From Pseudomonas sp. B6002 (GTDB taxonomy: Bacteria; Pseudomonadota; Gammaproteobacteria; Pseudomonadales; Pseudomonadaceae), in the NCBI RefSeq assembly GCF_013385985.1, contig NZ_JACAOY010000016.1, positions 62,001-126,000 of the forward strand: 64,000 bases of DNA, in the 5' to 3' direction. Below the pieces are notes generated by a model. The model worked only from the letters and a program-made list of their open reading frames with translations. It was not told the origin of the DNA and ran no database searches. The first letter of the stretch is position 1. Each line of letters begins with the position of its first letter. Both the position numbers and the translations under genes were made by a program. Positions 1 to 64,000 of the stretch are shown here, piece by piece.

Positions 1-36
1 CCGCGTCTCTTTGATTTACCTAGCCTGCGAGCAATT

Positions 37-50
37 CAAACAAACGTTTG
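37..50. promoter_or_regulatory. Candidate PsrA operator upstream of the ETF-QO gene
   Basis: The sequence reads CAAAC-N4-GTTTG and contains the perfect palindrome ACAAACGTTTGT (40-51). It fits the published pseudomonad PsrA motif (G/C)AAAC-N2-4-GTTT(G/C). PsrA is a fatty-acid-responsive TetR repressor whose known targets include beta-oxidation and ETF genes. The site lies just upstream of the -35 at 53-58, where a repressor could act. PsrA binding here is inferred. Confidence 0.6.
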
Positions 51-52
51 TA

Positions 53-81
53 TTGGACGCTGCCAGTGGTGTAGATATAAT
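53..81 (+). promoter_or_regulatory. Sigma-70 promoter of the ETF-QO gene
   Basis: TTGGAC (53-58), a 17-nt spacer and a perfect TATAAT (76-81) form a near-consensus sigma-70 promoter about 105 nt before the GTG start. Transcription should begin near 88. The rest of the first 186 bases holds only the leader and a Shine-Dalgarno AGGAGA at 175-180. Confidence 0.7.
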
Positions 82-186
82 GCGCCACCTAGAGAGAAAG
101 GTGGGTCCTGCCGTTGCTGCAAGACGACACCGAACCTCCACCCATTAGAAAAAAAAGCCTGTTGAGCCTTGAGTAGGAGATAGCCT

Positions 187-1851
187 GTGGAACGCGAATA
201 CATGGAATTCGACGTGGTCATCGTCGGCGCTGGCCCGGCGGGACTGTCTGCCGCCTGCCGACTGAAGCAGAAGGCCGCCGAAGCCGGTAAGGAAATCAGC
301 GTCTGCGTGGTCGAGAAAGGCTCCGAAGTCGGCGCCCATATCCTCTCCGGTGCCGTGTTCGAACCACGCGCCCTGAACGAACTGTTCCCGGACTGGAAAG
401 AACTCGGCGCCCCGCTCAACACCCCGGTGGTGCGCGATGACATCTATGTACTGCGCAGCCCCGAAGCCTCCACCAAGGTCCCTGACTTCTTTGTGCCCAA
501 GACCATGCACAACGAAGGCAACTACATCATCTCCCTGGGCAACCTGTGCCGCTGGCTGGCCCAGCAGGCCGAGAACCTGGGCGTGGAAGTCTACCCAGGC
601 TTCGCCGCCCAGGAAGCACTGTTCGACGAAAACGGCGTGGTACGCGGGATCATCACCGGCGACCTCGGCGTCGACCGTGAAGGCAACCCGAAAGAAGGCG
701 TCTACACCCCCGGCATGGAACTGCGTGGCAAGTACACGCTGTTCGCCGAAGGCTGCCGCGGCCACATCGGCAAGCAACTGATCCAGCGCTTCAACCTGGA
801 CAGCGACGCCGACGCCCAGCACTACGGCATCGGCCTGAAAGAAATCTGGGAAATCGACCCGGCCAAGCACCAGCCAGGCCTGGTGGTGCACACCGCCGGT
901 TGGCCACTGGACATCATGAGCGCCGAGAACACCGGTGGCTCGTTCCTCTACCACCTGGAAAACAACCAGGTGGTCGTCGGCCTGATCGTCGACCTGTCCT
1001 ACAGCAACACCTTCCTGTCGCCGTTCGATGAGTTCCAGCGCCTCAAGCACCACCCGGTGCTGGCCCAGTACCTCGAAGGCGGCAAGCGCATCAGCTACGG
1101 TGCCCGTGCCATCTGCAAAGGCGGCCTGAACTCGTTGCCGAAGATGGTTTTCAAAGGTGGCGCGCTGATCGGTTGCGACCTCGGCACCCTGAACTTCGCC
1201 AAGATCAAGGGCAGCCACACCGCGATGAAGTCCGGCATGCTCGCCGCCGACGCCGTGGCCGACCGCCTGTTCGCCGAATCCGAAGGCGGTGATGAACTGA
1301 CCGCTTACGTCGACAGCTTCAAGAACAGCTGGCTCTACGAAGAACTGTTCGCCAGCCGCAACTTCGGCCCGGCGATGCACAAGTTCGGCCCGATCCTCGG
1401 CGCAGGTTTCAACTGGTTCGACCAGAACATCCTGGGCGGCAAGATGCCGTTCACCCTGCACGACACCAAGCCGGACTACGCCTGCCTCAAGCTGGCCAAG
1501 GACAGCAAGAAGATCGACTACCCCAAACCCGACGGCAAGCTGAGCTTCGACAAGTTGAGCTCGGTGTTCCTCTCCAGCACCAACCATGAAGAAGAGCAAC
1601 CGTGCCACTTGAAGCTCAAGGACCCGAGCATCCCACTCGGCACCAACCTGCCGCTCTACGATGAACCGGCGCAGCGCTACTGCCCGGCTGGCGTGTATGA
1701 GGTGATCACCAAGGAAGACGGCGAGAAGCGCTTCCAGATCAACGCCCAGAACTGCGTGCACTGCAAGACCTGTGACATCAAGGACCCTTCGCAGAACATC
1801 ACGTGGGTCACGCCGGAAGGCGCGGGCGGACCGACTTACCCGAATATGTAA
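187..1851 (+). CDS. Electron transfer flavoprotein-ubiquinone oxidoreductase (ETF-QO)
   Basis: It passes electrons from reduced ETF, loaded by acyl-CoA and other dehydrogenases, to ubiquinone at the inner membrane. The 554-residue length is normal for the family. An FAD-binding dinucleotide fold with VIVGAGPAGLSAA lies at about residues 10-22. The C-terminal [4Fe-4S] ligands are Cys499, Cys523, Cys526 and Cys529 (the NCVHCKTC motif). A GTG at 187 is chosen because AGGAGA ends six bases upstream; the ATG at 202 is the alternative. In other pseudomonads etfBA lies divergently upstream, which would be just off the left edge. A PsrA-type site and a sigma-70 promoter precede the gene and a strong terminator follows. 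Confidence 0.96.
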   Translation: MEREYMEFDVVIVGAGPAGLSAACRLKQKAAEAGKEISVCVVEKGSEVGAHILSGAVFEPRALNELFPDWKELGAPLNTPVVRDDIYVLRSPEASTKVPDFFVPKTMHNEGNYIISLGNLCRWLAQQAENLGVEVYPGFAAQEALFDENGVVRGIITGDLGVDREGNPKEGVYTPGMELRGKYTLFAEGCRGHIGKQLIQRFNLDSDADAQHYGIGLKEIWEIDPAKHQPGLVVHTAGWPLDIMSAENTGGSFLYHLENNQVVVGLIVDLSYSNTFLSPFDEFQRLKHHPVLAQYLEGGKRISYGARAICKGGLNSLPKMVFKGGALIGCDLGTLNFAKIKGSHTAMKSGMLAADAVADRLFAESEGGDELTAYVDSFKNSWLYEELFASRNFGPAMHKFGPILGAGFNWFDQNILGGKMPFTLHDTKPDYACLKLAKDSKKIDYPKPDGKLSFDKLSSVFLSSTNHEEEQPCHLKLKDPSIPLGTNLPLYDEPAQRYCPAGVYEVITKEDGEKRFQINAQNCVHCKTCDIKDPSQNITWVTPEGAGGPTYPNM

Positions 1852-1853
1852 GC

Positions 1854-1887
1854 CAAAAAAAGGCTCCCAAATGGGAGCCTTTTTTTA
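1854..1887 (+). terminator. Rho-independent terminator of the ETF-QO gene
   Basis: The arms AGGCTCCCA and GGGAGCCT form a stem around an AT-rich loop, with an A run before it and seven T after it. It begins three bases after the stop codon. The A and T runs on both sides could let it also serve the facing AraC gene. Confidence 0.9.
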
Positions 1888-1910
1888 CAGCTGACACAGC
1901 GCGGTCAGTT

Positions 1911-1998
1911 GTGAGAGCTGGCTTGCCTGCGATAGCGGTGGGCCAGCTATACATAAGGCACTGACAGACCGCTATCGCAGGCAAGCCAGCTCCCACAT
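1911..1998. repeat. REPIN (inverted pair of REP sequences)
   Basis: Two inverted REP copies of the GTGGGAGCTGGCTTGC type (the first reads GTGAGAG) surround a short spacer. The arms extend through GCGATAGCGGT and its complement. It lies between the convergent ETF-QO and AraC genes, a typical REPIN position in P. fluorescens-group genomes. Confidence 0.9.
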
Positions 1999-2021
1999 TG
2001 ACCGGGTTGAATCAATAAGAT

Positions 2022-2915
2022 TTAGGCAGCGCGCTCTTCACCCGGGCTGCGCTCGAAGTAGCGCTTGTACTCGCGACTGAACTGCGACGTGCTCTGATAC
2101 CCCACGCGGTGCGCCGCCTGCGCCACGCCCATGCCCTCCACCAGCAGCAACTGCTGGGCTTTCAATAAGCGCAAACGCTTCAGATACTGCACCGGCGACA
2201 ACATCGTGCAGCGCTTGAAATGCTCGTGAAAGGTCGACGCACTCATGTGCGCATACCCCGCCAGGGTTTCGATATTCAGCGGCTCGTCATAGTGAGCGTG
2301 CAAGTGACTCAACGACGTGGCAATCCGCGAAAACTGCCCCTGCTGTTCCACCAGGGCGCGCAGCACATCTGCCTGTGGCCCGCGCAATGCGGTGAACAAT
2401 AATTCGCGCACCCGCGCCGGGCCCATGATCCGACTTTCCAGCGGATCGTGCAGGCACTGCAACAGCCGCTCGACGCAACCGCGCATCGCATCATCGAGCA
2501 CCACCGAACTCATCGACTCCAGGGTCTGCGCCGTCGGTGGCGGCCCGGCCTGAATGCCCATGGCCATCACCAATTCACCCAGCACCACGCGGTCGATGCC
2601 CACCGTCACGCCGAACAGCGGCGCATCGGGCGCCATGGCAAACGTCTCGCACTCGAACGGCACCGGCATCGCCTGGATCAGGTAATGCCCGGCGCCGTAC
2701 TCCAGCGTACGCGGGCCCAGGTAAGCAACTTTGCTGCCCTGAGCCACGAACATCAGGCTCGGCTCATAGATCTGCGGCCCGCGCGCCACGTCGCAACTGG
2801 CGCGCAATACCTGCACGCCGGGCAGGTTCGTCGGGGAGAAACCGTCGCAGGGCGTAAGCCCCTCGATCAAGGCAACCAGGGTGGCGTTGGCATCGAGATG
2901 GCGGGTCAACAACAT
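2022..2915 (-). CDS. AraC-family transcriptional regulator with cupin-type N-terminus
   Basis: This 297-residue protein has an AraC N-terminal cupin-like region (about 20-175) and a double helix-turn-helix AraC domain (about 195-290) containing the typical HMSASTFHEHFKR and VGYQSTSQFSREYKRYF segments. The family is usually found beside oxidoreductases. Here it is divergent from a zinc alcohol dehydrogenase, with 182 bp between the two start codons, so it probably controls that gene and itself in response to an aldehyde or alcohol. The inducer is unknown. I see no obvious operator in the shared intergenic region. Confidence 0.88.
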   Translation of the reverse strand: MLLTRHLDANATLVALIEGLTPCDGFSPTNLPGVQVLRASCDVARGPQIYEPSLMFVAQGSKVAYLGPRTLEYGAGHYLIQAMPVPFECETFAMAPDAPLFGVTVGIDRVVLGELVMAMGIQAGPPPTAQTLESMSSVVLDDAMRGCVERLLQCLHDPLESRIMGPARVRELLFTALRGPQADVLRALVEQQGQFSRIATSLSHLHAHYDEPLNIETLAGYAHMSASTFHEHFKRCTMLSPVQYLKRLRLLKAQQLLLVEGMGVAQAAHRVGYQSTSQFSREYKRYFERSPGEERAA

Positions 2916-3097
2916 GGCAAAAAACTTCGCGAAAAAGGGATGAGAACATCATCGCAGGTCTGAAGGCACATGGATCCAAACACCCGGCACTCCCGGACGA
3001 ATAGGCATGAGGTTCGGAGCAATCGCCATGGCCGCCCACCGACCCTGCGCGGAAAATGCGCCGCCTCACCTGTGATTGCTTTTGCGAGGTTGCCTCC

Positions 3098-4150
3098 ATG
3101 TACACCGCTATCGGTTATGCCGCCCAGTCGCCCACCACTCCCCTGGCCCCCATGTCGTTCGAGCGCCGCAGCCCGCGCGCCGATGACGTGGCCATCGAGA
3201 TCCTCTACTGCGGCGTGTGCCACTCCGACATCCACCAGGCTCGCAACGAATGGGGCATCGCCGTGTACCCGCTGATGCCCGGCCACGAAATTGTCGGCAA
3301 AGTCACCGCCGTCGGCGCCAGCGTCACCGCGCACAAAGTCGGTGACCTGGTCGGCGTCGGCTGCATGGTCGACTCGTGCCGTCACTGCGACGCTTGCCAC
3401 GCGGACCTTGAGCAATACTGCCTCGAAGGCCCGACCATGACCTACGCCACCCCGGACCGGGTAGACGGCAGCAACACCATGGGCGGCTACTCCGACAGCA
3501 TCGTGGTCAGCGAGCATTTCGTGGTGAAGATCCCGGCCACGCTCGACCTGGCCAGCGCCGCGCCGATCCTCTGCGCCGGCATCACCACCTACTCGCCGCT
3601 CAAGCACTACGGCGTGAAGGCCGGCGACAAAGTCGGCGTGCTGGGCATGGGTGGCCTGGGCCACATGGGCATCAAGTTCGCCAAGGCGATGGGCGCCGAA
3701 GTCACGCTGTTCACCCGCTCGGCCAGCAAGGCGGAAGAAGGTCGTCGCCAGGGTGCCGACCACGTGATCGTGTCCACCGATGACGCACAGATGCAGGCCG
3801 CCGCCGGGCAGTTCGACTTCTTGCTGGACACCATCCCGGTGCAGCACGACCTGAACCCCTACCTCGACACCCTGCGCTTTGACGGCGTGCATATCCTGGT
3901 CGGCCTGATCGAACCGGTCGACCCACCGGTCAACGCCGCCAAGCTGGTATTGGGCCGTAAAGTGCTGGCCGGCTCGCTGATCGGCGGCATTGCCGAAACC
4001 CAGGAAGTCCTGGATTTCTGCGCCGAGCACAACATCACCTGCGACATCGAAATGCTCGACATCCGCCAGATCAACGAGGCTTACGCCCGCATGATCGCCG
4101 GCGACGTGAAGTACCGCTTTGTCATCGACATGGCGACCCTGAAGGCCTGA
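3098..4150 (+). CDS. Zinc-dependent NAD(P)-alcohol dehydrogenase (YahK/CAD type)
   Basis: This 350-residue medium-chain dehydrogenase of the cinnamyl-alcohol dehydrogenase / YahK branch probably reduces aldehydes with NADPH. Catalytic zinc ligands are Cys41 in the GVCHSD motif and the His63-Glu64 pair in PGHE. Structural zinc cysteines are 94, 97, 100 and 108. The nucleotide-binding motif GMGGLGHMG is near residue 182. ATG at 3098 is chosen because the protein then begins at the family's usual N-terminus (MYTAIGY) and GAGG lies ten bases upstream. An upstream in-frame start would add unrelated residues. It is probably controlled by the divergent AraC gene. Its stop codon abuts that of the facing IclR gene. 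Confidence 0.92.
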   Translation: MYTAIGYAAQSPTTPLAPMSFERRSPRADDVAIEILYCGVCHSDIHQARNEWGIAVYPLMPGHEIVGKVTAVGASVTAHKVGDLVGVGCMVDSCRHCDACHADLEQYCLEGPTMTYATPDRVDGSNTMGGYSDSIVVSEHFVVKIPATLDLASAAPILCAGITTYSPLKHYGVKAGDKVGVLGMGGLGHMGIKFAKAMGAEVTLFTRSASKAEEGRRQGADHVIVSTDDAQMQAAAGQFDFLLDTIPVQHDLNPYLDTLRFDGVHILVGLIEPVDPPVNAAKLVLGRKVLAGSLIGGIAETQEVLDFCAEHNITCDIEMLDIRQINEAYARMIAGDVKYRFVIDMATLKA

Positions 4151-4159
4151 TCAGGCCTT
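4142..4159. promoter_or_regulatory. 18-bp perfect palindrome spanning two convergent stop codons
   Basis: AAGGCCTGATCAGGCCTT is a perfect palindrome centred on the junction of the alcohol dehydrogenase stop (4148-4150) and the IclR-gene stop (4151-4153). Both proteins therefore end in Lys-Ala. No T run follows, so it is not a classical terminator. Confidence 0.6.
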
Positions 4160-4954
4160 AGCGCCCAACTCCGCTGACAGCCGCGCTGCGACCTGTTTGA
4201 CCACAGGGATCAGCTCGGCCATTTTCTCCAGCGGCATGTAGGGCACGGTACTGGCGATGCTGATGCCGGCGACGATTCGCCGGCTGGCATCGCGCACCGG
4301 TGCCGCCACGCAACGGATCGACGGTTCGTTGTCTTCCAGATCGAACGCAAAGCCCCCCACCACGTACTCGTGCATGCGCTGCTCGAACTGCGCCCAGGAC
4401 TGTTCCGGGTGCTGCGGCCACGGCTGGTGTTTACCGGCAACCGGCTGGCTCACTTCGTACAGGCGCTGCCATTCCTGCACCGGGTCATCCAGCAGCAACG
4501 CCTTGCCAATACCGGTACGCGCCAACGGCATGCGATGGCCGACCCGCGAGCGCATTTCCGGGCCATTGCGCCCCGGGTTCTTGTGCAGGTACAGCACGTC
4601 GTCGTATTCACGAATGGCCAGGTGAATGGTGTCGCCGGTCAATGCCGACAGCTCATCCAGATAAGGAATGGCCAAGGTCACCAGCGGCAACTCTTCACGT
4701 GCCTGGAAACCCAGTTCGATGAGCTTGGGGCCCAGCAGGTAACCGACTTGCGGCACCACGCGCAGGTAGCGCTCTTCCACCAGGCAACTGGCCAGGCGGT
4801 GGGTGGTGCTGCGGGTGGTGCCGATGCGCCGGGCGATCTCTTTCAGATCCCGCGCACCGGCCGCCACCGCCTGCACCACGCCCAGGCCACGCAACAGGGT
4901 TTGGGTGCCGGTGGGGGCGGTTTCTTTGACGGTGGGCTGAGGGTTTTCCTGCAT
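4151..4954 (-). CDS. IclR-family transcriptional regulator, probably of the arabinose genes
   Basis: The 267-residue protein has an N-terminal winged helix (about 28-85, with DLKEIARRIGTTRSTTHRLA) and a C-terminal IclR effector domain ending in GISIASTVPYMPLEK. The start is placed at the ATG at 4954. The longer reading frame from 5056 takes its first residues from a REPIN and is rejected. The gene follows araH on the same strand, separated by that REPIN, so it is likely the local regulator of the sugar operon. A candidate target is the inverted repeat at 9524-9558. Sugar specificity is inferred from the neighbours. Confidence 0.88.
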   Translation of the reverse strand: MQENPQPTVKETAPTGTQTLLRGLGVVQAVAAGARDLKEIARRIGTTRSTTHRLASCLVEERYLRVVPQVGYLLGPKLIELGFQAREELPLVTLAIPYLDELSALTGDTIHLAIREYDDVLYLHKNPGRNGPEMRSRVGHRMPLARTGIGKALLLDDPVQEWQRLYEVSQPVAGKHQPWPQHPEQSWAQFEQRMHEYVVGGFAFDLEDNEPSIRCVAAPVRDASRRIVAGISIASTVPYMPLEKMAELIPVVKQVAARLSAELGAKA

Positions 4955-5025
4955 ATCGGGCCTATAAGTGTAAAAAGCGGGGGCATTATGGCAAATACCG
5001 TCCCTCAAAACAGTGGAGATCCACT

Positions 5026-5110
5026 GTGGGAGCTGGCTTGCCTGCGATGCAGACACCTCGGTGGATCAGCTGTACCGAGGTGATCCTATCGCAGGCAAGC
5101 CAGCTCCCAC
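5026..5110. repeat. REPIN between the IclR gene and araH
   Basis: Inverted REP copies GTGGGAGCTGGCTTGC and its complement enclose a spacer that itself holds the inverted pair CACCTCGGT / ACCGAGGTG. The element falls between the arabinose transporter operon and the regulator gene on the same strand. A further short inverted repeat, CAGTGGA-GA-TCCACTG, adjoins it at 5011-5026. Confidence 0.9.
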
Positions 5111-5135
5111 ATTTTGATCTCCACAGGTTCGGGTT

Positions 5136-6101
5136 TCAGCGTTGTTTCATGCGGTCGATGATGACGGCCAATAGCAGGATGGAGCCTCGGATCACGTACT
5201 GGTAAAAGGTGTCGATGTTCTTCAGGTTCATCGCATTCTCGATGATCGCCAGAATCAGCACCCCGGCAATCACATGGCGGATCATCCCAATGCCGCCGCT
5301 CAGCGATACCCCGCCCAATACGCAGGCCGAAATCACCGTCAGCTCAAACCCCTGGCCGATCATCGGCTGGCCTGAGGTCATGCGCGAGGCTAGGATCACC
5401 CCGGCCAACGCACCAATCAAACCGTGCACGGCAAAGATGATGATCTTGGTGCGATCAACGTTCACACCCGCCAGCAACGCGGCTTCCTGGTTGCCGCCGA
5501 TGGCCATGGTGTTGCGCCCGTAGGTGGTGTAGTTGAGCAGCCAGCCAAAGAACACAAAGCACAGCACGGTGATGATGATCGGCACCGGCACGCCCATCAA
5601 CTGGCCGTTGCCGAACACGAAGAAGCCTTCGTCCATTACGCCGACGGCCTTGCCGTTAGAGAAGATGTAGGCCAGGCCGCGCACGATCTGCATGGTAGCC
5701 AGCGTGGCGATCAACGCATTGATGCGCAGCTTGGCGATCACGATGCCGTTGATCAGCCCCACCACCAGGCCCATGGCCAACGCCGCCGACACACCGAGCA
5801 CCACGCTGTCGGTGTCACGGATCACGATCCCCGCTACCACACCGGCACAGGCGATCACCGAGCCCACCGACAAGTCGAAATGCCCCGACGCCAGGCAGAA
5901 CAGCATGGTGCACGCCGCAATGCCCACGGTGGAAATCGCCAGGCCCAGGCCACGCATGTTCAGCGGCGAGAGGAAGTTGTCGATGAACAGCGCGCTGAGC
6001 ACAAAGATGGTCAACGCCGCGAGCAGCATCACCCAATCGTCGAGGAATTTGCGCTGGTTGAAACCCGGCCAGAAGCCCTTTGCAGTTTTTACCTGTGACA
6101 T
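5136..6101 (-). CDS. araH: L-arabinose ABC transporter permease AraH
   Basis: An integral inner-membrane permease of the ribose/arabinose branched family, 321 residues with about eight to ten hydrophobic segments. It carries the family's conserved GLINGIVIAKLRINALIATL and GGNQEAALLAGVNV stretches. It would form the channel energised by AraG and fed by AraF, importing L-arabinose or a similar aldose. It starts 19 bp after the araG stop on the same strand and is the last gene of the transporter unit. The family assignment is firm. The arabinose specificity rests on similarity of the whole three-gene set. Confidence 0.9.
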   Translation of the reverse strand: MSQVKTAKGFWPGFNQRKFLDDWVMLLAALTIFVLSALFIDNFLSPLNMRGLGLAISTVGIAACTMLFCLASGHFDLSVGSVIACAGVVAGIVIRDTDSVVLGVSAALAMGLVVGLINGIVIAKLRINALIATLATMQIVRGLAYIFSNGKAVGVMDEGFFVFGNGQLMGVPVPIIITVLCFVFFGWLLNYTTYGRNTMAIGGNQEAALLAGVNVDRTKIIIFAVHGLIGALAGVILASRMTSGQPMIGQGFELTVISACVLGGVSLSGGIGMIRHVIAGVLILAIIENAMNLKNIDTFYQYVIRGSILLLAVIIDRMKQR

Positions 6102-6120
6102 ACCTACACCCTCGAATTCT

Positions 6121-7626
6121 TCAAGCCCGCGAACGCGGGAGAGCCAGTTGCAACAGGCGTGCTTCGTCCGCCTGTTCGCGGGTCAATTCGCCGGTCAACG
6201 CCCCTTCGCTCATCACCAGGATGCGGTCGGAGATTCCCATCACTTCCATCAGGTCGCTGGACACCACGATCACCGCAATGCCGCTGGCCGCCAGGTTATG
6301 GATGATCTGGTAGATCTCCGACTTGGCGCCGATGTCGATGCCCCGCGTGGGTTCGTCCAGCAGCAGCACTTTCATCGGCATCGACAGCCAGCGGCCGAGA
6401 ATCGCCTTCTGCTGGTTGCCCCCTGAGAGGTACATGATTTTCTGCTGCGGGTTCGGCGTCTTGACCTTCATCGCCTTGATCTGCTGCTCGGCGTTGCCCC
6501 TCTCCCAGCCTTCGCGCAGCAGCCAGCCAAACGCCGAGTGCGCACCGCGCGCGCTGATGTTGATGTTTTCCGCCACGCTGGACAGCGGAATAATGCCTTC
6601 CTTCTTGCGGTCCTCCGGGCACAGCAGCACACCGGCGGCAATCGCATCGCGAGGGGAGTTCAACTGCAGTGTTTGCCCACACAGCGCCAGGCTGCCAGCG
6701 CTGCTGCGGGTCAAGCCACTGAGTAGCCGAAACAGCTCCGTGCGCCCTGCCCCGACCAATCCGAACAGGCCAAGAATCTCGCCCTTGTGTACCTTCAGGC
6801 TCACCGGTTCACGCAGGCCCGGCCCAAGCAAACCCTCGACCTGAAGCGCCACCTCGCCCGTCTCGCGAGGCCGGTAGTCGTAGATATCCTGGATATCGCG
6901 ACCGACCATGCAGGTCACCAACTGGTCATGGCTCAGTGTGCTCATGTCATCAAAGGTGCGCACGTAACGGCCGTCCTTGAACACGGTGACCGCATTGCAG
7001 ATGCGGAACACTTCCTCCATGCGGTGCGATACGTAGAGCACCACTTTGCCCTCGTCCCGCAGGCGCGTGATGATCGCCATCAAGCGGTCGATCTCCCGCG
7101 CCGACAGGCTGCTGGTGGGTTCATCAAAGGCAATCACATGGGCGCCGCGGGACAGCGCCTTGGCGATTTCCACCAGTTGGCGCTGGCCCAGGGACAACCG
7201 CCCGAGCTTTTCCTCTGGGTCGATTTCATCGGCCAGCCCCTTGAGACAGGCCAACGCTTGCTTGCGCAATTGGCTGCGATTGACCACGCCGAAGCGCGTC
7301 GGCAAGTGCCCCAGGAACAGGTTTTCGGCGACGGTCATTTCCGGCACCAGGTGCAGTTCCTGATGGATCACCGCCACGCCGCTGGCAATGCTGTCGGCGG
7401 CGTTCTTGAAGGCCATGGTCTGCTCGCCGATCTGCACCGTGCCACTGCTCGGCAGGTAGGCACCGCCGAGGATTTTCAGCAAGGTCGACTTGCCCGCGCC
7501 GTTCTCGCCCATCAGCGCGTGCACCTCATGGGGCCGCGCTTCAAAGCTGATCTGCGCCAGGGCTTTCACACCGGGAAATTCCTTGCCGATGCCATTGAAG
7601 CGCAAGGCCGCGCCGGTCATTTCCAC
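6121..7626 (-). CDS. araG: L-arabinose ABC transporter ATP-binding protein AraG
   Basis: A 501-residue sugar-importer ATPase with two fused nucleotide-binding domains. The first has Walker [10 protein letters not shown] (about 40), signature [15 protein letters not shown] and Walker [12 protein letters not shown]. The second has a degenerate Walker A (GLVGAGRTE), signature LSGGNQQKA and [12 protein letters not shown]. This asymmetry is usual for the RbsA/AraG/MglA group. Its start overlaps the end of araF by 10 bp (7617-7626), which implies translational coupling. It acts on the cytoplasmic face with AraH. Confidence 0.93.
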
Positions 7627-8597
7627 AGACCGATCTTGCTCAACTCTTCCTTGAAGTTGGCACGGGTGATCAGGGTCACGTTATCCAAGGCGGTGAACTT
7701 GGCAGGCTCGGTGCCCTTGGTCACCCACTCGAACATCGCGCTGGCGGTCTTGTAGCCCGACGCGTCAGGGCTCAGCAGCATCGAGCCGTAGAAACCGGTG
7801 TCGGATTTCTTCAGTTCTTCGATGGCATCGGTGCCGTTGATGCCCACGCCGATTACGTTGGCGGCCTTGAAGCCGGCGCTTTCGGTGGCACGCACGCCAC
7901 CCAGCACGGTGCTGTCGTTCATGCCGCCGATGATCAGGTTTTTCGCAGTGCCCGGCAGTTTCACCAGGGCCGAGTTGGTGGAGTCCATGCTGCCCGGCAC
8001 GTCGAGGGTTTTCTGTGCGCTGAACAGGATATGGTCGGCCGGCAAGCCTGCAGCCTTGAGGCCTTCTACCGAACCGTCGGTGCGTTTCTTGCCGGTTTCC
8101 AGCTCGTCAAAGGTGTTGATGACGGCATAGGTTTCCTTCCAGTCCCAGTTGCGATGCTTGGCTTCGGCGGCCATGGCTTCGCCTTGTTTCTGGCCGATCT
8201 TGTAGGCGTCCAGGCCGACGTAAGGCACGTCCTCCATGGGCTTGCCCTTGGCATCGACGAAACGGTCATCCACCGCCAGCACTTTGAGGTTATTGAGCTT
8301 GGCCTTGGCCATGATCGCCGGGCCGAGGGACACGTCCGGCGGGCAGATCACAAAGCCCTTGGCGCCGTTGGCGGCCAGGGTGTCGATGGCCGACAAAGTC
8401 TTCTCGCCGTCCGGCACGGCGATCTTGATCACGGTGAAGCCCTGGTCCTTGCCGGCTTTCTCGGCGAAGGCCCATTCGGTCTGGAACCACGGTTCCTCGG
8501 CCTGCTTGACCAGAAAGCCGATCTTCACTTCTTCGGCCGATGCAAAACCGCTGAACGCCACTGCCAGCGCCACGGCGCCTAGTGTTTTCTTGAACAT
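7617..8597 (-). CDS. araF: L-arabinose periplasmic binding protein AraF
   Basis: This 326-residue type I periplasmic binding protein begins with a clear signal peptide (lysines, hydrophobic stretch, cleavage after FASA). The mature part starts [20 protein letters not shown], which matches the arabinose-binding-protein pattern. It delivers sugar to AraH-AraG. It follows the SDR gene by 36 bp and overlaps araG by 10 bp in one operon. Galactose or fucose could also be ligands. Substrate assignment is by family resemblance. Confidence 0.92.
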
Positions 8598-8633
8598 GAA
8601 CCACCTCTTGTTGTTATTGAAGAGCTGCGAGTT

Positions 8634-9455
8634 CTAGTCGTGGTACATCACAGACCGCCCGCCATCGATCATCAGGCAGGTGGCATTGATAAAGGGCGCC
8701 TCGTCGGTGGCGAGGAACAGCGCGGTCATCGCCACCTCGATCGGTTGGCCGATGCGCTTGGGCGGGTGCAGGTCGAACGCACGCTGGCGCTCGGCATGGG
8801 GGTCGGGGAAACCGTTCCAGTAGTCGACGTTGAGCTGGGTCTCGATGTAGCCCGGGGCGATGGCGTTGACGCGAATACCCTTGGGTGCGTATTCGATGCC
8901 CAGGGCGCGGGTCAGCCCAAGCAAACCGTGCTTGGCGACGGGGTACGGAAAGCAGCCGGGGATGATGTGGCTGGAATGGGTGGAGGCGATATTGATGATG
9001 TTGCCGATGCCCTGCTCGATCATGTGCGGCAGCACCGTGCGGCAACCGAACCAGGCACCGTCGAGGTCGATGGCGAAGCAGCGGCGCCAGTCTTCGTCGG
9101 TCATTTCCAGGGGGTCGCGGAACACGTTGACCCCGGCGCAGTTGACCAGCACGTCCACGCGGCCGAAGCGCTCGATGGCCACATTGACCAGCGCCTGCCA
9201 TTGCACCTTGGAGGTGATGTCGACGGGCTGCGCGACAATCTCGGCACCGCGTTCGCGCCAGTGGGCGGCGACTTTCTCGACCTTGTCGCCCTGGATATCG
9301 GCGATCACCAGGCGCGCCTGCTGGGCCTGGAAGCAAGCGACGATCGCCTCGCCAATGCCTTGGGCGGCGCCGGTGATGATCACTACTTTGTTCTTCAGCC
9401 GCTCGCCATAAGTCGGCTCGGGCACGGCGGGTAATGACAACGGTTGGGCCTGCAT
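8634..9455 (-). CDS. SDR-family oxidoreductase, probable aldose 1-dehydrogenase
   Basis: A classical short-chain dehydrogenase of 273 residues. The NAD(P) motif TGAAQGIGEA is near residue 31 and NCAG follows the third strand. The active site is the Ser of NIASTHSS with Tyr-x-x-x-Lys in YPVAKHG. It is the first gene of the araFGH operon. It most likely oxidises the imported sugar (L-arabinose or galactose) to its lactone, as in the non-phosphorylating pathway of pseudomonads. The later enzymes (lactonase, dehydratase) are not in this window. The sugar substrate is inferred from context only. Confidence 0.82.
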   Translation of the reverse strand: MQAQPLSLPAVPEPTYGERLKNKVVIITGAAQGIGEAIVACFQAQQARLVIADIQGDKVEKVAAHWRERGAEIVAQPVDITSKVQWQALVNVAIERFGRVDVLVNCAGVNVFRDPLEMTDEDWRRCFAIDLDGAWFGCRTVLPHMIEQGIGNIINIASTHSSHIIPGCFPYPVAKHGLLGLTRALGIEYAPKGIRVNAIAPGYIETQLNVDYWNGFPDPHAERQRAFDLHPPKRIGQPIEVAMTALFLATDEAPFINATCLMIDGGRSVMYHD

Positions 9456-9523
9456 CGCTTCACCTGTTTTATTTTTGGTAGTGAGTGCTGATGCAGCCGA
9501 CTATAAACCCATCTTTTGAAACA

Positions 9524-9558
9524 TCTCAATATATAAATTTGCATCCCATATAGTGAGA
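9524..9558 (-). promoter_or_regulatory. Candidate operator upstream of the SDR-araFGH operon
   Basis: TCTCAATATAT (9524-9534) and ATATAGTGAGA (9548-9558) are inverted arms that match at 10 of 11 positions with a 13-bp gap, in an AT-rich island 69-103 bp before the first gene. The IclR protein encoded at 4151-4954 is the obvious candidate to bind. No binding data exist here. Confidence 0.45.
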
Positions 9559-9572
9559 GAAACTAAAAGAAA

Positions 9573-9690
9573 AGGGCTTGTGTGGGAGCTGGCTTGTCGG
9601 GTCGCCGCACCGCTGCGATACAGGCGCCGCAGTGCGTCATTCACACCGCGGTGATGCAATCGCAGGCAAGCCAGCTCCCACACAAGCCCT
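9573..9690. repeat. REPIN with 24-bp perfect outer arms
   Basis: AGGGCTTGTGTGGGAGCTGG at the left edge is matched exactly by its complement at the right edge, and both run on into CTTG/CAAG to give 24-bp arms. The inner part holds GCGGTG and GCGGCGCC segments. It lies between the promoter region of the arabinose operon and the end of the GNAT gene. Confidence 0.9.
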
Positions 9691-9717
9691 CCTTTCACAC
9701 TTGAAGTTCAGGGGGCT

Positions 9718-10197
9718 TCAGCCCTGGGCAAAATCGCGCAGCGCGTCGCCTTCCATGCGGTAGCGCACCCACTCTTCCTGCGGCTGGGCGCCGATGGATT
9801 TGTAGAAGGCAATCGCCGGTTCGTTCCAGTCCAGCACGCTCCACTCGAAGCGTCCGCAACCGTTGTCACAGGCAATCTTCGCCAAGTGGCGCAGCAGCTT
9901 CTTGCCGGCGCCGCCGCCGCGTTGCTCGGGGTTGATGTAGAGGTCTTCGAGGTACAGGCAGTTGCTGCCCAACCAGGTGGAATAGCTGAAAAAGAACACC
10001 GCAAAACCGATCGGCAAACCGTCCCGCGAACAGATCAGGCCGTGGGCGGTGGCACCCTCGCTGAACAGGCTGCGCTCGATATCCACCACACTGGCGATCA
10101 CTTCATGCCGGGCCTTTTCGTACTCGGCAAGCTCGGTGATGAAAGTCAGGATCTGCGCAGCATCGCTGGGCACGGCAGGGCGAATCTCGATGGTCAT
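9718..10197 (-). CDS. GNAT-family N-acetyltransferase (SSAT/thialysine type)
   Basis: The 159-residue protein resembles the diamine / thialysine acetyltransferases. It has RPAVPSDAAQILTFI at the start, YLEDLYINPEQRGGGAGKKL as the acetyl-CoA P-loop region (about 85-105), and EWSVLDWNEPAIAFYKSIGA near the end. It would acetylate a primary amine in the cytoplasm. The ATG at 10197 is preferred over an upstream GTG at 10227 because the domain begins right after it and AAGG lies upstream. It is monocistronic on this strand. The natural substrate cannot be read from sequence. Confidence 0.87.
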   Translation of the reverse strand: MTIEIRPAVPSDAAQILTFITELAEYEKARHEVIASVVDIERSLFSEGATAHGLICSRDGLPIGFAVFFFSYSTWLGSNCLYLEDLYINPEQRGGGAGKKLLRHLAKIACDNGCGRFEWSVLDWNEPAIAFYKSIGAQPQEEWVRYRMEGDALRDFAQG

Positions 10198-10263
10198 GGG
10201 CGAGCCTTGGGCAATTTCAAAGCTCACATACTAAGGCGCTTTGATGACCGATTGCAGCGCAAT

Positions 10264-10824
10264 TTATGCGCGCAGGGCCAAGGCGCCGACCAGCCCGGCC
10301 GGCAACCCCACCTCGACGGTGCGACAGCCCCGCGCGGCCCGTGGCGACCATTCGCCCAACCCCTGCCCCACACACTTGAGCCGTGCCTCGCGCTCACACC
10401 AGGCGCGGGTAAACAGGCGAGCGCGCTGGGCCTGGTTCGCGGCGCACAAGCGCGCCAGCACGTGCGGGCCCAGGTAGTCGCTCGTCACGCTTTGCCAGTC
10501 CGGGGTGTCCTGCACCGCCATCACGTCGATGCCGACCGGGCCATGCAAGTGCACCGCTGCCACCGAAAAATCGCCGTCGTGGCTGATGGAAAGCCCGGCG
10601 TCTTCATGCCCGGGCACACGGATCTGTGGGGCCTCGCCCGGTGCCGAGTGAAAGCGGATGCGCTCCTGGGGCACATCGAGCGCCTGCAGCAATGCCTCAC
10701 TCAGTGCCTGACGCACCCGCGCCCGGGCGGCTTCGCGGGTCATGCCTGGCACGTGTCGCAGGCCGATCAACAACACACCGTCCTGCCAGCGCGGCCGTGT
10801 TTCCGGCCACATGAATACGTGCAT
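10264..10824 (-). CDS. 4'-phosphopantetheinyl transferase superfamily protein
   Basis: This 186-residue protein has the two halves of the Sfp/AcpS-type fold: SISHDGDFSVAAV, then VGIDVMAV with the metal-binding Asp, then the W-x3-E-A-x2-K element in RAWCEREARLK. It should attach phosphopantetheine to a carrier domain. The start at 10824 lies five bases beyond the synthetase stop, so the two are cotranscribed, and its natural target is very probably the carrier domain of that synthetase (Ser576). An earlier start inside the synthetase gene is rejected. A second, unrelated PPTase lies at 53004-53720. Confidence 0.87.
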   Translation of the reverse strand: MHVFMWPETRPRWQDGVLLIGLRHVPGMTREAARARVRQALSEALLQALDVPQERIRFHSAPGEAPQIRVPGHEDAGLSISHDGDFSVAAVHLHGPVGIDVMAVQDTPDWQSVTSDYLGPHVLARLCAANQAQRARLFTRAWCEREARLKCVGQGLGEWSPRAARGCRTVEVGLPAGLVGALALRA

Positions 10825-10829
10825 CGCTA

Positions 10830-13800
10830 TCAACCTCGCGCCGGTGCCGCCGGGCAGCCCACCCAACTGCTGGAGGCCGGAATGCACTCGCCTTTCATCA
10901 CCAGCGTCAGCGGCCCGAGCCGTGCGCCGCTGCCGACTTCAGCGCTGTACAGCACCGAGCTGCGTGGCCCCATGTAGACGCGCTCACCGATCAGCACCTG
11001 GTCGATTTTCATCACGCGGTCTTCGAACAGGTGCGTCTGCGGGCAGGCACCGGCGTTCAATTCGCTGTGGTCACCGATGGTGACGCAGTCAAATTCGGTG
11101 ATGTCGGTGGTGTCCATGTACACCCCTCGCCCGATACGGCAGCCCAGGCCGCGAAAGGCCAGCGGCAGCCACGGCGTGCCGCGCAGGTAACTCATGAAGT
11201 TGGGCGCCGCCATGCCTTCGTAGAGGCTGGTAATGCCTTCGGAGAGCCACACAAACGGCGTCCACATCGCCGCCGAGCGTTTGCGATAGCGGCCCATCAC
11301 CAGCCACTTCAACGCCGCCACCAGCAGGTAGTTGCCCAGGCTGTAGGCCAAGCCGATCAGCGCCAGGTAGCCCAGCACCGCGCCCCAACGCTCGTCTTCA
11401 GCCACGGGCATCAAGTCGATCATCACCGTATAACCCACCGCAATCACGGTGGCGTGGGGCAGCACGATACGCAGCCCTTCAATCGCGCCACGGGCCAGAC
11501 GGCGCCACAGAGACGGGCGGAACGTGAGGTGGTCGGCATACCCACTGACCTGCTCACGCGCCGGCAGGTTGATCGGCGGCGAGCCCAGCCACGTATCGCC
11601 GCTGGCGATCTGCGCATTGGCCGGGGCGCGGGAATGCACGCCGATCAGTACGTTCTCAGGCAAGGTGGTGCCGTCCGGGATGTAGCTACCGTTGCCGACA
11701 AAACTGCGGTGCGACACCACCGTTGGTTGAATGCGCATCCAGCCGCCATCCACCTGTTCGTCGCCGAGCATGACCGCGTCGGCAATAAAGGTTTCATCGC
11801 CCAGGGTGAGCATGTCGGGAATCACGCCTTGCGCCGTGGAAATTTCCGCATCGCGACCTACCCGCGCGCCCAGCAGGCGATACCACAACGGCGCGTACAC
11901 CGTGGCATACAGGCCCGACAGCACATTGAGGCTGGCCTCCTGAATATGGCTCACCAACCATTTGCTGCAATACACCCGGCTGTGCACCGGGTAGTGGCCG
12001 GCTTTCAGGCGGGGCAACACAGCCCAGCGCAAACCGGCCGAGACCAGCATCATCACCACGATCAGCACGGCGGCCGCAGGCAGTGCCAGGGCAAAGTAGC
12101 GCAGCAGTTGCAGGCTCACATGCTGTTCCTGCAACAGCGGCAGAATGTGTTGCTCATCGAACCAGTCGATCAGGAAAAACGTCGGGAACACCGGGATGAA
12201 AAACAGCGTGGCGACCAGCAGGATGCCAAACACGTAGAACAGGTTTTCCAGCGCCAGTTGCCCGCGACTGACAACGGGCCGAGGTAGCAGGCTGGCGGGG
12301 TCGAACGCGCCGATATCGGTCGCCGGCGAACCGCTCCAGATACGCCCGGCCGGCACGCGGCGGCCGTCGGCCAATGCCGATTGCCCTTGCAGGTGGCCAC
12401 TGCGGCCGACGGCTGTGTTGCCTTCCAGGATCGTGTACGAACCCAGGCAGGCGTTGTCGTCGATCACCACCTGGCCCAGGTGCAATTGGCCGCGCTCGAC
12501 CCGGGCATTTTCCAGGCTGACGCCGTTGCCGATACTCACCTCATTGCCGATCTGCAGCAGGTCTGGCACCCGCACGCCCACCGAGCCGATGTTGGCCTCG
12601 CGCCCGACCTTGGCCCCCAGTGCACGCAGCCACAGGCCATACAGCGACGATCCACTTAGCAGGTAGACCGGCGCCGACTCGACCATGCGCGATGCGGCCC
12701 ACCAGCGAAAATAGGTCAGGCCCCACAACGGATAGACACCCGGTTTCAGGCGCCCGGCGATCAGCCATTTGCCGGCGATGGCCAGCACGAACTGCAACAG
12801 CGTCGCCAACAGGAATACGCCGATGGACGCCGCCGTGGCCGTGGCCACCGAATCACCGGGGCTGCCGGTGAGGTAGTGATAAGTAAAAAACGGCGCCAGC
12901 CACTGGCTCATGCGCAGGCACACCATGGCCGGCATCACCGCCGCCTGGGCCAGCCCGCAACGCCAGCGCGCCAGGGCCGAAGGCGGTGTCCAGGCGGCTT
13001 CCTGTACGACCGGCTGTGGCGCGGTTTGCAGCACCTGTGCAATCGCACCGACGCGGCGTTGCTGGTAGATGTCGCGCACGGTGATGTGGGCGAAACGCTC
13101 GTCGGCACGCAAGGCCGAAGCCAGCCGCGCGGCAAAAAATGAGTGACCGCCGAGGTCGCAAAAGAAGTCGGCGTCGCGCCGGATCGGCTGGCCGGGGAAG
13201 AGTTTTTCCAGGGCGACAAACAGGACAGTTTCGCCGGGGTTTTCCGGGGTGTCCGACTCCAGGTTCGCGCCGCTGATGTCTACGCCCAGCGGCCGCGCCT
13301 TGAGGGCCTTGCGGTCGATTTTGCCGGAGGTCAGCCGGGGCATGCCGTCGAGCAATTCAAAGCGACCCGGCACCATGTACGCCGGCAACCGCGCCTGCAA
13401 TGCCTTGCGCAATTGTGCGGGCAAGCCATCGACTGCCACGCCGCCTTCCGGCACCAGGTAGGCGATCAATTGATCCATGCCGCCGTCATTGCGCAGCAAT
13501 ACCGCGACGGTGCCGACGCCCGGCTGCTGGGCCAGCAAGGCCTCGATTTCGCCCAGTTCGACGCGAAAGCCACGGATCTTCACTTGGTCATCGGCGCGGC
13601 CCAGGCACATCACCTGGCCGTCGGCCTCGATGCGCGCCAGGTCGCCGGTGCGGTACAGGCGCTCATCGTAGTAGCCGGTGGACCACGGGTTGCTGATGAA
13701 TTTTTCGCGGGTCAGGTCTGGCCGTCCCAGGTAGCCGTCGGCCAGGCCCGGGCCGATGATGCACAGCTCGCCGGTCTGCCCACGACCCAGCAAAGTCGGG

Positions 13801-14867
13801 GTGGCGCCCGGGGCCAGGTCGGCGTCGATCACCAGCAAGCCGTAGTTGGGCAGTGGCGTGCCGATGGTCACCGGGCTGCCGGGCACCAAGCGCGCGAGGC
13901 TGGCAGACACCGTGGCCTCGGTAGGCCCGTAGGTGTTGAAGATCTGCCGGCCGGGGCGGCTCCAGCGCTCCACCAGCGACTCGGGGCACATCTCGCCGCC
14001 CAGGTTGATCAGGCGCAGGCTCGGCACGTCTTCACTGAACAATGCCAGCAGCGTAGGCACCGCGTGCAGCACGCTGATGCGTTGCTGGACGAGCATGCGC
14101 GGCAAGGCTTCGGGGTCACCGGTGATGTCCTTGGGGCCGATCCACAAGGTGGCGCCCACCAGATAGGCAATCCAGATTTCTTCGAACGACATGTCGAAAG
14201 CCACCGAGAAACCCTGGTACACGCGGTCGCTGGCCTGGATGCCGAGAATCGCGTTCTCGCTGCGCAGGAAATGGCAGATGCTGCCCTGGGAAATCAGGAT
14301 GCCCTTGGGTTTGCCGGTGGAACCGGAGGTGTAGATGACGTAGGCCGGGTCTTCCGGTTTAGCGTTAGTGCGGCGTAACAACGGCGCATCGGTGGGCGCG
14401 AGCAACGCTTCGGCGGTCCAGGCGACCAGCCCGACACTGCGCAGCGCCGCAGCGTTGCTTTCGCAGCTCAACACGCCAACCGCCTGAGCATCGTCCATGC
14501 AAATCTGCAGGCGCTCCAGCGGCGTGTCCTGGTCCAGCGGCAACCACGCGGCCCCCGTCTTGGCGATGCCTGCCTGCATGACCAGCAGCTCCAGCCCGCG
14601 CGGCATCCACAGGCCGACGATTTGGCCCGGCGCCACACCCGCTTCGATCAACCGTGAGGCCACGACACTGGCCTGGCGGTCCAGCTCGCCATAGCTGAGC
14701 TGGCGTTCGCCATCGATCAGCGCCACCTGATGGGGGTCACGCCGCACCGTGGCCTCGAGCAGGTCGGCCAGCACTTCGTGACGCAACAATTCAGGCTGGA
14801 GGGGACCGTACAACACCTCTGTCGGTCGGGTGACAACGGGGTCTTTCAGCAAGGTCACAGTAGTCAT
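10830..14867 (-). CDS. Pls/PosA-type non-ribosomal peptide synthetase (A-T-membrane C-terminal domain)
   Basis: A single 1345-residue protein. The adenylation domain (about 30-525) shows YTSGSTGKPKG, NTYGPTEATV, YRTGDLAR and SGKIDRKAL. The carrier domain has DLGGHSF with pantetheine-accepting Ser576. The C-terminal half (about 640-1345) has three hexapeptide-repeat lobes separated by about six membrane segments. There is no canonical condensation or thioesterase domain. This is the layout of epsilon-poly-L-lysine synthetase and relatives, where the C-terminal part polymerises or couples one amino acid. The pocket read by eye is D-M-E-H-I-L-T-V-S, and the acidic residue at the third position suggests a cationic substrate. 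The ATG at 14867 begins the conserved region. The product is unknown. Confidence 0.9.
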   Translation of the reverse strand: MTTVTLLKDPVVTRPTEVLYGPLQPELLRHEVLADLLEATVRRDPHQVALIDGERQLSYGELDRQASVVASRLIEAGVAPGQIVGLWMPRGLELLVMQAGIAKTGAAWLPLDQDTPLERLQICMDDAQAVGVLSCESNAAALRSVGLVAWTAEALLAPTDAPLLRRTNAKPEDPAYVIYTSGSTGKPKGILISQGSICHFLRSENAILGIQASDRVYQGFSVAFDMSFEEIWIAYLVGATLWIGPKDITGDPEALPRMLVQQRISVLHAVPTLLALFSEDVPSLRLINLGGEMCPESLVERWSRPGRQIFNTYGPTEATVSASLARLVPGSPVTIGTPLPNYGLLVIDADLAPGATPTLLGRGQTGELCIIGPGLADGYLGRPDLTREKFISNPWSTGYYDERLYRTGDLARIEADGQVMCLGRADDQVKIRGFRVELGEIEALLAQQPGVGTVAVLLRNDGGMDQLIAYLVPEGGVAVDGLPAQLRKALQARLPAYMVPGRFELLDGMPRLTSGKIDRKALKARPLGVDISGANLESDTPENPGETVLFVALEKLFPGQPIRRDADFFCDLGGHSFFAARLASALRADERFAHITVRDIYQQRRVGAIAQVLQTAPQPVVQEAAWTPPSALARWRCGLAQAAVMPAMVCLRMSQWLAPFFTYHYLTGSPGDSVATATAASIGVFLLATLLQFVLAIAGKWLIAGRLKPGVYPLWGLTYFRWWAASRMVESAPVYLLSGSSLYGLWLRALGAKVGREANIGSVGVRVPDLLQIGNEVSIGNGVSLENARVERGQLHLGQVVIDDNACLGSYTILEGNTAVGRSGHLQGQSALADGRRVPAGRIWSGSPATDIGAFDPASLLPRPVVSRGQLALENLFYVFGILLVATLFFIPVFPTFFLIDWFDEQHILPLLQEQHVSLQLLRYFALALPAAAVLIVVMMLVSAGLRWAVLPRLKAGHYPVHSRVYCSKWLVSHIQEASLNVLSGLYATVYAPLWYRLLGARVGRDAEISTAQGVIPDMLTLGDETFIADAVMLGDEQVDGGWMRIQPTVVSHRSFVGNGSYIPDGTTLPENVLIGVHSRAPANAQIASGDTWLGSPPINLPAREQVSGYADHLTFRPSLWRRLARGAIEGLRIVLPHATVIAVGYTVMIDLMPVAEDERWGAVLGYLALIGLAYSLGNYLLVAALKWLVMGRYRKRSAAMWTPFVWLSEGITSLYEGMAAPNFMSYLRGTPWLPLAFRGLGCRIGRGVYMDTTDITEFDCVTIGDHSELNAGACPQTHLFEDRVMKIDQVLIGERVYMGPRSSVLYSAEVGSGARLGPLTLVMKGECIPASSSWVGCPAAPARG

Positions 14868-15218
14868 GGCGGCAGTGTTCGCTGTGTGAGGGTCAATCCG
14901 GCCAAGGCGCCGATTTGTAATGCTGCGTGTCCACTTGGTATCCGCCTCGATACATTCACAGGCGAACGAGGCCCTCAGGTTCAGCCTTGAAAGCGACAGA
15001 TACCTCACGACCCGGATCACGCATCAGGACTATCGCAAAGGCCAGCTGTACGGCGGTTGAACAAACTCACTCGGCTTGACCGCTGGTCTGGAGGCAAGGC
15101 AAACAGCGGCTTTACTCCGCCCCGGGCTAATGCTGAAACCGGTAACCCCACAACAAACCTCGGCTTCACCCGTGCTAAAAGTTGGCGCCATAAATCCAAT
15201 AACCGCCAGGTTTTCCCC
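14868..15218. other. Divergent intergenic region between synthetase and MFS genes
   Basis: These 351 bases must hold the promoters of both the synthetase operon and the MFS gene. I find no strong sigma-70 pair, Fur-type box, terminator or REP in it, and no small gene with a convincing ribosome-binding site. In-frame extensions of both flanking genes cross it but lack family similarity. Confidence 0.5.
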
Positions 15219-16427
15219 ATGCCCGCTGCTGCCACGTTCTCCCGGCGACACTTCGTGTTGTTCTGCCTGGCGAGTTTTTTGTTGTCTTTGTCTTACGGCT
15301 CGACGTTCCTGCTGTCGCTGCTGATCCACACACGCGGCGGCAACGAACATGACGCCGGCAGCGTGATTTCCATGGCGATGCTGAGCACCTTTGTCGCGGT
15401 GCTGGTGTCGGGCCACTTGGCCGACTGGCTGGGCGCCGCCCGCTCGATTGCCGTGCTCGGCCTGTTGCTGGTGGTGGCGTGCCTGGGCTTTGCCCTGGTG
15501 CCGGGGTTTGGCGAAGGGATGATGCTGTTCGGCCTGGCATTGGGGCTGGGCTGGGGGGTGTTCTATACCCTGGGGCCGATCATCGTGGCCGTGCTGGTAG
15601 AACCCCAGCACCGCGCGCGTTACTTTGCGTTGCTGTCGGGCAGCATGATGAGCGGCATCGGCTCCGGCCCGTTGCTGGGGCGCGCGGCGAGCGCGCTGGG
15701 GTTGCCGCTGACGAGTGCGTTCCTGCTCGCTGCATTCGCCAGCCTGGTTGGGGTGGTGATGTTCTGGCGCCTGGGCGCGCATCTCAAGGGACACGCCAAT
15801 GCGCCGGTGGCGCGCATTTCCTGGGTGGCGACACGCGAGGTGCTGTCGTCCAAAGCCGCGTTTGCGATTGTCATGGTCGGCCTGGGCGGTTGTGTATTCG
15901 GCGGTTTGTCGTCGTTCCAGACCAGCTACGCGGCGGCCCGCTCGCTGGACTATTCGTTGTTCTTCCTGGGCTTTCTCAGCGCGGCAATCACCAGTCGCCT
16001 GCTGATTGCCGGCTTCGTGGTCAAGCGGGATGCCTACCGTGCCGCCTGTGTGTTGTCAGGCTTGATGGTGCTGTCGGTGGTGCTGTTCGGTTATGGGGTG
16101 TCGGGCAGTGGCAGCTATTTGCTGGCGGCCGTGATCCTGGGGGTCGGGTATGGCCTGACGTATTCGGTGATCAACGGGTTGGTGGCCAATGAAGCGCCGG
16201 CTGGCACCACGTCCCAGGCGTTGCTGCTGTTCAGCCTGGCGTATTTTGTGGGGGTGTTCGGCTTCCCTCTGCTGGCGGGCAAGATCATCGTCGAGCACGG
16301 CCTGCCGACGCTGCTGGCGTGCGTGCTGGGGGTGGCGCTGTTCAACTGGTTGATCACGGTGGCGCGGCTGATCTGGCGCCGGAGCCTGTCGAAGAGCGAG
16401 GCCTGTCACACAAAATCTTACAGGTGA
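15219..16427 (+). CDS. MFS transporter, possible exporter of the synthetase product
   Basis: A 402-residue major-facilitator protein with about twelve hydrophobic segments. LADWLGAARSIAVLG resembles the loop 2-3 MFS motif, and large loops are absent. The start at 15219 gives a normal cytoplasmic N-terminus (MPAAATFSRRHFVLF). The longer frame from 15057 adds a polar, unrelated stretch. It is divergent from the Pls-type synthetase, the place where biosynthetic loci often carry an exporter, so export of the product is a reasonable guess. Drug efflux or an unrelated role cannot be excluded. Confidence 0.82.
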   Translation: MPAAATFSRRHFVLFCLASFLLSLSYGSTFLLSLLIHTRGGNEHDAGSVISMAMLSTFVAVLVSGHLADWLGAARSIAVLGLLLVVACLGFALVPGFGEGMMLFGLALGLGWGVFYTLGPIIVAVLVEPQHRARYFALLSGSMMSGIGSGPLLGRAASALGLPLTSAFLLAAFASLVGVVMFWRLGAHLKGHANAPVARISWVATREVLSSKAAFAIVMVGLGGCVFGGLSSFQTSYAAARSLDYSLFFLGFLSAAITSRLLIAGFVVKRDAYRAACVLSGLMVLSVVLFGYGVSGSGSYLLAAVILGVGYGLTYSVINGLVANEAPAGTTSQALLLFSLAYFVGVFGFPLLAGKIIVEHGLPTLLACVLGVALFNWLITVARLIWRRSLSKSEACHTKSYR

Positions 16428-16517
16428 CCCAAGACCGTTCGTCGCCACCCAGGCACGAACCGCAAGTGAGGGCGGACCAATAAAGGGTAAGGACATCAAC
16501 CCTATGGAGATACCCTC

Positions 16518-16859
16518 ATGAAGCCTTCCAAGTTTGCCGCCCTCGCCCTCACCGGCCTGCTGTCTGCCGCTTCCCTGAGCGCCTTCGCCGCCACCTCGTC
16601 GACTGGCCCGACCAACCCGGCGACGTCCGAGTCCCAGAAATCCATGGGCACCGGCATGGACACCAACGGCGGTGCCGTCATCGATAACACCACCCCAGGT
16701 GCCCCAGGCGCCGACCCACGCACCCAAGGCCAGGACACCGGCCGTCAAAGCCCGCCCGCAGTGGGTAACGGCAAGATGGGCCCGGCGGTCAATCAGCCGA
16801 AAATCAACAAAGGCGATGACTCGAACATCCCGGGCGCGCCGAAACAACCTGCACCTTGA
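16518..16859 (+). CDS. Small exported protein of unknown function
   Basis: I do not recognise a named family. The 113 residues begin with a signal peptide (KPSKF, hydrophobic core, cleavage after AFA). The mature chain is polar, rich in Gly, Pro, Asn and Thr, has no cysteine and looks disordered. GGAGAT lies eight bases before the ATG, so expression is well supported. It heads three small same-strand genes (16518-17609) whose other members look like cytoplasmic stress proteins. A periplasmic role in envelope or desiccation stress is only a guess. Confidence 0.75.
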   Translation: MKPSKFAALALTGLLSAASLSAFAATSSTGPTNPATSESQKSMGTGMDTNGGAVIDNTTPGAPGADPRTQGQDTGRQSPPAVGNGKMGPAVNQPKINKGDDSNIPGAPKQPAP

Positions 16860-16910
16860 TCCATCGCACGCACCACCGACACCCGATCATTCCCCAGTGA
16901 AGAGGTACGC

Positions 16911-17177
16911 ATGAACGTCGATAGAAACCTTGAGAAAGAAGTCCTCACCCGCCTGCTGCACGCCCACCCCAACGGCCTGGGCAAGGAGGTGCTGGATAAC
17001 TACCGCGGCGAAAAAGAGGTGGCCAGTGTCCTGGCTTTCCTGCAGGACCGCGGGCTTATCAAGGATGGGCATGTGACCACCGACGATGCCGGTGAATATG
17101 CGCTGAACTTGCCGATCAAGCTCACCGCGTCCGGTGTGGATGAGGCGCGCAAGCTGGACGGTGCAGGTTCGCAGTAA
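16911..17177 (+). CDS. Small hypothetical protein with winged-helix-like pattern
   Basis: An 88-residue acidic protein without signal peptide or membrane segment. The run KEVLTRLLHAHPNGLGKEVL, then VASVLAFLQDRGLI, then a beta-like end resembles a small winged-helix fold, but no DNA-binding family is clearly recognised. GAAGAGG lies six bases before the ATG. It sits 51 bp after the exported protein and 51 bp before the next small gene, suggesting one transcript. Confidence 0.72.
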   Translation: MNVDRNLEKEVLTRLLHAHPNGLGKEVLDNYRGEKEVASVLAFLQDRGLIKDGHVTTDDAGEYALNLPIKLTASGVDEARKLDGAGSQ

Positions 17178-17228
17178 TTCATTTTTGTCTGGTCTGGCCC
17201 CGTCACCGGGGCCAGAAGGAGTATCGCA

Positions 17229-17609
17229 ATGCCTCTTGGAAGCAAAGCCAAATACACCGCCGCACAGAAACGCAAGGCTGCGCGTATTGAAAGCAGTTAT
17301 GAGCAAAAAGGCGTCCCCGAGGACGAGGCACAAGCTCGCGCCTGGGCCACCGTGAACAAACAGTCCGGTGGTGGCGAAAAAGCCGGGGGCTCGGGCCAGC
17401 GCAAAGCGCCAGCCAAAAAGGCGGCGGACCGCCACGCCTCAGCCAAGCGCGCTGCTGCCACCCGTGCAGGGCAACCACGCAACAGTCGTGCATCCTTGGG
17501 AACCCAGACGAAGGAAAGCCTGCTCAAGGAAGCACGGGTGAAGGGAGTCGTGGGGCGATCGACGATGCGCAAGGATCAACTGATCGAAGCGTTGCACAAA
17601 GCCGGCTGA
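17229..17609 (+). CDS. Small basic protein with C-terminal Rho-N/SAP-like motif
   Basis: The 126-residue protein is Lys/Ala rich. The N-terminal AKYTAAQKRKAARIESSYE and EDEAQARAWATVNK resemble a conserved bacterial plasmid-stabilisation / stress-protein motif. A low-complexity Lys-Ala linker follows (about 50-80). The end (TKESLLKEARVKGV with STMRKDQLIEAL) looks like a Rho termination-factor N-terminal or SAP-like helix pair, which can bind nucleic acid. AGAAGGAG lies just before the ATG. Together with the two upstream small genes it may be a stationary-phase cassette. The function is unproven. Confidence 0.75.
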   Translation: MPLGSKAKYTAAQKRKAARIESSYEQKGVPEDEAQARAWATVNKQSGGGEKAGGSGQRKAPAKKAADRHASAKRAAATRAGQPRNSRASLGTQTKESLLKEARVKGVVGRSTMRKDQLIEALHKAG

Positions 17610-17627
17610 CCCCAACCCCGACTCCAA

Positions 17628-17713
17628 GAGTCGGTTTGTCGGCAATGGCGGTGTGTCTGTTGCCCGAGAGGGAACAGATGGACCGTTATCGCCGGCAAGC
17701 CAGCTCCTACAGG
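17628..17713. repeat. Degenerate REPIN
   Basis: The right arm, ATCGCCGGCAAGCCAGCTCC followed by TACAG, is intact. The left arm (AGAGTCGGTTTGTCGGCAAT) has drifted strongly. It lies between the convergent ends of the small basic protein gene and the PfkB kinase gene. Confidence 0.7.
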
Positions 17714-17722
17714 GGTGGGTGA

Positions 17723-18640
17723 TTATTCGGCGAGCAGTGCGTCGACTTCGGCGGTGCCTGGGGAGGTGGCGGGGCCCCAGCGAGTCACGGCCAGGGCAGC
17801 GGCCGCGTTGGCACGGCGTGCCGCTTCGGCCGGTTGTAAACCGTTGGCCAACCCGGCGAGGAACACGCCGGCATGGGCATCGCCCGCACCGTTGCTGTCC
17901 ACGGCCTTAACCTTGAAACCCGGCACATGTTCGGCCTTGCCCTGGCGGCTGACCCAGCAGCCATTCGGCCCGTCGCGTACCACCAGCAACGCGTCCTCGG
18001 GCAGATGGCGATTGAGTTCGCCCAACGCCTGCGCAACCGTGCCAGCACCGGTAAATGCCAGCGCTTCCGGGCCGTTGCTGGTCCAGATATCGATGCGTGG
18101 CAGCAACGCAACCATCAGCGCTGAGTCTGGCGCCTTGACCAGCGGGCCCGGGTCGAACACCACGGTTATTTCACGCGGCAAGGCCAGCAGCCAATCGAGC
18201 AGCGCTTGCGCTTTGCCGTCCAGCAACAGGCTGTAGCCGCTGACGTACACATAGTCGTCCGCATGCGGCGTCACACTGGCCAAGTCATCAGCACTCAAGT
18301 CACCCTCGGCGCCGATATGGGAAATGAACGTGCGCTCGGTACTGGCTTCGGTGAGCGAGACGCACAAACCGGTGTCTTTGCCCTCGCTGGCAGGCAGGGC
18401 GATTTCCACGCCCTCGGCCTGCATCGCGGCGCGGGCCAGGTCGCCAAATCGACCGTTGCCATGACGCCCCAGGTAAACCACCGGCAAGCCATTGCGCAGG
18501 GCGGCGGCCATCACGTTGAAACCACCGCCGGCTTCGAAACTGGCCGATTGCGCCAGTACGTCGCCACCGGTTGCGGGCAAGGTGTCGAGGGCCATGACCA
18601 AGTCGACGATGACCTGGCCGGTGTGCAGCAATCTAGACAT
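17723..18640 (-). CDS. PfkB-family carbohydrate/nucleoside kinase (YegV-like)
   Basis: This 305-residue ribokinase-fold enzyme has the substrate-binding GGGFNVMAAALRNG near residue 40 and the ATP/catalytic signature DSNGAGDAHAGVF near 247-259, with the catalytic Asp in GAGD. It would phosphorylate a sugar or nucleoside taken up by the permease encoded just upstream. The start overlaps the permease stop by 8 bp, implying coupled translation. E. coli yegV is the same type of kinase beside an ADP-ribosylglycohydrolase-like gene and a GntR gene. The substrate is unknown. Confidence 0.88.
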   Translation of the reverse strand: MSRLLHTGQVIVDLVMALDTLPATGGDVLAQSASFEAGGGFNVMAAALRNGLPVVYLGRHGNGRFGDLARAAMQAEGVEIALPASEGKDTGLCVSLTEASTERTFISHIGAEGDLSADDLASVTPHADDYVYVSGYSLLLDGKAQALLDWLLALPREITVVFDPGPLVKAPDSALMVALLPRIDIWTSNGPEALAFTGAGTVAQALGELNRHLPEDALLVVRDGPNGCWVSRQGKAEHVPGFKVKAVDSNGAGDAHAGVFLAGLANGLQPAEAARRANAAAALAVTRWGPATSPGTAEVDALLAE

Positions 18641-20099
18641 TGGGGCTCTCTACTAAAGCCGGGCGACGATCAGCGGCGCCGCCCAGTACGGCGTAAATCC
18701 CACCGGCCACCAGGAAGGTGACGATCCAGCCCAGGCCGTTATGGCCCAGCCAGGAGTCGGACAATGGCCCGGCAAACCAGATGTTTTCTGCGGTGGTGCC
18801 GATGGTGGTGAAGCTGAAGCCCAGCACGATCGCCACGGCCCAGGCGCCGAACGCGCGCCATTCCACACCACCACGATACCAGTAGGCGCTGCTTGGGGAG
18901 ACGTCCAGCAGGTCTTTGGGGCTGTAGTAATGGCGATGAATCAGGTCGACCACAAAGATGCCGACCCATGCCGTGATCGGCACCGCCAGCAGCGAGATGA
19001 AGGTGATGAACGGGCCATAGAAGCTGTCGGCGATCAACATGAAGTAAATCGACCCGGCGAAGATCGCCACGATGTCGACGATCACCGCGTGCACACGCTT
19101 GACCTTGAGGCCCAGGGTCAACGTGGTGAGGCCGGCCGAGTACACCGAGAGGTTGTTGGACAGCAGCAACCCGCCAAAGGCCGTGATCAGGTACGGCACG
19201 GCCATCCAGGTCGGCAGCATGTCGCGGATCGCGATGATCGGGTCGGTGGCCGACGCCAAGTCGTTGTTGCCCACCGACAGCAGGCCGCCGAGGGTGATCA
19301 GCAACACCAGCGGGATACCCGCGCCAAACGCGGCAGACGCCACCAGGCGCACGGCCTTGACGCTGCGGTGCTGGTAGCGCGACATGTCGGCACCGGCGTT
19401 GGCCCAGCCGATACCGGTGCCGGCCGCCATGGTACCCACGCCGATAATCATCGCGCTCAACGGTGCCGGCGTGGCGTTGAACACCGCGCTCCAGTCGATG
19501 GTGGCGCAGAGGAAACCGCCCACCAGGATGTTCAAGGCGCCGAACACGTAGGTGGCCCACTTCTGGATCACCAGCAAGGTGGCATGGCCCAGGCCGGACA
19601 CCGACAGGGTCAACAGCACGAAGATCGCGATGAAGATCAGGGTGAGTACCGGCGCACTTTTCGCCTCGACCGGCGAATGGAACAGGATCGAACACAACGA
19701 CAGCAGCACGAACGCGGCGGTAGTGGTGTTGACGGTTTCCCAGCCCAGTCGCGACATCAGCGAGACCAGGGTGGGGCCGATATTGCCGCGCACGCCGAAG
19801 ATGGCTCGGGACAGCGTGAGGCTCGGCGCACGACCGCGACGCCCGGCGATGGAAATGATGCCCACCACCGCAAAGGAGCCAGCGGCGCCGAGGATCGCCA
19901 CGATGATCGCCTGCCAGATGGCCAGGCCACGGAACGCCACCAGCGTCGCGCCCAGGGGCAAGCCGAGGATGCTGATGTTGGCGGCGAACCACACCCAGAA
20001 CAGTTGCAGCGGATGGCCGTTGCACTCGCCTTCGGGGACCGGTTCTATGCCGCGTGTTTCCAATTGCCCGGCGCTTTGGCCGGAAGAGGTGCTGCTCAT
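18633..20099 (-). CDS. NCS1-family purine/cytosine-type permease
   Basis: The 488-residue membrane protein has about twelve transmembrane segments. The early region NISILGLPLGATLVAFRGL and ADMSRYQHR are typical of cytosine/purine/allantoin permeases (CodB-PucI). It should import a nucleobase, nucleoside or related heterocycle by cation symport. It lies between the ADP-ribosylglycohydrolase gene and the kinase gene on one strand and overlaps the latter. A REPIN sits in the 158-bp gap before it. In the E. coli yegTUV set the transporter belongs to a different family (NHS), so this is a substitution of carrier type. Confidence 0.88.
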   Translation of the reverse strand: MSSTSSGQSAGQLETRGIEPVPEGECNGHPLQLFWVWFAANISILGLPLGATLVAFRGLAIWQAIIVAILGAAGSFAVVGIISIAGRRGRAPSLTLSRAIFGVRGNIGPTLVSLMSRLGWETVNTTTAAFVLLSLCSILFHSPVEAKSAPVLTLIFIAIFVLLTLSVSGLGHATLLVIQKWATYVFGALNILVGGFLCATIDWSAVFNATPAPLSAMIIGVGTMAAGTGIGWANAGADMSRYQHRSVKAVRLVASAAFGAGIPLVLLITLGGLLSVGNNDLASATDPIIAIRDMLPTWMAVPYLITAFGGLLLSNNLSVYSAGLTTLTLGLKVKRVHAVIVDIVAIFAGSIYFMLIADSFYGPFITFISLLAVPITAWVGIFVVDLIHRHYYSPKDLLDVSPSSAYWYRGGVEWRAFGAWAVAIVLGFSFTTIGTTAENIWFAGPLSDSWLGHNGLGWIVTFLVAGGIYAVLGGAADRRPALVESPNV

Positions 20100-20185
20100 G
20101 AGAGGGTGCTCCTGGTGCCTGTATTGTTGTGGTTGTGGCAGAGAATCAAAGCGGTGAACCGGTCATCCTGACTCGACGCGAACCT

Positions 20186-20253
20186 TGTAGGAGCCCGGCT
20201 TGCCGGCGATGGCGATAGTGAGGACGCCATCGCCGGCAAGCCGGGCTCCTACA
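20186..20253. repeat. REPIN inside the GntR-permease operon
   Basis: TGTAGGAGCCCGGCTTGCCG and its inverted copy flank GCGATAGTGAGGA. The arms continue through GCGATGGCG and its complement. The element separates the ADP-ribosylglycohydrolase stop (20258) from the permease start (20099). Confidence 0.9.
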
Positions 20254-20257
20254 GGGG

Positions 20258-21259
20258 TCAGCGCAGTTTCAGCAGCCCTTGCACCAGCGGCTGCAACTCC
20301 AGGCCATTGACCTGCTTGACCTGTTCGATCAGCGCCTCGGGCCAGCACTGCAGGCCCAGGCACGCGCCTAACATCGCCCCAAGAATGGCGGCGATGGTGT
20401 CGGTGTCACCGCCGAGGCTGGCGGCCAGGCACAGGGCCTCGAAAGCATTCATCTCCCCCACCGCCACTTGCTGCGCGAGGGCAAACGACACCACCACCGA
20501 CTCCTGAGAGGCGACGGAGGTGCCGATCAATTCGTAGAGCAAGTCGGCGAACAAGGCTTTGTCGCCACTGCCGACGCTCAAAGTGCGCGCCCAACTGATG
20601 CGGGTGGAAATGCGCCCACCAGCGATCCAGTGGCCATGGTTTTCCGCCTGCTGGGCGATCTGCACACCGATGTTCAGGGCTTCACCGAGGTCGGTGCCAT
20701 TGATGCCCGCCGAGACCACAGCCGCCACGGCAGCGGCGCTGGAGATGCCGAGGCTGGTGTTGTGGGTGACCTGGCAGGCCTGGATCACCGCCTGGATAAA
20801 GTGCTCCGGGTCGCTGACGTCGGCCGCGATGCCCACGGGGGTGATGCGCATCGCCGCGCCGTTGGTGGTGCCATAACGTCCGGACTCTTCAGGTGTGTGG
20901 CCGGCGAGGATCATGTCGATGGCACGCTTGGTCGACGGCCCGAGCAAATCCTGGGAGCCTTTGGCGCGCATCACCGCTTCCCACTCGATCAGGCGCTGGG
21001 CCAGTACCGTGGGTTCGATCTTGCCGTGCCCTTCCACCAGCAACTCGCCGACCAGGATCGCCTGCTCGGTGTCGTCGGTGATCGAGCCAGCAGGCATGTT
21101 CGGCGCAATCGGTTGGTCGGCGTCGGCGTCTTCCAGGCCGGTGATGGCACCGAAGCGCGCCCTGACTTGCTCGCGGCTCAGGGACTGGGTAGGCATCCCG
21201 AGGGCATCGCCCAGCGCCAAGCCGTAGAACGCGCCGAGTGCGCGAATATCCGGGGTCAT
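20258..21259 (-). CDS. ADP-ribosylglycohydrolase family protein (YegU/DraG-like)
   Basis: A 333-residue ADP-ribosyl-(dinitrogen-reductase) hydrolase-type protein. Metal-binding motifs are intact: LGDALGMPTQ near the start, SITDDTEQAI near residue 60, and the C-terminal SLGGDTDTIAAI. The family cleaves N- or O-glycosidic bonds to ADP-ribose or related ribosides. No nitrogenase genes are nearby, so DraG function is unlikely. The ATG at 21259 overlaps the GntR stop (ATGA), so both are cotranslated. The longer frame up to 21439 runs through the GntR gene and is rejected. It probably acts on a riboside imported by the NCS1 permease. Confidence 0.88.
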   Translation of the reverse strand: MTPDIRALGAFYGLALGDALGMPTQSLSREQVRARFGAITGLEDADADQPIAPNMPAGSITDDTEQAILVGELLVEGHGKIEPTVLAQRLIEWEAVMRAKGSQDLLGPSTKRAIDMILAGHTPEESGRYGTTNGAAMRITPVGIAADVSDPEHFIQAVIQACQVTHNTSLGISSAAAVAAVVSAGINGTDLGEALNIGVQIAQQAENHGHWIAGGRISTRISWARTLSVGSGDKALFADLLYELIGTSVASQESVVVSFALAQQVAVGEMNAFEALCLAASLGGDTDTIAAILGAMLGACLGLQCWPEALIEQVKQVNGLELQPLVQGLLKLR

Positions 21260-21969
21260 TTCAAGGCTCCAAACTGCAGGTGCAAGCGAAAGTGCAAAGG
21301 GTCGAGCAAACTCTCGACGTACTCCATGAAGCGCTCGCGGCGGTCGTAGGTGGTGCGCGAGGCCTTGAGAAACACGGTGCCGGCAGGTCGGCCGAGCAGC
21401 TCGGCGTCTTCGTCGTTCAGCGGCTCGGCGCCGATCCATTGGTCACCTTCGGCGCCGACATAACCGTAGGCTGCCAGGGTGATGGTCAGGGAGTTATCGA
21501 TCAGGCCGACTCGCGGCAGGCTTTCCAGGCCTCCCGCGGCAGGCATCAGTGAACGTTCGAGGGACACGGCGACGCCATCGGTGGTGCGCCGGCGACGGTC
21601 GAGGGCGATGAACTGGTCGCTGCCGAAACGGCTGGCCAGGTCCGGCCGAGTGACCGCTTCCAGGCGCAGGATGTCGGTGGTGACCAGTGCGCCGGTGTCG
21701 GCCAGGGCTTGGGCCCAGCCGCTGCGTTGGTCGAGCACCATGCCGTCAAAGGTGACGATGGAGCCGACGCCGCTCTGGGTCGCGATGTAGTTGCGACGCT
21801 TGAGCTCGGCCAGGGCTTCGCGCAGGGTGCCGCGGCTGACCGCGAACTCCTCGGCCAGTTGATGCTCGCCCGGCAGCAGGAAACCGTCGGCCATCACCCC
21901 ACCCTCGATACGGCGGATGAGCTCGTCGACGACGCGTTTTTTCTTATCAAATCGAACATGTCTAATCAT
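21256..21969 (-). CDS. GntR/HutC-family transcriptional regulator (YegW-like)
   Basis: This 237-residue regulator has an N-terminal GntR winged helix (about 5-72, with LPGEHQLAEEFAVSRGTLREA) and a C-terminal UTRA effector domain ending in ASRTTYDRRERFMEYVES. It is the first gene of the operon and its stop overlaps the next start. It likely autoregulates the set in response to the transported compound or its phosphate. ATG at 21969 is preferred to TTG at 21975; neither has a strong ribosome-binding site. Confidence 0.88.
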   Translation of the reverse strand: MIRHVRFDKKKRVVDELIRRIEGGVMADGFLLPGEHQLAEEFAVSRGTLREALAELKRRNYIATQSGVGSIVTFDGMVLDQRSGWAQALADTGALVTTDILRLEAVTRPDLASRFGSDQFIALDRRRRTTDGVAVSLERSLMPAAGGLESLPRVGLIDNSLTITLAAYGYVGAEGDQWIGAEPLNDEDAELLGRPAGTVFLKASRTTYDRRERFMEYVESLLDPLHFRLHLQFGALK

Positions 21970-22039
21970 GTACAAATTGATAACCGAAAGCGCCCGATGG
22001 CAGCAAGCGAATTATTTCAGAGAGATGAAAAAAACCGCC

Positions 22040-22600
22040 TCAGGGCTCCAGGCCAATGGGGAAAAATTCCCCGCCGCTCCAGACGCCCAGCCAGTTCTGA
22101 CCGTTGATCGGACGGCTCACCGCCAGCTCCACCAATTGGTAGAACGCGTTGCGGTGCACGAGGGCTTCGAGGTTGGTGCGCACCCGCAGGTAAGGCGCAG
22201 GTTCCTGGGTGACAGGGTCGATCACCACCCGCAGCGGGTGCTCAAGGCCCGCCTCGATCTGATCGTCGACGTTGGTGGTAAAGCGCAGCACTTGGCTTTC
22301 GCCCTGCCCTTCCACTTCCAGCGTGACCGCGACAAACGGCGCATCATCGACGGTGATGCCGACCTTTTCCACCGGGGTCACCAGGAAATACTCATCGCCG
22401 TCGCGGCGAATGATGTTGGAGAACAACTTGACCATCGGTTTACGCCCGATTGGCGTGCCCTGGTAGAACCAGGTGCCGTCGCGGGCGATGCGCATGTCGA
22501 TGTTGCCGCAGAAATCCGGGTTCCACAGGTGCACCGGCGCCGGTCCCTTGCCCTTGGGCAGTTGGGCCAACAGGTCGTTGGCCTTGGCGGAATCGGTCAT
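22040..22600 (-). CDS. DUF1285 domain-containing protein
   Basis: A 186-residue cytoplasmic protein that matches the DUF1285 family along its length: HLWNPDFCGNIDMRIARDGTWFYQGTPIGR, then FSNIIRRDGDEYFLVTPVEKVGI, then a C-terminal region ending NWLGVWSGGEFFPIG. No enzymatic residues are known for the family. GGAGACC precedes the ATG. It follows the DUF4823 lipoprotein gene by 16 bp on the same strand and the two are probably cotranscribed, as in other pseudomonads. Function unknown. Confidence 0.88.
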   Translation of the reverse strand: MTDSAKANDLLAQLPKGKGPAPVHLWNPDFCGNIDMRIARDGTWFYQGTPIGRKPMVKLFSNIIRRDGDEYFLVTPVEKVGITVDDAPFVAVTLEVEGQGESQVLRFTTNVDDQIEAGLEHPLRVVIDPVTQEPAPYLRVRTNLEALVHRNAFYQLVELAVSRPINGQNWLGVWSGGEFFPIGLEP

Positions 22601-22616
22601 GCGGGTCTCCTTTGAG

Positions 22617-23222
22617 TTACTGGTCGCTCATCCCCAGCAGGCTGCGCGCGTACTGCGCCAGCGGGCGGGCGATCAGGTCTTGAGGCTTGTTGTCGTGGAA
22701 CGTCAGTAAACCGCCACGGCTGCGAATGCGCACAGTATCAATCAAATACTGGGTGCTGGTCTCAATCAGCATGACCTGAATCACGCCACTGTCCAGGCCA
22801 ACGCGGTCCAGGGCTTGCTGGTCGGTCCACTCGTCGGCATTGCCGATGCGGTCATCGGCTGCCGCAAAGCGGCAGTACAGCAGGTAGTGCGCGCCGGCTG
22901 CACGGGCTTCGGACATTGCCTGTTCAAGGCCTTCGGTCTGGCGGGCGCGACGCACCATGGGGAAGTACTCGACGAAACCGTTGAAGGCTTCTTCGGCCAC
23001 CACGTTGGGACGTGGGTAGGCGCTGCCCGGCGGCACAAAGGCACCTTGGGCGATAAAGATGAATGAGTCGGGCTGCACGCGAATCGAGGCGCTGCGGCGT
23101 GTATCACTGTGGTCCAGCAGCCCAGCGTCACTCATCTGATAACGGGTGCCTTCGGCCATATCGCTGACGGTCATGCAACCACTCAGCGTCATCGACGCCA
23201 GCAACAACACCAGACTACGCAT
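22617..23222 (-). CDS. DUF4823 lipoprotein
   Basis: The 201-residue protein begins with a lipoprotein signal peptide (RSLVLLLASM then LSGC), with lipidation expected at the Cys of LSGC (about residue 16). The mature part contains ADDRIGNADEWTDQQALDRV and IQVMLIETSTQYLIDTVRI and matches the DUF4823 pattern. It should be anchored in the envelope. GGAGGATTAGG directly before the ATG at 23222 fixes the start. The longer frame from 23288 is rejected. It is paired with the DUF1285 gene. Function unknown. Confidence 0.87.
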   Translation of the reverse strand: MRSLVLLLASMTLSGCMTVSDMAEGTRYQMSDAGLLDHSDTRRSASIRVQPDSFIFIAQGAFVPPGSAYPRPNVVAEEAFNGFVEYFPMVRRARQTEGLEQAMSEARAAGAHYLLYCRFAAADDRIGNADEWTDQQALDRVGLDSGVIQVMLIETSTQYLIDTVRIRSRGGLLTFHDNKPQDLIARPLAQYARSLLGMSDQ

Positions 23223-23308
23223 CCTAATCCTCCAGAAGCCGGTGACGGAAAACCGGCGAATGGGCGTGAGATGCAGAATCCAGGCCATTCATCGCAATGC
23301 TGAATATC

Positions 23309-23398
23309 TGTAGGAGCTGGCTTGCCAGCGATTGCATCAACTCGGTGTGACTGATCCACCGAGGTGCTTGCATCGCAGGCAAGCCAGCTCCCACACAA
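23309..23398. repeat. Hybrid REPIN
   Basis: The left arm is the TGTAGGAGCTGGCTTGCCAG variant and the right arm is the complement of TGTGGGAGCTGGCTTGCCTG, so the two arms belong to different REP variants. It lies between the DUF4823 gene and the end of moaA. Confidence 0.85.
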
Positions 23399-23421
23399 GC
23401 CCGCGCCTACAGGGGATGGGG

Positions 23422-24390
23422 TCAGCCGCCGATGATCTTCATGATGGTGGCACCGCCAGAGAAGGCGACTTCCTGCTTGTCGCCCAGGGCCTTCATCAAC
23501 AAACCTTGCAGCGCGGGAAGCGCCTGGTGGCGGGGCTTGTCCAGCAAGTCGCCGATGTAGTGACGGTTACTCGACGACAGGCAGCCATGCAGCCAGCCGG
23601 TGGAGGACAGCCGCAGCCGCGAACAGGTCCGGCAAAACGGCACACTTTCATTAGCGATCACGCCGAAGAAGCCTTTGCCTGGGACTTCGTAACGCACGGC
23701 GGTGGCGTCCACCGGGGCGTTGGCTTGCAGGTATTCGTGGTGTTCGCCGATCAGGCTGAGCAATTGCTGCAGGCTGACAAACTGCTGCAGGAACGCGTTG
23801 GAGTCCTTGGCCAAGTGGCCCATGCGCATCAGCTCGATGAAGCGCAACTCGTAGCCGCGTTCCAGGCAGTAGTCGAGCAGCGGCATGACCTGGTCCAGGT
23901 TCTGCCCACGCAACGGCACCATGTTCACTTTAATCTTGAGGCCGGCGGCGCGGGCCTGGTCCATGCCGTCGAGCACAGTGGCAAGGTCGCCGCCACGGGC
24001 GATGCTGCGGAAGGCGTCGGCGTCCAGTGTGTCGAGGGAAACGTTGATGCGCCGGATACCCGCCTCCACCAGCAGCGGCAACTTGCGCGCCAGGAGCTGG
24101 CCATTGGTGGTCAAGCTGATATCACTGAGCCCCATCTGCCCCACCGCGCCCATGAAGGCTTCCAGCTTGGGGCTGACCAGTGGCTCGCCCCCGGTGATGC
24201 GCAGGCGGTCGATGCCCGCCGCTTCGATCAGGTAAGCCACGCCACGGGCCATGGCCTCGGCCGAGAGTTCGTCCTGGGCAGCCACCAGCCGCTTGCCATT
24301 AGGCACGCAGTAGGTACACGCGTAATTGCAGGCTGAGGTCAGGCTGATTCGCAAATTGCGAAAACGCCTGCCTTGACGATCAACGATCAT
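23422..24390 (-). CDS. moaA: GTP 3',8-cyclase MoaA
   Basis: This 322-residue radical-SAM enzyme starts molybdenum-cofactor synthesis from GTP with MoaC. The SAM-cluster cysteines are in SACNYACTYC near residues 21-28. The C-terminal second [4Fe-4S] cluster ligands are in FCRTCSRLRLS and WLHGC. The C-terminal GG dipeptide, needed for activity in MoaA, is present (KIIGG). The gene stands alone. Pseudomonads often carry two moaA copies, and this may be one of them. A 13-bp perfect hairpin lies 31-64 bases upstream of its start. The only molybdoenzyme genes in the window are at 44565-47353. Confidence 0.93.
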   Translation of the reverse strand: MIVDRQGRRFRNLRISLTSACNYACTYCVPNGKRLVAAQDELSAEAMARGVAYLIEAAGIDRLRITGGEPLVSPKLEAFMGAVGQMGLSDISLTTNGQLLARKLPLLVEAGIRRINVSLDTLDADAFRSIARGGDLATVLDGMDQARAAGLKIKVNMVPLRGQNLDQVMPLLDYCLERGYELRFIELMRMGHLAKDSNAFLQQFVSLQQLLSLIGEHHEYLQANAPVDATAVRYEVPGKGFFGVIANESVPFCRTCSRLRLSSTGWLHGCLSSSNRHYIGDLLDKPRHQALPALQGLLMKALGDKQEVAFSGGATIMKIIGG

Positions 24391-24420
24391 GGATCACTCC
24401 GGCAGAGGATGATGGGGGCG

Positions 24421-24454
24421 TGCTAAAAGCTGACTCATAAATCAGCTTTTAGCA
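24421..24454. promoter_or_regulatory. Perfect 13-bp stem-loop upstream of moaA
   Basis: TGCTAAAAGCTGA, an 8-nt loop CTCATAAA, then TCAGCTTTTAGCA. It lies 31-64 bases before the moaA start and 76 bases after the TetR stop. It lacks a trailing T run and could be an operator, a leader structure or a weak terminator. Confidence 0.55.
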
Positions 24455-24529
24455 AGATCCTTGCCTGAGTATATTCCTGGGACACTGCGCCTGGCAGTAA
24501 ATCATTGGGCCATCACTGTGGCGAATGAC

Positions 24530-25198
24530 TTATACAGCAGGGGTTTCCCCGCCCTTGGAATCGGGACTTGGCAGGTCAGCGCTGTGCTTGCGCTTGTTGC
24601 CCATGCGCACACCAATGTCCATCAGGAACTGGAAGAAACCTTCCTGATCTTCCAGCACATTGCTCCAGAACGGCGAGTGGTACAGCGCCACCGCGCCATG
24701 CACCAGCGCCCATGCCGCGCAGTAGTGGAAATACGGCGGCACGTCTTCAAGCTTGCCTTCGGTGATGCGGCCCTTGATCAGCAGGGTCAGGCGTTCGAAG
24801 TTCGAGGCACGGATCTTGTGCAACTCCTCGACCATCTCCGGCACCTGGTGGCCCTTGACCACCTTCTCTTCCAGGCGGTCGAACAGGCGGTAGCGCTGCG
24901 GGTCGCGCATGCGGAACTCGAAGTAGGCCCGGGACAGCGCCTCCTTGTCCTTGTCGACGTCGGCCGAATGCAACAGCTCGTTCAAATCGCGCTCGTAGTC
25001 GAGCATCAGGCGCAGGTAAATCTCGGCCTTGGATTTGAAGTGCTTGTAGATCGTGCCTTTGCCGATACCCACGGCATCCGCAATCATCTCGACGGTGACG
25101 CTGTCTTCACCTTGTTCGAGGAACAGCTTGAGTGCTGTGTCGAGAATTTCCTGCTCACGGCGGCGAAACTCACGGACCTTACGGGGTTCTTTTTGCAT
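24530..25198 (-). CDS. TetR-family transcriptional regulator
   Basis: A 222-residue TetR/AcrR regulator. The helix-turn-helix (about 15-60) contains QEILDTALKLFLEQGED, TVEMIADAVGIGKGTIYKHF and KSKAEIYLRLM. The long C-terminal ligand domain shows no recognisable ligand signature. ATG at 25198 (MQKEPRKVREF) is chosen as the conserved family start; the GTG at 25246 has no ribosome-binding site. The same gene lies beside rgsA in other pseudomonads. Its targets are unknown. Confidence 0.87.
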   Translation of the reverse strand: MQKEPRKVREFRRREQEILDTALKLFLEQGEDSVTVEMIADAVGIGKGTIYKHFKSKAEIYLRLMLDYERDLNELLHSADVDKDKEALSRAYFEFRMRDPQRYRLFDRLEEKVVKGHQVPEMVEELHKIRASNFERLTLLIKGRITEGKLEDVPPYFHYCAAWALVHGAVALYHSPFWSNVLEDQEGFFQFLMDIGVRMGNKRKHSADLPSPDSKGGETPAV

Positions 25199-25498
25199 GA
25201 GGGAGAAGTCTGCAGAGGTCAATGTGGGAGGGTTGCGCAGGGCCACGGATACGTGGCGATACGATTTACCCAGTGCGAGGGATTATCCCGACTGAACAGT
25301 CGTTGGGCAATGTCTATGTGAACCCGCAATGCACTTAACTTTCAATGTGCCAACGAATTCATCGCTATCAGTCAGAAATAATACGCAATACATACACCTG
25401 TGCACTGGCTCAATGAGAACTCAAGCGAAGCGCGCGTATTCCAAATCTGTTTAAAAAACGATCAGATGCGACTGGACTGAATGGGATACTGATCAATA
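25199..25498. other. Intergenic region upstream of rgsA
   Basis: About 300 bases between the TetR start and the rgsA promoter. The stretch is comparatively AT-rich. I see no open frame with a good start signal, no REP and no hairpin of note. It should contain the TetR promoter and upstream elements of rgsA; GATACT at 25485-25490 is a possible -10. Confidence 0.45.
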
Positions 25499-25624
25499 CT
25501 TCAATTGTCGACGTGGCATCTCCCCCAAGTGACGCGTCGACCTGGGTACCGACGGACTGTGTGCCCTTGTTTTACTCCTAATGGTCTTAGCCCGGATTCA
25601 CCCCCCAGAACCCGGGTTTTTTTT
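25499..25624 (+). ncRNA. rgsA: Small regulatory RNA RgsA (P16)
   Basis: The assignment rests on position and shape. In pseudomonads the RpoS-dependent sRNA RgsA, about 120 nt, lies between this TetR gene and tatD. Here that interval ends in a clear intrinsic terminator (stem AGCCCGG / CCGGGTT, then eight T, 25589-25624). GATACT (25485-25490) and CAATACT (25494-25500) are possible -10 elements, giving a transcript of about 125 nt. The 5' end is approximate. RgsA is known to be linked to Gac/RpoS control and peroxide resistance. Confidence 0.7.
25589..25624 (+). terminator. Intrinsic terminator of rgsA
   Basis: A seven-pair stem (AGCCCGG with CCGGGTT, one G-U pair) with a C-rich loop is followed by a run of eight T. 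It is correctly oriented for the plus-strand sRNA and stops just before the convergent tatD gene. Confidence 0.8.
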
Positions 25625-25642
25625 GCCTGCGATTTGGCCTCG

Positions 25643-26428
25643 TCAGCCGGCAACATGCGCCAGCGGGAATAGGCGTTTGAAGTTCTCGGTGGTCTGTTCG
25701 GCGAAGCGCTCATAGGACTCACCCCGCAGCATTGCCAGGTAATCCGCCACGTCACGTACGTATTCCGGCAGGTTCGGTTTGCCGCGATGGGGGATCGGAG
25801 CGAGGTACGGCGAATCGGTTTCGACCAGCAGGCGGTCGGCCGGCACTTGGCGGGCCACGTCGCGCAGGGCATCGGCATTGCGGAAGGTGACGATACCGGA
25901 CAGCGAAATGTAGAACCCCAGGTCCAGGGCCGCCTTGGCCATGTCCCAATCCTCGGTGAAGCAATGCAGCACGCCGGCCTGGGGCAACGCGGCTTCGCGC
26001 AGCAACGCGAGGGTGTCGGCGCGAGCGCCACGGGTATGCACGATGACCGGCTTGCCGGTCTGCTGGGCGGCTTGCAGGTGCAGGCGGAAAGACGCCTGCT
26101 GCAACTCGGCGGCTTCAGGCTCGTAATGGTAGTCCAGGCCGGTTTCACCAATGGCCACCACCCGCGGGTGGTTGAGTTCACCCAGCAACCAGTCGAGAGC
26201 CGGGGCTTCGCCGGGCTTGAGGTCCAGCGGGTGGATACCCACCGAGCAATCCACATCGGCATAACGCTCGGCCAGGGCCTTGACGTCGGCGGCGTTCTCG
26301 GCGCTCACGCCGATGCACAGGAAGTGCCCTACTCCACGTCCGCGCGCCGCTTCGAGGGCAGCATCAAGGGAGCCGGCGTGCTGGGCAAGGTCGAGGCGGT
26401 CAAGGTGGCAATGGGAATCTACGAGCAT
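25643..26428 (-). CDS. TatD-family metal-dependent hydrolase
   Basis: The 261-residue TIM-barrel protein has the metal-binding DSHCHLD at residues 4-10, IGETGLDYH near 96, VIVHTRGA near 131, HCFTE near 157 and LVETDSPYL near 203. These are all the conserved ligands of the TatD/YcfH DNase family. It probably acts as a 3'-5' nuclease or related phosphoesterase in the cytoplasm. The ATG at 26428 begins the conserved motif; the longer frame to 26539 is rejected. It ends the tmk-holB-tatD string. pilZ, which separates it from holB in other pseudomonads, is absent here. Confidence 0.92.
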   Translation of the reverse strand: MLVDSHCHLDRLDLAQHAGSLDAALEAARGRGVGHFLCIGVSAENAADVKALAERYADVDCSVGIHPLDLKPGEAPALDWLLGELNHPRVVAIGETGLDYHYEPEAAELQQASFRLHLQAAQQTGKPVIVHTRGARADTLALLREAALPQAGVLHCFTEDWDMAKAALDLGFYISLSGIVTFRNADALRDVARQVPADRLLVETDSPYLAPIPHRGKPNLPEYVRDVADYLAMLRGESYERFAEQTTENFKRLFPLAHVAG

Positions 26429-26492
26429 AGGAAAAAGACAACTTGGTTCACGGAAAAGGTCTGACCGACGATACACCTGTCGGCCACGGAAA

Positions 26493-28116
<1,624 letters not shown>

Positions 28117-28126
28117 TTAGTCAGAA

Positions 28127-29272
28127 TTATTGCGGGCTTTGCGGCGCAGCAGTGTCCGGCGCAGGCTCGGCCGACGGTTCAACCGGCGCTGGCGCAGGCA
28201 CATCGGCCGCTGGCGTTGCGTCTTGCGCAGGCTTCACCGCCGGTGCAGGGCTGGAGCGGTAGTCGGCACGACGCTTGAGCTGGAACTCGCGCACGGCGGC
28301 ATTATGCGCATCCAGGTCATCGGAAAAAATATGGCTGCCATCGCCACGGGCGACGAAATACAGGCTGCTGCCCGGCACCGGGTTCAGCGCGGCGTGAATC
28401 GCCTCGCGACCGACCATGGCGATGGGTGTCGGCGGCAGGCCGGCCACCATGTAGGTGTTGTAGGGGTTGGCTTCTTTCAGGTGAGCGCGGGTCAACTTGC
28501 CGTTGTAGCGCTCACCCAGGCCGTAGATCACGGTCGGGTCGGTCTGCAGCAGCATGCCGATCTTCATGCGCCGCACAAACACCCCGGCAATCTGCCCGCG
28601 CTCTTCGGGCACGCCGGTTTCTTTCTCGACCAGGGAAGCCATGATCAGGGCTTGGTAAGGGTCGGTGTACGGCGCATCGGCAGCGCGCTTGCTCCACTCT
28701 TGGGCGAGCACATCGTCGAGGCGGTTGTAGGCTTTTTTCAGGAACTCGACATCGGTCATGCCGCGCACAAAACGGTAAGTGTCGGGGAAGAATCGCCCTT
28801 CGGGGAACACGCCGGGGTGACCGAGCTTGTCCATCACTTCGCTGTCGGTCAGGCCAGACAGGGTCTGTACGATCTTTTCATGCTTGGCCAGGGCCGAACG
28901 CACTTGGCGGAAGTTCCAGCCTTCTACCAGGGTAAGGCTGTATTGCACCACTTCGCCGCGCTGCCACAGGCCAATCAGGCCTTGGGCGGTGAGGCCGGGG
29001 GTCATGCGGTATTCGCCGCTGTGCAGTGGCTGGCCGTCAAGATTGAAGCGCCAGTACAGGCGCAACCAGAAGGCGTCATCAAGCACGCCTTCGGCTTCCA
29101 GGCGGTTGAAGGTGCCGGTGGGCGTCGCCCCTGCCGGCACGTCGAGCAATTGTTCCTGGGGCAGGTTCAAGGGCTGCTTCAAGGCAGAGTCAAGCTTCCA
29201 GGCCGAGAAGCCCAGCAGCAAGCCCGCCGAGACCAGGCCGATCTGCAGCAGTAAAACCAGTTTTCGTATCAA
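28127..29272 (-). CDS. mltG: Endolytic murein transglycosylase MltG
   Basis: The 381-residue protein has one N-terminal membrane anchor (about 3-24), then the YceG domain with the catalytic Glu in SLVEKETGVPEERG. The later conserved PYNTYMVAGLPPTPIAMVGREA element is present in pieces. It cleaves nascent peptidoglycan strands at the inner membrane. I place the start at TTG 29272, one base after the pabC stop, giving MIRKLVLLLQ as in relatives; the frame to 29329 reads into pabC. The C-terminal 40 residues are an Ala-Pro-rich tail, probably disordered. Confidence 0.92.
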   Translation of the reverse strand: MIRKLVLLLQIGLVSAGLLLGFSAWKLDSALKQPLNLPQEQLLDVPAGATPTGTFNRLEAEGVLDDAFWLRLYWRFNLDGQPLHSGEYRMTPGLTAQGLIGLWQRGEVVQYSLTLVEGWNFRQVRSALAKHEKIVQTLSGLTDSEVMDKLGHPGVFPEGRFFPDTYRFVRGMTDVEFLKKAYNRLDDVLAQEWSKRAADAPYTDPYQALIMASLVEKETGVPEERGQIAGVFVRRMKIGMLLQTDPTVIYGLGERYNGKLTRAHLKEANPYNTYMVAGLPPTPIAMVGREAIHAALNPVPGSSLYFVARGDGSHIFSDDLDAHNAAVREFQLKRRADYRSSPAPAVKPAQDATPAADVPAPAPVEPSAEPAPDTAAPQSPQ

Positions 29273-29273
29273 C

Positions 29274-30089
29274 TCAAATATCCAATAGCGCGCGAACAAT
29301 GCCCTGCAGTTTACGGGTGAGCGGCCCAACCGGCCAGCTCATCGCAGCGCACTCGCGCACCGGCCAAATGCCATAAACGCTGTTGCACATGAACACTTCA
29401 TCCGCCTGCTGCAACTGCTCCAGGCTGATGTCGGCCACGGCCACAGGGACTCCCAGGGCATGCGCCTGGGCCAGAATCTCGGCACGCATCACGCCCGCGA
29501 CGCCACAACGCGTCAGATCGGCGGTTAGTAACAAGCCGTTGCGCACCAGGAACAGGTTGCTGAACACGCCTTCGATGACGCGACCGGACATATCCAGCAT
29601 CAGGCCTTCGGCATGCTCGGAGTCCTGCCATTCGGCGCGGGCGATCACCTGCTCCAGACGATTGAGGTGCTTGAGACCGGCCAACAGAGGCTGCTCGGCC
29701 AAGCGAGTCGCACACGGAAACAGACGGATGCCGTCGGTTCCATGGGCAGGGGAATAGGTGGCGGGCGGACTGCCCTGCACGATGCGGCGCACAGGTGCGC
29801 CAGGGTTGACGCCATACCCGCGCAGGCTGTCGCCACGGGTGAGGATCAGCTTGAGCACACCGCTGCCCAGGGCTGCGGCGTAGGCCAGCACTTCAGTGCG
29901 AATCAACCCGTGATCCGCAGTGAAGGCGAGGCGCCTGCATCCCTCTTCAAGACGATGCAGGTGGCGGTCGAGCAACACAGGCTGCCCGGCCTTGACGGCG
30001 ATGGTCTCGAACAGGCCATCGCCATACGCCAGGCCGCGATCTTTCAGGGGCGCGCTGTCCGCTGGCTGACCGTCGACCCAGCTTTGCAT
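29274..30089 (-). CDS. pabC: Aminodeoxychorismate lyase
   Basis: A 271-residue fold-type IV PLP enzyme releasing p-aminobenzoate for folate synthesis. It shows GLAYGDGLFETIAV near residue 20, the PLP Lys in AGLKHLNRLEQV near 140, and EGLMLDMSGRVIEGVFSNLFL near 163. ATG at 30089 overlaps the fabF stop (TGATG), so translation is coupled. It is part of the conserved fabF-pabC-mltG-tmk-holB chain. Confidence 0.94.
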   Translation of the reverse strand: MQSWVDGQPADSAPLKDRGLAYGDGLFETIAVKAGQPVLLDRHLHRLEEGCRRLAFTADHGLIRTEVLAYAAALGSGVLKLILTRGDSLRGYGVNPGAPVRRIVQGSPPATYSPAHGTDGIRLFPCATRLAEQPLLAGLKHLNRLEQVIARAEWQDSEHAEGLMLDMSGRVIEGVFSNLFLVRNGLLLTADLTRCGVAGVMRAEILAQAHALGVPVAVADISLEQLQQADEVFMCNSVYGIWPVRECAAMSWPVGPLTRKLQGIVRALLDI

Positions 30090-31333
30090 CACTCGGCGAA
30101 CCGGCGGAACACCAGGGAACCGTTGGTGCCACCAAAACCGAACGAGTTGGACAACACCACGTCGATTGGCATCGGCTGGGCTTCGTGCGGCACGAAGTTC
30201 AGGTCGCAGCCTTCGTCCGGCTCATCGAGGTTGATGGTCGGCGGGGCGACCTGGTCCTTGATGGCCATGACGCTGAAGATCGCCTCGACCGCGCCCGCCG
30301 CACCCAACAGGTGACCGGTCATGGACTTGGTGGAGCTGACCGCCAGCTTGTAGGCATGCTCACCGAACACCGACTTGATGGCCTCGGCTTCCGCCAGGTC
30401 GCCCGTTGGGGTCGAGGTGCCATGGGCGTTGATGTACTGAACCTGGTTGGCGTTGACCTTCGCATCGCGCAAGGCGTTGGAGATGCAACGCGCCGCGCCG
30501 GCACCGTCGGACGGTGGCGAAGTCATGTGGTAGGCGTCACCGCTCATGCCAAAGCCGATCAGCTCGGCGTAGATCGTGGCACCACGCGCCTTGGCGTGCT
30601 CCAGCTCTTCGAGTACCAGGGCGCCGGCACCGTCGGACAACACAAAACCGTCACGGCCTTTGTCCCAAGGGCGGCTGGCGCGGGTCGGTTCGTCGTTGCG
30701 GGTCGACAGCGCACGGGATGCGCCGAAGCCCCCCATGCCCAGGCCGCAGGCCGCCATCTCGGCGCCACCGGCGATCATCACGTCGGCTTCGTCATAGGCG
30801 ATGTTGCGCGCCGCCATGCCGATGCAGTGCGTGCCGGTGGTGCACGCGGTGGCGATGGCGTAGTTAGGTCCCTGTGCGCCCAAGTGGATCGACAGGAAAC
30901 CGGAAATCATGTTGATGATCGAGCCCGGTACGAAGAACGGCGAAATTCGACGGGGGCCGGAATCATGCAGCGTGCGGCTGGTTTCTTCGATATTGGTCAG
31001 ACCGCCAATACCCGAACCCATGGCCACGCCGATGCGGTCACGGTTGGCGTCGGTGACTTCCAGGCCAGCGTTACGCACTGCCTGAAAACCGGCTGCCAGG
31101 CCGTACTGAATGAACAGGTCGAGTTTGCGGGATTCCTTGACCGAGAGATATTCCTCGACATTGAAACCCTTTACCGAGCCGCCAAAACGGGTGGAATAGG
31201 CAGAAAGGTCCGTGTGTTCGATCAGACCAATACCACTGTGGCCAGCCAGAATGCCCTGCCAACTGCTCGGCACATCCGTACCCAGTGGCGACAACATACC
31301 CATACCGGTGACTACGACGCGTCTACGCGACAC
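30089..31333 (-). CDS. fabF: Beta-ketoacyl-ACP synthase II
   Basis: The 414-residue condensing enzyme elongates fatty acyl-ACP with malonyl-ACP. The catalytic Cys is in [12 protein letters not shown] (near 164), with His in [11 protein letters not shown] (near 304) and His in [11 protein letters not shown] (near 341). It starts at GTG 31333 with AGGAGA five bases ahead. It lies behind acpP with a hairpin terminator between them, so acpP mRNA can be more abundant than fabF mRNA. It overlaps pabC by one base. Confidence 0.96.
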
Positions 31334-31379
31334 AGCACTCTCCTTTTTCTAATGACGACACTTTGCTATAGAGCTAAAG

Positions 31380-31414
31380 AAAAAACCGCACGCTGTAACA
31401 GCAGTGCGGTTTTT
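31380..31414 (-). terminator. Terminator/attenuator between acpP and fabF
   Basis: AAAACCGCAC and GTGCGGTTTT form a stem extended by an inner GCTG-TAA-CAGC hairpin, with one unpaired A. On the minus strand it ends in a T run. It lies between acpP and fabF and could set the high ACP to FabF ratio by partial termination. Confidence 0.75.
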
Positions 31415-31442
31415 CCCAACAGCAAGCGACGACTAAAAACTA

Positions 31443-31679
31443 TTACGCCTGGTGGCTAGTAACGTAGTCGATAGCAGCTTGAACAGTAGTGATTTTTTCA
31501 GCTTCTTCGTCCGGGATTTCGGTCTCGAATTCCTCTTCCAGAGCCATCACCAGCTCAACGGTGTCAAGGGAATCGGCACCCAGGTCTTCTACGAAGGAAG
31601 CAGTGTTGACCACTTCTTCTTCTTTAACGCCCAGTTGCTCGGCGACGATTTTCTTGACGCGCTCTTCGATGGTGCTCAT
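31443..31679 (-). CDS. acpP: Acyl carrier protein
   Basis: A 78-residue acidic helical carrier with the phosphopantetheine Ser in [18 protein letters not shown] (Ser near residue 37). It carries growing acyl chains for the Fab enzymes encoded on both sides. The Shine-Dalgarno AGGAG lies about 11 bases upstream. A candidate promoter (TTGAAA-N16-TATACA) is in the 190-bp gap to fabG. The EntD-type PPTase at 53004 or another PPTase must modify it. Confidence 0.97.
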
Positions 31680-31730
31680 ACCTTGTTTAACTCCTAATGG
31701 ACAAATTCAGGCAGCTGGCCAGTGGGTAAG

Positions 31731-31758
31731 TGTATAGAAAGCCATTTCAGCTTTTCAA
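31731..31758 (-). promoter_or_regulatory. Candidate sigma-70 promoter of acpP
   Basis: On the minus strand TTGAAA (31758-31753), a 16-nt spacer and TATACA (31736-31731) lie about 50 bases before the acpP start codon. This fits independent, strong acpP transcription in addition to read-through from fabG. Confidence 0.5.
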
Positions 31759-31870
31759 CTGAAAGCTTCACCCTGTACCCGGTCGGCCACCTGCCTATAA
31801 ATTAAGTTGCAGCTTTATAACGGATTTTAGACAGCTCGTATGACATTTTTTTGAAGCGATCCGTCACAAT

Positions 31871-32614
31871 TTAACTCATGTACATCCCGCCGTTAACCGG
31901 GATTGTAGCCCCAGTCACGTATGCCGCACCGTCGGACGCCAGGAAAGTGACCACATTCGCGATCTCTTGAGCCTGGCCCAGACGGCCCAGCGGAATCTGC
32001 GTCAGCAAGGCTTCACGCTGTGCTTCCGGCAGTTCACGGGTCATATCGGTGTCGATGAACCCTGGGGCCACCGAGTTGACCGTAATCGACCGCGAACCGA
32101 CTTCACGCGCCAGTGCACGGCTGAAACCTTCCAGACCTGCCTTGGCGGCTGCGTAGTTTACTTGGCCTGCGTTGCCCATGGCACCCACTACAGAGCCAAT
32201 ATTGATAATTCGGCCCCAACGCGCCTTGGTCATGCCGCGCAAAACACCCTTGGACAAGCGAAACAGACTGTTCAAGTTGGTATCGACCACGTCGTACCAC
32301 TCGTCGTCTTTCATGCGCATCATCAGGTTGTCGCGGGTGATACCGGCGTTATTCACCAGAATCGCCGGCGCGCCGAACTGTGCAGTGATCTCGGCCAGTA
32401 CGGCAGCCACGGACTCATCGCTGGTCACGTTCAACTCGAGGCCGGTGCCTTGCACGCCGTTTTCCTTCAGGGTCGCGGCGATACGCTCGGCGCCCGAGGC
32501 GGAAGTGGCGGTACCGATCACAACGGCACCCTGACGGCCCAGTTCCAGGGCGATCGCCTGGCCAATGCCACGGCTTGCGCCGGTAACCAGTGCAACTTTA
32601 CCTTGCAGACTCAT
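31871..32614 (-). CDS. fabG: 3-oxoacyl-ACP reductase FabG
   Basis: A 247-residue NADPH-dependent SDR that reduces 3-ketoacyl-ACP. TGASRGIGQAIAL is the cofactor loop (12-24), NNAG follows, and the catalytic Ser-Tyr-Lys lie in NIGSVVG and QVNYAAAKAGLEGF. The C-terminal VTGATIPVNGGMYM is typical of FabG. The ATG at 32614 has TAGGAGAAG upstream; the frame to 32707 is an extension into fabD. It is followed by acpP after 191 bases. Confidence 0.97.
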   Translation of the reverse strand: MSLQGKVALVTGASRGIGQAIALELGRQGAVVIGTATSASGAERIAATLKENGVQGTGLELNVTSDESVAAVLAEITAQFGAPAILVNNAGITRDNLMMRMKDDEWYDVVDTNLNSLFRLSKGVLRGMTKARWGRIINIGSVVGAMGNAGQVNYAAAKAGLEGFSRALAREVGSRSITVNSVAPGFIDTDMTRELPEAQREALLTQIPLGRLGQAQEIANVVTFLASDGAAYVTGATIPVNGGMYMS

Positions 32615-32639
32615 GCAGGCTTCTCCTAAGTTCGGGGTT

Positions 32640-33578
32640 TCAGGCCAGTGCCGCGCGGGCGGCAGCGAAGGCATCCGGGGTGTTGAGGTTGGCAGTCGAC
32701 ACGCCATCGGCGCAGCGCTTGTTCAGGCCGGCCAGGACTTTGCCCGGGCCGCACTCAACCAGTTCAGTCGCACCGTTAGCGGCCAGGGTTTGCACTGACT
32801 CAACCCAGCGTACCGGCTTGTAGAGCTGCTCCAGCAGGTCGCGCTTGAGGGTGTCGAGGTCGGCGGCAACGGCCGCGCTGACGTTCTGCACCAGCGGGAT
32901 CTGCGGCGCCTGCCAGTTGATGGCGGCGATGGACTCGGCAAAGCGCTCGGCTGCCGGGCGCATCAGCTCGCAGTGGGACGGCACGCTCACCGGCAACGGC
33001 AATGCGCGCTTGGCACCACGGGCCTTGCAGCCTTCGATGGCGCGATCGACCGCAGCCTTGGCACCGGCGATCACCACCTGGCCAGGGGAGTTGAAGTTCA
33101 CCGCGCTGACCACTTCGCCCTGAGCCGCTTCGGCACAGGCTTCGATCACGACAGCGTCGTCCAGCCCCAGGATAGCGGCCATGCCGCCCTGCCCGGCCGG
33201 AACGGCTTCTTGCATCAGTTGACCGCGACGCTCGACCAGCTTGACCGCCTCACCGAGGGTCAGGCTGCCAGCCGCCACCAGGGCACTGTATTCGCCCAGG
33301 CTGTGACCGGCGACGAATGCAGGGCGCGCACCACCTTCAGCCAGCCACAGACGCCACAGGGCGACCGAAGCGGTCAGGATGGCCGGCTGGGTTTTGTCGG
33401 TTTGATTGAGTTGCTCTTCCGGCCCCTGCTGGGTCAGTGCCCACAGGTCGTAACCCAGGGCGTCGGAAGCTTCCTTGAAGGTGTCCAGGATCAGCGGGTA
33501 CTGCGCGCCCAGCTCGGCCAACATGCCGAGGGACTGCGAACCCTGCCCTGGAAAGACGAATGCGAGGGATGTAGACAT
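32640..33578 (-). CDS. fabD: Malonyl-CoA:ACP transacylase
   Basis: A 312-residue acyltransferase loading malonyl groups onto ACP. FVFPGQGSQSLGML marks the N-terminus. The nucleophile Ser is in GHSLGEYSALV near 92, with the partner His in VPSHCELMRPA near 200. ATG at 33578 is supported by family length. It precedes fabG by 25 bp and follows plsX by 126 bp. Confidence 0.96.
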   Translation of the reverse strand: MSTSLAFVFPGQGSQSLGMLAELGAQYPLILDTFKEASDALGYDLWALTQQGPEEQLNQTDKTQPAILTASVALWRLWLAEGGARPAFVAGHSLGEYSALVAAGSLTLGEAVKLVERRGQLMQEAVPAGQGGMAAILGLDDAVVIEACAEAAQGEVVSAVNFNSPGQVVIAGAKAAVDRAIEGCKARGAKRALPLPVSVPSHCELMRPAAERFAESIAAINWQAPQIPLVQNVSAAVAADLDTLKRDLLEQLYKPVRWVESVQTLAANGATELVECGPGKVLAGLNKRCADGVSTANLNTPDAFAAARAALA

Positions 33579-33704
33579 GTAACAAGCCCCTAATGATCTG
33601 GTCGTCAAAAATGCGCACTCCTACGGTGGGAGCGCACGAAACTGACAGATTGGATGGTCAATTGAACTGGCCGGTCACATTTAAGCACTCCCGGGCCGAT
33701 TCGC

Positions 33705-34715
33705 CTAAGGCAACAGGTCCTCGAGACGGCCGTGCAAGCGTTGCGGCAGGTTTTCCTGGATCTCGATCAGGGCGCGCGCAATCGCACTCTGAAAGCCCTC
33801 CACACCTGCCGAACCGTGGCTTTTTATCACAATGCCCTGCAGCCCCAGAAAACTCGCACCGTTGTGCCGCGCAGGCGCCAAGTCAGCCTGCAAGCGACGC
33901 ATCAAGGGCATCGCCAGGGCGCCCACCACACGAGAAGCGAGGTTCTGCTTGAACAGCGCCTCGATGCGCGTGGCGATCATCGTCGCCAGGCCTTCGCTGG
34001 ACTTGAGCAGGATATTGCCGACGAACCCGTCGCACACCACCACATCCGCCTCGCCCCGGTATAAACCGTCACCCTCGACAAAGCCGATGTAGTTCAAACC
34101 CCGCGCACCTTGCAGCAAGGTGGCGGCCAGCTTGACCTGCTGATTGCCCTTGATGTCCTCGGTGCCGATATTCAGCAGGGCCACACGAGGCCGGGCAACA
34201 CCCAGCGCCTCGGCGGCCACCGAGCCCATCACCGCGAACTGGAACAGGTGCTCGGCGCTGCAATCGACATTCGCGCCCAGGTCCAGCAACTGGCAGTAGC
34301 CCTTTTGCGTCGGAATCGCCGCCACCATGGCCGGGCGATCAATCCCCGGCAGTGTCTTGAGCACATGCCGCGACAGTGCCATCAAGGCCCCGGTATTGCC
34401 GGCGCTGACACAGGCTTGCACCTTGCCATCACGCAGCAGCTCCAGCGCCACCCGCATTGAAGAGTCGGGCTTGCCACGCAGGGCCGCCGCCGGCTTTTCA
34501 TCCATGCCGATGGTTTCGCTGGCCGGCGTAATCGTCAGGCGCGCGCGATCCACCGCCGGATGGCTGGCAATCAGTTCTTCAAGGAGGGAGGGTTGACCGA
34601 CGAGGGTCAGGTGCAGCGAGGGCGTTGCAGACAGGCTGGCAATGCAGGCCTGAACAATGCTGCGGGGACCGAAGTCCCCGCCCATTGCGTCAATCGCGAT
34701 GACTAGAGCAGACAA
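33705..34715 (-). CDS. plsX: Phosphate acyltransferase PlsX
   Basis: The 336-residue enzyme makes acyl-phosphate from acyl-ACP for phospholipid synthesis and is peripheral to the membrane. Conserved [12 protein letters not shown] is at the start and [14 protein letters not shown] near 105. The start codon is TTG (34715), four bases after the rpmF stop, with only a weak GAG ahead, so translation probably depends on coupling to rpmF. Confidence 0.95.
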
Positions 34716-34719
34716 GTGA

Positions 34720-34902
34720 TTACTCGTCAGCGCCCTTGTCGATCACTTTACGGCCACGGTATACGCCTTCTGGCGATACGTGGTGACGCAGGTGAACTTC
34801 ACCGGTGGTCTTTTCTACGGACAGGGTGCTTGCCTCGAGAGCGTCGTGCGAACGGCGCATGTCACGGGCGGAGCGGGATTTTTTGTTCTGCTGAACAGCC
34901 AT
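34720..34902 (-). CDS. rpmF: 50S ribosomal protein L32
   Basis: A 60-residue basic protein with the L32 start [20 protein letters not shown]. It lacks the zinc cysteines of some L32 forms, as is usual in gammaproteobacteria. TAGGAG precedes the ATG. It lies between yceD and plsX, the conserved order that links ribosome and lipid synthesis. Confidence 0.97.
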
Positions 34903-34915
34903 AATTGATTAACTC

Positions 34916-35446
34916 CTAAACGTTTGGGTCACGCTTTAACTGCGCCAATACACTGAACGGGTTGGACCGCGTTACCTCGTCCTCGCTCGGTTCGGGCTCG
35001 TCATCGAGGCCCGCCGGCTGCTGGCATTCTTCCGGATGATGAGCAGGCACAATGGGCAAGGCGAGCAGAAGCTCCTCCTCGATCAGTGCATGCAGATCCA
35101 AAGGATCTTCGCCCAGTTCCAGCACGTCATAACCTTTCGGCAACGACTGGGTATTCGCACCCTCCTTCACCACAGCATAACTGCATTCGCTATGGATCGG
35201 CAGGGTGACCAGCTCAAGACAACGCTGGCAAACCATTTTGACTTCGGTGTCGATAAAGCTGTGGATTACCACAGACTTACGTTCATCTCGTTCAAAAACG
35301 AATTTGGCCTGCACCGTACCGACAGTGTCGGAAAGCGGGTCGCAGAGTCTCTCCAAATCGGCCAGCAGCAATTCACCTTGAAGGGAAGTGCCACGATCAG
35401 CCAATTTGCGCGGGTCAACGTGAGGTGGAATCGGGTCATTCAACAT
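34916..35446 (-). CDS. yceD: YceD family protein (DUF177)
   Basis: The 176-residue acidic protein of the DUF177 family has the conserved Cys pair in KMVCQRCLELVTLP and an acidic C-terminal half with LEEELLLALPIVPAH. It is always beside rpmF in proteobacteria and is linked to 23S rRNA accumulation in some bacteria. ATG at 35446 is chosen; the longer frame to 35470 adds eight unrelated residues. It is first in the yceD-rpmF-plsX-fabD string and divergent from maf. Confidence 0.92.
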   Translation of the reverse strand: MLNDPIPPHVDPRKLADRGTSLQGELLLADLERLCDPLSDTVGTVQAKFVFERDERKSVVIHSFIDTEVKMVCQRCLELVTLPIHSECSYAVVKEGANTQSLPKGYDVLELGEDPLDLHALIEEELLLALPIVPAHHPEECQQPAGLDDEPEPSEDEVTRSNPFSVLAQLKRDPNV

Positions 35447-35551
35447 AGGCGCAGCATTATAGGGATGCACCCGGCCATGTCAAAGGAAATTCAGCCCTGT
35501 GCGTCAGCCGGTCGCCCCGCTAGAATCCCCGGCTGCCTTGAGGAGACGCCC

Positions 35552-36130
35552 ATGCTGCCTTTATTACTCGCATCCAGCTCGGTTTATCGCCGGGAATTGC
35601 TGAGCCGCCTGCACCTGCCGTTCATCTGCAGCTCGCCGGATATCGACGAAAGCCATCGTGCAAATGAGTCTGCCGTGGAGCTGGTCAAGCGCCTGGCCGA
35701 ACACAAAGCCCGCGCCCTCGCCGCCAGCCATCCAGGCCATCTGATCATCGGCTCCGATCAAGTGGCAGCGTTGGAAGGCCGCATTATCGGCAAGCCGCAC
35801 ACTTTTGAAAACGCCCGGGATCAGCTACTGGCCGCGAGCGGCAAGCGGGTCAGCTTCCTGACCGGCCTGGCACTCCTCAACACCGAGACCGGACGCTGTC
35901 AGGTGGATTGCGTGCCTTTTACCGTGCACATGCGCGAGCTGGACGCTGAACGGATCGAGCGCTACCTGCGGATCGAGCAGCCGTATGACTGCGCAGGCAG
36001 TTTCAAGGCCGAGGGGTTGGGCGTGAGCCTGTTCCAGAGCACGGAGGGGCCAGATGCCACCAGCCTGATCGGGCTGCCGCTTATCCGCCTAGTGGACATG
36101 CTACTCATCGAAGGCGTGCAAATCCCTTAA
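35552..36130 (+). CDS. Maf-family nucleotide pyrophosphatase (YceF type)
   Basis: A 192-residue Maf/HAM1-fold house-cleaning pyrophosphatase. The N-terminal LLLASSSVYRRELLSRL and the central IIGSDQVAAL and IGKPHTFENA motifs point to the YceF branch, which hydrolyses 7-methyl-GTP. ATG at 35552 is preceded by GAGGAG. It is divergent from yceD, with overlapping upstream regions of only 105 bp. Confidence 0.92.
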   Translation: MLPLLLASSSVYRRELLSRLHLPFICSSPDIDESHRANESAVELVKRLAEHKARALAASHPGHLIIGSDQVAALEGRIIGKPHTFENARDQLLAASGKRVSFLTGLALLNTETGRCQVDCVPFTVHMRELDAERIERYLRIEQPYDCAGSFKAEGLGVSLFQSTEGPDATSLIGLPLIRLVDMLLIEGVQIP

Positions 36131-36144
36131 GCCCACCCCAAAAA

Positions 36145-36242
36145 CAACTGTAGGAGCTGGCTTGCCAGCGATGGCGGTGGTTCAGCCAATATAAATGTCG
36201 ACTGGACCACCGCTATCGCCAGCAAGCCGGCTCCTACAGTTG
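36145..36242. repeat. REPIN between maf and sppA
   Basis: CAACTGTAGGAGCTGGCTTG and the complement of the CAACTGTAGGAGCCGGCTTG variant surround an AT-rich spacer. The inner arms extend through GCGATGGCGGTGG. It separates the convergent maf and sppA genes. Confidence 0.9.
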
Positions 36243-36261
36243 AATCGGTGCGCCTGTTAGA

Positions 36262-37245
36262 TCAGCGCAGGGTCGGTCCCTGGAAGCCCATATACAAGGC
36301 GAGCTTCTCTGCCACGCTGGCGCCCAGCTTCTTGGAGAAGCGATCAAACGGCGATTCCTGAACGGTGAAATCCACCAGTTCTTTCTCGCCAATCACATCC
36401 CGCGCCACCGAGCTGGCACTGCCCAGGCCATCGATCAGCCCCAGCGGCAAGGCCTGTTCGCCCGACCACACCAACCCGGAGAACAGCTCCGGATGGTCCT
36501 TGTCCTTCAAACGATCCCCACGCCCCTGCTTCACGCTGGCAATGAACTGACGATGGGTCGTGTCGAGCACGCCCTGCCAGAACTGGGTCTCATCGGCCTT
36601 TTGCGGCTGGAACGGGTCAAGAAACGACTTGTGCTCGCCCGACGTGTAGGTGCGACGCTCCACCCCCAGCTTCTCCATGGTGCCGACAAACCCGTAACCG
36701 GCCGCCGTCACACCAATGGAGCCCACCAGGCTGGCCTTGTCGGCATAGATCTGGTCTGCGGCGCTGGCAATGTAATAGGCACCGGAGGCGCCCAGGTCGG
36801 AAATCACGGCATACAGCTTGATGTCCGGGTGCAAGGCGCGCAGACGACGAATCTCGTCATACACATAACCCGACTGCACAGGGCTACCGCCCGGGCTGTT
36901 GATACGCAGGATCACGCCCTTGACCTTGGAGTCTTCGAACGCGGCACGCAGGCTGCTGACAATATTGTCGGCACTGGCGGATTCCTTGTCGGCAATCACG
37001 CCCCGCACTTCGATCAGCGCGGTGTAATTGGCGCTGCGAGTCGCACTTTTCTCCATGTCCACCAGCGGGCTGAACAATGCCAGCATTCCCAGCAGGTACA
37101 CAAAGGTCAGCAACTTGAAAAAGATCCCCCAACGCCGCGAACGACGCTGTTCCTGGACGCTGGCCAGGAGGGTTTTCTCCAGCAGCTTCCAGCTTTTGTC
37201 ATCACTGCTTTCAGCCTTTTCGGGCGCCTTCCACTCGTCACTCAT
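36262..37245 (-). CDS. sppA: Signal peptide peptidase SppA (S49 family)
   Basis: A 327-residue single-domain S49 protease with one N-terminal membrane segment (about 42-64). The catalytic Ser is in SLVGSIGVTAAG and INSPGGSP forms the oxyanion region. The general-base Lys is expected in the GASGAYYIASAADQIYADKA region. It degrades cleaved signal peptides at the inner membrane. It starts 21 bp after the HAD phosphatase gene in one transcription unit with rluC. Confidence 0.94.
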   Translation of the reverse strand: MSDEWKAPEKAESSDDKSWKLLEKTLLASVQEQRRSRRWGIFFKLLTFVYLLGMLALFSPLVDMEKSATRSANYTALIEVRGVIADKESASADNIVSSLRAAFEDSKVKGVILRINSPGGSPVQSGYVYDEIRRLRALHPDIKLYAVISDLGASGAYYIASAADQIYADKASLVGSIGVTAAGYGFVGTMEKLGVERRTYTSGEHKSFLDPFQPQKADETQFWQGVLDTTHRQFIASVKQGRGDRLKDKDHPELFSGLVWSGEQALPLGLIDGLGSASSVARDVIGEKELVDFTVQESPFDRFSKKLGASVAEKLALYMGFQGPTLR

Positions 37246-37266
37246 GCCATTAACCCCAGCAAAGAC

Positions 37267-37929
37267 TTATCGGGCCCGGCTGAGCCAGGCCTGCAATTCG
37301 GAAAAATGATTGATCGTCAGGCGCGGCTCGTACTGCTCAAGCGCCTCGGCGGACTGGGCGCCGTAGCTGACGGCGACGCTGTCCATGCCCGCATTGCGCG
37401 CCATCATCAGGTCGAAGGAGGCATCGCCCACCATCAGCGCCTGGCGCGGCGACACGCCGCAATGGGCCAGGATCTGCTCCAGCATCAGAGGGTGAGGCTT
37501 GCTGGCAGTTTCATCGGCGGCGCGAGTGATATCAAAATAATCCTCCCAGCCATGCGCCTTTAGCACGCGATCCAGCCCGCGACGGGCCTTGCCGGTGGCG
37601 ACTGCCAAGTGATAACCCTCCGCGCGGAAGGCTTCCAAAGACGCCCTGACCCCCTCGAACAGGGGCGAAGGCGTAGCCTCCAGCGCGATGTAGTGATCAG
37701 CATAGTGCTCGCGGAACGCGATGAGCTCGGCATCACTGATCTCGGGGTACAAGGTGCGAATCGCCTCGGGCAACCCCAGGCCGATGATGCCCTTGACCGC
37801 CAGATCAGTGCACAACGCGTAGCCCGAGCGGGCCGACGCGGCATGCATGGATTCAACAATCCGGCCAATGGAGTCGGCCAAGGTGCCGTCCCAATCGAAA
37901 ATCAGCAGCTTGTAATCAAGGTGCGACAC
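37267..37929 (-). CDS. HAD-superfamily hydrolase (subfamily IA phosphatase)
   Basis: This 220-residue phosphatase has all four HAD motifs: [10 protein letters not shown] (nucleophile Asp near 12), [19 protein letters not shown], and [16 protein letters not shown]. The cap is helical, as in phosphoglycolate phosphatase-like enzymes. The start is GTG at 37929, overlapping the rluC end by 14 bp. Its conserved place behind rluC in pseudomonads does not reveal a substrate. Confidence 0.9.
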
Positions 37930-38875
37930 TCAAACGCTCCACGGTCTTGGCCCACATCTCATCGACCGGCGCCTGCAGCTTCAATTCTCCACCGTCGGGC
38001 AGCGGCACGGTGAGCATGTAGGCATGCAGGAACAGGCGCTTGCCGCCCAGGTCGCGAATTTCCTTGGAGAAGTCCTCGTCGCCGTATTTGGTATCGCCGG
38101 CGATGCAGTGGCCAGCATGCAGGGTGTGCACGCGAATCTGGTGGGTACGCCCGGTCACCGGCTTGGCCTCGACCATGGTGGCGAAGTCACCGAAGCGGCG
38201 CAGCACCTTGAACAGAGTCAGGGCTTCTTTGCCCTCCTCGTCCACTTCCACCATGCGCTCACCGGAACGCAGGTTGCTCTTCTGCAACGGCGCGCGGACG
38301 CTCTTGATGGAGCTGGCCCAGTTGCCACGCACCAGCGCCATGTAGCGCTTGTCCACGCCATCGCCCCGCAGGGCGGTGTGCAGGTGGCGCAACATGCTGC
38401 GCTTTTTGGCAATCATCAGCAGGCCGGAGGTGTCGCGGTCCAGGCGATGGACCAACTCCAGCTCCTTGGCGTCCGGGCGCAGTTGACGGAAAGCTTCGAT
38501 CACGCCGAAGTTCAGGCCGCTGCCGCCGTGAACCGCAATGCCGCAAGGCTTGTTGATCACGATCAGCTTGTTGTCTTCGAAGACAATCGAGGCTTCCAGG
38601 CGTTGCAGCAGGCCCTGGGCCAGCGGCACAGGCTCGTCGCGTTCCGGTACGCGAACCGGCGGCACACGGACGATATCGCCCGCCTGCAACTTGTACTCGG
38701 GCTTGATCCGGCCCTTGTTCACGCGCACTTCACCTTTACGCAAGATGCGGTAAATCAAGGTCTTGGGCACGCCTTTGAGCCTGGCCAGGAGAAAATTGTC
38801 GATGCGTTGGCCGGCATATTCCGGCGAGACCTCGAGCAGCTGAACGCTGGGGGTCTGGGGGTCGGGAGTCGTCAT
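37916..38875 (-). CDS. rluC: 23S rRNA pseudouridine synthase RluC
   Basis: The 319-residue enzyme makes pseudouridines 955, 2504 and 2580 (E. coli numbering) of 23S rRNA. The N-terminal S4 RNA-binding domain contains [20 protein letters not shown]. The catalytic Asp is in [15 protein letters not shown] (near 147). [11 protein letters not shown] follows. It heads the rluC-HAD-sppA unit and is divergent from rne, as in other gammaproteobacteria. Confidence 0.95.
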
Positions 38876-38904
38876 GGCGGCGATGATAACAATTTTTTAT
38901 GGAA

Positions 38905-38933
38905 TTGAAGCACTTAATCATTGCTGCTATAGT
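38905..38933 (+). promoter_or_regulatory. Sigma-70 promoter of rne
   Basis: TTGAAG (38905-38910), a 17-nt spacer and TATAGT (38928-38933) predict a start near 38940, that is a leader of about 695 nt before rne. Confidence 0.7.
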
Positions 38934-38939
38934 CGCGAA

Positions 38940-39634
38940 CGCCGCCAAAAGCGGCCTGGCCAGAGGACATGCGGCAAACTGCCGGCCCTGACCATCGCAA
39001 TTCATCAGGACGCGAGGCCGTCCTACGGGGTTTTCGCCACCCTGGAAGGCTCCAGATTGTAACGAGCGCAGGTGACATGAGGCCTGAAGCGAGTGCAGAA
39101 AGCAGAGTGAATACTCGCGTTCTGCGCCGATATTTACGGCCAGTTCACAAAGTGCAGTCAGTCTTGAGCCAGACCACGGCGAATGCTTCGGAAACAACGC
39201 CTGTTAAGAGCTGAGTGAGAGCGCAACCGCCCACACCTAGTCTTGTTTAGCCATGAGCGTGGACTCCCCATTGGAGAACACGGTAAATGCCAACCCGCTG
39301 CGGATTCTGCGCGCGGCAGCACCCGAATTATCAGGGATACGTGTAGGGTGGAGATGCACAACCGTCGGACCGTGTAGCACTAGGCTTATATTTAGACGCT
39401 TCATCTCGTCCACAGTCGCCGGTTGATTCCTCCTCCTGACCTTAGCTTTTGTTGAAGTGGCGCCTGTGGCGCCGCAGCAGACAAGCAGGACGCGTCCGTC
39501 GCGCCTTTGCCCCCTCTGGGCAGATGTCGCTGGACACTGGAGTGGCCAACCACTCTTGACGCACCTGACACCGACCGTGAGAAGTCGTGTGTGCCGAACG
39601 CCGTTTCCGGCAGCCCGGAAACCGACGGTACAAC
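38940..39634 (+). ncRNA. Long structured 5' leader of rne (rne-II type)
   Basis: About 695 untranslated bases lie between the promoter and rne. Visible hairpins are AGGACG / CGTCCT (39007-39024), GGCGCC-TGT-GGCGCC (39459-39473), and GTTTCCGG-CAGC-CCGGAAAC (39603-39622), the last ending 12 bases before the start codon. Pseudomonad rne genes are known to carry a conserved leader, the rne-II motif, thought to let RNase E cleave its own mRNA. I infer that it lies here but cannot give its exact limits. No coding frame in it is convincing. Confidence 0.6.
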
Positions 39635-42600
39635 ATGAAAAGAATGCTGATTAACGCGACTCAACCCGAAGAGTTGCGTGTTGCACTGGTAGATGGCCAG
39701 CGCCTCTACGACCTGGACATCGAATCCGGTGCACGCGAGCAAAAGAAGGCCAACATCTATAAAGGCCGTATTACTCGCATCGAACCAAGCCTTGAGGCTG
39801 CCTTTGTCGATTTCGGCTCCGAGCGCCACGGCTTCCTGCCCCTCAAAGAAATCTCCCGCGAATACTTCAAGAAAGCTCCCGAAGGCCGCGTGAACATCAA
39901 GGACGTCCTGAGCGAAGGCCAGGAAGTCATCGTCCAGGTCGAAAAAGAAGAACGTGGCAACAAGGGCGCCGCCCTGACCACCTTCATCAGCCTGGCTGGC
40001 CGTTACCTGGTCCTGATGCCGAACAACCCACGTGCCGGCGGCATTTCCCGTCGCATCGAAGGCGAAGAGCGCAACGAACTGCGTGAAGCGCTGAACGGCC
40101 TGATCGCACCGGCCGACATGGGCCTGATCGTTCGCACTGCCGGCCTTGGCCGCAGCAGCGAAGAAATGCAGTGGGACCTCGACTACCTGCTGCAACTGTG
40201 GACCGCCATCAAGGAAGCGTCCCTGGATCGCTCCGCGCCGTTCCTGATCTACCAGGAAAGCAACGTCATCATCCGCGCCATCCGCGATTACCTGCGCCAG
40301 GACATCGGCGAAGTGCTGATCGACAGCGTTGAAGCCCAGGACGAAGCCCTGACCTTCATCCGCCAGGTGATGCCGCAGTACGCCAGCAAGATCAAGCTGT
40401 ACGAAGACAGCGTGCCGCTGTTCAACCGTTTCCAGATCGAAAGCCAGATCGAGACCGCCTTCCAGCGCGTGGTCGAACTGCCTTCCGGTGGCTCCATCGT
40501 GATCGACCCGACCGAAGCCCTGGTGTCCATCGACATCAACTCGGCGCGTGCGACCAAAGGCAGCGACATCGAAGAAACCGCCCTGCAGACCAACCTGGAA
40601 GCGGCTGAAGAAATCGCCCGCCAGCTGCGCCTGCGTGACATCGGCGGCCTGATCGTGATCGACTTCATCGACATGACCCCGGCCAAGAACCAGCGCGCCG
40701 TGGAAGAGAAAGTCCGCGAATGCCTGGAAGCTGACCGTGCCCGCGTGCAAGTCGGCCGCATCTCGCGCTTCGGCCTGCTGGAAATGTCCCGTCAGCGCCT
40801 GCGTCCATCCCTGGGCGAGAGCAGCGGCATCGTCTGCCCGCGTTGCAACGGCACCGGCATCATCCGTGACGTTGAGTCGCTGTCCCTGGCGATCCTGCGC
40901 CTGATCGAAGAAGAAGCCCTGAAAGACCGCACCGCTGAAGTCCGCGCCCAAGTGCCGATTCCGGTTGCCGCCTTCCTGCTCAACGAAAAACGCAACTCGA
41001 TCACCAAGATCGAACTGCGCACCCGTGCCCGCATCGTCATCCTGCCGAACGATCACCTCGAGACGCCGCACTTCGAAGTGCAGCGCCTGCGTGATGACAG
41101 CCCGGAAGCCCACAACAACCAGTCCAGCTACGAAATCGCTGCTGCCGCTGCCGAAGTGGAAGAAGTCCAGCCAGCCGCTGCTACCCGCACCCTGGTTCGC
41201 CAGGAAGCCGCGGTCAAGACAGCGCCGGCCCGTGCCAACGCTCCGGTGCCAACCGAAGCCGCTGCTCCAGTTGCCGCACCGGCCGCCCTGCCTGAGCCGA
41301 GCCTGTTCAAGGGCCTGGTGAAGTCGCTGGTCAGCCTGTTCGCCACCAAGGAAGAGCCAGCTGCACCGGTTGTGGTTGAAAAACCAGCTGCCGAGCGCCC
41401 TGCACGCAACGAAGAACGTCGCAACGGTCGCCAGCAGAGCCGTAACCGCAACGGTCGCCGTGACGAAGAACGCAAGCCGCGCGAAGAGCGTGCCCCACGT
41501 GAAGAACGCGCACCGCGTGAAGAACGTGCACCTCGCGAAGCCCGTGAAGACACCCCGGCCGTAGCCCGTGAAGAACGTGCACCGCGTGAAGAGCGCGCAC
41601 CGCGCACACCACGTGCTCCGCGTGAAGATCGCAAGCCACGTGGCGAGCGTGAAGAACGCGTGCGTGAACTGCGCGAACCGCTGGATGCTGCCCCAGCCGT
41701 TGCCGGTGCTGCCGTTGTTGCCGAAGAACGCCCGGCTCGCCAGCCGCGTGAAGAACGTGCGCCACGTGAAGAGCGTCAACCACGTGCCCCGCGTGAAGAA
41801 CGCCAGCCACGTGCAGAGCAAGCCGCTGCCGCCAGTGAAGAAGAAGTACTGACCGGCGAAGAGCAACTGCAGGAAGACGGTCAGGAAGGCGCCGAAGGCG
41901 ATCGTCCGCGCCGCCGCTCCCGTGGCCAGCGTCGTCGCAGCAACCGTCGTGAGCGTCAACGTGATGCCAACGGCAACGTGATCGAAGGCTCGGAAGAAGC
42001 CGGCGAGAACGCTGAAGGCACCACCCAGGAGCCAACAGGCGCCGAACTGGCTGCCGGCCTGGCCGTCACTGCTGCCGTTGCCAGCTCGGTCATCAGCGCA
42101 CCTGCTGAAGCCCAGGCTCACGAGCAGGCTGAACGCGCCACTGCGGCCGTTGAAGACACCGCTGTTGTTGAAGCACCTGTTGCCGAGGCTCCAGCAGCCG
42201 AAGCGCCCGTGGTTGAAGCACCCGTAGTCGAAACGCCAGTGGTTGAAGTGCCTGCGGTAGAAGCCCCGGTTGTCGAGGCCACTACCCCGATCGAAGCGCC
42301 GGTTGTTCCGGAAGTGGAAGTTGCCCCGGTTCAAGAAACCCTGCCAGAAGTTGAAGTGGCAGCGGTTGAGCCTGCGCCGGTCGTTGAACCACAGCCAGTG
42401 GTTGAAGCCGCTCCAGAAGTGCGTGAAGTTCGCGAAGAACAGACCGCCTTCCAATGGACTGCCGAACCCGCCACTCCGGTTGAAGCGCCAGCGCCTGCTC
42501 CAGTGGTTGAAGAAGCGCCAGCACCGGTTGCCGAAGTCGTGGTTGCCGAGCCAGCCCCAATGGTTGAACCAGCACCGGCTGTTGAGCCTGCTCCAGTGGT

Positions 42601-42787
42601 TGAAGCCCCAGTGGTTGCCGAAGTGGCAGCCCCGGTGGTCGAAGCCGCCCCGGCCAGCGCCCTGACCGAAAACGGCCGCGCGCCGAACGACCCACGTGAA
42701 GTGCGTCGTCGTCGCAAGGAAGCCGAGGCCGCCGCAGCCGCCGCTGCTGCACTGGAAGCAGAACACGAGAGCAAACCTCTCGCCTGA
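39635..42787 (+). CDS. rne: Ribonuclease E
   Basis: This 1050-residue endonuclease is the core of the RNA degradosome and of rRNA/tRNA processing. The N-terminal half has [10 protein letters not shown], the S1 domain (about 35-120), the DNase I-like catalytic region and the zinc-link CPRCNGTG near 404-411. The C-terminal half is disordered: Arg-rich repeats of EERAPRE (about 605-760), then long Val-Glu-Ala-Pro repeats (about 840-1000), and a basic Ala-rich end. The start at 39635 is the only one giving the family N-terminus. It is probably autoregulated through its leader. Confidence 0.97.
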
Positions 42788-42802
42788 GTCCAGCCGTAAC
42801 TG

Positions 42803-42837
42803 AAAAGCCCCGCCTGAGTGATCAGGCGGGGCTTTTT
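42803..42837 (+). terminator. Intrinsic terminator of rne
   Basis: AAAAGCCCCGCCTGA, loop GTGA, TCAGGCGGGGCTTTTT. This is a 15-pair stem with a T run, beginning 16 bases after the stop codon. Confidence 0.95.
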
Positions 42838-42870
42838 ATTGGCTGCGCGTATACAACCCCCAATATCCAC

Positions 42871-42956
42871 TGTAGGAGCCCGGCTTGCCGGCTATGAGGC
42901 CCTTGAGCCATGCGACATATCCGGGGGCGCCATCGCCGGCAAGCCGGGCTCCTACA
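42871..42956. repeat. REPIN after rne
   Basis: TGTAGGAGCCCGGCTTGCCG and its inverted copy surround a 40-nt spacer. The inner arms are partly degenerate (GCTATGAGGC versus GGGGGCGCCATCG). It lies between the rne terminator and the convergent MobA-like gene. Confidence 0.9.
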
Positions 42957-42970
42957 GGGTCGGGGACAAT

Positions 42971-43582
42971 TCAGGACCTGGAGGGCAGTTCAGGAGGTGG
43001 GGTGTAGCTCAGGAGGGAGGGCAAGTCGACATCCCACAACACACCAGGATCATCCACCAGGATCTCCCTGACAGCGCCAGCGGCAAACAGCGACCTAGCG
43101 CCGCGATCACCCGCCAACGCCCTCAACCCTGGCCCGAACCCATGACCAAACGCCACGGGGTGACCATACTGCCCCGCCTGCACCGGGACGTGGATGCTAT
43201 CCGCTTGCAGCCTCTCGACCACCTGCTCGATAGTCGACGACTGAATGAACGGCATGTCCCCCAAGACCACCAGCCAACCGTCAGCCGAACCACTGGCCGC
43301 CACCGCTGCAGCGATGCTCTCGCCCATGCCGGCCGAGTGCAGCAGCAAAACCTCACAGCCATAGGCCTTGGCCAGTCGAATCACTTCCGTACGCTCAGGC
43401 GAGGTCACCAACAGACGCCGTGCCACGCGCGCAGGCAAATTCGCCAGCACCTGCTCGATGACCGCTCGCGTTACGCCATCCCGGCCCGTGCAATCGGCCA
43501 GCAATTTATCCTTATCCGCCCCCGCTTCAGTGCGAAAACGCCTGCCCTGCCCTGCCGCCAGCACAATCGCCGTGACTGTCAC
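42971..43582 (-). CDS. MobA/MocA-like nucleotidyltransferase
   Basis: A 203-residue NTP-transferase with the nucleotide loop VLAAGQGRRFRTEAG and metal-binding VVLGDMPFI near 95-103. The family (MocA/MobA-like) adds CMP or GMP to the molybdenum cofactor. Beside XdhC and a CoxL-type subunit it probably makes the dinucleotide cofactor of this hydroxylase. GTG at 43582 overlaps the XdhC stop (GTGA). Last gene of a four-gene operon. Confidence 0.87.
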   Translation of the reverse strand: MTVTAIVLAAGQGRRFRTEAGADKDKLLADCTGRDGVTRAVIEQVLANLPARVARRLLVTSPERTEVIRLAKAYGCEVLLLHSAGMGESIAAAVAASGSADGWLVVLGDMPFIQSSTIEQVVERLQADSIHVPVQAGQYGHPVAFGHGFGPGLRALAGDRGARSLFAAGAVREILVDDPGVLWDVDLPSLLSYTPPPELPSRS

Positions 43583-44565
43583 TCGGCCAGCACCGACAGC
43601 GGTTTTTTCTGCACCGCCGCCACGCCATTCTTGATCGCGACAATTTCCGCCATCAGCGACAAAGCGATTTCCGCCGGGGTGTGGCTGCCGATATACACGC
43701 CGATCGGCCCGTGCAGGCGCGCAATCGCCTCCGCCGACAGGCCGAGCTGCGCCAGGTTTTCCCGACGCTTCTGGCTGTTGACCCGCGACCCCAGCGCGCC
43801 AATGTAAAACGCCCTGGAATTCAATGCCGTGAGCAAGGCCATGTCATCCAGGCGCGGGTCATGGGTCAGGCAGACAATGGCAGTGCGTTCATCGGTCTGG
43901 ATATTCAGCACCGCTTCATCCGGCATACCCGGCACGAAGCGGCCCTGCTGTTCCTCCCAACCGTAGACAAACTCTTCACGCGGGTCACAGATCAGCACGT
44001 CGAAGTCCAGCAGGCGCGCCATCTCGGCGACATAACGCGACAGTTGCCCGGCACCGATCAACAACAGGCGCCAGCGAGGGCCATAGATGGCACGCAAGCG
44101 TTTGCCGTCAAAGCTCACCACGTCGGTCTTGCTGGCATCGCTCAGGGTGACTTCACCGGTCGCCAGGTCCAGCTCCCGCGCAACGATCTGATGAGCCTCG
44201 CAACGCGCCAGCAGCTCAGCCACCCAGGCCCACTCCAACACGCGCTCTTCAGTCAGGCGCAACGTGCCGCCACACGGTAGCCCGAATCGGGCGGCCTCGT
44301 CGCGGGTCACGCCGTAGGTCACCAGTTGCACCGGTGGCCCGTCATCCGCCAGCCGACCGTCCTGCAGGCGCGCAATAAGGTCGTCCTCGATGCAACCGCC
44401 CGACACCGAGCCAATCACCACCCCATCACCGCGCAGGGCCAGCATCGCCCCCGGCGGGCGCGGCGCACTGCCCCAGGTCTGCACCACGCTGTACAGCACC
44501 ACCTGTTGCCCGGCGCGGCGCCACTCCAGCACGCTGCGCAAGACATTCAGATCCACGCTGTCCAT
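43579..44565 (-). CDS. XdhC-family molybdenum cofactor insertion protein
   Basis: This 328-residue XdhC/CoxI protein has the CoxI-like N-terminal region (VVLYSVVQTWGSAPRPPGAM, SGGCIEDDL) and a C-terminal Rossmann part (LLLIGAGQLSRYVAEMA, IVCLTHDPRLDD, GALGSRVN). The family binds sulfurated Moco and inserts it into xanthine-dehydrogenase-like enzymes. ATG at 44565 shares its A with the stop of the large-subunit gene. It should be specific for the hydroxylase encoded upstream. Confidence 0.9.
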   Translation of the reverse strand: MDSVDLNVLRSVLEWRRAGQQVVLYSVVQTWGSAPRPPGAMLALRGDGVVIGSVSGGCIEDDLIARLQDGRLADDGPPVQLVTYGVTRDEAARFGLPCGGTLRLTEERVLEWAWVAELLARCEAHQIVARELDLATGEVTLSDASKTDVVSFDGKRLRAIYGPRWRLLLIGAGQLSRYVAEMARLLDFDVLICDPREEFVYGWEEQQGRFVPGMPDEAVLNIQTDERTAIVCLTHDPRLDDMALLTALNSRAFYIGALGSRVNSQKRRENLAQLGLSAEAIARLHGPIGVYIGSHTPAEIALSLMAEIVAIKNGVAAVQKKPLSVLAE

Positions 44566-46886
44566 CAGGCCTTCGCCTCTTGCCAGCCCTGCAACTGGTA
44601 ACGTACCGGCAGGTTGCGGATACGCTTGCCGGTGGCGGCAAAGATCGCATTGCACAGCGCCGGCGCAATCGGCGGCACGCCGGGCTCACCAACGCCGCCC
44701 AACGGCACCTCGCCTTTGGGCGTCACCAAGTGCACCGCCACTTCCTTGGGCGCCAGCGACATGCGCGCCACCTCGTACATATGGAAGTTGTCCTGCTGGA
44801 CCTTGCCATCCTTGAAGCTGATCTCGCCCAGCACCGCGTTGCCCAGACCCATCACACACGCGCCTTCAAACTGCGAGCGGATGCGCTCCGGGTTGATCTG
44901 CGGGCCGCAATCCACGGCAATATCGGCCTTGTGCACGATCAGCGTGCCATCGCCCTTGACCTCAACCTCGATCACGGCCGCCACGTACGTCACAAAGCTG
45001 TAGTGCACCGCCAAGCCCAGGCCACGCCCCTTGGGCAACGTGCGCCCCCAGCCGGCAGCCTTGGCCGCGGTTTCCAGCACGCCGCGCAGGCGTGCGGTGT
45101 CGATCGGGTAGCGCTCGGGGGATTCGCCGTAGTTCCACTCATCGCTCAGGGTCTTGGGATCGATCTGACGGTCCGGCCCGAGCAACTTGAGCTGGTACTG
45201 CAGCGGATCCTGGCCAGCCTTGTGGGCCAACTCATCGACAAAGCTCTGGATCGCAAACCCGTGAGGGATGTTCGACACCGAACGGTACCAGCCGACGCGG
45301 GTGTGGGCCGCCGCTTCGGGGTTTTCCAGGCGCACATTGGGAATCGCGTAGGCCATGTTGGTAAAGCCCATGCCCAGCTCAAAGGCCGCCTCGTGGTTCA
45401 TGCCCGGCGCGAACAATGCCGTGATGCTCGGCGCCACGGTGCGGTGCAGCCAGGCCGAAGGCAGGCCATCCTTGTTCAGGCCGGCCTTGAGGTACTCGGC
45501 CGACACGGTGTGGAAGTACGAGTTGTGGATGTCATCTTCGCGGGTCCATTGCACCCGCACAGCCTTGCCCGGAAATTCCTTGGCCAGAACAGCGGCTTCG
45601 ATGATGAAGTCAGGCTTGGATTTGCGCCCGAAGCCACCACCCAGCAAGGTCACGTTGAAGGTCACGTTATCGAACGGCAGCCCAAGGCGCTCGGCGATGC
45701 GCTCGCGGGTCACCTGCGGCGCCTGGCTGGGGCCCCAAGCCTGGCACTCACCTTTGTCGAAGCGCGCAATGGCGACCATCGGCTCCATTGGCGATTGCGA
45801 CAGGTGCGGCAGGTAGTAGGCGGCTTCCAGGGTGCTGTCGGCCTCGCCCATGGCCTGGTCGAGGGTGCCGGTGTTGCGCACCACTTTGCCCGGCTTCAAG
45901 GCAGCGGCTTCCAGCTCCTTGCGATAGTCGATGGAGTTGTAGCCGGCATTCACGCCGTCGTCCCAGACAATGCTCAGCGCCTCCCGGCCCTTGATCGCGG
46001 CCCAGGTGTTGCTGGCCACCACGGCCACACCGCCGAGGGGTTGGAACTCGGAGGGCAAGGGGCGGCTTTCGATTTCCAGCACCTTGATCACACCCGGCAC
46101 CTTCAAGGCCGCCGAGGCATCGAAGGATTTCACCTTGCCGCCATACACTTTAGGCCGTGCGATGGTGGCGTAGAGCATGCCGTCGAAATGCACGTCCGCG
46201 CCGTAGACTGCGCGCCCGTTGACGATGTCGGCGCCGTCGATGGCCTTGACGCCTTCCTTGCCGATATAACGGAATTCCGACGCTGGCTTGAGGCGCAAGC
46301 TGTCACGGGCAGGTACCGCCAGCGCACCGGCGGTGGCGGCCAATTCGCCGTAACCCAGCTCACGGCCGCTTGGCTGGTGAATCACTTTATGCAACTGCGC
46401 CCGGCATTCAGCCAGCGGCACTTTCCACTGATCGGCAGCCGCTTGTTCAAGCATCGCCCGAACGCTGGCGCCGCAGCGACGCATCGGCTCATACCAGTGG
46501 CGCATGCTGCGCGAGCCGTCGGTGTCCTGGTTGCCGTAGCGCACTTCGTCGCCCGGCGCCTGCTGGACTTTCACGTGCGCCCAATCGGCTTCCATTTCAT
46601 CGGCCACCACCAGGCTCAGACTGGTGCGCACGCCCTGGCCCATCTCCGAACGGTTGCACACCACGGTCACTGTGCCGTCGGTGGCGATGCTGACGTACAC
46701 CTTGGGGTCATCGATCAGCCCGTTGGGCATGGCGTCGCCGCCGTATTTCTTCACGGCATCGGCGGCGAATGCATCGGGCAGGCCCCAACTGGCAGCTATC
46801 ACCAGTGCGCCGGTAGCGCCCACACCTTTGAGGAAGCCACGTCGGCTGAGGTTATTCAGCACGAAATCAGCAGGTAACTGGCTCAT
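44565..46886 (-). CDS. Tat-exported molybdopterin-binding large subunit (IorB/aldehyde dehydrogenase type)
   Basis: A 773-residue xanthine-dehydrogenase-family large subunit of the isoquinoline-1-oxidoreductase / periplasmic aldehyde dehydrogenase branch. A twin-arginine signal (SRRGFLKGVGATGALVIAAS) at about 14-33 sends it to the periplasm. Moco-binding stretches include TLLGGGFGRKSKPDFI, QSPMEPMVAIA and VPLGGVGEPGVPPIAPAL, which carries the catalytic Glu. The substrate may be an aldehyde or N-heterocycle. No cytochrome subunit lies in this operon. ATG at 46886 overlaps the small-subunit stop (ATGA). Confidence 0.9.
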   Translation of the reverse strand: MSQLPADFVLNNLSRRGFLKGVGATGALVIAASWGLPDAFAADAVKKYGGDAMPNGLIDDPKVYVSIATDGTVTVVCNRSEMGQGVRTSLSLVVADEMEADWAHVKVQQAPGDEVRYGNQDTDGSRSMRHWYEPMRRCGASVRAMLEQAAADQWKVPLAECRAQLHKVIHQPSGRELGYGELAATAGALAVPARDSLRLKPASEFRYIGKEGVKAIDGADIVNGRAVYGADVHFDGMLYATIARPKVYGGKVKSFDASAALKVPGVIKVLEIESRPLPSEFQPLGGVAVVASNTWAAIKGREALSIVWDDGVNAGYNSIDYRKELEAAALKPGKVVRNTGTLDQAMGEADSTLEAAYYLPHLSQSPMEPMVAIARFDKGECQAWGPSQAPQVTRERIAERLGLPFDNVTFNVTLLGGGFGRKSKPDFIIEAAVLAKEFPGKAVRVQWTREDDIHNSYFHTVSAEYLKAGLNKDGLPSAWLHRTVAPSITALFAPGMNHEAAFELGMGFTNMAYAIPNVRLENPEAAAHTRVGWYRSVSNIPHGFAIQSFVDELAHKAGQDPLQYQLKLLGPDRQIDPKTLSDEWNYGESPERYPIDTARLRGVLETAAKAAGWGRTLPKGRGLGLAVHYSFVTYVAAVIEVEVKGDGTLIVHKADIAVDCGPQINPERIRSQFEGACVMGLGNAVLGEISFKDGKVQQDNFHMYEVARMSLAPKEVAVHLVTPKGEVPLGGVGEPGVPPIAPALCNAIFAATGKRIRNLPVRYQLQGWQEAKA

Positions 46887-47353
46887 GCCTTGGCCCCCTG
46901 CAGGTGGGTCGATGCCTGGCGGATCGCGGTCTTGATACGGTTGTAGGTGCCGCAACGGCAAATGTTGCCGACCATCGCCTCTTCGATCTGCTCATCGCTG
47001 GGGTTCGGGTTGGTTTTCAGCAAGGCGGTAGCCGACATGATCTGCCCGCCCTGGCAGTAGCCGCACTGGGCCACGGCGGTGTCCAGCCAGGCTTGCTGCA
47101 CCACCTGGCCGATGGGATCGGTGTGCAGGTTGTCGATGGTGCTGATGGCTTGGCCTTTGACCGAGCCGATCGGGGTGATGCAACTGCGTGCCGGTGATCC
47201 GTCGATGTGAATGGTGCAGGCGCCGCACAGGCCCATGCCGCAGCCGAACTTGGTGCCGTTGTAGCCCGCCACGTCGCGAATCGCCCACAGCAGCGGCATA
47301 TCCTCGGTGACATCCAGTTGATGGTCTTGACCGTTGAGTTTCAGGGTAATCAT
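46883..47353 (-). CDS. [2Fe-2S] small subunit of the molybdenum hydroxylase (IorA type)
   Basis: The 156-residue electron-transfer subunit carries two [2Fe-2S] clusters. The plant-type cluster is in GTKFGCGMGLCGACTIH with a later Cys in SCITP. The second cluster is in CGYCQGGQIM and NICRCGTYNRI. It lacks its own signal and probably rides through the Tat system with the large subunit. ATG 47353 is used; GTG at 47359 is possible because AGGCGGG lies closer to it. First gene of the operon. Confidence 0.92.
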   Translation of the reverse strand: MITLKLNGQDHQLDVTEDMPLLWAIRDVAGYNGTKFGCGMGLCGACTIHIDGSPARSCITPIGSVKGQAISTIDNLHTDPIGQVVQQAWLDTAVAQCGYCQGGQIMSATALLKTNPNPSDEQIEEAMVGNICRCGTYNRIKTAIRQASTHLQGAKA

Positions 47354-47540
47354 GGGCACGCCCGCCTATTCACACTGCGTTGAGGGGCGAGCCATCTGGC
47401 GCAAAAGGTCTTGCTGGTTCGGTGCGCGCAGATCGGCTCAGGCTGAGGAGGCTCTCTTGTGAAGACGGGTCTTCACCGGGCCTTTGATGGAGCATTTACT
47501 TAATGTAAACCAAAAAACCCGGGAGTGGCCGGGCAGAAAC

Positions 47541-47571
47541 GCAAACGCCCCGAACAAGTCGGGGCGTTTGT
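47541..47571 (-). terminator. Terminator of dctA
   Basis: CAAACGCCCCGA, loop ACAAG, TCGGGGCGTTTG. This 12-pair perfect stem starts 36 bases beyond the dctA stop on the minus strand and is moderately T-rich after it. The stretch from here to 47353 otherwise shows no gene and should hold the promoter of the molybdenum hydroxylase operon. Confidence 0.8.
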
Positions 47572-47606
47572 GGGTTGCTGCGGCGTCAGTTCACGCCATC
47601 AGCGGC

Positions 47607-48938
47607 TTACTTGACGACAGGTGCAGGGCCTTCGGCCACGCCCAGGTCATCCAGCTCGCGGGTTTCGGAGATACCGGTACCGCCAGAGTCCAGCTCGCGC
47701 TGCAGCTTGTCGGTGTCCAGTTCCTTGACCCACTTGGCCACAACGATGGTGGCAACGGCGTTACCCACCAGGTTGGTCAGTGCGCGGGCTTCGGACATGA
47801 AGCGGTCGATACCCAGGATCAGCGCCAGGCCGGCAACCGGCAGGTGGCCCACGGCCGACAGGGTGGCAGCCAGTACGATGAAGCCCGAACCGGTCACGCC
47901 TGCTGCGCCTTTGGAGGACAGCAGCAGCACCAGCAGCAGGGTGATCTGGTGGGTGATGTCCATGTGGGTGTCAGTCGCCTGGGCGATGAACACGGCAGCC
48001 ATGGTCAGGTAAATCGAAGTACCGTCGAGGTTGAAGGAGTAGCCGGTTGGAATCACCAGGCCTACTACGGATTTCTTCGCGCCCAGACGCTCCATCTTGA
48101 CCAGCATGCGTGGCAGTGCGGATTCGGAGGAGGAAGTACCCAGTACGATCAGCAGCTCTTCACGGATGTAGCGAACCAGCTTTAACACGCTGAAACCGTG
48201 CGCGCGGCAGATGGCGCCCAGCACCACGACCACGAACAGGATGCAGGTGATGTAGAAGCAGATCATCAGCTGGCCCAGTTGCACCAGGGAACCTACACCG
48301 TAGGCGCCGATGGTGAACGCCATGGCGCCCAGGGCACCGATTGGCGCGAGCTTCATGATCATGTTGATGATGTTGAACATCACGTGGGCGAAGCGATCGA
48401 TGAAGTCCAGTACCGGCTTGCCGTAGGCACCCAGGCGGTGCAGGGCGAAACCGAAGATCACCGAGAACATCAGTACTTGCAGGATGTCACCGTTGGCAAA
48501 GGCGCCGACGATGGTGTTCGGGATCACGTTGAGGATGAAGCCGACAACGCTCTGGTCCGCACCTTGAGTCACGTAGGTGGCGATTTTCGAGGCATCGAGC
48601 TTGGTAACGTCGATGTGCATGCCGGCGCCCGGCTCGATCACGTTGACCACGACCAGGCCTACCAGCAGGGCGATGGTGGAAACGATTTCGAAGTACAGCA
48701 GCGCGTAGCCGCCGGTCTTGCCGACCGATTTCATGCTTTGCATGCCAGCGATGCCGCTGACAACGGTGCAGAAGATGATCGGGGCGATGACCATTTTGAT
48801 CAGCTTGATAAAGCCGTCACCCAGTGGCTTGAGGGCCACACCGGTCTGCGGGTAGAAGTGACCGAGCAAAATACCGATAACGATTGCAACGATCACCTGG
48901 AAATACAGGGATTTGTACAGTGGCTGACGAGTCGTCAT
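47607..48938 (-). CDS. dctA: C4-dicarboxylate:cation symporter DctA
   Basis: This 443-residue DAACS-family carrier imports succinate, fumarate and malate. It has about eight membrane helices plus the re-entrant loops with [11 protein letters not shown] and the family signature [16 protein letters not shown]. The ATG at 48938 gives the normal start ([14 protein letters not shown]). A sigma-54 promoter lies 136-150 bases upstream, consistent with DctB/DctD control as known in pseudomonads. A terminator follows. Confidence 0.95.
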
Positions 48939-49073
48939 TGCAAAGTTCCTCAATCGTCCCGTGTGGCAAAGATCCGCCATTGCCCACGACACTTGAATTG
49001 CGAACCCTCCTGCACTGGAGGGATTTGTTGTTTGCGAGGTCCTTTAAAGCAGGCCTGCGCTGTCATCTCTATC

Positions 49074-49088
49074 GCAAACGCCGTGCCA
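49074..49088 (-). promoter_or_regulatory. Sigma-54 promoter of dctA
   Basis: On the minus strand TGGCAC-GGCGT-TTGC has the invariant GG and GC at the -24 and -12 positions. Transcription should start near 49062, leaving a leader of about 124 nt. Inverted CCCTGA / TCAGGG arms (49101-49125) just upstream could be an activator site for DctD. Confidence 0.75.
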
Positions 49089-49166
49089 CTTTCCTTAAAA
49101 ACCCTGAAGGCCTTTAGACATCAGGGCTTGGGGTTTTCATCCACCTGCCAGCGCCCCGAACACAGT

Positions 49167-49255
49167 GGCGGAATTCCGCCCACTCGCCCAATCCTGTCCT
49201 ACAAATTGGCGGATATCCGCCTTGTCGCCCCGGCAGGTGATGGCTAACATCCGCC
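49167..49255. promoter_or_regulatory. Palindromic operator pair before the AraC-type gene
   Basis: GGCGGAATTCCGCC (49167-49180) and GGCGGATATCCGCC (49208-49221) are perfect 14-bp palindromes that differ only in the central bases, 41 bp apart (about four helical turns). A degenerate third copy, GGCTAACATCCGCC, lies at 49242-49255, 22 bases before the start codon of the following regulator. Confidence 0.6.
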
Positions 49256-49277
49256 ACTCCATGGACGAGGCCCTCAC

Positions 49278-50276
49278 ATGCGTGAACGTACCATCGCCAG
49301 TCACTACGCCCGGGCCGCCCTCGGCGGTGCGCGCCGGGCCGGTTACGACTATTCGGGGCTGTTGCAGCAGGTGGGCATTACCCCCGAGCTGCTGACCGAA
49401 CCCCGCGCCCGCATTGCGCCAGAGCAGTTTACCCGGCTGTTGCAAATGCTCTGGCTGGCGCTGGACGACGAATACCTGGGCTTTGCCGAGGGGCCGAGCA
49501 AGCGCGGCACCTTCGCCATGATGTGCCATGCGTTGATCCACTGCCGCACCCTGGAAAAGGCTCTGGAACGCGGCTTACTCTTTTATAGCCTATTCCCGCA
49601 GGGTCCGCGTTGGCACCTGACAAGAGAGGGCGACATGGCCCGCTTGAGCCTGGACGACTCGCAGCTATGGGACCCCGATCACTTCCTCAGCGAATGCCTG
49701 CTGGTGATCTGGCATCGCTTGGGCAGTTGGCTGATCGGCCAGCGTATTCGCCTGAACCAGGCCACCTTCAGTTACCCGATGCCGGCCCACGCGGGCGAAT
49801 ATGACCTGCTGTTCCCCTGCCCCCAGGTGTTCGGCGCACCGAACAGCAGTCTCGTGTTTCCCAGCCGCTACCTGAGCCTGCCGCTGTTGCAGGACGAACG
49901 CACCCTCAAGCACTTTCTCGAACGCTCCCCCGCCGACCTGCTGTCACGGCCGGATGAAGGCGACAGCCTGAGCAGCCAATTGCGCCGCCTGCTCAGCCGC
50001 GACCGCACGCCCTGGCCAGACCTGGAGGCCGTCGCCCAGCACCTGCACATCAGCCCGCAGACCCTGCGTCGGCATTTGCGTGAGGAAGGCACCAGCTTCC
50101 AGGCGCTCAAGGATGAGCTGCGGCGGGACATTGCCATCTACCATTTGGGGCGGGCGGATTTGTCGTTGCAGGAGATTGCCGAGCAGCTGGGGTTTTCCGA
50201 ACCGTCGGCATTTCATCGGGCGTTCAAGAAGTGGACGGGGGTGACGCCGGGGGCGTATCGCGCGCAGGAGAGTTAG
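49278..50276 (+). CDS. AraC-family regulator with arabinose-binding-domain-like N-terminus (OruR/ArgR-type layout)
   Basis: This 332-residue regulator has a long N-terminal ligand domain (about 20-210) of the type in OruR-like proteins and a C-terminal AraC domain (about 235-330) with VAQHLHISPQTLRRHLREEG and EIAEQLGFSEPSAFHRAFKKW. It is divergent from dctA; the 339-bp shared region carries a sigma-54 promoter on the dctA side and two palindromes on this side. Autoregulation is likely. A role in dctA control is possible but unproven. Confidence 0.9.
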   Translation: MRERTIASHYARAALGGARRAGYDYSGLLQQVGITPELLTEPRARIAPEQFTRLLQMLWLALDDEYLGFAEGPSKRGTFAMMCHALIHCRTLEKALERGLLFYSLFPQGPRWHLTREGDMARLSLDDSQLWDPDHFLSECLLVIWHRLGSWLIGQRIRLNQATFSYPMPAHAGEYDLLFPCPQVFGAPNSSLVFPSRYLSLPLLQDERTLKHFLERSPADLLSRPDEGDSLSSQLRRLLSRDRTPWPDLEAVAQHLHISPQTLRRHLREEGTSFQALKDELRRDIAIYHLGRADLSLQEIAEQLGFSEPSAFHRAFKKWTGVTPGAYRAQES

Positions 50277-50302
50277 AGGTGTGTCGCCTGCACCGGCCTC
50301 TT

Positions 50303-50500
50303 CGCAGGCAAGCCAGCTCCCACACTCGATCCCGTTCACAATTCAAAATATGTGTGAATGCATTAACTGTAGGAGCTGGCTTGCCGGCGATGGCGTCAGA
50401 TGAGTATTGATGCGAGTGACGCTTTCGCGAGCAAGCCCGCTCCCACACTTGAAGGGGTTCACAGTTCAAAATGTGGGAGCTGGCTTGCCTGCGATGAGGC
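50303..50500. repeat. Cluster of REP sequences
   Basis: Four REP copies: one alone (TTCGCAGGCAAGCCAGCTCC, 50303-50325), an inverted pair of mixed type (about 50367-50449), and one alone (GTGGGAGCTGGCTTGCCTGC, about 50473-50493). Short direct copies of TTCACA-x-TTCAAAAT flank the pair, as if the segment had been duplicated. It lies between the convergent AraC-type and phoQ genes. Confidence 0.88.
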
Positions 50501-50518
50501 CAGCACGGTCAATAGAGA

Positions 50519-51865
50519 TCACACCGCCGGAAAATGAATCTTGAAGGCCGCCCCACCCAAAGGCGAATCCCCCAAGGTCAACCGCGCGCCGTAGCTTTCG
50601 ATGATGTCCTTGACCACCGCCAGCCCGATCCCCTGCCCCGGGTGCTGGCGGTCCAGGCGTTCGCCGCGCTGCAGGATCCGCGCGCGCTGGTCGGGCGGCA
50701 CGCCTGGGCCATCGTCTTCAATACACAACTCGGTGCCTTCCGGGTTTTCCACCAGGCTGATGCGCACTTTGCTCAAGCACAGGCGGTAGGCGTTTTCCAG
50801 CAGGTTGCCGAGCATTTCGAGCAAGGCGCCCTTCTCGATCGGCACATCACAGTCCTCGGGCAGCTCGAAGGCCACGGTCACGCGCTTGTCGCGGTAGACC
50901 TTGTCCAGTGTGTCGCACAGGCTTTGCACCACCGGTTCCAGGCGCACCTGGTGGCGCACCAAGCCGCTCTTGCGCAGGCTCGCGCGCTGCAATTGATAGC
51001 CGATCTGCTGGCTCATGCGCTCGATCTGCGATTGCAGCACCCAGGCCTGGCCACGGTCTTCGGGGCGCTGGGCCATGTCCTCACTCACCCCCTGCAATAC
51101 CGCCAGCGGGGTTTTCAGGCTGTGGGCCAAGTCATCGAGGGAGTCACGATAACGCGCCCGTTGCTCGCGCTCGCTGTGCAGCAGGCGGTTGAGCGAGCCG
51201 GTCAGGCGCAGCAGCTCACGCGGGTGTTCCTCGGTGAGGCTTTCACGGGTGCCGCCTTCGATCTGGTCCAGTTCCTGGCTGAGGCGCCGCAGGGCTTGCA
51301 AGCCCCAGGTCAGGCCCAGCCACAACAGCGTCAATAGCACCAGCAAGGCGGCGCCGAACCCCAGGTAGAGGTTCTCACGCAGGCCTTCGAGGGTCAGTTG
51401 GTATTCACGCACCGGTTGCAGGGCGACGATACTGAACGCCGCGCTCTTGCCGCCCAACAGCCTGACTTCGACGTCGTACACGAAGAATTCCTGGCCATTG
51501 GCCTCGCGGATCCGCGCAAACTCGTTGCCGCGCCCGTCATAGCGCGGCTTGTAGTTGATGTTTTCTTCCTGGGTGGCGCGCGAACGCCACACCAGGTGGC
51601 CTTCGCGGTCGTAGATATAGCCGAGCAAGCGGCTATCGGTGAGGTTGAAACGTTCGTCCGGCAACTGCGCCGGCATCAGCAGACGGTTGTTTTCAACGCG
51701 TGCCGCTGAAATCAGCGTGGTGACATCCGACGCCAGGCGCTGCTCGATGGAATCCTGCAGCGCCAGGCTGAACGCCCCTTGCATGGCCGGCAACAAACCG
51801 AGCATAAACAACACGGCCAGGGTGGCGGCCGCCAACATCAAGCGCACACGAAGCGAGCGAATCAA
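50519..51865 (-). CDS. phoQ: Sensor histidine kinase PhoQ
   Basis: A 448-residue membrane kinase with two transmembrane segments (about 10-30 and 167-188) around a periplasmic PhoQ-like sensor. The HAMP linker is followed by the phospho-acceptor His in LDDLAHSLKTPLAVLQG. The N box is LGNLLENAYRLC, and the ATP motifs are EDDGPGVPPDQ and GQGIGLAVV. It likely senses divalent cations or cationic peptides and phosphorylates PhoP. The start is TTG overlapping the phoP stop (TTGA). Confidence 0.9.
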   Translation of the reverse strand: MIRSLRVRLMLAAATLAVLFMLGLLPAMQGAFSLALQDSIEQRLASDVTTLISAARVENNRLLMPAQLPDERFNLTDSRLLGYIYDREGHLVWRSRATQEENINYKPRYDGRGNEFARIREANGQEFFVYDVEVRLLGGKSAAFSIVALQPVREYQLTLEGLRENLYLGFGAALLVLLTLLWLGLTWGLQALRRLSQELDQIEGGTRESLTEEHPRELLRLTGSLNRLLHSEREQRARYRDSLDDLAHSLKTPLAVLQGVSEDMAQRPEDRGQAWVLQSQIERMSQQIGYQLQRASLRKSGLVRHQVRLEPVVQSLCDTLDKVYRDKRVTVAFELPEDCDVPIEKGALLEMLGNLLENAYRLCLSKVRISLVENPEGTELCIEDDGPGVPPDQRARILQRGERLDRQHPGQGIGLAVVKDIIESYGARLTLGDSPLGGAAFKIHFPAV

Positions 51866-52539
51866 CGGCAGCGCTCATTGAACAGGTAACCCAGGCCGCG
51901 CACGGTGTCGATCGGCTTGAACCCGGCCGGGCCTTCCAGCTTGCGACGCAGGCGGCCGACCAGCACTTCGATGACATTCGGATCACGCTCGTCATCGTCA
52001 GGGTAAAGCTGTTCCATCAGGCGGTCCTTGGCGACCACCTGCTGATGGTGGCGCATCAGGTATTCGAGAATGCGGTACTCGTACGCGGTCAACGCCAGAG
52101 GCTGTTCATCCAGGGACGCCTGCTTGCGGTTGAGGTCCAGCAGCAACGGGCCGGCGACGATGGTCGACTGGGTGAAACCGCTGGAACGGCGTAGCAAGGC
52201 GTTCATCCGCGCCTCCAGCTCTTCGAACTGGAACGGCTTGACCACATAGTCGTCGGCACCGGCGGCCAGGCCTTCGACCTTGTCCTGCCAGTTGCCACGG
52301 GCGGTAAGGATCAGGATCGGGAAAGTCTTGGCCTGTGTGCGCAGTTGGCGGATCAGGTCCAGGCCGCCCATGCCGGGCAGGCCCAGGTCGATGATCGCCA
52401 GGTCATGGTTGAATTGCCCGGTCTGGTACAAGGCTTCTTCGGCGTTGGCCACGGCTTCGACCACGTGCCCGCTGTCGGTCAGGCGGGTAAACAGGTGATG
52501 ACGCAGCAACGCCTCATCTTCTACCACCAGCAATTTCAT
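51862..52539 (-). CDS. phoP: Response regulator PhoP
   Basis: The 225-residue OmpR-family regulator has the receiver Asp in LAIIDLGLPGMGG (near 51) and the Lys in VKPFQFEEL. The C-terminal winged helix contains LTAYEYRILEYLM and NVIEVLVGRLRRKLEG. ATG at 52539 has GGAG upstream. It follows the small exported protein gene by 18 bp. Its likely target is the 11-bp phased GTTCAG repeat array at 52918-52956. The position relative to dctA and PPTase genes matches phoP of P. aeruginosa. Confidence 0.92.
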   Translation of the reverse strand: MKLLVVEDEALLRHHLFTRLTDSGHVVEAVANAEEALYQTGQFNHDLAIIDLGLPGMGGLDLIRQLRTQAKTFPILILTARGNWQDKVEGLAAGADDYVVKPFQFEELEARMNALLRRSSGFTQSTIVAGPLLLDLNRKQASLDEQPLALTAYEYRILEYLMRHHQQVVAKDRLMEQLYPDDDERDPNVIEVLVGRLRRKLEGPAGFKPIDTVRGLGYLFNERCR

Positions 52540-52557
52540 AAGGCTCTCCAAGGCGAT

Positions 52558-52866
52558 TCAACTGTCCGACAGAGGGATATCATAGCGGCCCTGCAGGTCT
52601 TGCGGGCGCAGTTTAATGCCATTGTATTGGCCCGTCAGGTGTTCATAGCCGGTACGGTAGGCCGGTTGCGGCGTGGCAAGGCCCAGGGACTGGCCCCAGG
52701 GCGCGGCCTGGCTGCCCACCTCTTCAAAGCTGACACGCTGGATCAACGTGCTGGATTTCTTGGTTTTCTCGCTACCGAATGCCGCGAAGGCACCGTCGGA
52801 CGCCTGGACGCCGGCAGTGGCACTGAGCATGGATAACGCCAACATCAGCTTTTTGATCGCAGTCAT
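52558..52866 (-). CDS. Small exported protein cotranscribed with phoPQ
   Basis: The 102-residue protein has a signal peptide (MTAIKKLMLALSMLSA, cleavage about VQA-SDG) and a mature part of about 79 residues without cysteines or membrane segments. I recognise no named family. GAGG precedes the ATG. It is the first gene of the phoPQ operon, the place that oprH holds in P. aeruginosa, but it is too short and lacks the beta-barrel pattern of OprH. A periplasmic PhoQ modulator or a PhoP-regulated envelope protein is a guess. Confidence 0.78.
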   Translation of the reverse strand: MTAIKKLMLALSMLSATAGVQASDGAFAAFGSEKTKKSSTLIQRVSFEEVGSQAAPWGQSLGLATPQPAYRTGYEHLTGQYNGIKLRPQDLQGRYDIPLSDS

Positions 52867-52917
52867 GGGGCTTACCTCTACGCGTTTTGGCTGTAGGGCC
52901 AGACTACGCAGGCGCCC

Positions 52918-52956
52918 CTGAACTCCCCCTGAACGGGCTCTGAACCGCGCCTGAAC
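52918..52956 (-). promoter_or_regulatory. Four GTTCAG direct repeats with 11-bp spacing (candidate PhoP boxes)
   Basis: On the plus strand CTGAAC begins at 52918, 52929, 52940 and 52951. On the minus strand this is four GTTCAG copies in exact 11-bp steps, the periodicity of OmpR-family tandem sites. TAGTCT (52906-52901), 11 bases downstream of the last copy, could be the -10. The array lies 52-90 bases before the first gene of the phoPQ operon. Confidence 0.65.
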
Positions 52957-53003
52957 CGCTGCGGGCTATCCACTGGCGCGTCACCTGAAGCAAAATAGCG
53001 CCC

Positions 53004-53720
53004 ATGACGCCCCTACCCGCTTGCTGCACCCCACTCGACGCCCATTGGCCGCTGCCCGACCCCTTGCCCGGTACGGTGTTCCTCAGCACCCGCTTCGACC
53101 CCACCCTGCTCGCGCAGGGCGACTTCCTGCGCTGCGCCGTGCTGCCGCCGGCCAGCATTCAGCGCTCAGTAGCCAAGCGCCAGGCCGAATTCCTCGCCGG
53201 CCGCCTGTGCGCCCGCGCAGCCCTGCAACAGCTCGACCATATGGATTGCGTGCCCGCCATCGGCGACGATCGCGCGCCGGTCTGGCCGGCCCATATCAGC
53301 GGTTCCATCACCCACAGCACCGGGCATGCGGCGGCGATTGTCGGGCACAAGGCGCAGTGGCGCGGGCTAGGGATGGACCTGGAGAATGTGCTAAGCCTGG
53401 AACGGGCGGAGCGCCTGGCAGGGGAAATTCTGACGGCTGATGAGCTGCAACGCATGGCCAGCGTGCCGCGTGAGCAGATTGCTCTAGTGGTGACGCTGAC
53501 GTTTTCGGTGAAGGAGAGTTTGTTCAAGGCGCTCTACCCGATTGTGCAGAAGCGCTTTTACTTTGAGCATGCCGAGGTGGTGGAGTGGTCGGCGTCGGGC
53601 CGGGTGCGGTTGCGACTACTGACGGACTTGTCCGAAGAATGGTGCCATGGCAAGGAATTGGTGGGGCAGTTTGCGGTGGACGGGGAGCAGTTGTTGAGCC
53701 TGGTGGCCATCAGCGCCTGA
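53004..53720 (+). CDS. 4'-phosphopantetheinyl transferase, EntD/PcpS type
   Basis: A 238-residue PPTase of the EntD branch: AEFLAGRLCARAALQQL, SGSITHSTGHAAAIVG, GMDLENVL with the metal-binding Asp, and TFSVKESLFKALYPI with the W/F-x3-KE-x2-FK signature. In P. aeruginosa the single enzyme PcpS of this type, in the same neighbourhood, serves both AcpP and peptide synthetases. It should modify acpP (31443-31679) and perhaps siderophore synthetases. It is divergent from the phoPQ operon. Confidence 0.9.
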   Translation: MTPLPACCTPLDAHWPLPDPLPGTVFLSTRFDPTLLAQGDFLRCAVLPPASIQRSVAKRQAEFLAGRLCARAALQQLDHMDCVPAIGDDRAPVWPAHISGSITHSTGHAAAIVGHKAQWRGLGMDLENVLSLERAERLAGEILTADELQRMASVPREQIALVVTLTFSVKESLFKALYPIVQKRFYFEHAEVVEWSASGRVRLRLLTDLSEEWCHGKELVGQFAVDGEQLLSLVAISA

Positions 53721-53723
53721 TGA

Positions 53724-53806
53724 ATCGCCATCACCGGCAAGCCGGCTCCTACAGTTGAGTCGGGAATGCGTTCCCCTGTAGGAGCCGGCTTGCCGGCGAT
53801 CGCGGT
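53724..53806. repeat. Two REP sequences in outward orientation
   Basis: CGCCATCACCGGCAAGCCGG ending CTCCTACAGTTGA (53727-53759) and CCTGTAGGAGCCGGCTTGCC ending GCGATCGCGG (53775-53805). The pair is joined by their outer ends rather than in the usual REPIN order. It lies between the convergent PPTase and histidine kinase genes. Confidence 0.85.
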
Positions 53807-53807
53807 A

Positions 53808-55418
53808 TCAGCCTTTATCCTGATCCCGCGGCCAACTCAGGCTGAAGCACGCCCCACCCAAGTTGTTGCTCTTGCCGATCAACGCCCTTCCGCCGTGCCA
53901 ATAAATGATCCGCCGCACAATCGACAGGCCCAGCCCGTGCCCGCCAGAGGCCCGCGTGCGGCTGTCGTCCAGGCGCAGGAACGGCGTGAAGATGCGCTCC
54001 CAGGCACTTTCCGGCACGCCGGGGCCGTCGTCTTCCACGTCAATGCGGCAACGCACCTGGCCCACCTGGTAACTGATCAACACCTGGCCCTGGGCATGAC
54101 GCATGGCGTTGCTCACCAGGTTCTGTAGCGCGCGATGCAGGTAACGCGGTTCGGCGTCGACCCACGCGTCATCCCAATGTGCCGATGACAGGCAGATACC
54201 ACGACTCACGGTGACTTGCGGGCGCAGTGGCGATAATTCGCCGATCACCTGATCGAGCAACGCGCTGAGGTCGACGCGCTGGAAATTAAGCTCGGGCGCA
54301 CCCTGTTCCAAGCGTGCATAGGTGAGCATTTCATCCACCAGGCCATCGAGGTCCTGGATATCGCTGTCCATGCCTTCCAGGTATTTGCGCCGCGCTTCAG
54401 GCGTCGTAGCGTCGCCGACCATTTCCAGGCCGAAGCGCAGGCGGGCCACCGGCGTGCGCAACTCGTGGGACACCGCGCGCACCAATTCGCGCTGGATCGC
54501 CAGCAGTTGCTGCAGGTGTTCGGCCATGCCATTAAAGGCGGCGGCCAGGCGCCCGACCGAGTCTGCGCCCCGGGCCGGCACGCGCACTTCGAGGTTGCCC
54601 TTGGCAATGCGAGTGGCCGCGGCTTCCAGGCCTTTGAGACGGCGTTCCAGCTGACGCACCAGTAAATAGACGATCAGGCCGATCAGGGTCAGGCTGATCA
54701 GCGCGATCAGGATCAACCATTGCGGCGGGTACGGGTTCATCTGGTACAACGGACCGATTTCCAGTACCCACGGCGTGCCGACCATGCCGGCGAACACACG
54801 GATCGAATCACCGCCCTTGCCCAGGGCCATCACCGTATCGCCCTCCGATACGCGGCGGCGCTGGTCCTCGTCCATGTCAGCCTCATTCAGGGTCATGAGG
54901 TGCATGTCAAAGCCAAAGCCCTTGGCTTCTTTTATGTCTGCCAGTTTTTGCGGCTGCTCGGCGACGGGAAAGCGCACCAGCTCATCAGCCAGCAGATAAA
55001 TAGTGGCGCGGGCCAATTGCTCGCTGATTTGCTGCACTTCGCCGGTAAGCACCAGCTGTTCCTGCTCGCTGACCAGGCGCAACACCCGTGCGGCGTGAGG
55101 CCCGGTCTGTTCCACCAGCACTTGGCCACGTTGCAGGCGGTTGCGTTGGCTCAGGTCCAGTTGCGCATCCGCCAGGGGACGCAGCTCCAGGGGGATCCCC
55201 AGCAAGCGCTCCCACACGGCCAGGGCGCGCTGGCGTTCGATGGCGCTCATGGGTTGCAGGTTGTCACCCATCAAGGCAAAGGTGCCGTGGGCCAGGCGCT
55301 CGCGGTATTGGCCGCTACGCACCTCGTTGAGCAGGTGCAGGGCCAGTACGCCAAGCAGCGCCACCAGGATCAGCGCGGCGCACATGCCGCCATAGATGCG
55401 CAGGAAGATCGAGTTCAC
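53808..55418 (-). CDS. Sensor histidine kinase, RstB-like
   Basis: The 536-residue kinase has membrane segments at about 8-28 and 232-255, a periplasmic sensor of about 200 residues, HAMP, the His box in RAVSHELRTPVARLRF, N box LQNLVSNAMRHA and ATP motifs EDDGPGVPESAWE and GGHGLGLSIV. The GTG start overlaps the response-regulator stop (GTGA). In other pseudomonads the same pair lies beside nrdA. The signal sensed is unknown. RstB similarity is from overall layout. Confidence 0.9.
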   Translation of the reverse strand: MNSIFLRIYGGMCAALILVALLGVLALHLLNEVRSGQYRERLAHGTFALMGDNLQPMSAIERQRALAVWERLLGIPLELRPLADAQLDLSQRNRLQRGQVLVEQTGPHAARVLRLVSEQEQLVLTGEVQQISEQLARATIYLLADELVRFPVAEQPQKLADIKEAKGFGFDMHLMTLNEADMDEDQRRRVSEGDTVMALGKGGDSIRVFAGMVGTPWVLEIGPLYQMNPYPPQWLILIALISLTLIGLIVYLLVRQLERRLKGLEAAATRIAKGNLEVRVPARGADSVGRLAAAFNGMAEHLQQLLAIQRELVRAVSHELRTPVARLRFGLEMVGDATTPEARRKYLEGMDSDIQDLDGLVDEMLTYARLEQGAPELNFQRVDLSALLDQVIGELSPLRPQVTVSRGICLSSAHWDDAWVDAEPRYLHRALQNLVSNAMRHAQGQVLISYQVGQVRCRIDVEDDGPGVPESAWERIFTPFLRLDDSRTRASGGHGLGLSIVRRIIYWHGGRALIGKSNNLGGACFSLSWPRDQDKG

Positions 55419-56140
55419 AGCGACAGGTCGGCGGCGGCTTCGGGGACGAACAGGTAGCCTTTGCTGCGGATGGTCTTGATCAAGCGCGGGTGGATCGGGT
55501 CGTCGCCGATCTTGGGCCGGATGCGCGAGATGCGCACATCGATGGAGCGGTCCTGGCCGTCATAGCCAATGCCACGCAGGGCGATGAAGATTTCTTCGCG
55601 GGAGAGGATGCGCCCGGCATTCGCCACCAGCAGCCACAACAGGTCGAACTCGGCGCTGGTCAGCTCAATGCCGCCCTCGTGCAACCAGGCTTCGCGCAGG
55701 GCGCTGTCCACCACCAACGGACCGAATTGCAGGCGGCGCTGGTTTTCCACGCTGGCCGGTTCGGCCGGTTCACTGCGCCGCAGCAACGCCTGGATACGCG
55801 CCAGCAACAGGCGTGGGCGCACGGGTTTGCACACGTAGTCGTCGGCGCCCATATCCAGGCCAAGCACTTGGTCCATGTCGTCGGTGCGCGCGGTCAGCAT
55901 CAGGATCACCCCGTCGTAGCGCTCACGCACGTTGCGGCAGATGCTCAAGCCGTCTTCGCCGGGCAGCATCAGGTCGAGGATCACCAGGTCTGGCTGTTCG
56001 GCGACGATGCGCGCCGCCGCCCGGGCCCCGTCGCTTTCCACCGAGACGCGCAGGCCGTTGCTCTCCAAGTAATCACGGGTCAACTCGGCCAGACGTTCGT
56101 CGTCCTCGACGATCAGTATTTGCCAGGCTTCTTGCTCCAC
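55415..56140 (-). CDS. OmpR-family response regulator, RstA-like
   Basis: This 241-residue regulator has acidic residues EDDERLAEL, the phospho-acceptor Asp in LVILDLMLPGEDG (near 57), the Lys in CKPVRPRLL, and a winged helix with LTSAEFDLLWLLV and RSIDVRISRIRPKIG. The start is GTG with AGGACC ahead. It forms an operon with the histidine kinase and is divergent from nrdA across 758 bp. Confidence 0.9.
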   Translation of the reverse strand: MEQEAWQILIVEDDERLAELTRDYLESNGLRVSVESDGARAAARIVAEQPDLVILDLMLPGEDGLSICRNVRERYDGVILMLTARTDDMDQVLGLDMGADDYVCKPVRPRLLLARIQALLRRSEPAEPASVENQRRLQFGPLVVDSALREAWLHEGGIELTSAEFDLLWLLVANAGRILSREEIFIALRGIGYDGQDRSIDVRISRIRPKIGDDPIHPRLIKTIRSKGYLFVPEAAADLSL

Positions 56141-56445
56141 GGGTGGTCCTCATTGTTATTAGAAGTTCTTCTGACCCGTGGAGATCCACAGTTTGATCTC
56201 CATCGGTCATACCCTGTTTGTCATGTTTTGAGGGCATAACGGATGCCGATTGTAGCCACGGGCCAGTCCCCTAACACAAGCCTGGAAATCCATTCGGTGA
56301 TCGCGTTTTTTTGTGATAGGGTTCGCGCCCTCAAAAATCCAACCCGCTGTTTTTACCTTGGAATATTCAGTGACAAACGGCCGAATCCAGCAGTAGTGCG
56401 GCCTACACGGGTGTTCCACGTTTCATACACATTTTACCCACAGCG
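56141..56445. other. Upstream region of the RstA-like gene
   Basis: About 300 AT-richer bases without a convincing gene. They should contain the promoter of the response-regulator operon. A short inverted pair GTGGAGATCCAC lies at about 56175-56190. Beyond 56445 the nrdA control sites begin. Confidence 0.4.
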
Positions 56446-56454
56446 TTATCCACA
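56446..56454 (+). promoter_or_regulatory. DnaA box upstream of nrdA
   Basis: A perfect TTATCCACA, with a related TTTACCCACA about ten bases before it. In E. coli DnaA-ATP controls nrdAB through such boxes. It lies about 27 bases before the first NrdR box. Confidence 0.65.
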
Positions 56455-56480
56455 GGTAGTGCGTTGCTAAGCCCCCAAAA

Positions 56481-56527
56481 ACGCATTATCTTGTACCTCG
56501 GCGCTAAAAAAACCCTACATGTAGGGT
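56481..56527. promoter_or_regulatory. Tandem NrdR boxes upstream of nrdA
   Basis: ACCCTACATGTAGGGT (56512-56527) matches the NrdR consensus ACACTATATATAGTGT at 12 of 16 positions. It sits in a 22-bp perfect palindrome (56509-56530). A weaker box, ACGCATTATCTTGTAC (56481-56496), matches at about half the positions. The two are exactly 31 bp apart, the spacing typical of paired NrdR sites. The nrdR gene itself is not in the window. Confidence 0.7.
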
Positions 56528-56530
56528 TTT

Positions 56531-56898
56531 AAGCGAAAAACCAAACACAGATCAGACAAGAAATTCAAGAGGTTTCTTGCGCCCGTTTGGTTGAACCAAA
56601 GCATTTTTTGAAAGCCCAAACCGCGCACGCGGATGGCAAGCGTTTTCCAGCCCAACGGGCAGAAAACGGTACGGGTGTTGCAGTGCTTGAAGCGGGCAAC
56701 TGTCACCCACCAGGAATACGGTCAAGGGCTTTTCAGCCCCGAACCGAAGACTTCGGCATGGAAGCGGCGCGAACAGCTCCCTTCCTCCTGTCCCGAAGTT
56801 GTTATGCCAGGCCCTTGGCCTGTTGTAAGTGCTTCAGGACGGAACGGTGGGCACCTTGATGGTGCCCAAATAAATATAGAATGTGGAGACAACCCCCC
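56531..56898 (+). other. Leader region of nrdA
   Basis: About 370 bases between the NrdR boxes and the nrdA start. It has one hairpin, CAAGAAA / TTTCTTG (about 56557-56579), and no credible gene on the plus strand. The minus-strand frame crossing it belongs to the antisense shadow of nrdA. Confidence 0.45.
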
Positions 56899-59796
56899 AT
56901 GCAAACCGACACAACTCGCGAGAACCCGCAAGGCTCCGTGCCGCAGGCCGCTGATTCGAACCTGGATCTGTCCGCCACCGCACCCGGCCAATTGCGAGTG
57001 ATCAAGCGTAACGGCACTGTCGTTCCTTACACCGATGACAAAATCACCGTCGCCATCACCAAAGCGTTTCTTGCAGTTGAAGGTGGCACCGCTGCTGCCT
57101 CGTCGCGCATCCACGACACCGTTGCCCGCCTGACCGAACAAGTCACCGCGACCTTCAAGCGTCGCATGCCGTCGGGCGGCACCATCCACATCGAAGAAAT
57201 CCAGGACCAGGTCGAACTGGCCCTGATGCGTGCCGGCGAGCAGAAAGTCGCCCGCGACTACGTGATCTACCGCGACTCGCGCGCCAAAGAGCGTGCCGTG
57301 CGCTCCCCATCTGAAGAAGCTGCGGTACAAGCTCACCCATCGATCCGCATCACCCTGGCCGACGGCAGCTTTGCACCGCTGGACCTGGGCCGCCTGAACA
57401 CCATCATCACCGAGGCCTGCGAAGGCCTGGAAGAAGTCGATGGTGACCTGATCCAGCGCGAAACCCTGAAAAACCTGTACGACGGCGTGGCCCTGACCGA
57501 CGTCAACACCGCCCTGGTGATGACCGCCCGTACCCTGGTTGAACGCGAGCCGAACTACTCGTTCGTGACCGCGCGCCTGCTGATGGACACCCTGCGTGCC
57601 GAAGGCCTGGGCTTCCTGAAAGTCGCCGACAGCGCCACTCACCACGAGATGGCCGACTTGTACGCCAAGGCCCTGCCGGCCTACATCGCCAAGGGTATCG
57701 AATTCGAATTGCTGAACCCGGTTCTGGCCACCTTCGACCTGGAAAAACTGGGCAAGGCGATCAACCACGAGCGTGACCAGCAGTTCACCTACCTGGGCCT
57801 GCAAACCCTGTACGACCGTTACTTCATCCACAAGGACGGTATCCGCTTCGAACTGCCGCAAGTGTTCTTCATGCGCGTGGCCATGGGCCTGGCGATCGAA
57901 GAGAAGCAGAAAGAAGACCGTGCGATCGAGTTCTACAACCTGCTGTCGTCCTTCGACTACATGTCGTCGACCCCGACCCTGTTCAACGCCGGCACCCTGC
58001 GTCCACAGCTGTCCAGCTGCTACCTGACCACCGTGCCGGATGACCTGTCGGGCATCTACCACGCGATCCACGACAACGCCATGTTGTCCAAATTCGCCGG
58101 TGGCCTGGGCAACGACTGGACGCCGGTGCGTGCACTGGGTTCGTACATCAAGGGCACCAATGGCAAGTCCCAGGGCGTTGTACCGTTCCTGAAAGTGGTG
58201 AACGACACCGCTGTAGCCGTGAACCAGGGTGGCAAGCGCAAAGGCGCTGTGTGTGCCTACCTGGAAACCTGGCACATGGACATCGAAGAGTTCATCGAGC
58301 TGCGCAAGAACACCGGTGATGACCGTCGTCGTACCCACGACATGAACACCGCCAACTGGATCCCTGACCTGTTCATGAAGCGCGTCTTCGATGACGGCAA
58401 GTGGACCCTGTTCTCGCCATCCGAAGTGCCGGACCTGCACGACCTGACCGGTAAAGCCTTCGAAGAGCGCTACGAGTACTACGAAGCCCTCACCGAGTAC
58501 CCAGGCAAGGTCAAGCTGTTCAAGACCATCCAGGCCAAAGACCTGTGGCGCAAAATGCTGTCCATGCTGTTTGAAACCGGCCACCCATGGCTGACCTTCA
58601 AAGACCCGTGCAACCTGCGCAGCCCGCAGCAGCACGTGGGCGTGGTCCACAGCTCGAACCTGTGCACCGAGATCACCTTGAACACCAACAAGGACGAGAT
58701 CGCCGTTTGCAACCTGGGCTCGATCAACCTGCCGAACCACATCGTCAACGGCAAGCTGGACACCGCCAAGCTGGAGCGCACCGTCAACACCGCCGTTCGC
58801 ATGCTCGATAACGTGATCGACATCAACTACTACTCGGTGCCACAGGCGCAGAACTCCAACTTCAAGCACCGTCCGGTCGGCTTGGGCATCATGGGCTTCC
58901 AGGACGCGCTGTACCTGCAGCACATTCCTTACGGTTCGGATGCTGCGGTCGAGTTCGCCGACAAGTCCATGGAAGCGGTCAGCTACTACGCGATCCAGGC
59001 TTCCTGCGACCTGGCCGACGAGCGCGGCGCCTACGAGACGTTCCAGGGTTCGCTGTGGTCCAAAGGCATCCTGCCGCTGGATTCGCAACAGATCCTGATC
59101 GAAGCCCGTGGCCAGAAGTACATCGACGTTGACCTGAACGAATCCCTGGACTGGGCGCCAGTACGTGCCCGTGTGCAGAAAGGTATTCGTAACTCCAACA
59201 TCATGGCCATCGCACCGACCGCCACCATCGCCAACATCACTGGCGTGTCGCAGTCGATCGAACCGACCTATCAGAACCTGTATGTGAAATCGAACCTGTC
59301 GGGCGAATTCACCGTGATCAACCCGTACCTGGTTCGCGACCTGAAAGCCCGCGGCCTGTGGGACTCGGTCATGATCAACGACCTGAAGTACTACGACGGT
59401 TCCGTGCAGCAGATCGAGCGCATCCCGCAAGAACTCAAAGAGCTCTACGCGACCGCCTTCGAAGTGGACACCAAGTGGATCGTTGACGCCGCCAGCCGTC
59501 GTCAGAAGTGGATCGACCAGGCTCAGTCCCTGAACCTGTACATCGCCGGCGCTTCGGGCAAGAAGCTGGACGTGACCTACCGCATGGCGTGGTACCGTGG
59601 CCTGAAAACCACTTACTACCTCCGTGCCCTGGCTGCGACCAGCACCGAGAAGTCGACCATCAACACCGGTAAGCTGAACGCTGTTTCCAGCGGCGGCAAC
59701 CACGGTGACGACTCGGTTCTCGCCGCTCCAGCCGGTCCGGCGCCAGTGCCAAAAGCCTGCGCGATCGACGAGCCGGATTGCGAAGCTTGCCAGTAA
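56899..59796 (+). CDS. nrdA: Ribonucleoside-diphosphate reductase class Ia, large subunit
   Basis: The 965-residue subunit reduces NDPs to dNDPs with NrdB. At least one N-terminal ATP cone carries IKRNGTVVPYTDDKITVAI near 35-53. The catalytic part has SSCYLTTVPDDLSGI and the thiyl-radical loop region near NLCTEITLNT. The C-terminal redox pair is in DEPDCEACQ. ATG at 56899 is ten bases after GGAGA; an ATG at 56881 adds six residues over that site. A strong terminator follows directly and no nrdB is adjacent. Confidence 0.95.
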   Translation: MQTDTTRENPQGSVPQAADSNLDLSATAPGQLRVIKRNGTVVPYTDDKITVAITKAFLAVEGGTAAASSRIHDTVARLTEQVTATFKRRMPSGGTIHIEEIQDQVELALMRAGEQKVARDYVIYRDSRAKERAVRSPSEEAAVQAHPSIRITLADGSFAPLDLGRLNTIITEACEGLEEVDGDLIQRETLKNLYDGVALTDVNTALVMTARTLVEREPNYSFVTARLLMDTLRAEGLGFLKVADSATHHEMADLYAKALPAYIAKGIEFELLNPVLATFDLEKLGKAINHERDQQFTYLGLQTLYDRYFIHKDGIRFELPQVFFMRVAMGLAIEEKQKEDRAIEFYNLLSSFDYMSSTPTLFNAGTLRPQLSSCYLTTVPDDLSGIYHAIHDNAMLSKFAGGLGNDWTPVRALGSYIKGTNGKSQGVVPFLKVVNDTAVAVNQGGKRKGAVCAYLETWHMDIEEFIELRKNTGDDRRRTHDMNTANWIPDLFMKRVFDDGKWTLFSPSEVPDLHDLTGKAFEERYEYYEALTEYPGKVKLFKTIQAKDLWRKMLSMLFETGHPWLTFKDPCNLRSPQQHVGVVHSSNLCTEITLNTNKDEIAVCNLGSINLPNHIVNGKLDTAKLERTVNTAVRMLDNVIDINYYSVPQAQNSNFKHRPVGLGIMGFQDALYLQHIPYGSDAAVEFADKSMEAVSYYAIQASCDLADERGAYETFQGSLWSKGILPLDSQQILIEARGQKYIDVDLNESLDWAPVRARVQKGIRNSNIMAIAPTATIANITGVSQSIEPTYQNLYVKSNLSGEFTVINPYLVRDLKARGLWDSVMINDLKYYDGSVQQIERIPQELKELYATAFEVDTKWIVDAASRRQKWIDQAQSLNLYIAGASGKKLDVTYRMAWYRGLKTTYYLRALAATSTEKSTINTGKLNAVSSGGNHGDDSVLAAPAGPAPVPKACAIDEPDCEACQ

Positions 59797-59832
59797 GCTG
59801 AGCCGGTAGGCGCGCAAAGGCGCCTACCCGAG

Positions 59833-59875
59833 AACCCCCGCCAAGCCTCCGGGCTTGCCGGGGGTTTTCTTTTAT
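59833..59875 (+). terminator. Intrinsic terminator of nrdA
   Basis: AACCCCCG with an inner CAAGC / GCTTG stem and CGGGGGTT, followed by a T-rich tail. It starts 37 bases after the stop codon. Confidence 0.9.
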
Positions 59876-59914
59876 GGGCGTGGCACGGGCCTCTGTTTGG
59901 ACATGCAATCACCT

Positions 59915-59983
59915 GTGGGAGCTGGCTTGCCGGCGATAGCGGTGTATCAGCCACATAGCTATCGCAGGCAAGCCAGCTCCCAC
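59915..59983. repeat. REPIN between nrdA and flgE
   Basis: GTGGGAGCTGGCTTGCCGGC and the complement of GTGGGAGCTGGCTTGCCTGC enclose GATAGCGGTGTATCAGCC. It is one of two REP elements in the 365-bp gap between convergent nrdA and flgE. Apart from terminators the gap holds no gene. Confidence 0.9.
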
Positions 59984-60035
59984 CATTGACCGGGCCTTTG
60001 TCGAACCATCCGTCGCCTGATACACCGCCAACCAT

Positions 60036-60063
60036 TGTAGGAGCCGGCTTGCCGGCTCCTACA
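60036..60063. repeat. Collapsed REPIN (two fused REP arms)
   Basis: TGTAGGAGCCG-GCTTGC-CGGCTCCTACA has the two inverted REP ends fused without the normal spacer, forming a 28-base hairpin. It is the shortest such element in the window. Confidence 0.8.
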
Positions 60064-60113
60064 TGGGGTCGCGTTGCGTCGCGCAGGGTTGTGTTGGGTT
60101 ACCGGAATGCGCC

Positions 60114-60148
60114 CACAAAAAAGCCCCTCGTGTGAGGGGCTTTTTGTG
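60114..60148 (-). terminator. Intrinsic terminator of flgBCDE
   Basis: CACAAAAA-GCCCCTC-GTGT-GAGGGGC-TTTTTGTG is an almost perfect palindrome 14-48 bases beyond the flgE stop. On the minus strand it ends in a T run, so it ends the flgBCDE operon. It can work in both directions. Confidence 0.9.
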
Positions 60149-60161
60149 AAGCGTTAACGCA

Positions 60162-61478
60162 TCACGTCATCTGAATGATGGTCTGCATGATGGTGCTCTG
60201 GGTGGAGATGGTCTTGGCGTTCGCCTGGTAGTTGCTCTGGGCCTTGATCAGGTCCACCAGCTCGTTGGTCAGGTTGACGTTGGAGTTCTCCAGGGAGTTG
60301 GCCACGATCGAACCCAGGGTACCGGCTTGCGGGGTGTCGTAACCCGGCTGGCCCGAGGCGAAGGTCTCTCTCCAGGTGGTGCCACCGGCTGGCTGCAGGC
60401 CTTGTTCGTTGTTGAAGCTGGCCAGGGAGATCTGGCCAATGGCCTTGCTCTGCTGGTTGCTGAACGTGGCGAACAGTACGCCGCTGCCGTCGATTTTGAG
60501 GCCGGTGATCTGGCCGGTCGCATAACCGTCGGTGGTCGGCGGGTTGCGGTAGGTGGCCGAGTTGTATTGGGTGATGTTGCCCATGTTGATTGCGATGCCG
60601 GTAGGGTTGGCAGTCGCACCGTTTGCCTTCCACACACCATTGGTCACGGTACCCGGCACCCAGCCGGTGATGGTCAGGGTATTGCCGGTCACACCTGCCC
60701 CAGCAACAGTGGTGAGCTTGCCGGAACCATCAAACGTCAGCGTCGTCGCAGCAGGTGGCGCAGTGCCTGCGCCTGTGCCCGTTGGCAGTGTGCCGTCCGG
60801 GTTACGGCCATCGATCAGCGTGTAGGATTTCCAGACGTTGCTGTCGGTCTTGACCAGGTACTGCACCATCGGGTGAGCGTTACCCTGGTTGTCGTACAAG
60901 GTGGTGCTGTATTGAGTGGTGAAGGTACTGGTGTCACTTGGGTCAAACGGCTTGGTCGTCTGGTTGATCACCGCTTCTGAAGAGTTCAGGTTACTGGTGG
61001 AGTCCACCTTGGTGGACGCCTTCGGCGGCAGGTTCGACAGGTTCAGTTGCAGGTCGGTCAGGCCGCCCTTGATGATCTTGCCATCGGCGTCCGCCGCGTA
61101 GCCCTGCAGGCGCGAGGTGCCGGTGTTGTTGGTGATGTAGCCGTCTTTGTCGGCACGGAAGGCACCGCTACGGGTGTATTCCAGCGAACCGTCGCTGGCC
61201 TTCTGCACGAAGAAGCCACCGCCCTGGATCGCCATGTCCAGGATGCCGCCGCTGTTGTTCACGTCACCCTGGGTGAACTGCTGGGACACCGCCGCCAGGT
61301 TCACACCGTTGCCGATGCTGTTCTGGCCGGTGCCCAGCTTGGAGGCCGCGTAGATGTCCGCGAATTCCGCACGGGACGACTTGAAGCCAGTGGTCGCGAC
61401 GTTGGCGATGTTGTTGCCGGTCACGTCCAGTTGTTTGTTGGCCGCATAGAGGCCGCTCAGGCCGATGTTAAAAGACAT
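60162..61478 (-). CDS. flgE: Flagellar hook protein FlgE
   Basis: The 438-residue hook subunit has the N-terminal rod/hook motif GLSGLYAANKQLDVTGNNIANVAT in adjoining pieces, SYTRSGAF-type core regions, and the C-terminal coiled-coil end (ENSNVNLTNELVDLIKAQ, then YQANAKTISTQSTIMQ). The Thr/Gly-rich middle is variable, as in other hooks. It is exported by the flagellar type III system without a signal peptide. AAGGAGAG lies before the ATG. It is followed by a terminator, not by flgF. Confidence 0.95.
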   Translation of the reverse strand: MSFNIGLSGLYAANKQLDVTGNNIANVATTGFKSSRAEFADIYAASKLGTGQNSIGNGVNLAAVSQQFTQGDVNNSGGILDMAIQGGGFFVQKASDGSLEYTRSGAFRADKDGYITNNTGTSRLQGYAADADGKIIKGGLTDLQLNLSNLPPKASTKVDSTSNLNSSEAVINQTTKPFDPSDTSTFTTQYSTTLYDNQGNAHPMVQYLVKTDSNVWKSYTLIDGRNPDGTLPTGTGAGTAPPAATTLTFDGSGKLTTVAGAGVTGNTLTITGWVPGTVTNGVWKANGATANPTGIAINMGNITQYNSATYRNPPTTDGYATGQITGLKIDGSGVLFATFSNQQSKAIGQISLASFNNEQGLQPAGGTTWRETFASGQPGYDTPQAGTLGSIVANSLENSNVNLTNELVDLIKAQSNYQANAKTISTQSTIMQTIIQMT

Positions 61479-61509
61479 GTTTCTCTCCTTCTGCCGTATT
61501 TAGCCGGCT

Positions 61510-62238
61510 CTATGTACCGATAGTCTGAATTTGCGACAGCTTGACGCTGCCCATGCCGCCTGCAAGGTTCAACAGCATTTCGCCGCCGGTCTTGCTCAGC
61601 GTCACGCTGGTAACGGTTGCCGGCAGCGAAGTGGCCAGGGCAACCGAGTCGCCCTTGTCGTTCTTCGTGGTGGCGGCAAAGGTGTAGGTACCGGCAGGGG
61701 CGACTTCGCCCTTGTCGTTCTTGCCATCCCAGATAAAGCTCGCATCGCCGGCGCTTTGGGCACCCATGTCGATGGTGCGCACCACGTTGCCGTCTTTGTC
61801 GGTGATCTTCACGGAGACGTTGCCCGTCGCCGCCGTCACCGCCACCGAACCGGTCATGCTCTTGCTGGTATCAACCATGGCCTTGTCGGTCTGGGTGATG
61901 ATCGAACGCCCCACCAGCGACGACGCTTGCAGCGCTTGCGACGAGCTGAAGTTGCTGGAGATCGCATTCACCGAGTCGTTCAGGGTGTTGATCCCTTCCA
62001 GGCTACTGAACTGCGCCAGTTGCGCCACGAACGCGCCGTTGTCCTGAGGCGACAGCGGGTTCTGGTTTTTGAGCTGGGTCACCAGCAGTTGCAGGAATGC
62101 GTCCTTGCCCAGCGACTGGTTGCCCGTCGCCGCCTTGGAAGCGTCACCGACGCTGCTGTTGTCCGTCGCGGTCTTGACCTTCGAGTTGAAAAGGTCCTGA
62201 ACCGCCGTGTTGGTAGAAGTGGTATCAACAATGGCCAT
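61510..62238 (-). CDS. flgD: Flagellar hook-assembly scaffold FlgD
   Basis: A 242-residue hook cap protein. The conserved FLGD start contains GKDAFLQLLVTQLKNQNPLSP near 45-65 (in pieces) and FVAQLAQFSSLEGINTL. The C-terminal Ig/Tudor part has VRTIDMGAQSAGDASFIWDGK and EVAPAGTYTF. It caps the growing hook while FlgE polymerises. It starts 16 bp after flgC and precedes flgE by 31 bp. Confidence 0.94.
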   Translation of the reverse strand: MAIVDTTSTNTAVQDLFNSKVKTATDNSSVGDASKAATGNQSLGKDAFLQLLVTQLKNQNPLSPQDNGAFVAQLAQFSSLEGINTLNDSVNAISSNFSSSQALQASSLVGRSIITQTDKAMVDTSKSMTGSVAVTAATGNVSVKITDKDGNVVRTIDMGAQSAGDASFIWDGKNDKGEVAPAGTYTFAATTKNDKGDSVALATSLPATVTSVTLSKTGGEMLLNLAGGMGSVKLSQIQTIGT

Positions 62239-62254
62239 TATTTGGCGCCCCTTA

Positions 62255-62698
62255 TCACTGACCCAGGGTCAGGACCTTCTGCATCATGGTTTTGGCGGTG
62301 TTCATCATTTCCGCGTTGGTCTGGAACGAGCGGCTGGCGGAGATCATGTCTGCCATCTCCTCGACCACGTTAACGTTCGGGTAGTACACGTAACCTTTTT
62401 CGTTCGCTGCCGGATGGTTCGGCTCGTAGCGGGCTTCCAGGTTGCTCTGGTCTTCAACGACGCCGAGCACCTGCACGCCCTGGCCGGCGGCATCCTGGTT
62501 CTGGAACAGCGAATCGCTGCCGCCGCTCTGGCCACCCTGGAACATGGTGGCGAACACCGGGTGACGGGCGCGGTAGGTCTGGTCAATGCTCGAAGACACG
62601 GTCTCGGCGTTGGCGATGTTACTGGCGACGGTGTTCAAACGCGTGGTCTGCGCGCTCATGCCACTGCCGGCAATATTGAAAACACTGGCGAGGGACAT
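62255..62698 (-). CDS. flgC: Flagellar basal-body rod protein FlgC
   Basis: The 147-residue proximal rod protein has the N-terminal FNIAGSGMSAQTTRLNTVAS with NIANAETV and the C-terminal VNVVEEMADMISASRSFQTN with MMNTAKTMMQKVL. Length and ends are standard. It lies three bases after flgB and 16 before flgD. Confidence 0.95.
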   Translation of the reverse strand: MSLASVFNIAGSGMSAQTTRLNTVASNIANAETVSSSIDQTYRARHPVFATMFQGGQSGGSDSLFQNQDAAGQGVQVLGVVEDQSNLEARYEPNHPAANEKGYVYYPNVNVVEEMADMISASRSFQTNAEMMNTAKTMMQKVLTLGQ

Positions 62699-62701
62699 GG
62701 C

Positions 62702-63109
62702 TTACTCTCCACGCAGGGCTGACATCAGCCCTTTGAATTTACTGTTGAGCAGGGTGAAGCTGGCCTGGAAGTTCACCGAGTTCTCGGCGTAGGCCGATTG
62801 CTCCAGCTGGGCGTCGACGGTGTTCTGGTCGATCGACGGCTGCATCGGCGTGCGATACAGCAGCGACTCGTCACCATTGCCCAGGCCTTGCGCTTCGATA
62901 TGACGGCTATTGGTCATGTTCAAGGCGAAGGTGCCGTTCTTGGTCTTGTCCTGCTGTGCAGCGAGCACGGCGGAGAAGTCCAGGTCCCGAGCCTTGTAGT
63001 TCGGGGTGTCGGCGTTGGCAATGTTGTTGGCCAGGACTTCGGCACGCTGGGCGCGGAAGCCCAGGGCTTGTTCGTGGATACCGAGCGCTTTATCGAAGCT
63101 GATGCTCAT
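62702..63109 (-). CDS. flgB: Flagellar basal-body rod protein FlgB
   Basis: A 135-residue rod protein with the motif QALGFRAQRAEVLANNIANA, then DTPNYKARDLDFSAVL, and the C-terminal YAENSVNFQASFTLLNSKFKGL (in pieces). First gene of flgBCDE. A sigma-54 promoter lies 45-59 bases upstream of the start codon. Confidence 0.95.
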   Translation of the reverse strand: MSISFDKALGIHEQALGFRAQRAEVLANNIANADTPNYKARDLDFSAVLAAQQDKTKNGTFALNMTNSRHIEAQGLGNGDESLLYRTPMQPSIDQNTVDAQLEQSAYAENSVNFQASFTLLNSKFKGLMSALRGE

Positions 63110-63153
63110 GGCGGAAACCTTTAGGCTGACCTGCTTTTCGTAACTGGGTTATA

Positions 63154-63168
63154 GCAAGGCGCATGCCA
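63154..63168 (-). promoter_or_regulatory. Sigma-54 promoter of flgBCDE
   Basis: On the minus strand TGGCAT-GCGCC-TTGC has the invariant GG and GC ten bases apart; only the sixth base of the -24 element differs from consensus. RpoN with FleQ/FleR is the known control of early and middle flagellar genes in Pseudomonas. Start expected near 63142. Confidence 0.72.
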
Positions 63169-63206
63169 ATTCACGAAAAGGCCGTAACTCAAGGGTTTGC
63201 GAGGTG

Positions 63207-63284
63207 TTTGCCGCCGGCAATGCCAGAAAAGCGGCAACGGGTTTCCGCGTGGCGCCAGTAAAGCGGCAATGGGGGTTTGCCGCT
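63207..63284. promoter_or_regulatory. Four TTTGCCGC / GCGGCAAA motifs upstream of the flgB promoter
   Basis: TTTGCCGC at 63207-63214, AAGCGGCAA at 63229-63237 and 63261-63269, and TTTGCCGCT at 63276-63284. The outer and inner copies form inverted pairs. They lie 40-130 bp upstream of the sigma-54 promoter, where an enhancer-binding protein (FleR or FleQ) would bind. Confidence 0.5.
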
Positions 63285-63308
63285 CGGGGAAGGATTGCCG
63301 CAAAAAAA

Positions 63309-63425
63309 TGGGAGCCAGCTCTTGTAGGAGCCGGCTTGCCGGCGATGCAGGCACCTCGGTTTTTTATTTAGACCGAGGTGATGCTATCGCTGGCAAGCCA
63401 GCTCCTACAAAAGCCTGGCTCCCAC
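63309..63425. repeat. Nested REPIN between flgB promoter region and cheR
   Basis: An inner pair, TGTAGGAGCCGGCTTGCCGG and the complement of TGTAGGAGCTGGCTTGCCAG, is enclosed by outer TGGGAGCCAG / CTGGCTCCCA arms. CACCTCGGT / ACCGAGGTG sits in the centre, the same inner pair as in the element at 5026-5110. Confidence 0.88.
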
Positions 63426-63437
63426 AGTGCTTGGGTA

Positions 63438-64000
63438 TTACTTGGCCTGGTAGATGATCCCCGGGCTGCACTGCACCATCTGGTAATGATCCGGCAGACC
63501 GTTCAGCGCTTCGGAAGCACCAAGGAACAGATAGCCGCCACGCTTGAGCGTGCCGTGGATGCGCAACAGGATGTCTTTCTTCACTTCGGCCGAGAAGTAG
63601 ATCAGCACGTTGCGGCAGAACACCATGTCGAACTTGCCCAGGCTGGCGTAGCTGTCGAGCAGGTTGAACGAGCGGAACTCCACCCGGTTCTTGATCGGCG
63701 CCTTGACCGCCCAGCGCCCTGCCCCTTTCGGGTCAAAGTAACGCTGCAGGCGCTCCTGGGACAAACCACGGCCCAGGGCCAGGCTGTCGTACTCGCCGGT
63801 CTTGCAGTTGGTGAGCATGGTGCCGGACAGGTCGGTGGCAACGATTTGCGCACCTGCCTTCAATTGGCCCATGTTGGTTCGTTCGAACTCGTCGATGGAC
63901 ATCGAGATCGAGTACGGCTCCTGCCCCGAAGAACACGCCGCCGACCAGATGCGCAGGCGCTGACCCGGGCTGGCCTTGATGGCCTCGGGCAGCACTTTGC
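63438..64000 (-). CDS. cheR: Chemotaxis protein methyltransferase CheR (3' part only)
   Basis: The C-terminal 187 or so residues of a CheR methyltransferase; the N-terminus lies beyond the right edge. The SAM-binding motif is RIWSAACSSGQEPYSI, and the later motifs FDMVFCRNVLIYFS and GGYLFLGASEAL are intact. It methylates glutamates of chemoreceptors with SAM. In pseudomonads this copy lies next to cheV and the flg genes, so it is the flagellar chemotaxis methyltransferase. It is transcribed toward flgB but separated by a REPIN and the flgB promoter. Confidence 0.93.
   Translation of the reverse strand, partial: KVLPEAIKASPGQRLRIWSAACSSGQEPYSISMSIDEFERTNMGQLKAGAQIVATDLSGTMLTNCKTGEYDSLALGRGLSQERLQRYFDPKGAGRWAVKAPIKNRVEFRSFNLLDSYASLGKFDMVFCRNVLIYFSAEVKKDILLRIHGTLKRGGYLFLGASEALNGLPDHYQMVQCSPGIIYQAK

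Follow-up and report, generated by a model that had tools for sequence, protein, structure and literature searches.

The window (the whole 64,000-nucleotide stretch of Pseudomonas sp. B6002 DNA that we analysed) carries a two-gene unit, a posA-like synthetase with a PPTase, that very probably makes delta-linked oligo- or poly-ornithine. The synthetase is thus an orthologue of PosA whose product can be predicted and whose PPTase partner is conserved. The family of the synthetase, the identity of its pocket, the pairing of the two genes and their position with a resident gene on either side were observed in our analysis; the substrate, the product and the linkage are predicted by analogy with PosA.

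Layout of the locus

The relevant features of the window are:

10830-14867, minus strand: synthetase, posA-like (Pls/PosA family), ATG start, 1345 aa; adenylation domain at residues ~31-525, carrier serine Ser576, membrane/hexapeptide C-terminal half at ~626-1345
13905-14195, minus strand: substrate-pocket segment of the synthetase, residues 225-321 (D225, M226, E229, H268, N288, G290, T312, V320 and S321; the tenth residue, K516, lies further on)
13140-13157, minus strand: carrier motif DLGGHS, residues 571-576, containing Ser576
11016-11039, minus strand: QTHLFEDR, residues 1277-1284, with His1279; the third C-terminal repeat may have its catalytic centre here
10264-10824, minus strand: PPTase (phosphopantetheinyl transferase), presumably dedicated to the synthetase, which it follows; 186 aa (Pfam ACPS)
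15219-16427, plus strand: MFS transporter, divergent from the synthetase; resident neighbour, outside the unit
9718-10227, minus strand: GNAT acetyltransferase, flanking the inserted pair opposite the MFS gene; resident neighbour, outside the unit

The PPTase starts five bases past the stop of the synthetase. Gene coordinates and Pfam and NCBIfam matches confirm this arrangement, divergent MFS gene included, as it had been noticed in the preliminary description. A simple consensus scan of positions 10100-15400 returned no promoter-like sites (0.8 expected) and 11 terminator-like sites (3.8 expected); within 10100-15218, all but one of the latter fell in the pair and its neighbouring genes of interest, overlapped them or lay at their edges. 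Elsewhere in the window, arabinose-type ABC transporter genes are found at 5139-7626 on the minus strand (AraG, 824.1 bits; AraH, 505.7 bits; both over cut-off), with genes for a sugar-binding protein and an SDR enzyme beside them.

The synthetase belongs to the Pls/PosA family

The NCBIfam model TIGR02353 ('Pls/PosA family non-ribosomal peptide synthetase') scored 885.9 bits on residues 640-1340, where 423.1 bits are required, and the NCBIfam amino-acid adenylation domain matched residues 58-456. Pfam gave AMP-binding (37-380), AMP-binding_C (440-516) and hexapeptide-type matches, and neither a condensation nor a thioesterase family at E 0.001. The Pfam carrier model had no match at that same threshold; the carrier was called because of the DLGGHS motif and the NRPS models that run across it, and Ser576 is a serine in 81/81 aligned proteins. 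The enzyme hence has the Pls/PosA layout already attributed to it in the preliminary description: one adenylation and one carrier domain, with no condensation or thioesterase domain.

Within this family the closest characterised enzyme is PosA, published in 2023 as the delta-poly-L-ornithine synthetase of Acinetobacter baumannii (PMC10522769). Its adenylation domain is the best PDB match to the window synthetase (8g95/8g96; E 9.1e-162), and the nine pocket residues covered by the crystal chain are all identical to those of the window in the alignment. The product of the A. baumannii posA gene that we used for comparison is identical to the crystallised adenylation domain over 412 residues. The two proteins share their domain order and 55% identity over 1339 aligned positions, C-terminal half included (53% for that half alone). 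They differ in genetic context: the posA of A. baumannii is described as a single-gene operon (PMC10522769), whereas that of the window is paired with a PPTase. Pls, the epsilon-poly-L-lysine synthetase of Streptomyces, has the same domain order, the Pls/PosA C-terminal domain and the QTHL..DR motif, but is 34% identical (plasmid-borne pls) and has another pocket code. In a tree of 33 chosen proteins, the window protein, PosA and all 26 other rows with the PosA code formed a single 28-row clade (100/100), separate from the members with other codes, among them two rows of DLED code; PosA and the row g6 sit on long branches, so the order within the clade is uncertain.

The pocket code is that of PosA

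The pocket of the window synthetase reads D-M-E-H-N-G-T-V-S-K (residues 225, 226, 229, 268, 288, 290, 312, 320, 321 and 516), identical to the code printed for PosA in PMC10522769. The eight pocket residues numbered for PosA in that paper sit eight positions higher in the window protein, among them the mutation-tested D217, M218, E221, T304 and S313. The columns were validated with Streptomyces Pls, which yields DAESIGTVVK at the same places, as printed in PMC12195549. A reading by eye in the preliminary description, D-M-E-H-I-L-T-V-S, had seven of its nine letters right; the two wrong letters, I for N288 at position 5 and L for G290 at position 6, came from taking the columns one to the left. 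Its view of a basic-amino-acid type of pocket is supported, and the alignment with enzymes of known product that it proposed gave a code equal to that of PosA and different from that of Pls.

The code DMEHNGTVSK is common to the window and to 80/80 named relatives; these 80 are the best among 441 confirmed ones and lean to close kin. Other members of the family diverge. Those from Azospirillum and Rhizobium have DLED-type pockets (DLEDIGSVVK in L113 and DLEDIGTVVK in L114), and DLEDIGTV-type codes are given in PMC10522769 as unique signatures without an assigned product. A Sphingomonas member has a nearly identical code, DMEHNGTVTK, yet falls outside the PosA-code clade.

PosA is reported to prefer L-ornithine over L-lysine by more than 160-fold, and to accept D-ornithine only about two-fold less well than the L form (PMC10522769). 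With such a small preference, either stereochemistry is possible for the product of the window enzyme. The product obtained in vitro with PosA was free delta-poly-L-ornithine of 7-12 units (PMC10522769). An undescribed type of product, which the preliminary description had thought possible, is not supported: pocket and full-length similarity both lead to an enzyme whose product is published.

A C-terminal half with three related repeats

The C-terminal half contains three repeats that are mutually related (hhalign probabilities of 98.0, 95.1 and 99.2). Six transmembrane helices in three pairs would be expected for the family. Hydropathy gave five separate peaks, and a structure model of mediocre quality (mean pLDDT 62.9, pTM 0.68; poor around His1279) showed three pairs of long helices, in three blocks that each consist of a helix pair plus strands. 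When solved structures were searched by sequence, this half matched gamma-carbonic anhydrases and hexapeptide acyltransferases, in all cases only weakly (E 7.2e-06 at best). A fold search with the mediocre model again gave the hexapeptide-acyltransferase fold class, with query TM-scores of at most 0.17 among the 50 matches listed. From the model, the fold would be of the left-handed beta-helix acyltransferase class, with no finer assignment, in agreement with the PosA model published in PMC10522769, where a model and nothing more is offered for the C-terminal domain of PosA.

The motif QTHLxxDR occurs only at the third of the three equivalent places in the repeats, and its residues Q1277, T1278, H1279, L1280, D1283 and R1284 are invariant in 10 diverse members of the family, including PosA and Streptomyces Pls. 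From this conservation we propose that the third repeat may hold the only active centre, with His1279 as its base.

Taken together with what is known of PosA, a plausible sequence of events would be the following. The PPTase would prime the carrier at Ser576, giving the holo form, and the adenylation domain would activate ornithine and then load it onto the carrier. By analogy with PosA, Asp225 would hold the alpha-amine and Glu229, Thr312 and Ser321 the side-chain amine, while Met226 would limit chain length. The membrane-embedded C-terminal domain, with its three repeats, would then join ornithines through the delta-amine, repeatedly. The catalytic residue, the biological role and the way of export are conjectural.

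The PPTase is a widely conserved partner

To count the synthetase across the genus we took 150 genomes, drawn from a larger group, and considered only those in which TIGR02353 scored over its cut-off, which were seven; partial hexapeptide-type matches at E 0.001 are present in 150/150 and were not counted as synthetase. A strong match to the PPTase (E at most 5.7e-36; next best 4.8e-6) was found in exactly these seven genomes, adjoining the synthetase in each. Among the 80 named loci, the PPTase lies directly downstream and on the same strand in 68, one copy (L067) being cut by a contig end. Clustering of the neighbours caught PPTases in 42 loci only, so this count was taken from other comparisons. 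Leaving out the L067 fragment, residues G98, D100, W142, E146 and K150 of the PPTase are identical in 68/68 aligned proteins (the window and 67 loci). Apart from the PPTase, the commonest neighbour cluster reaches 14 of the 80 loci.

The remaining 12 named loci have no PPTase neighbour, and 11 of them have about 9 kb of downstream sequence present; all four Collimonas loci are in this group. Among more distant records, a PPTase is annotated beside the synthetase in Rhizobium and Sphingomonas and is not among the genes listed for A. baumannii, Azospirillum, Rhodococcus and Streptomyces, in gene tables that may be incomplete. Synthetase and PPTase are a real and widespread two-gene unit, and the partnership claimed in the preliminary description is borne out.

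The genome has a second PPTase, at window positions 53004-53720 on the plus strand, whose best NCBIfam match is EntD (108.9 of 169 bits, below the curated cut-off). It is probably the general PPTase for the large NRPS genes of this genome. Given this second gene, the PPTase adjoining the synthetase is an extra one.

The MFS transporter is a resident neighbour

The locus had been read in the preliminary description as a three-gene make-activate-export unit, with the divergent MFS transporter exporting the polymer. The window has the transporter adjacent and divergent, as do its two nearest named loci (L030 and L031), but these are the only two of the 80 named loci where it was found (some of them have little flank). 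Across the genus, with at most 12 candidates scored per genome, an MFS match at E 1e-20 was present in 54 of the 150 genomes, 52 of which have no synthetase over the cut-off, and at that threshold five of the seven synthetase-bearing genomes had no match. MFS and synthetase were found together only in the window genome and in G011, where they lie on different contigs. Loci L017 and L018, from genomes resembling P. trivialis and P. poae, keep the pair with no MFS match at the same site, though relatives have the MFS there. Conversely, the GNAT and MFS genes adjoin without the pair in 5/5 synthetase-less loci examined (L019-L022 and L024), with 154-722 bases between matching ends, whereas about 5 kb separate them in the window; the synthetase-PPTase pair is thus placed between two resident genes. 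An exporter as member of the unit was rejected on these counts, and a three-gene unit is very unlikely. The MFS is a bystander outside the unit, although it could still serve in the window strain. The survey of co-occurrence across pseudomonads that had been suggested thus came out positive for the PPTase (7/7) and negative for the MFS.

Two other readings concern the product. The C-terminal domain could move ornithine or a short chain to another acceptor (a lipid, a polysaccharide or a peptide), giving a capped amide and not a free homopolymer. The likeness of this half to single-transfer hexapeptide acyltransferases in the fold search agrees with such a reaction, as does a Pls/PosA-like gene that is part of an Ottowia hybrid lipid cluster (PMC13291983); against it, the C-terminal half of PosA belongs to an enzyme that releases free polymer in vitro (PMC10522769), and, the PPTase aside, no neighbour cluster recurs beyond the 14 loci mentioned above, so we consider it unlikely. 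Alternatively, the homopolymer could be built from a different diamino acid (lysine, Dab or Dap): enzymes of the same family make such polymers, and all of them share an acidic residue at the third pocket position. Position 2 of the pocket, however, is Met, as in PosA, and not Ala (Pls) or Phe (Dap/Dab type), which disfavours the three substrates, and the code as a whole equals that of PosA, making this reading extremely unlikely. Delta-linked oligo- or poly-ornithine is the predicted product that we retain.

Probable horizontal transfer of the pair

The nearest named relatives of the window synthetase, within the best 80 of 441, come from Pseudomonas sp. P7548 (98%), P. costantinii, P. poae and P. 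trivialis, and further ones from other Pseudomonas, including species of the P. syringae group, and from many Oxalobacteraceae. In the 33-protein tree, a group of 19 rows (100/100) is made up of 13 from Pseudomonas and 6 from Oxalobacteraceae, and the one row from another Pseudomonadaceae genus lies outside it, on a long branch. The pair occupies the site of the window in L017 and L018, while none of the window's flanks surrounds it in L013-L016. This mixing in the tree, the presence in only 7 of 150 genomes of the genus, and a site shared in some loci against other flanks elsewhere point to horizontal movement of the posA-PPTase pair.

At the family level, a synthetase match at E 1e-200 was found in 10/99 genomes and 2/19 genera. 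In the other Pseudomonadaceae genus the synthetase is near-core (8/9 genomes searched), and the five loci examined there (L025-L029) showed no homologue of the window PPTase. In these 5/5 loci the synthetase lies between genes of the peroxidase (PF00141) and SdiA-regulated (PF06977) families. A survey of the order at E 1e-200 gave the synthetase in 1/194 genomes, the window's own, with only three candidates per genome scored among the matches listed, so that copies may be missed.

Discussion

It is conceivable, though we hold it for doubtful, that the posA-PPTase pair is a mobile and self-sufficient antifungal system of Pseudomonas associated with plants and fungi and of Oxalobacteraceae such as Janthinobacterium, Duganella and Massilia, with its own PPTase letting delta-poly-ornithine synthesis work in new hosts. 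Some antifungal effect has been reported for a synthetic 12-mer of delta-poly-ornithine (PMC10522769). The Collimonas loci, 4/4 with a synthetase and no adjacent PPTase, stand beside such a self-sufficient pair as an exception.

The class itself is not new to Pseudomonas: it has been predicted there as the antiSMASH class 'NAPAA' (PMC13387001; a cluster is also mentioned in PMC8704066). PMC13387001 reports 142 NAPAA clusters predicted in 225 P. viridiflava genomes, one family of which correlates with plant size after infection (0.42), an association that, according to its authors, population structure could influence. The P. viridiflava locus among our relatives (L040) has a synthetase orthologue with a PPTase; the published clusters are class predictions for which we saw neither substrate nor product, and they may correspond to the window gene. 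In the literature on poly-L-lysine synthetase, cationic homopolymers, poly-L-ornithine and NAPAA, of which our coverage was partial and mostly outside subscription journals, we found no report of such a product from a Pseudomonas enzyme.

What had been an unknown product becomes a specific and easily testable prediction, delta-poly-ornithine, for an enzyme present in some Pseudomonas and many Oxalobacteraceae. Were the antifungal reading true, Pseudomonas would have its first demonstrated cationic homopolymer, within the reach of the literature searched. And should the predicted product prove right, many bacteria outside Acinetobacter would become likely natural producers of a polymer that until now has been made in vitro.
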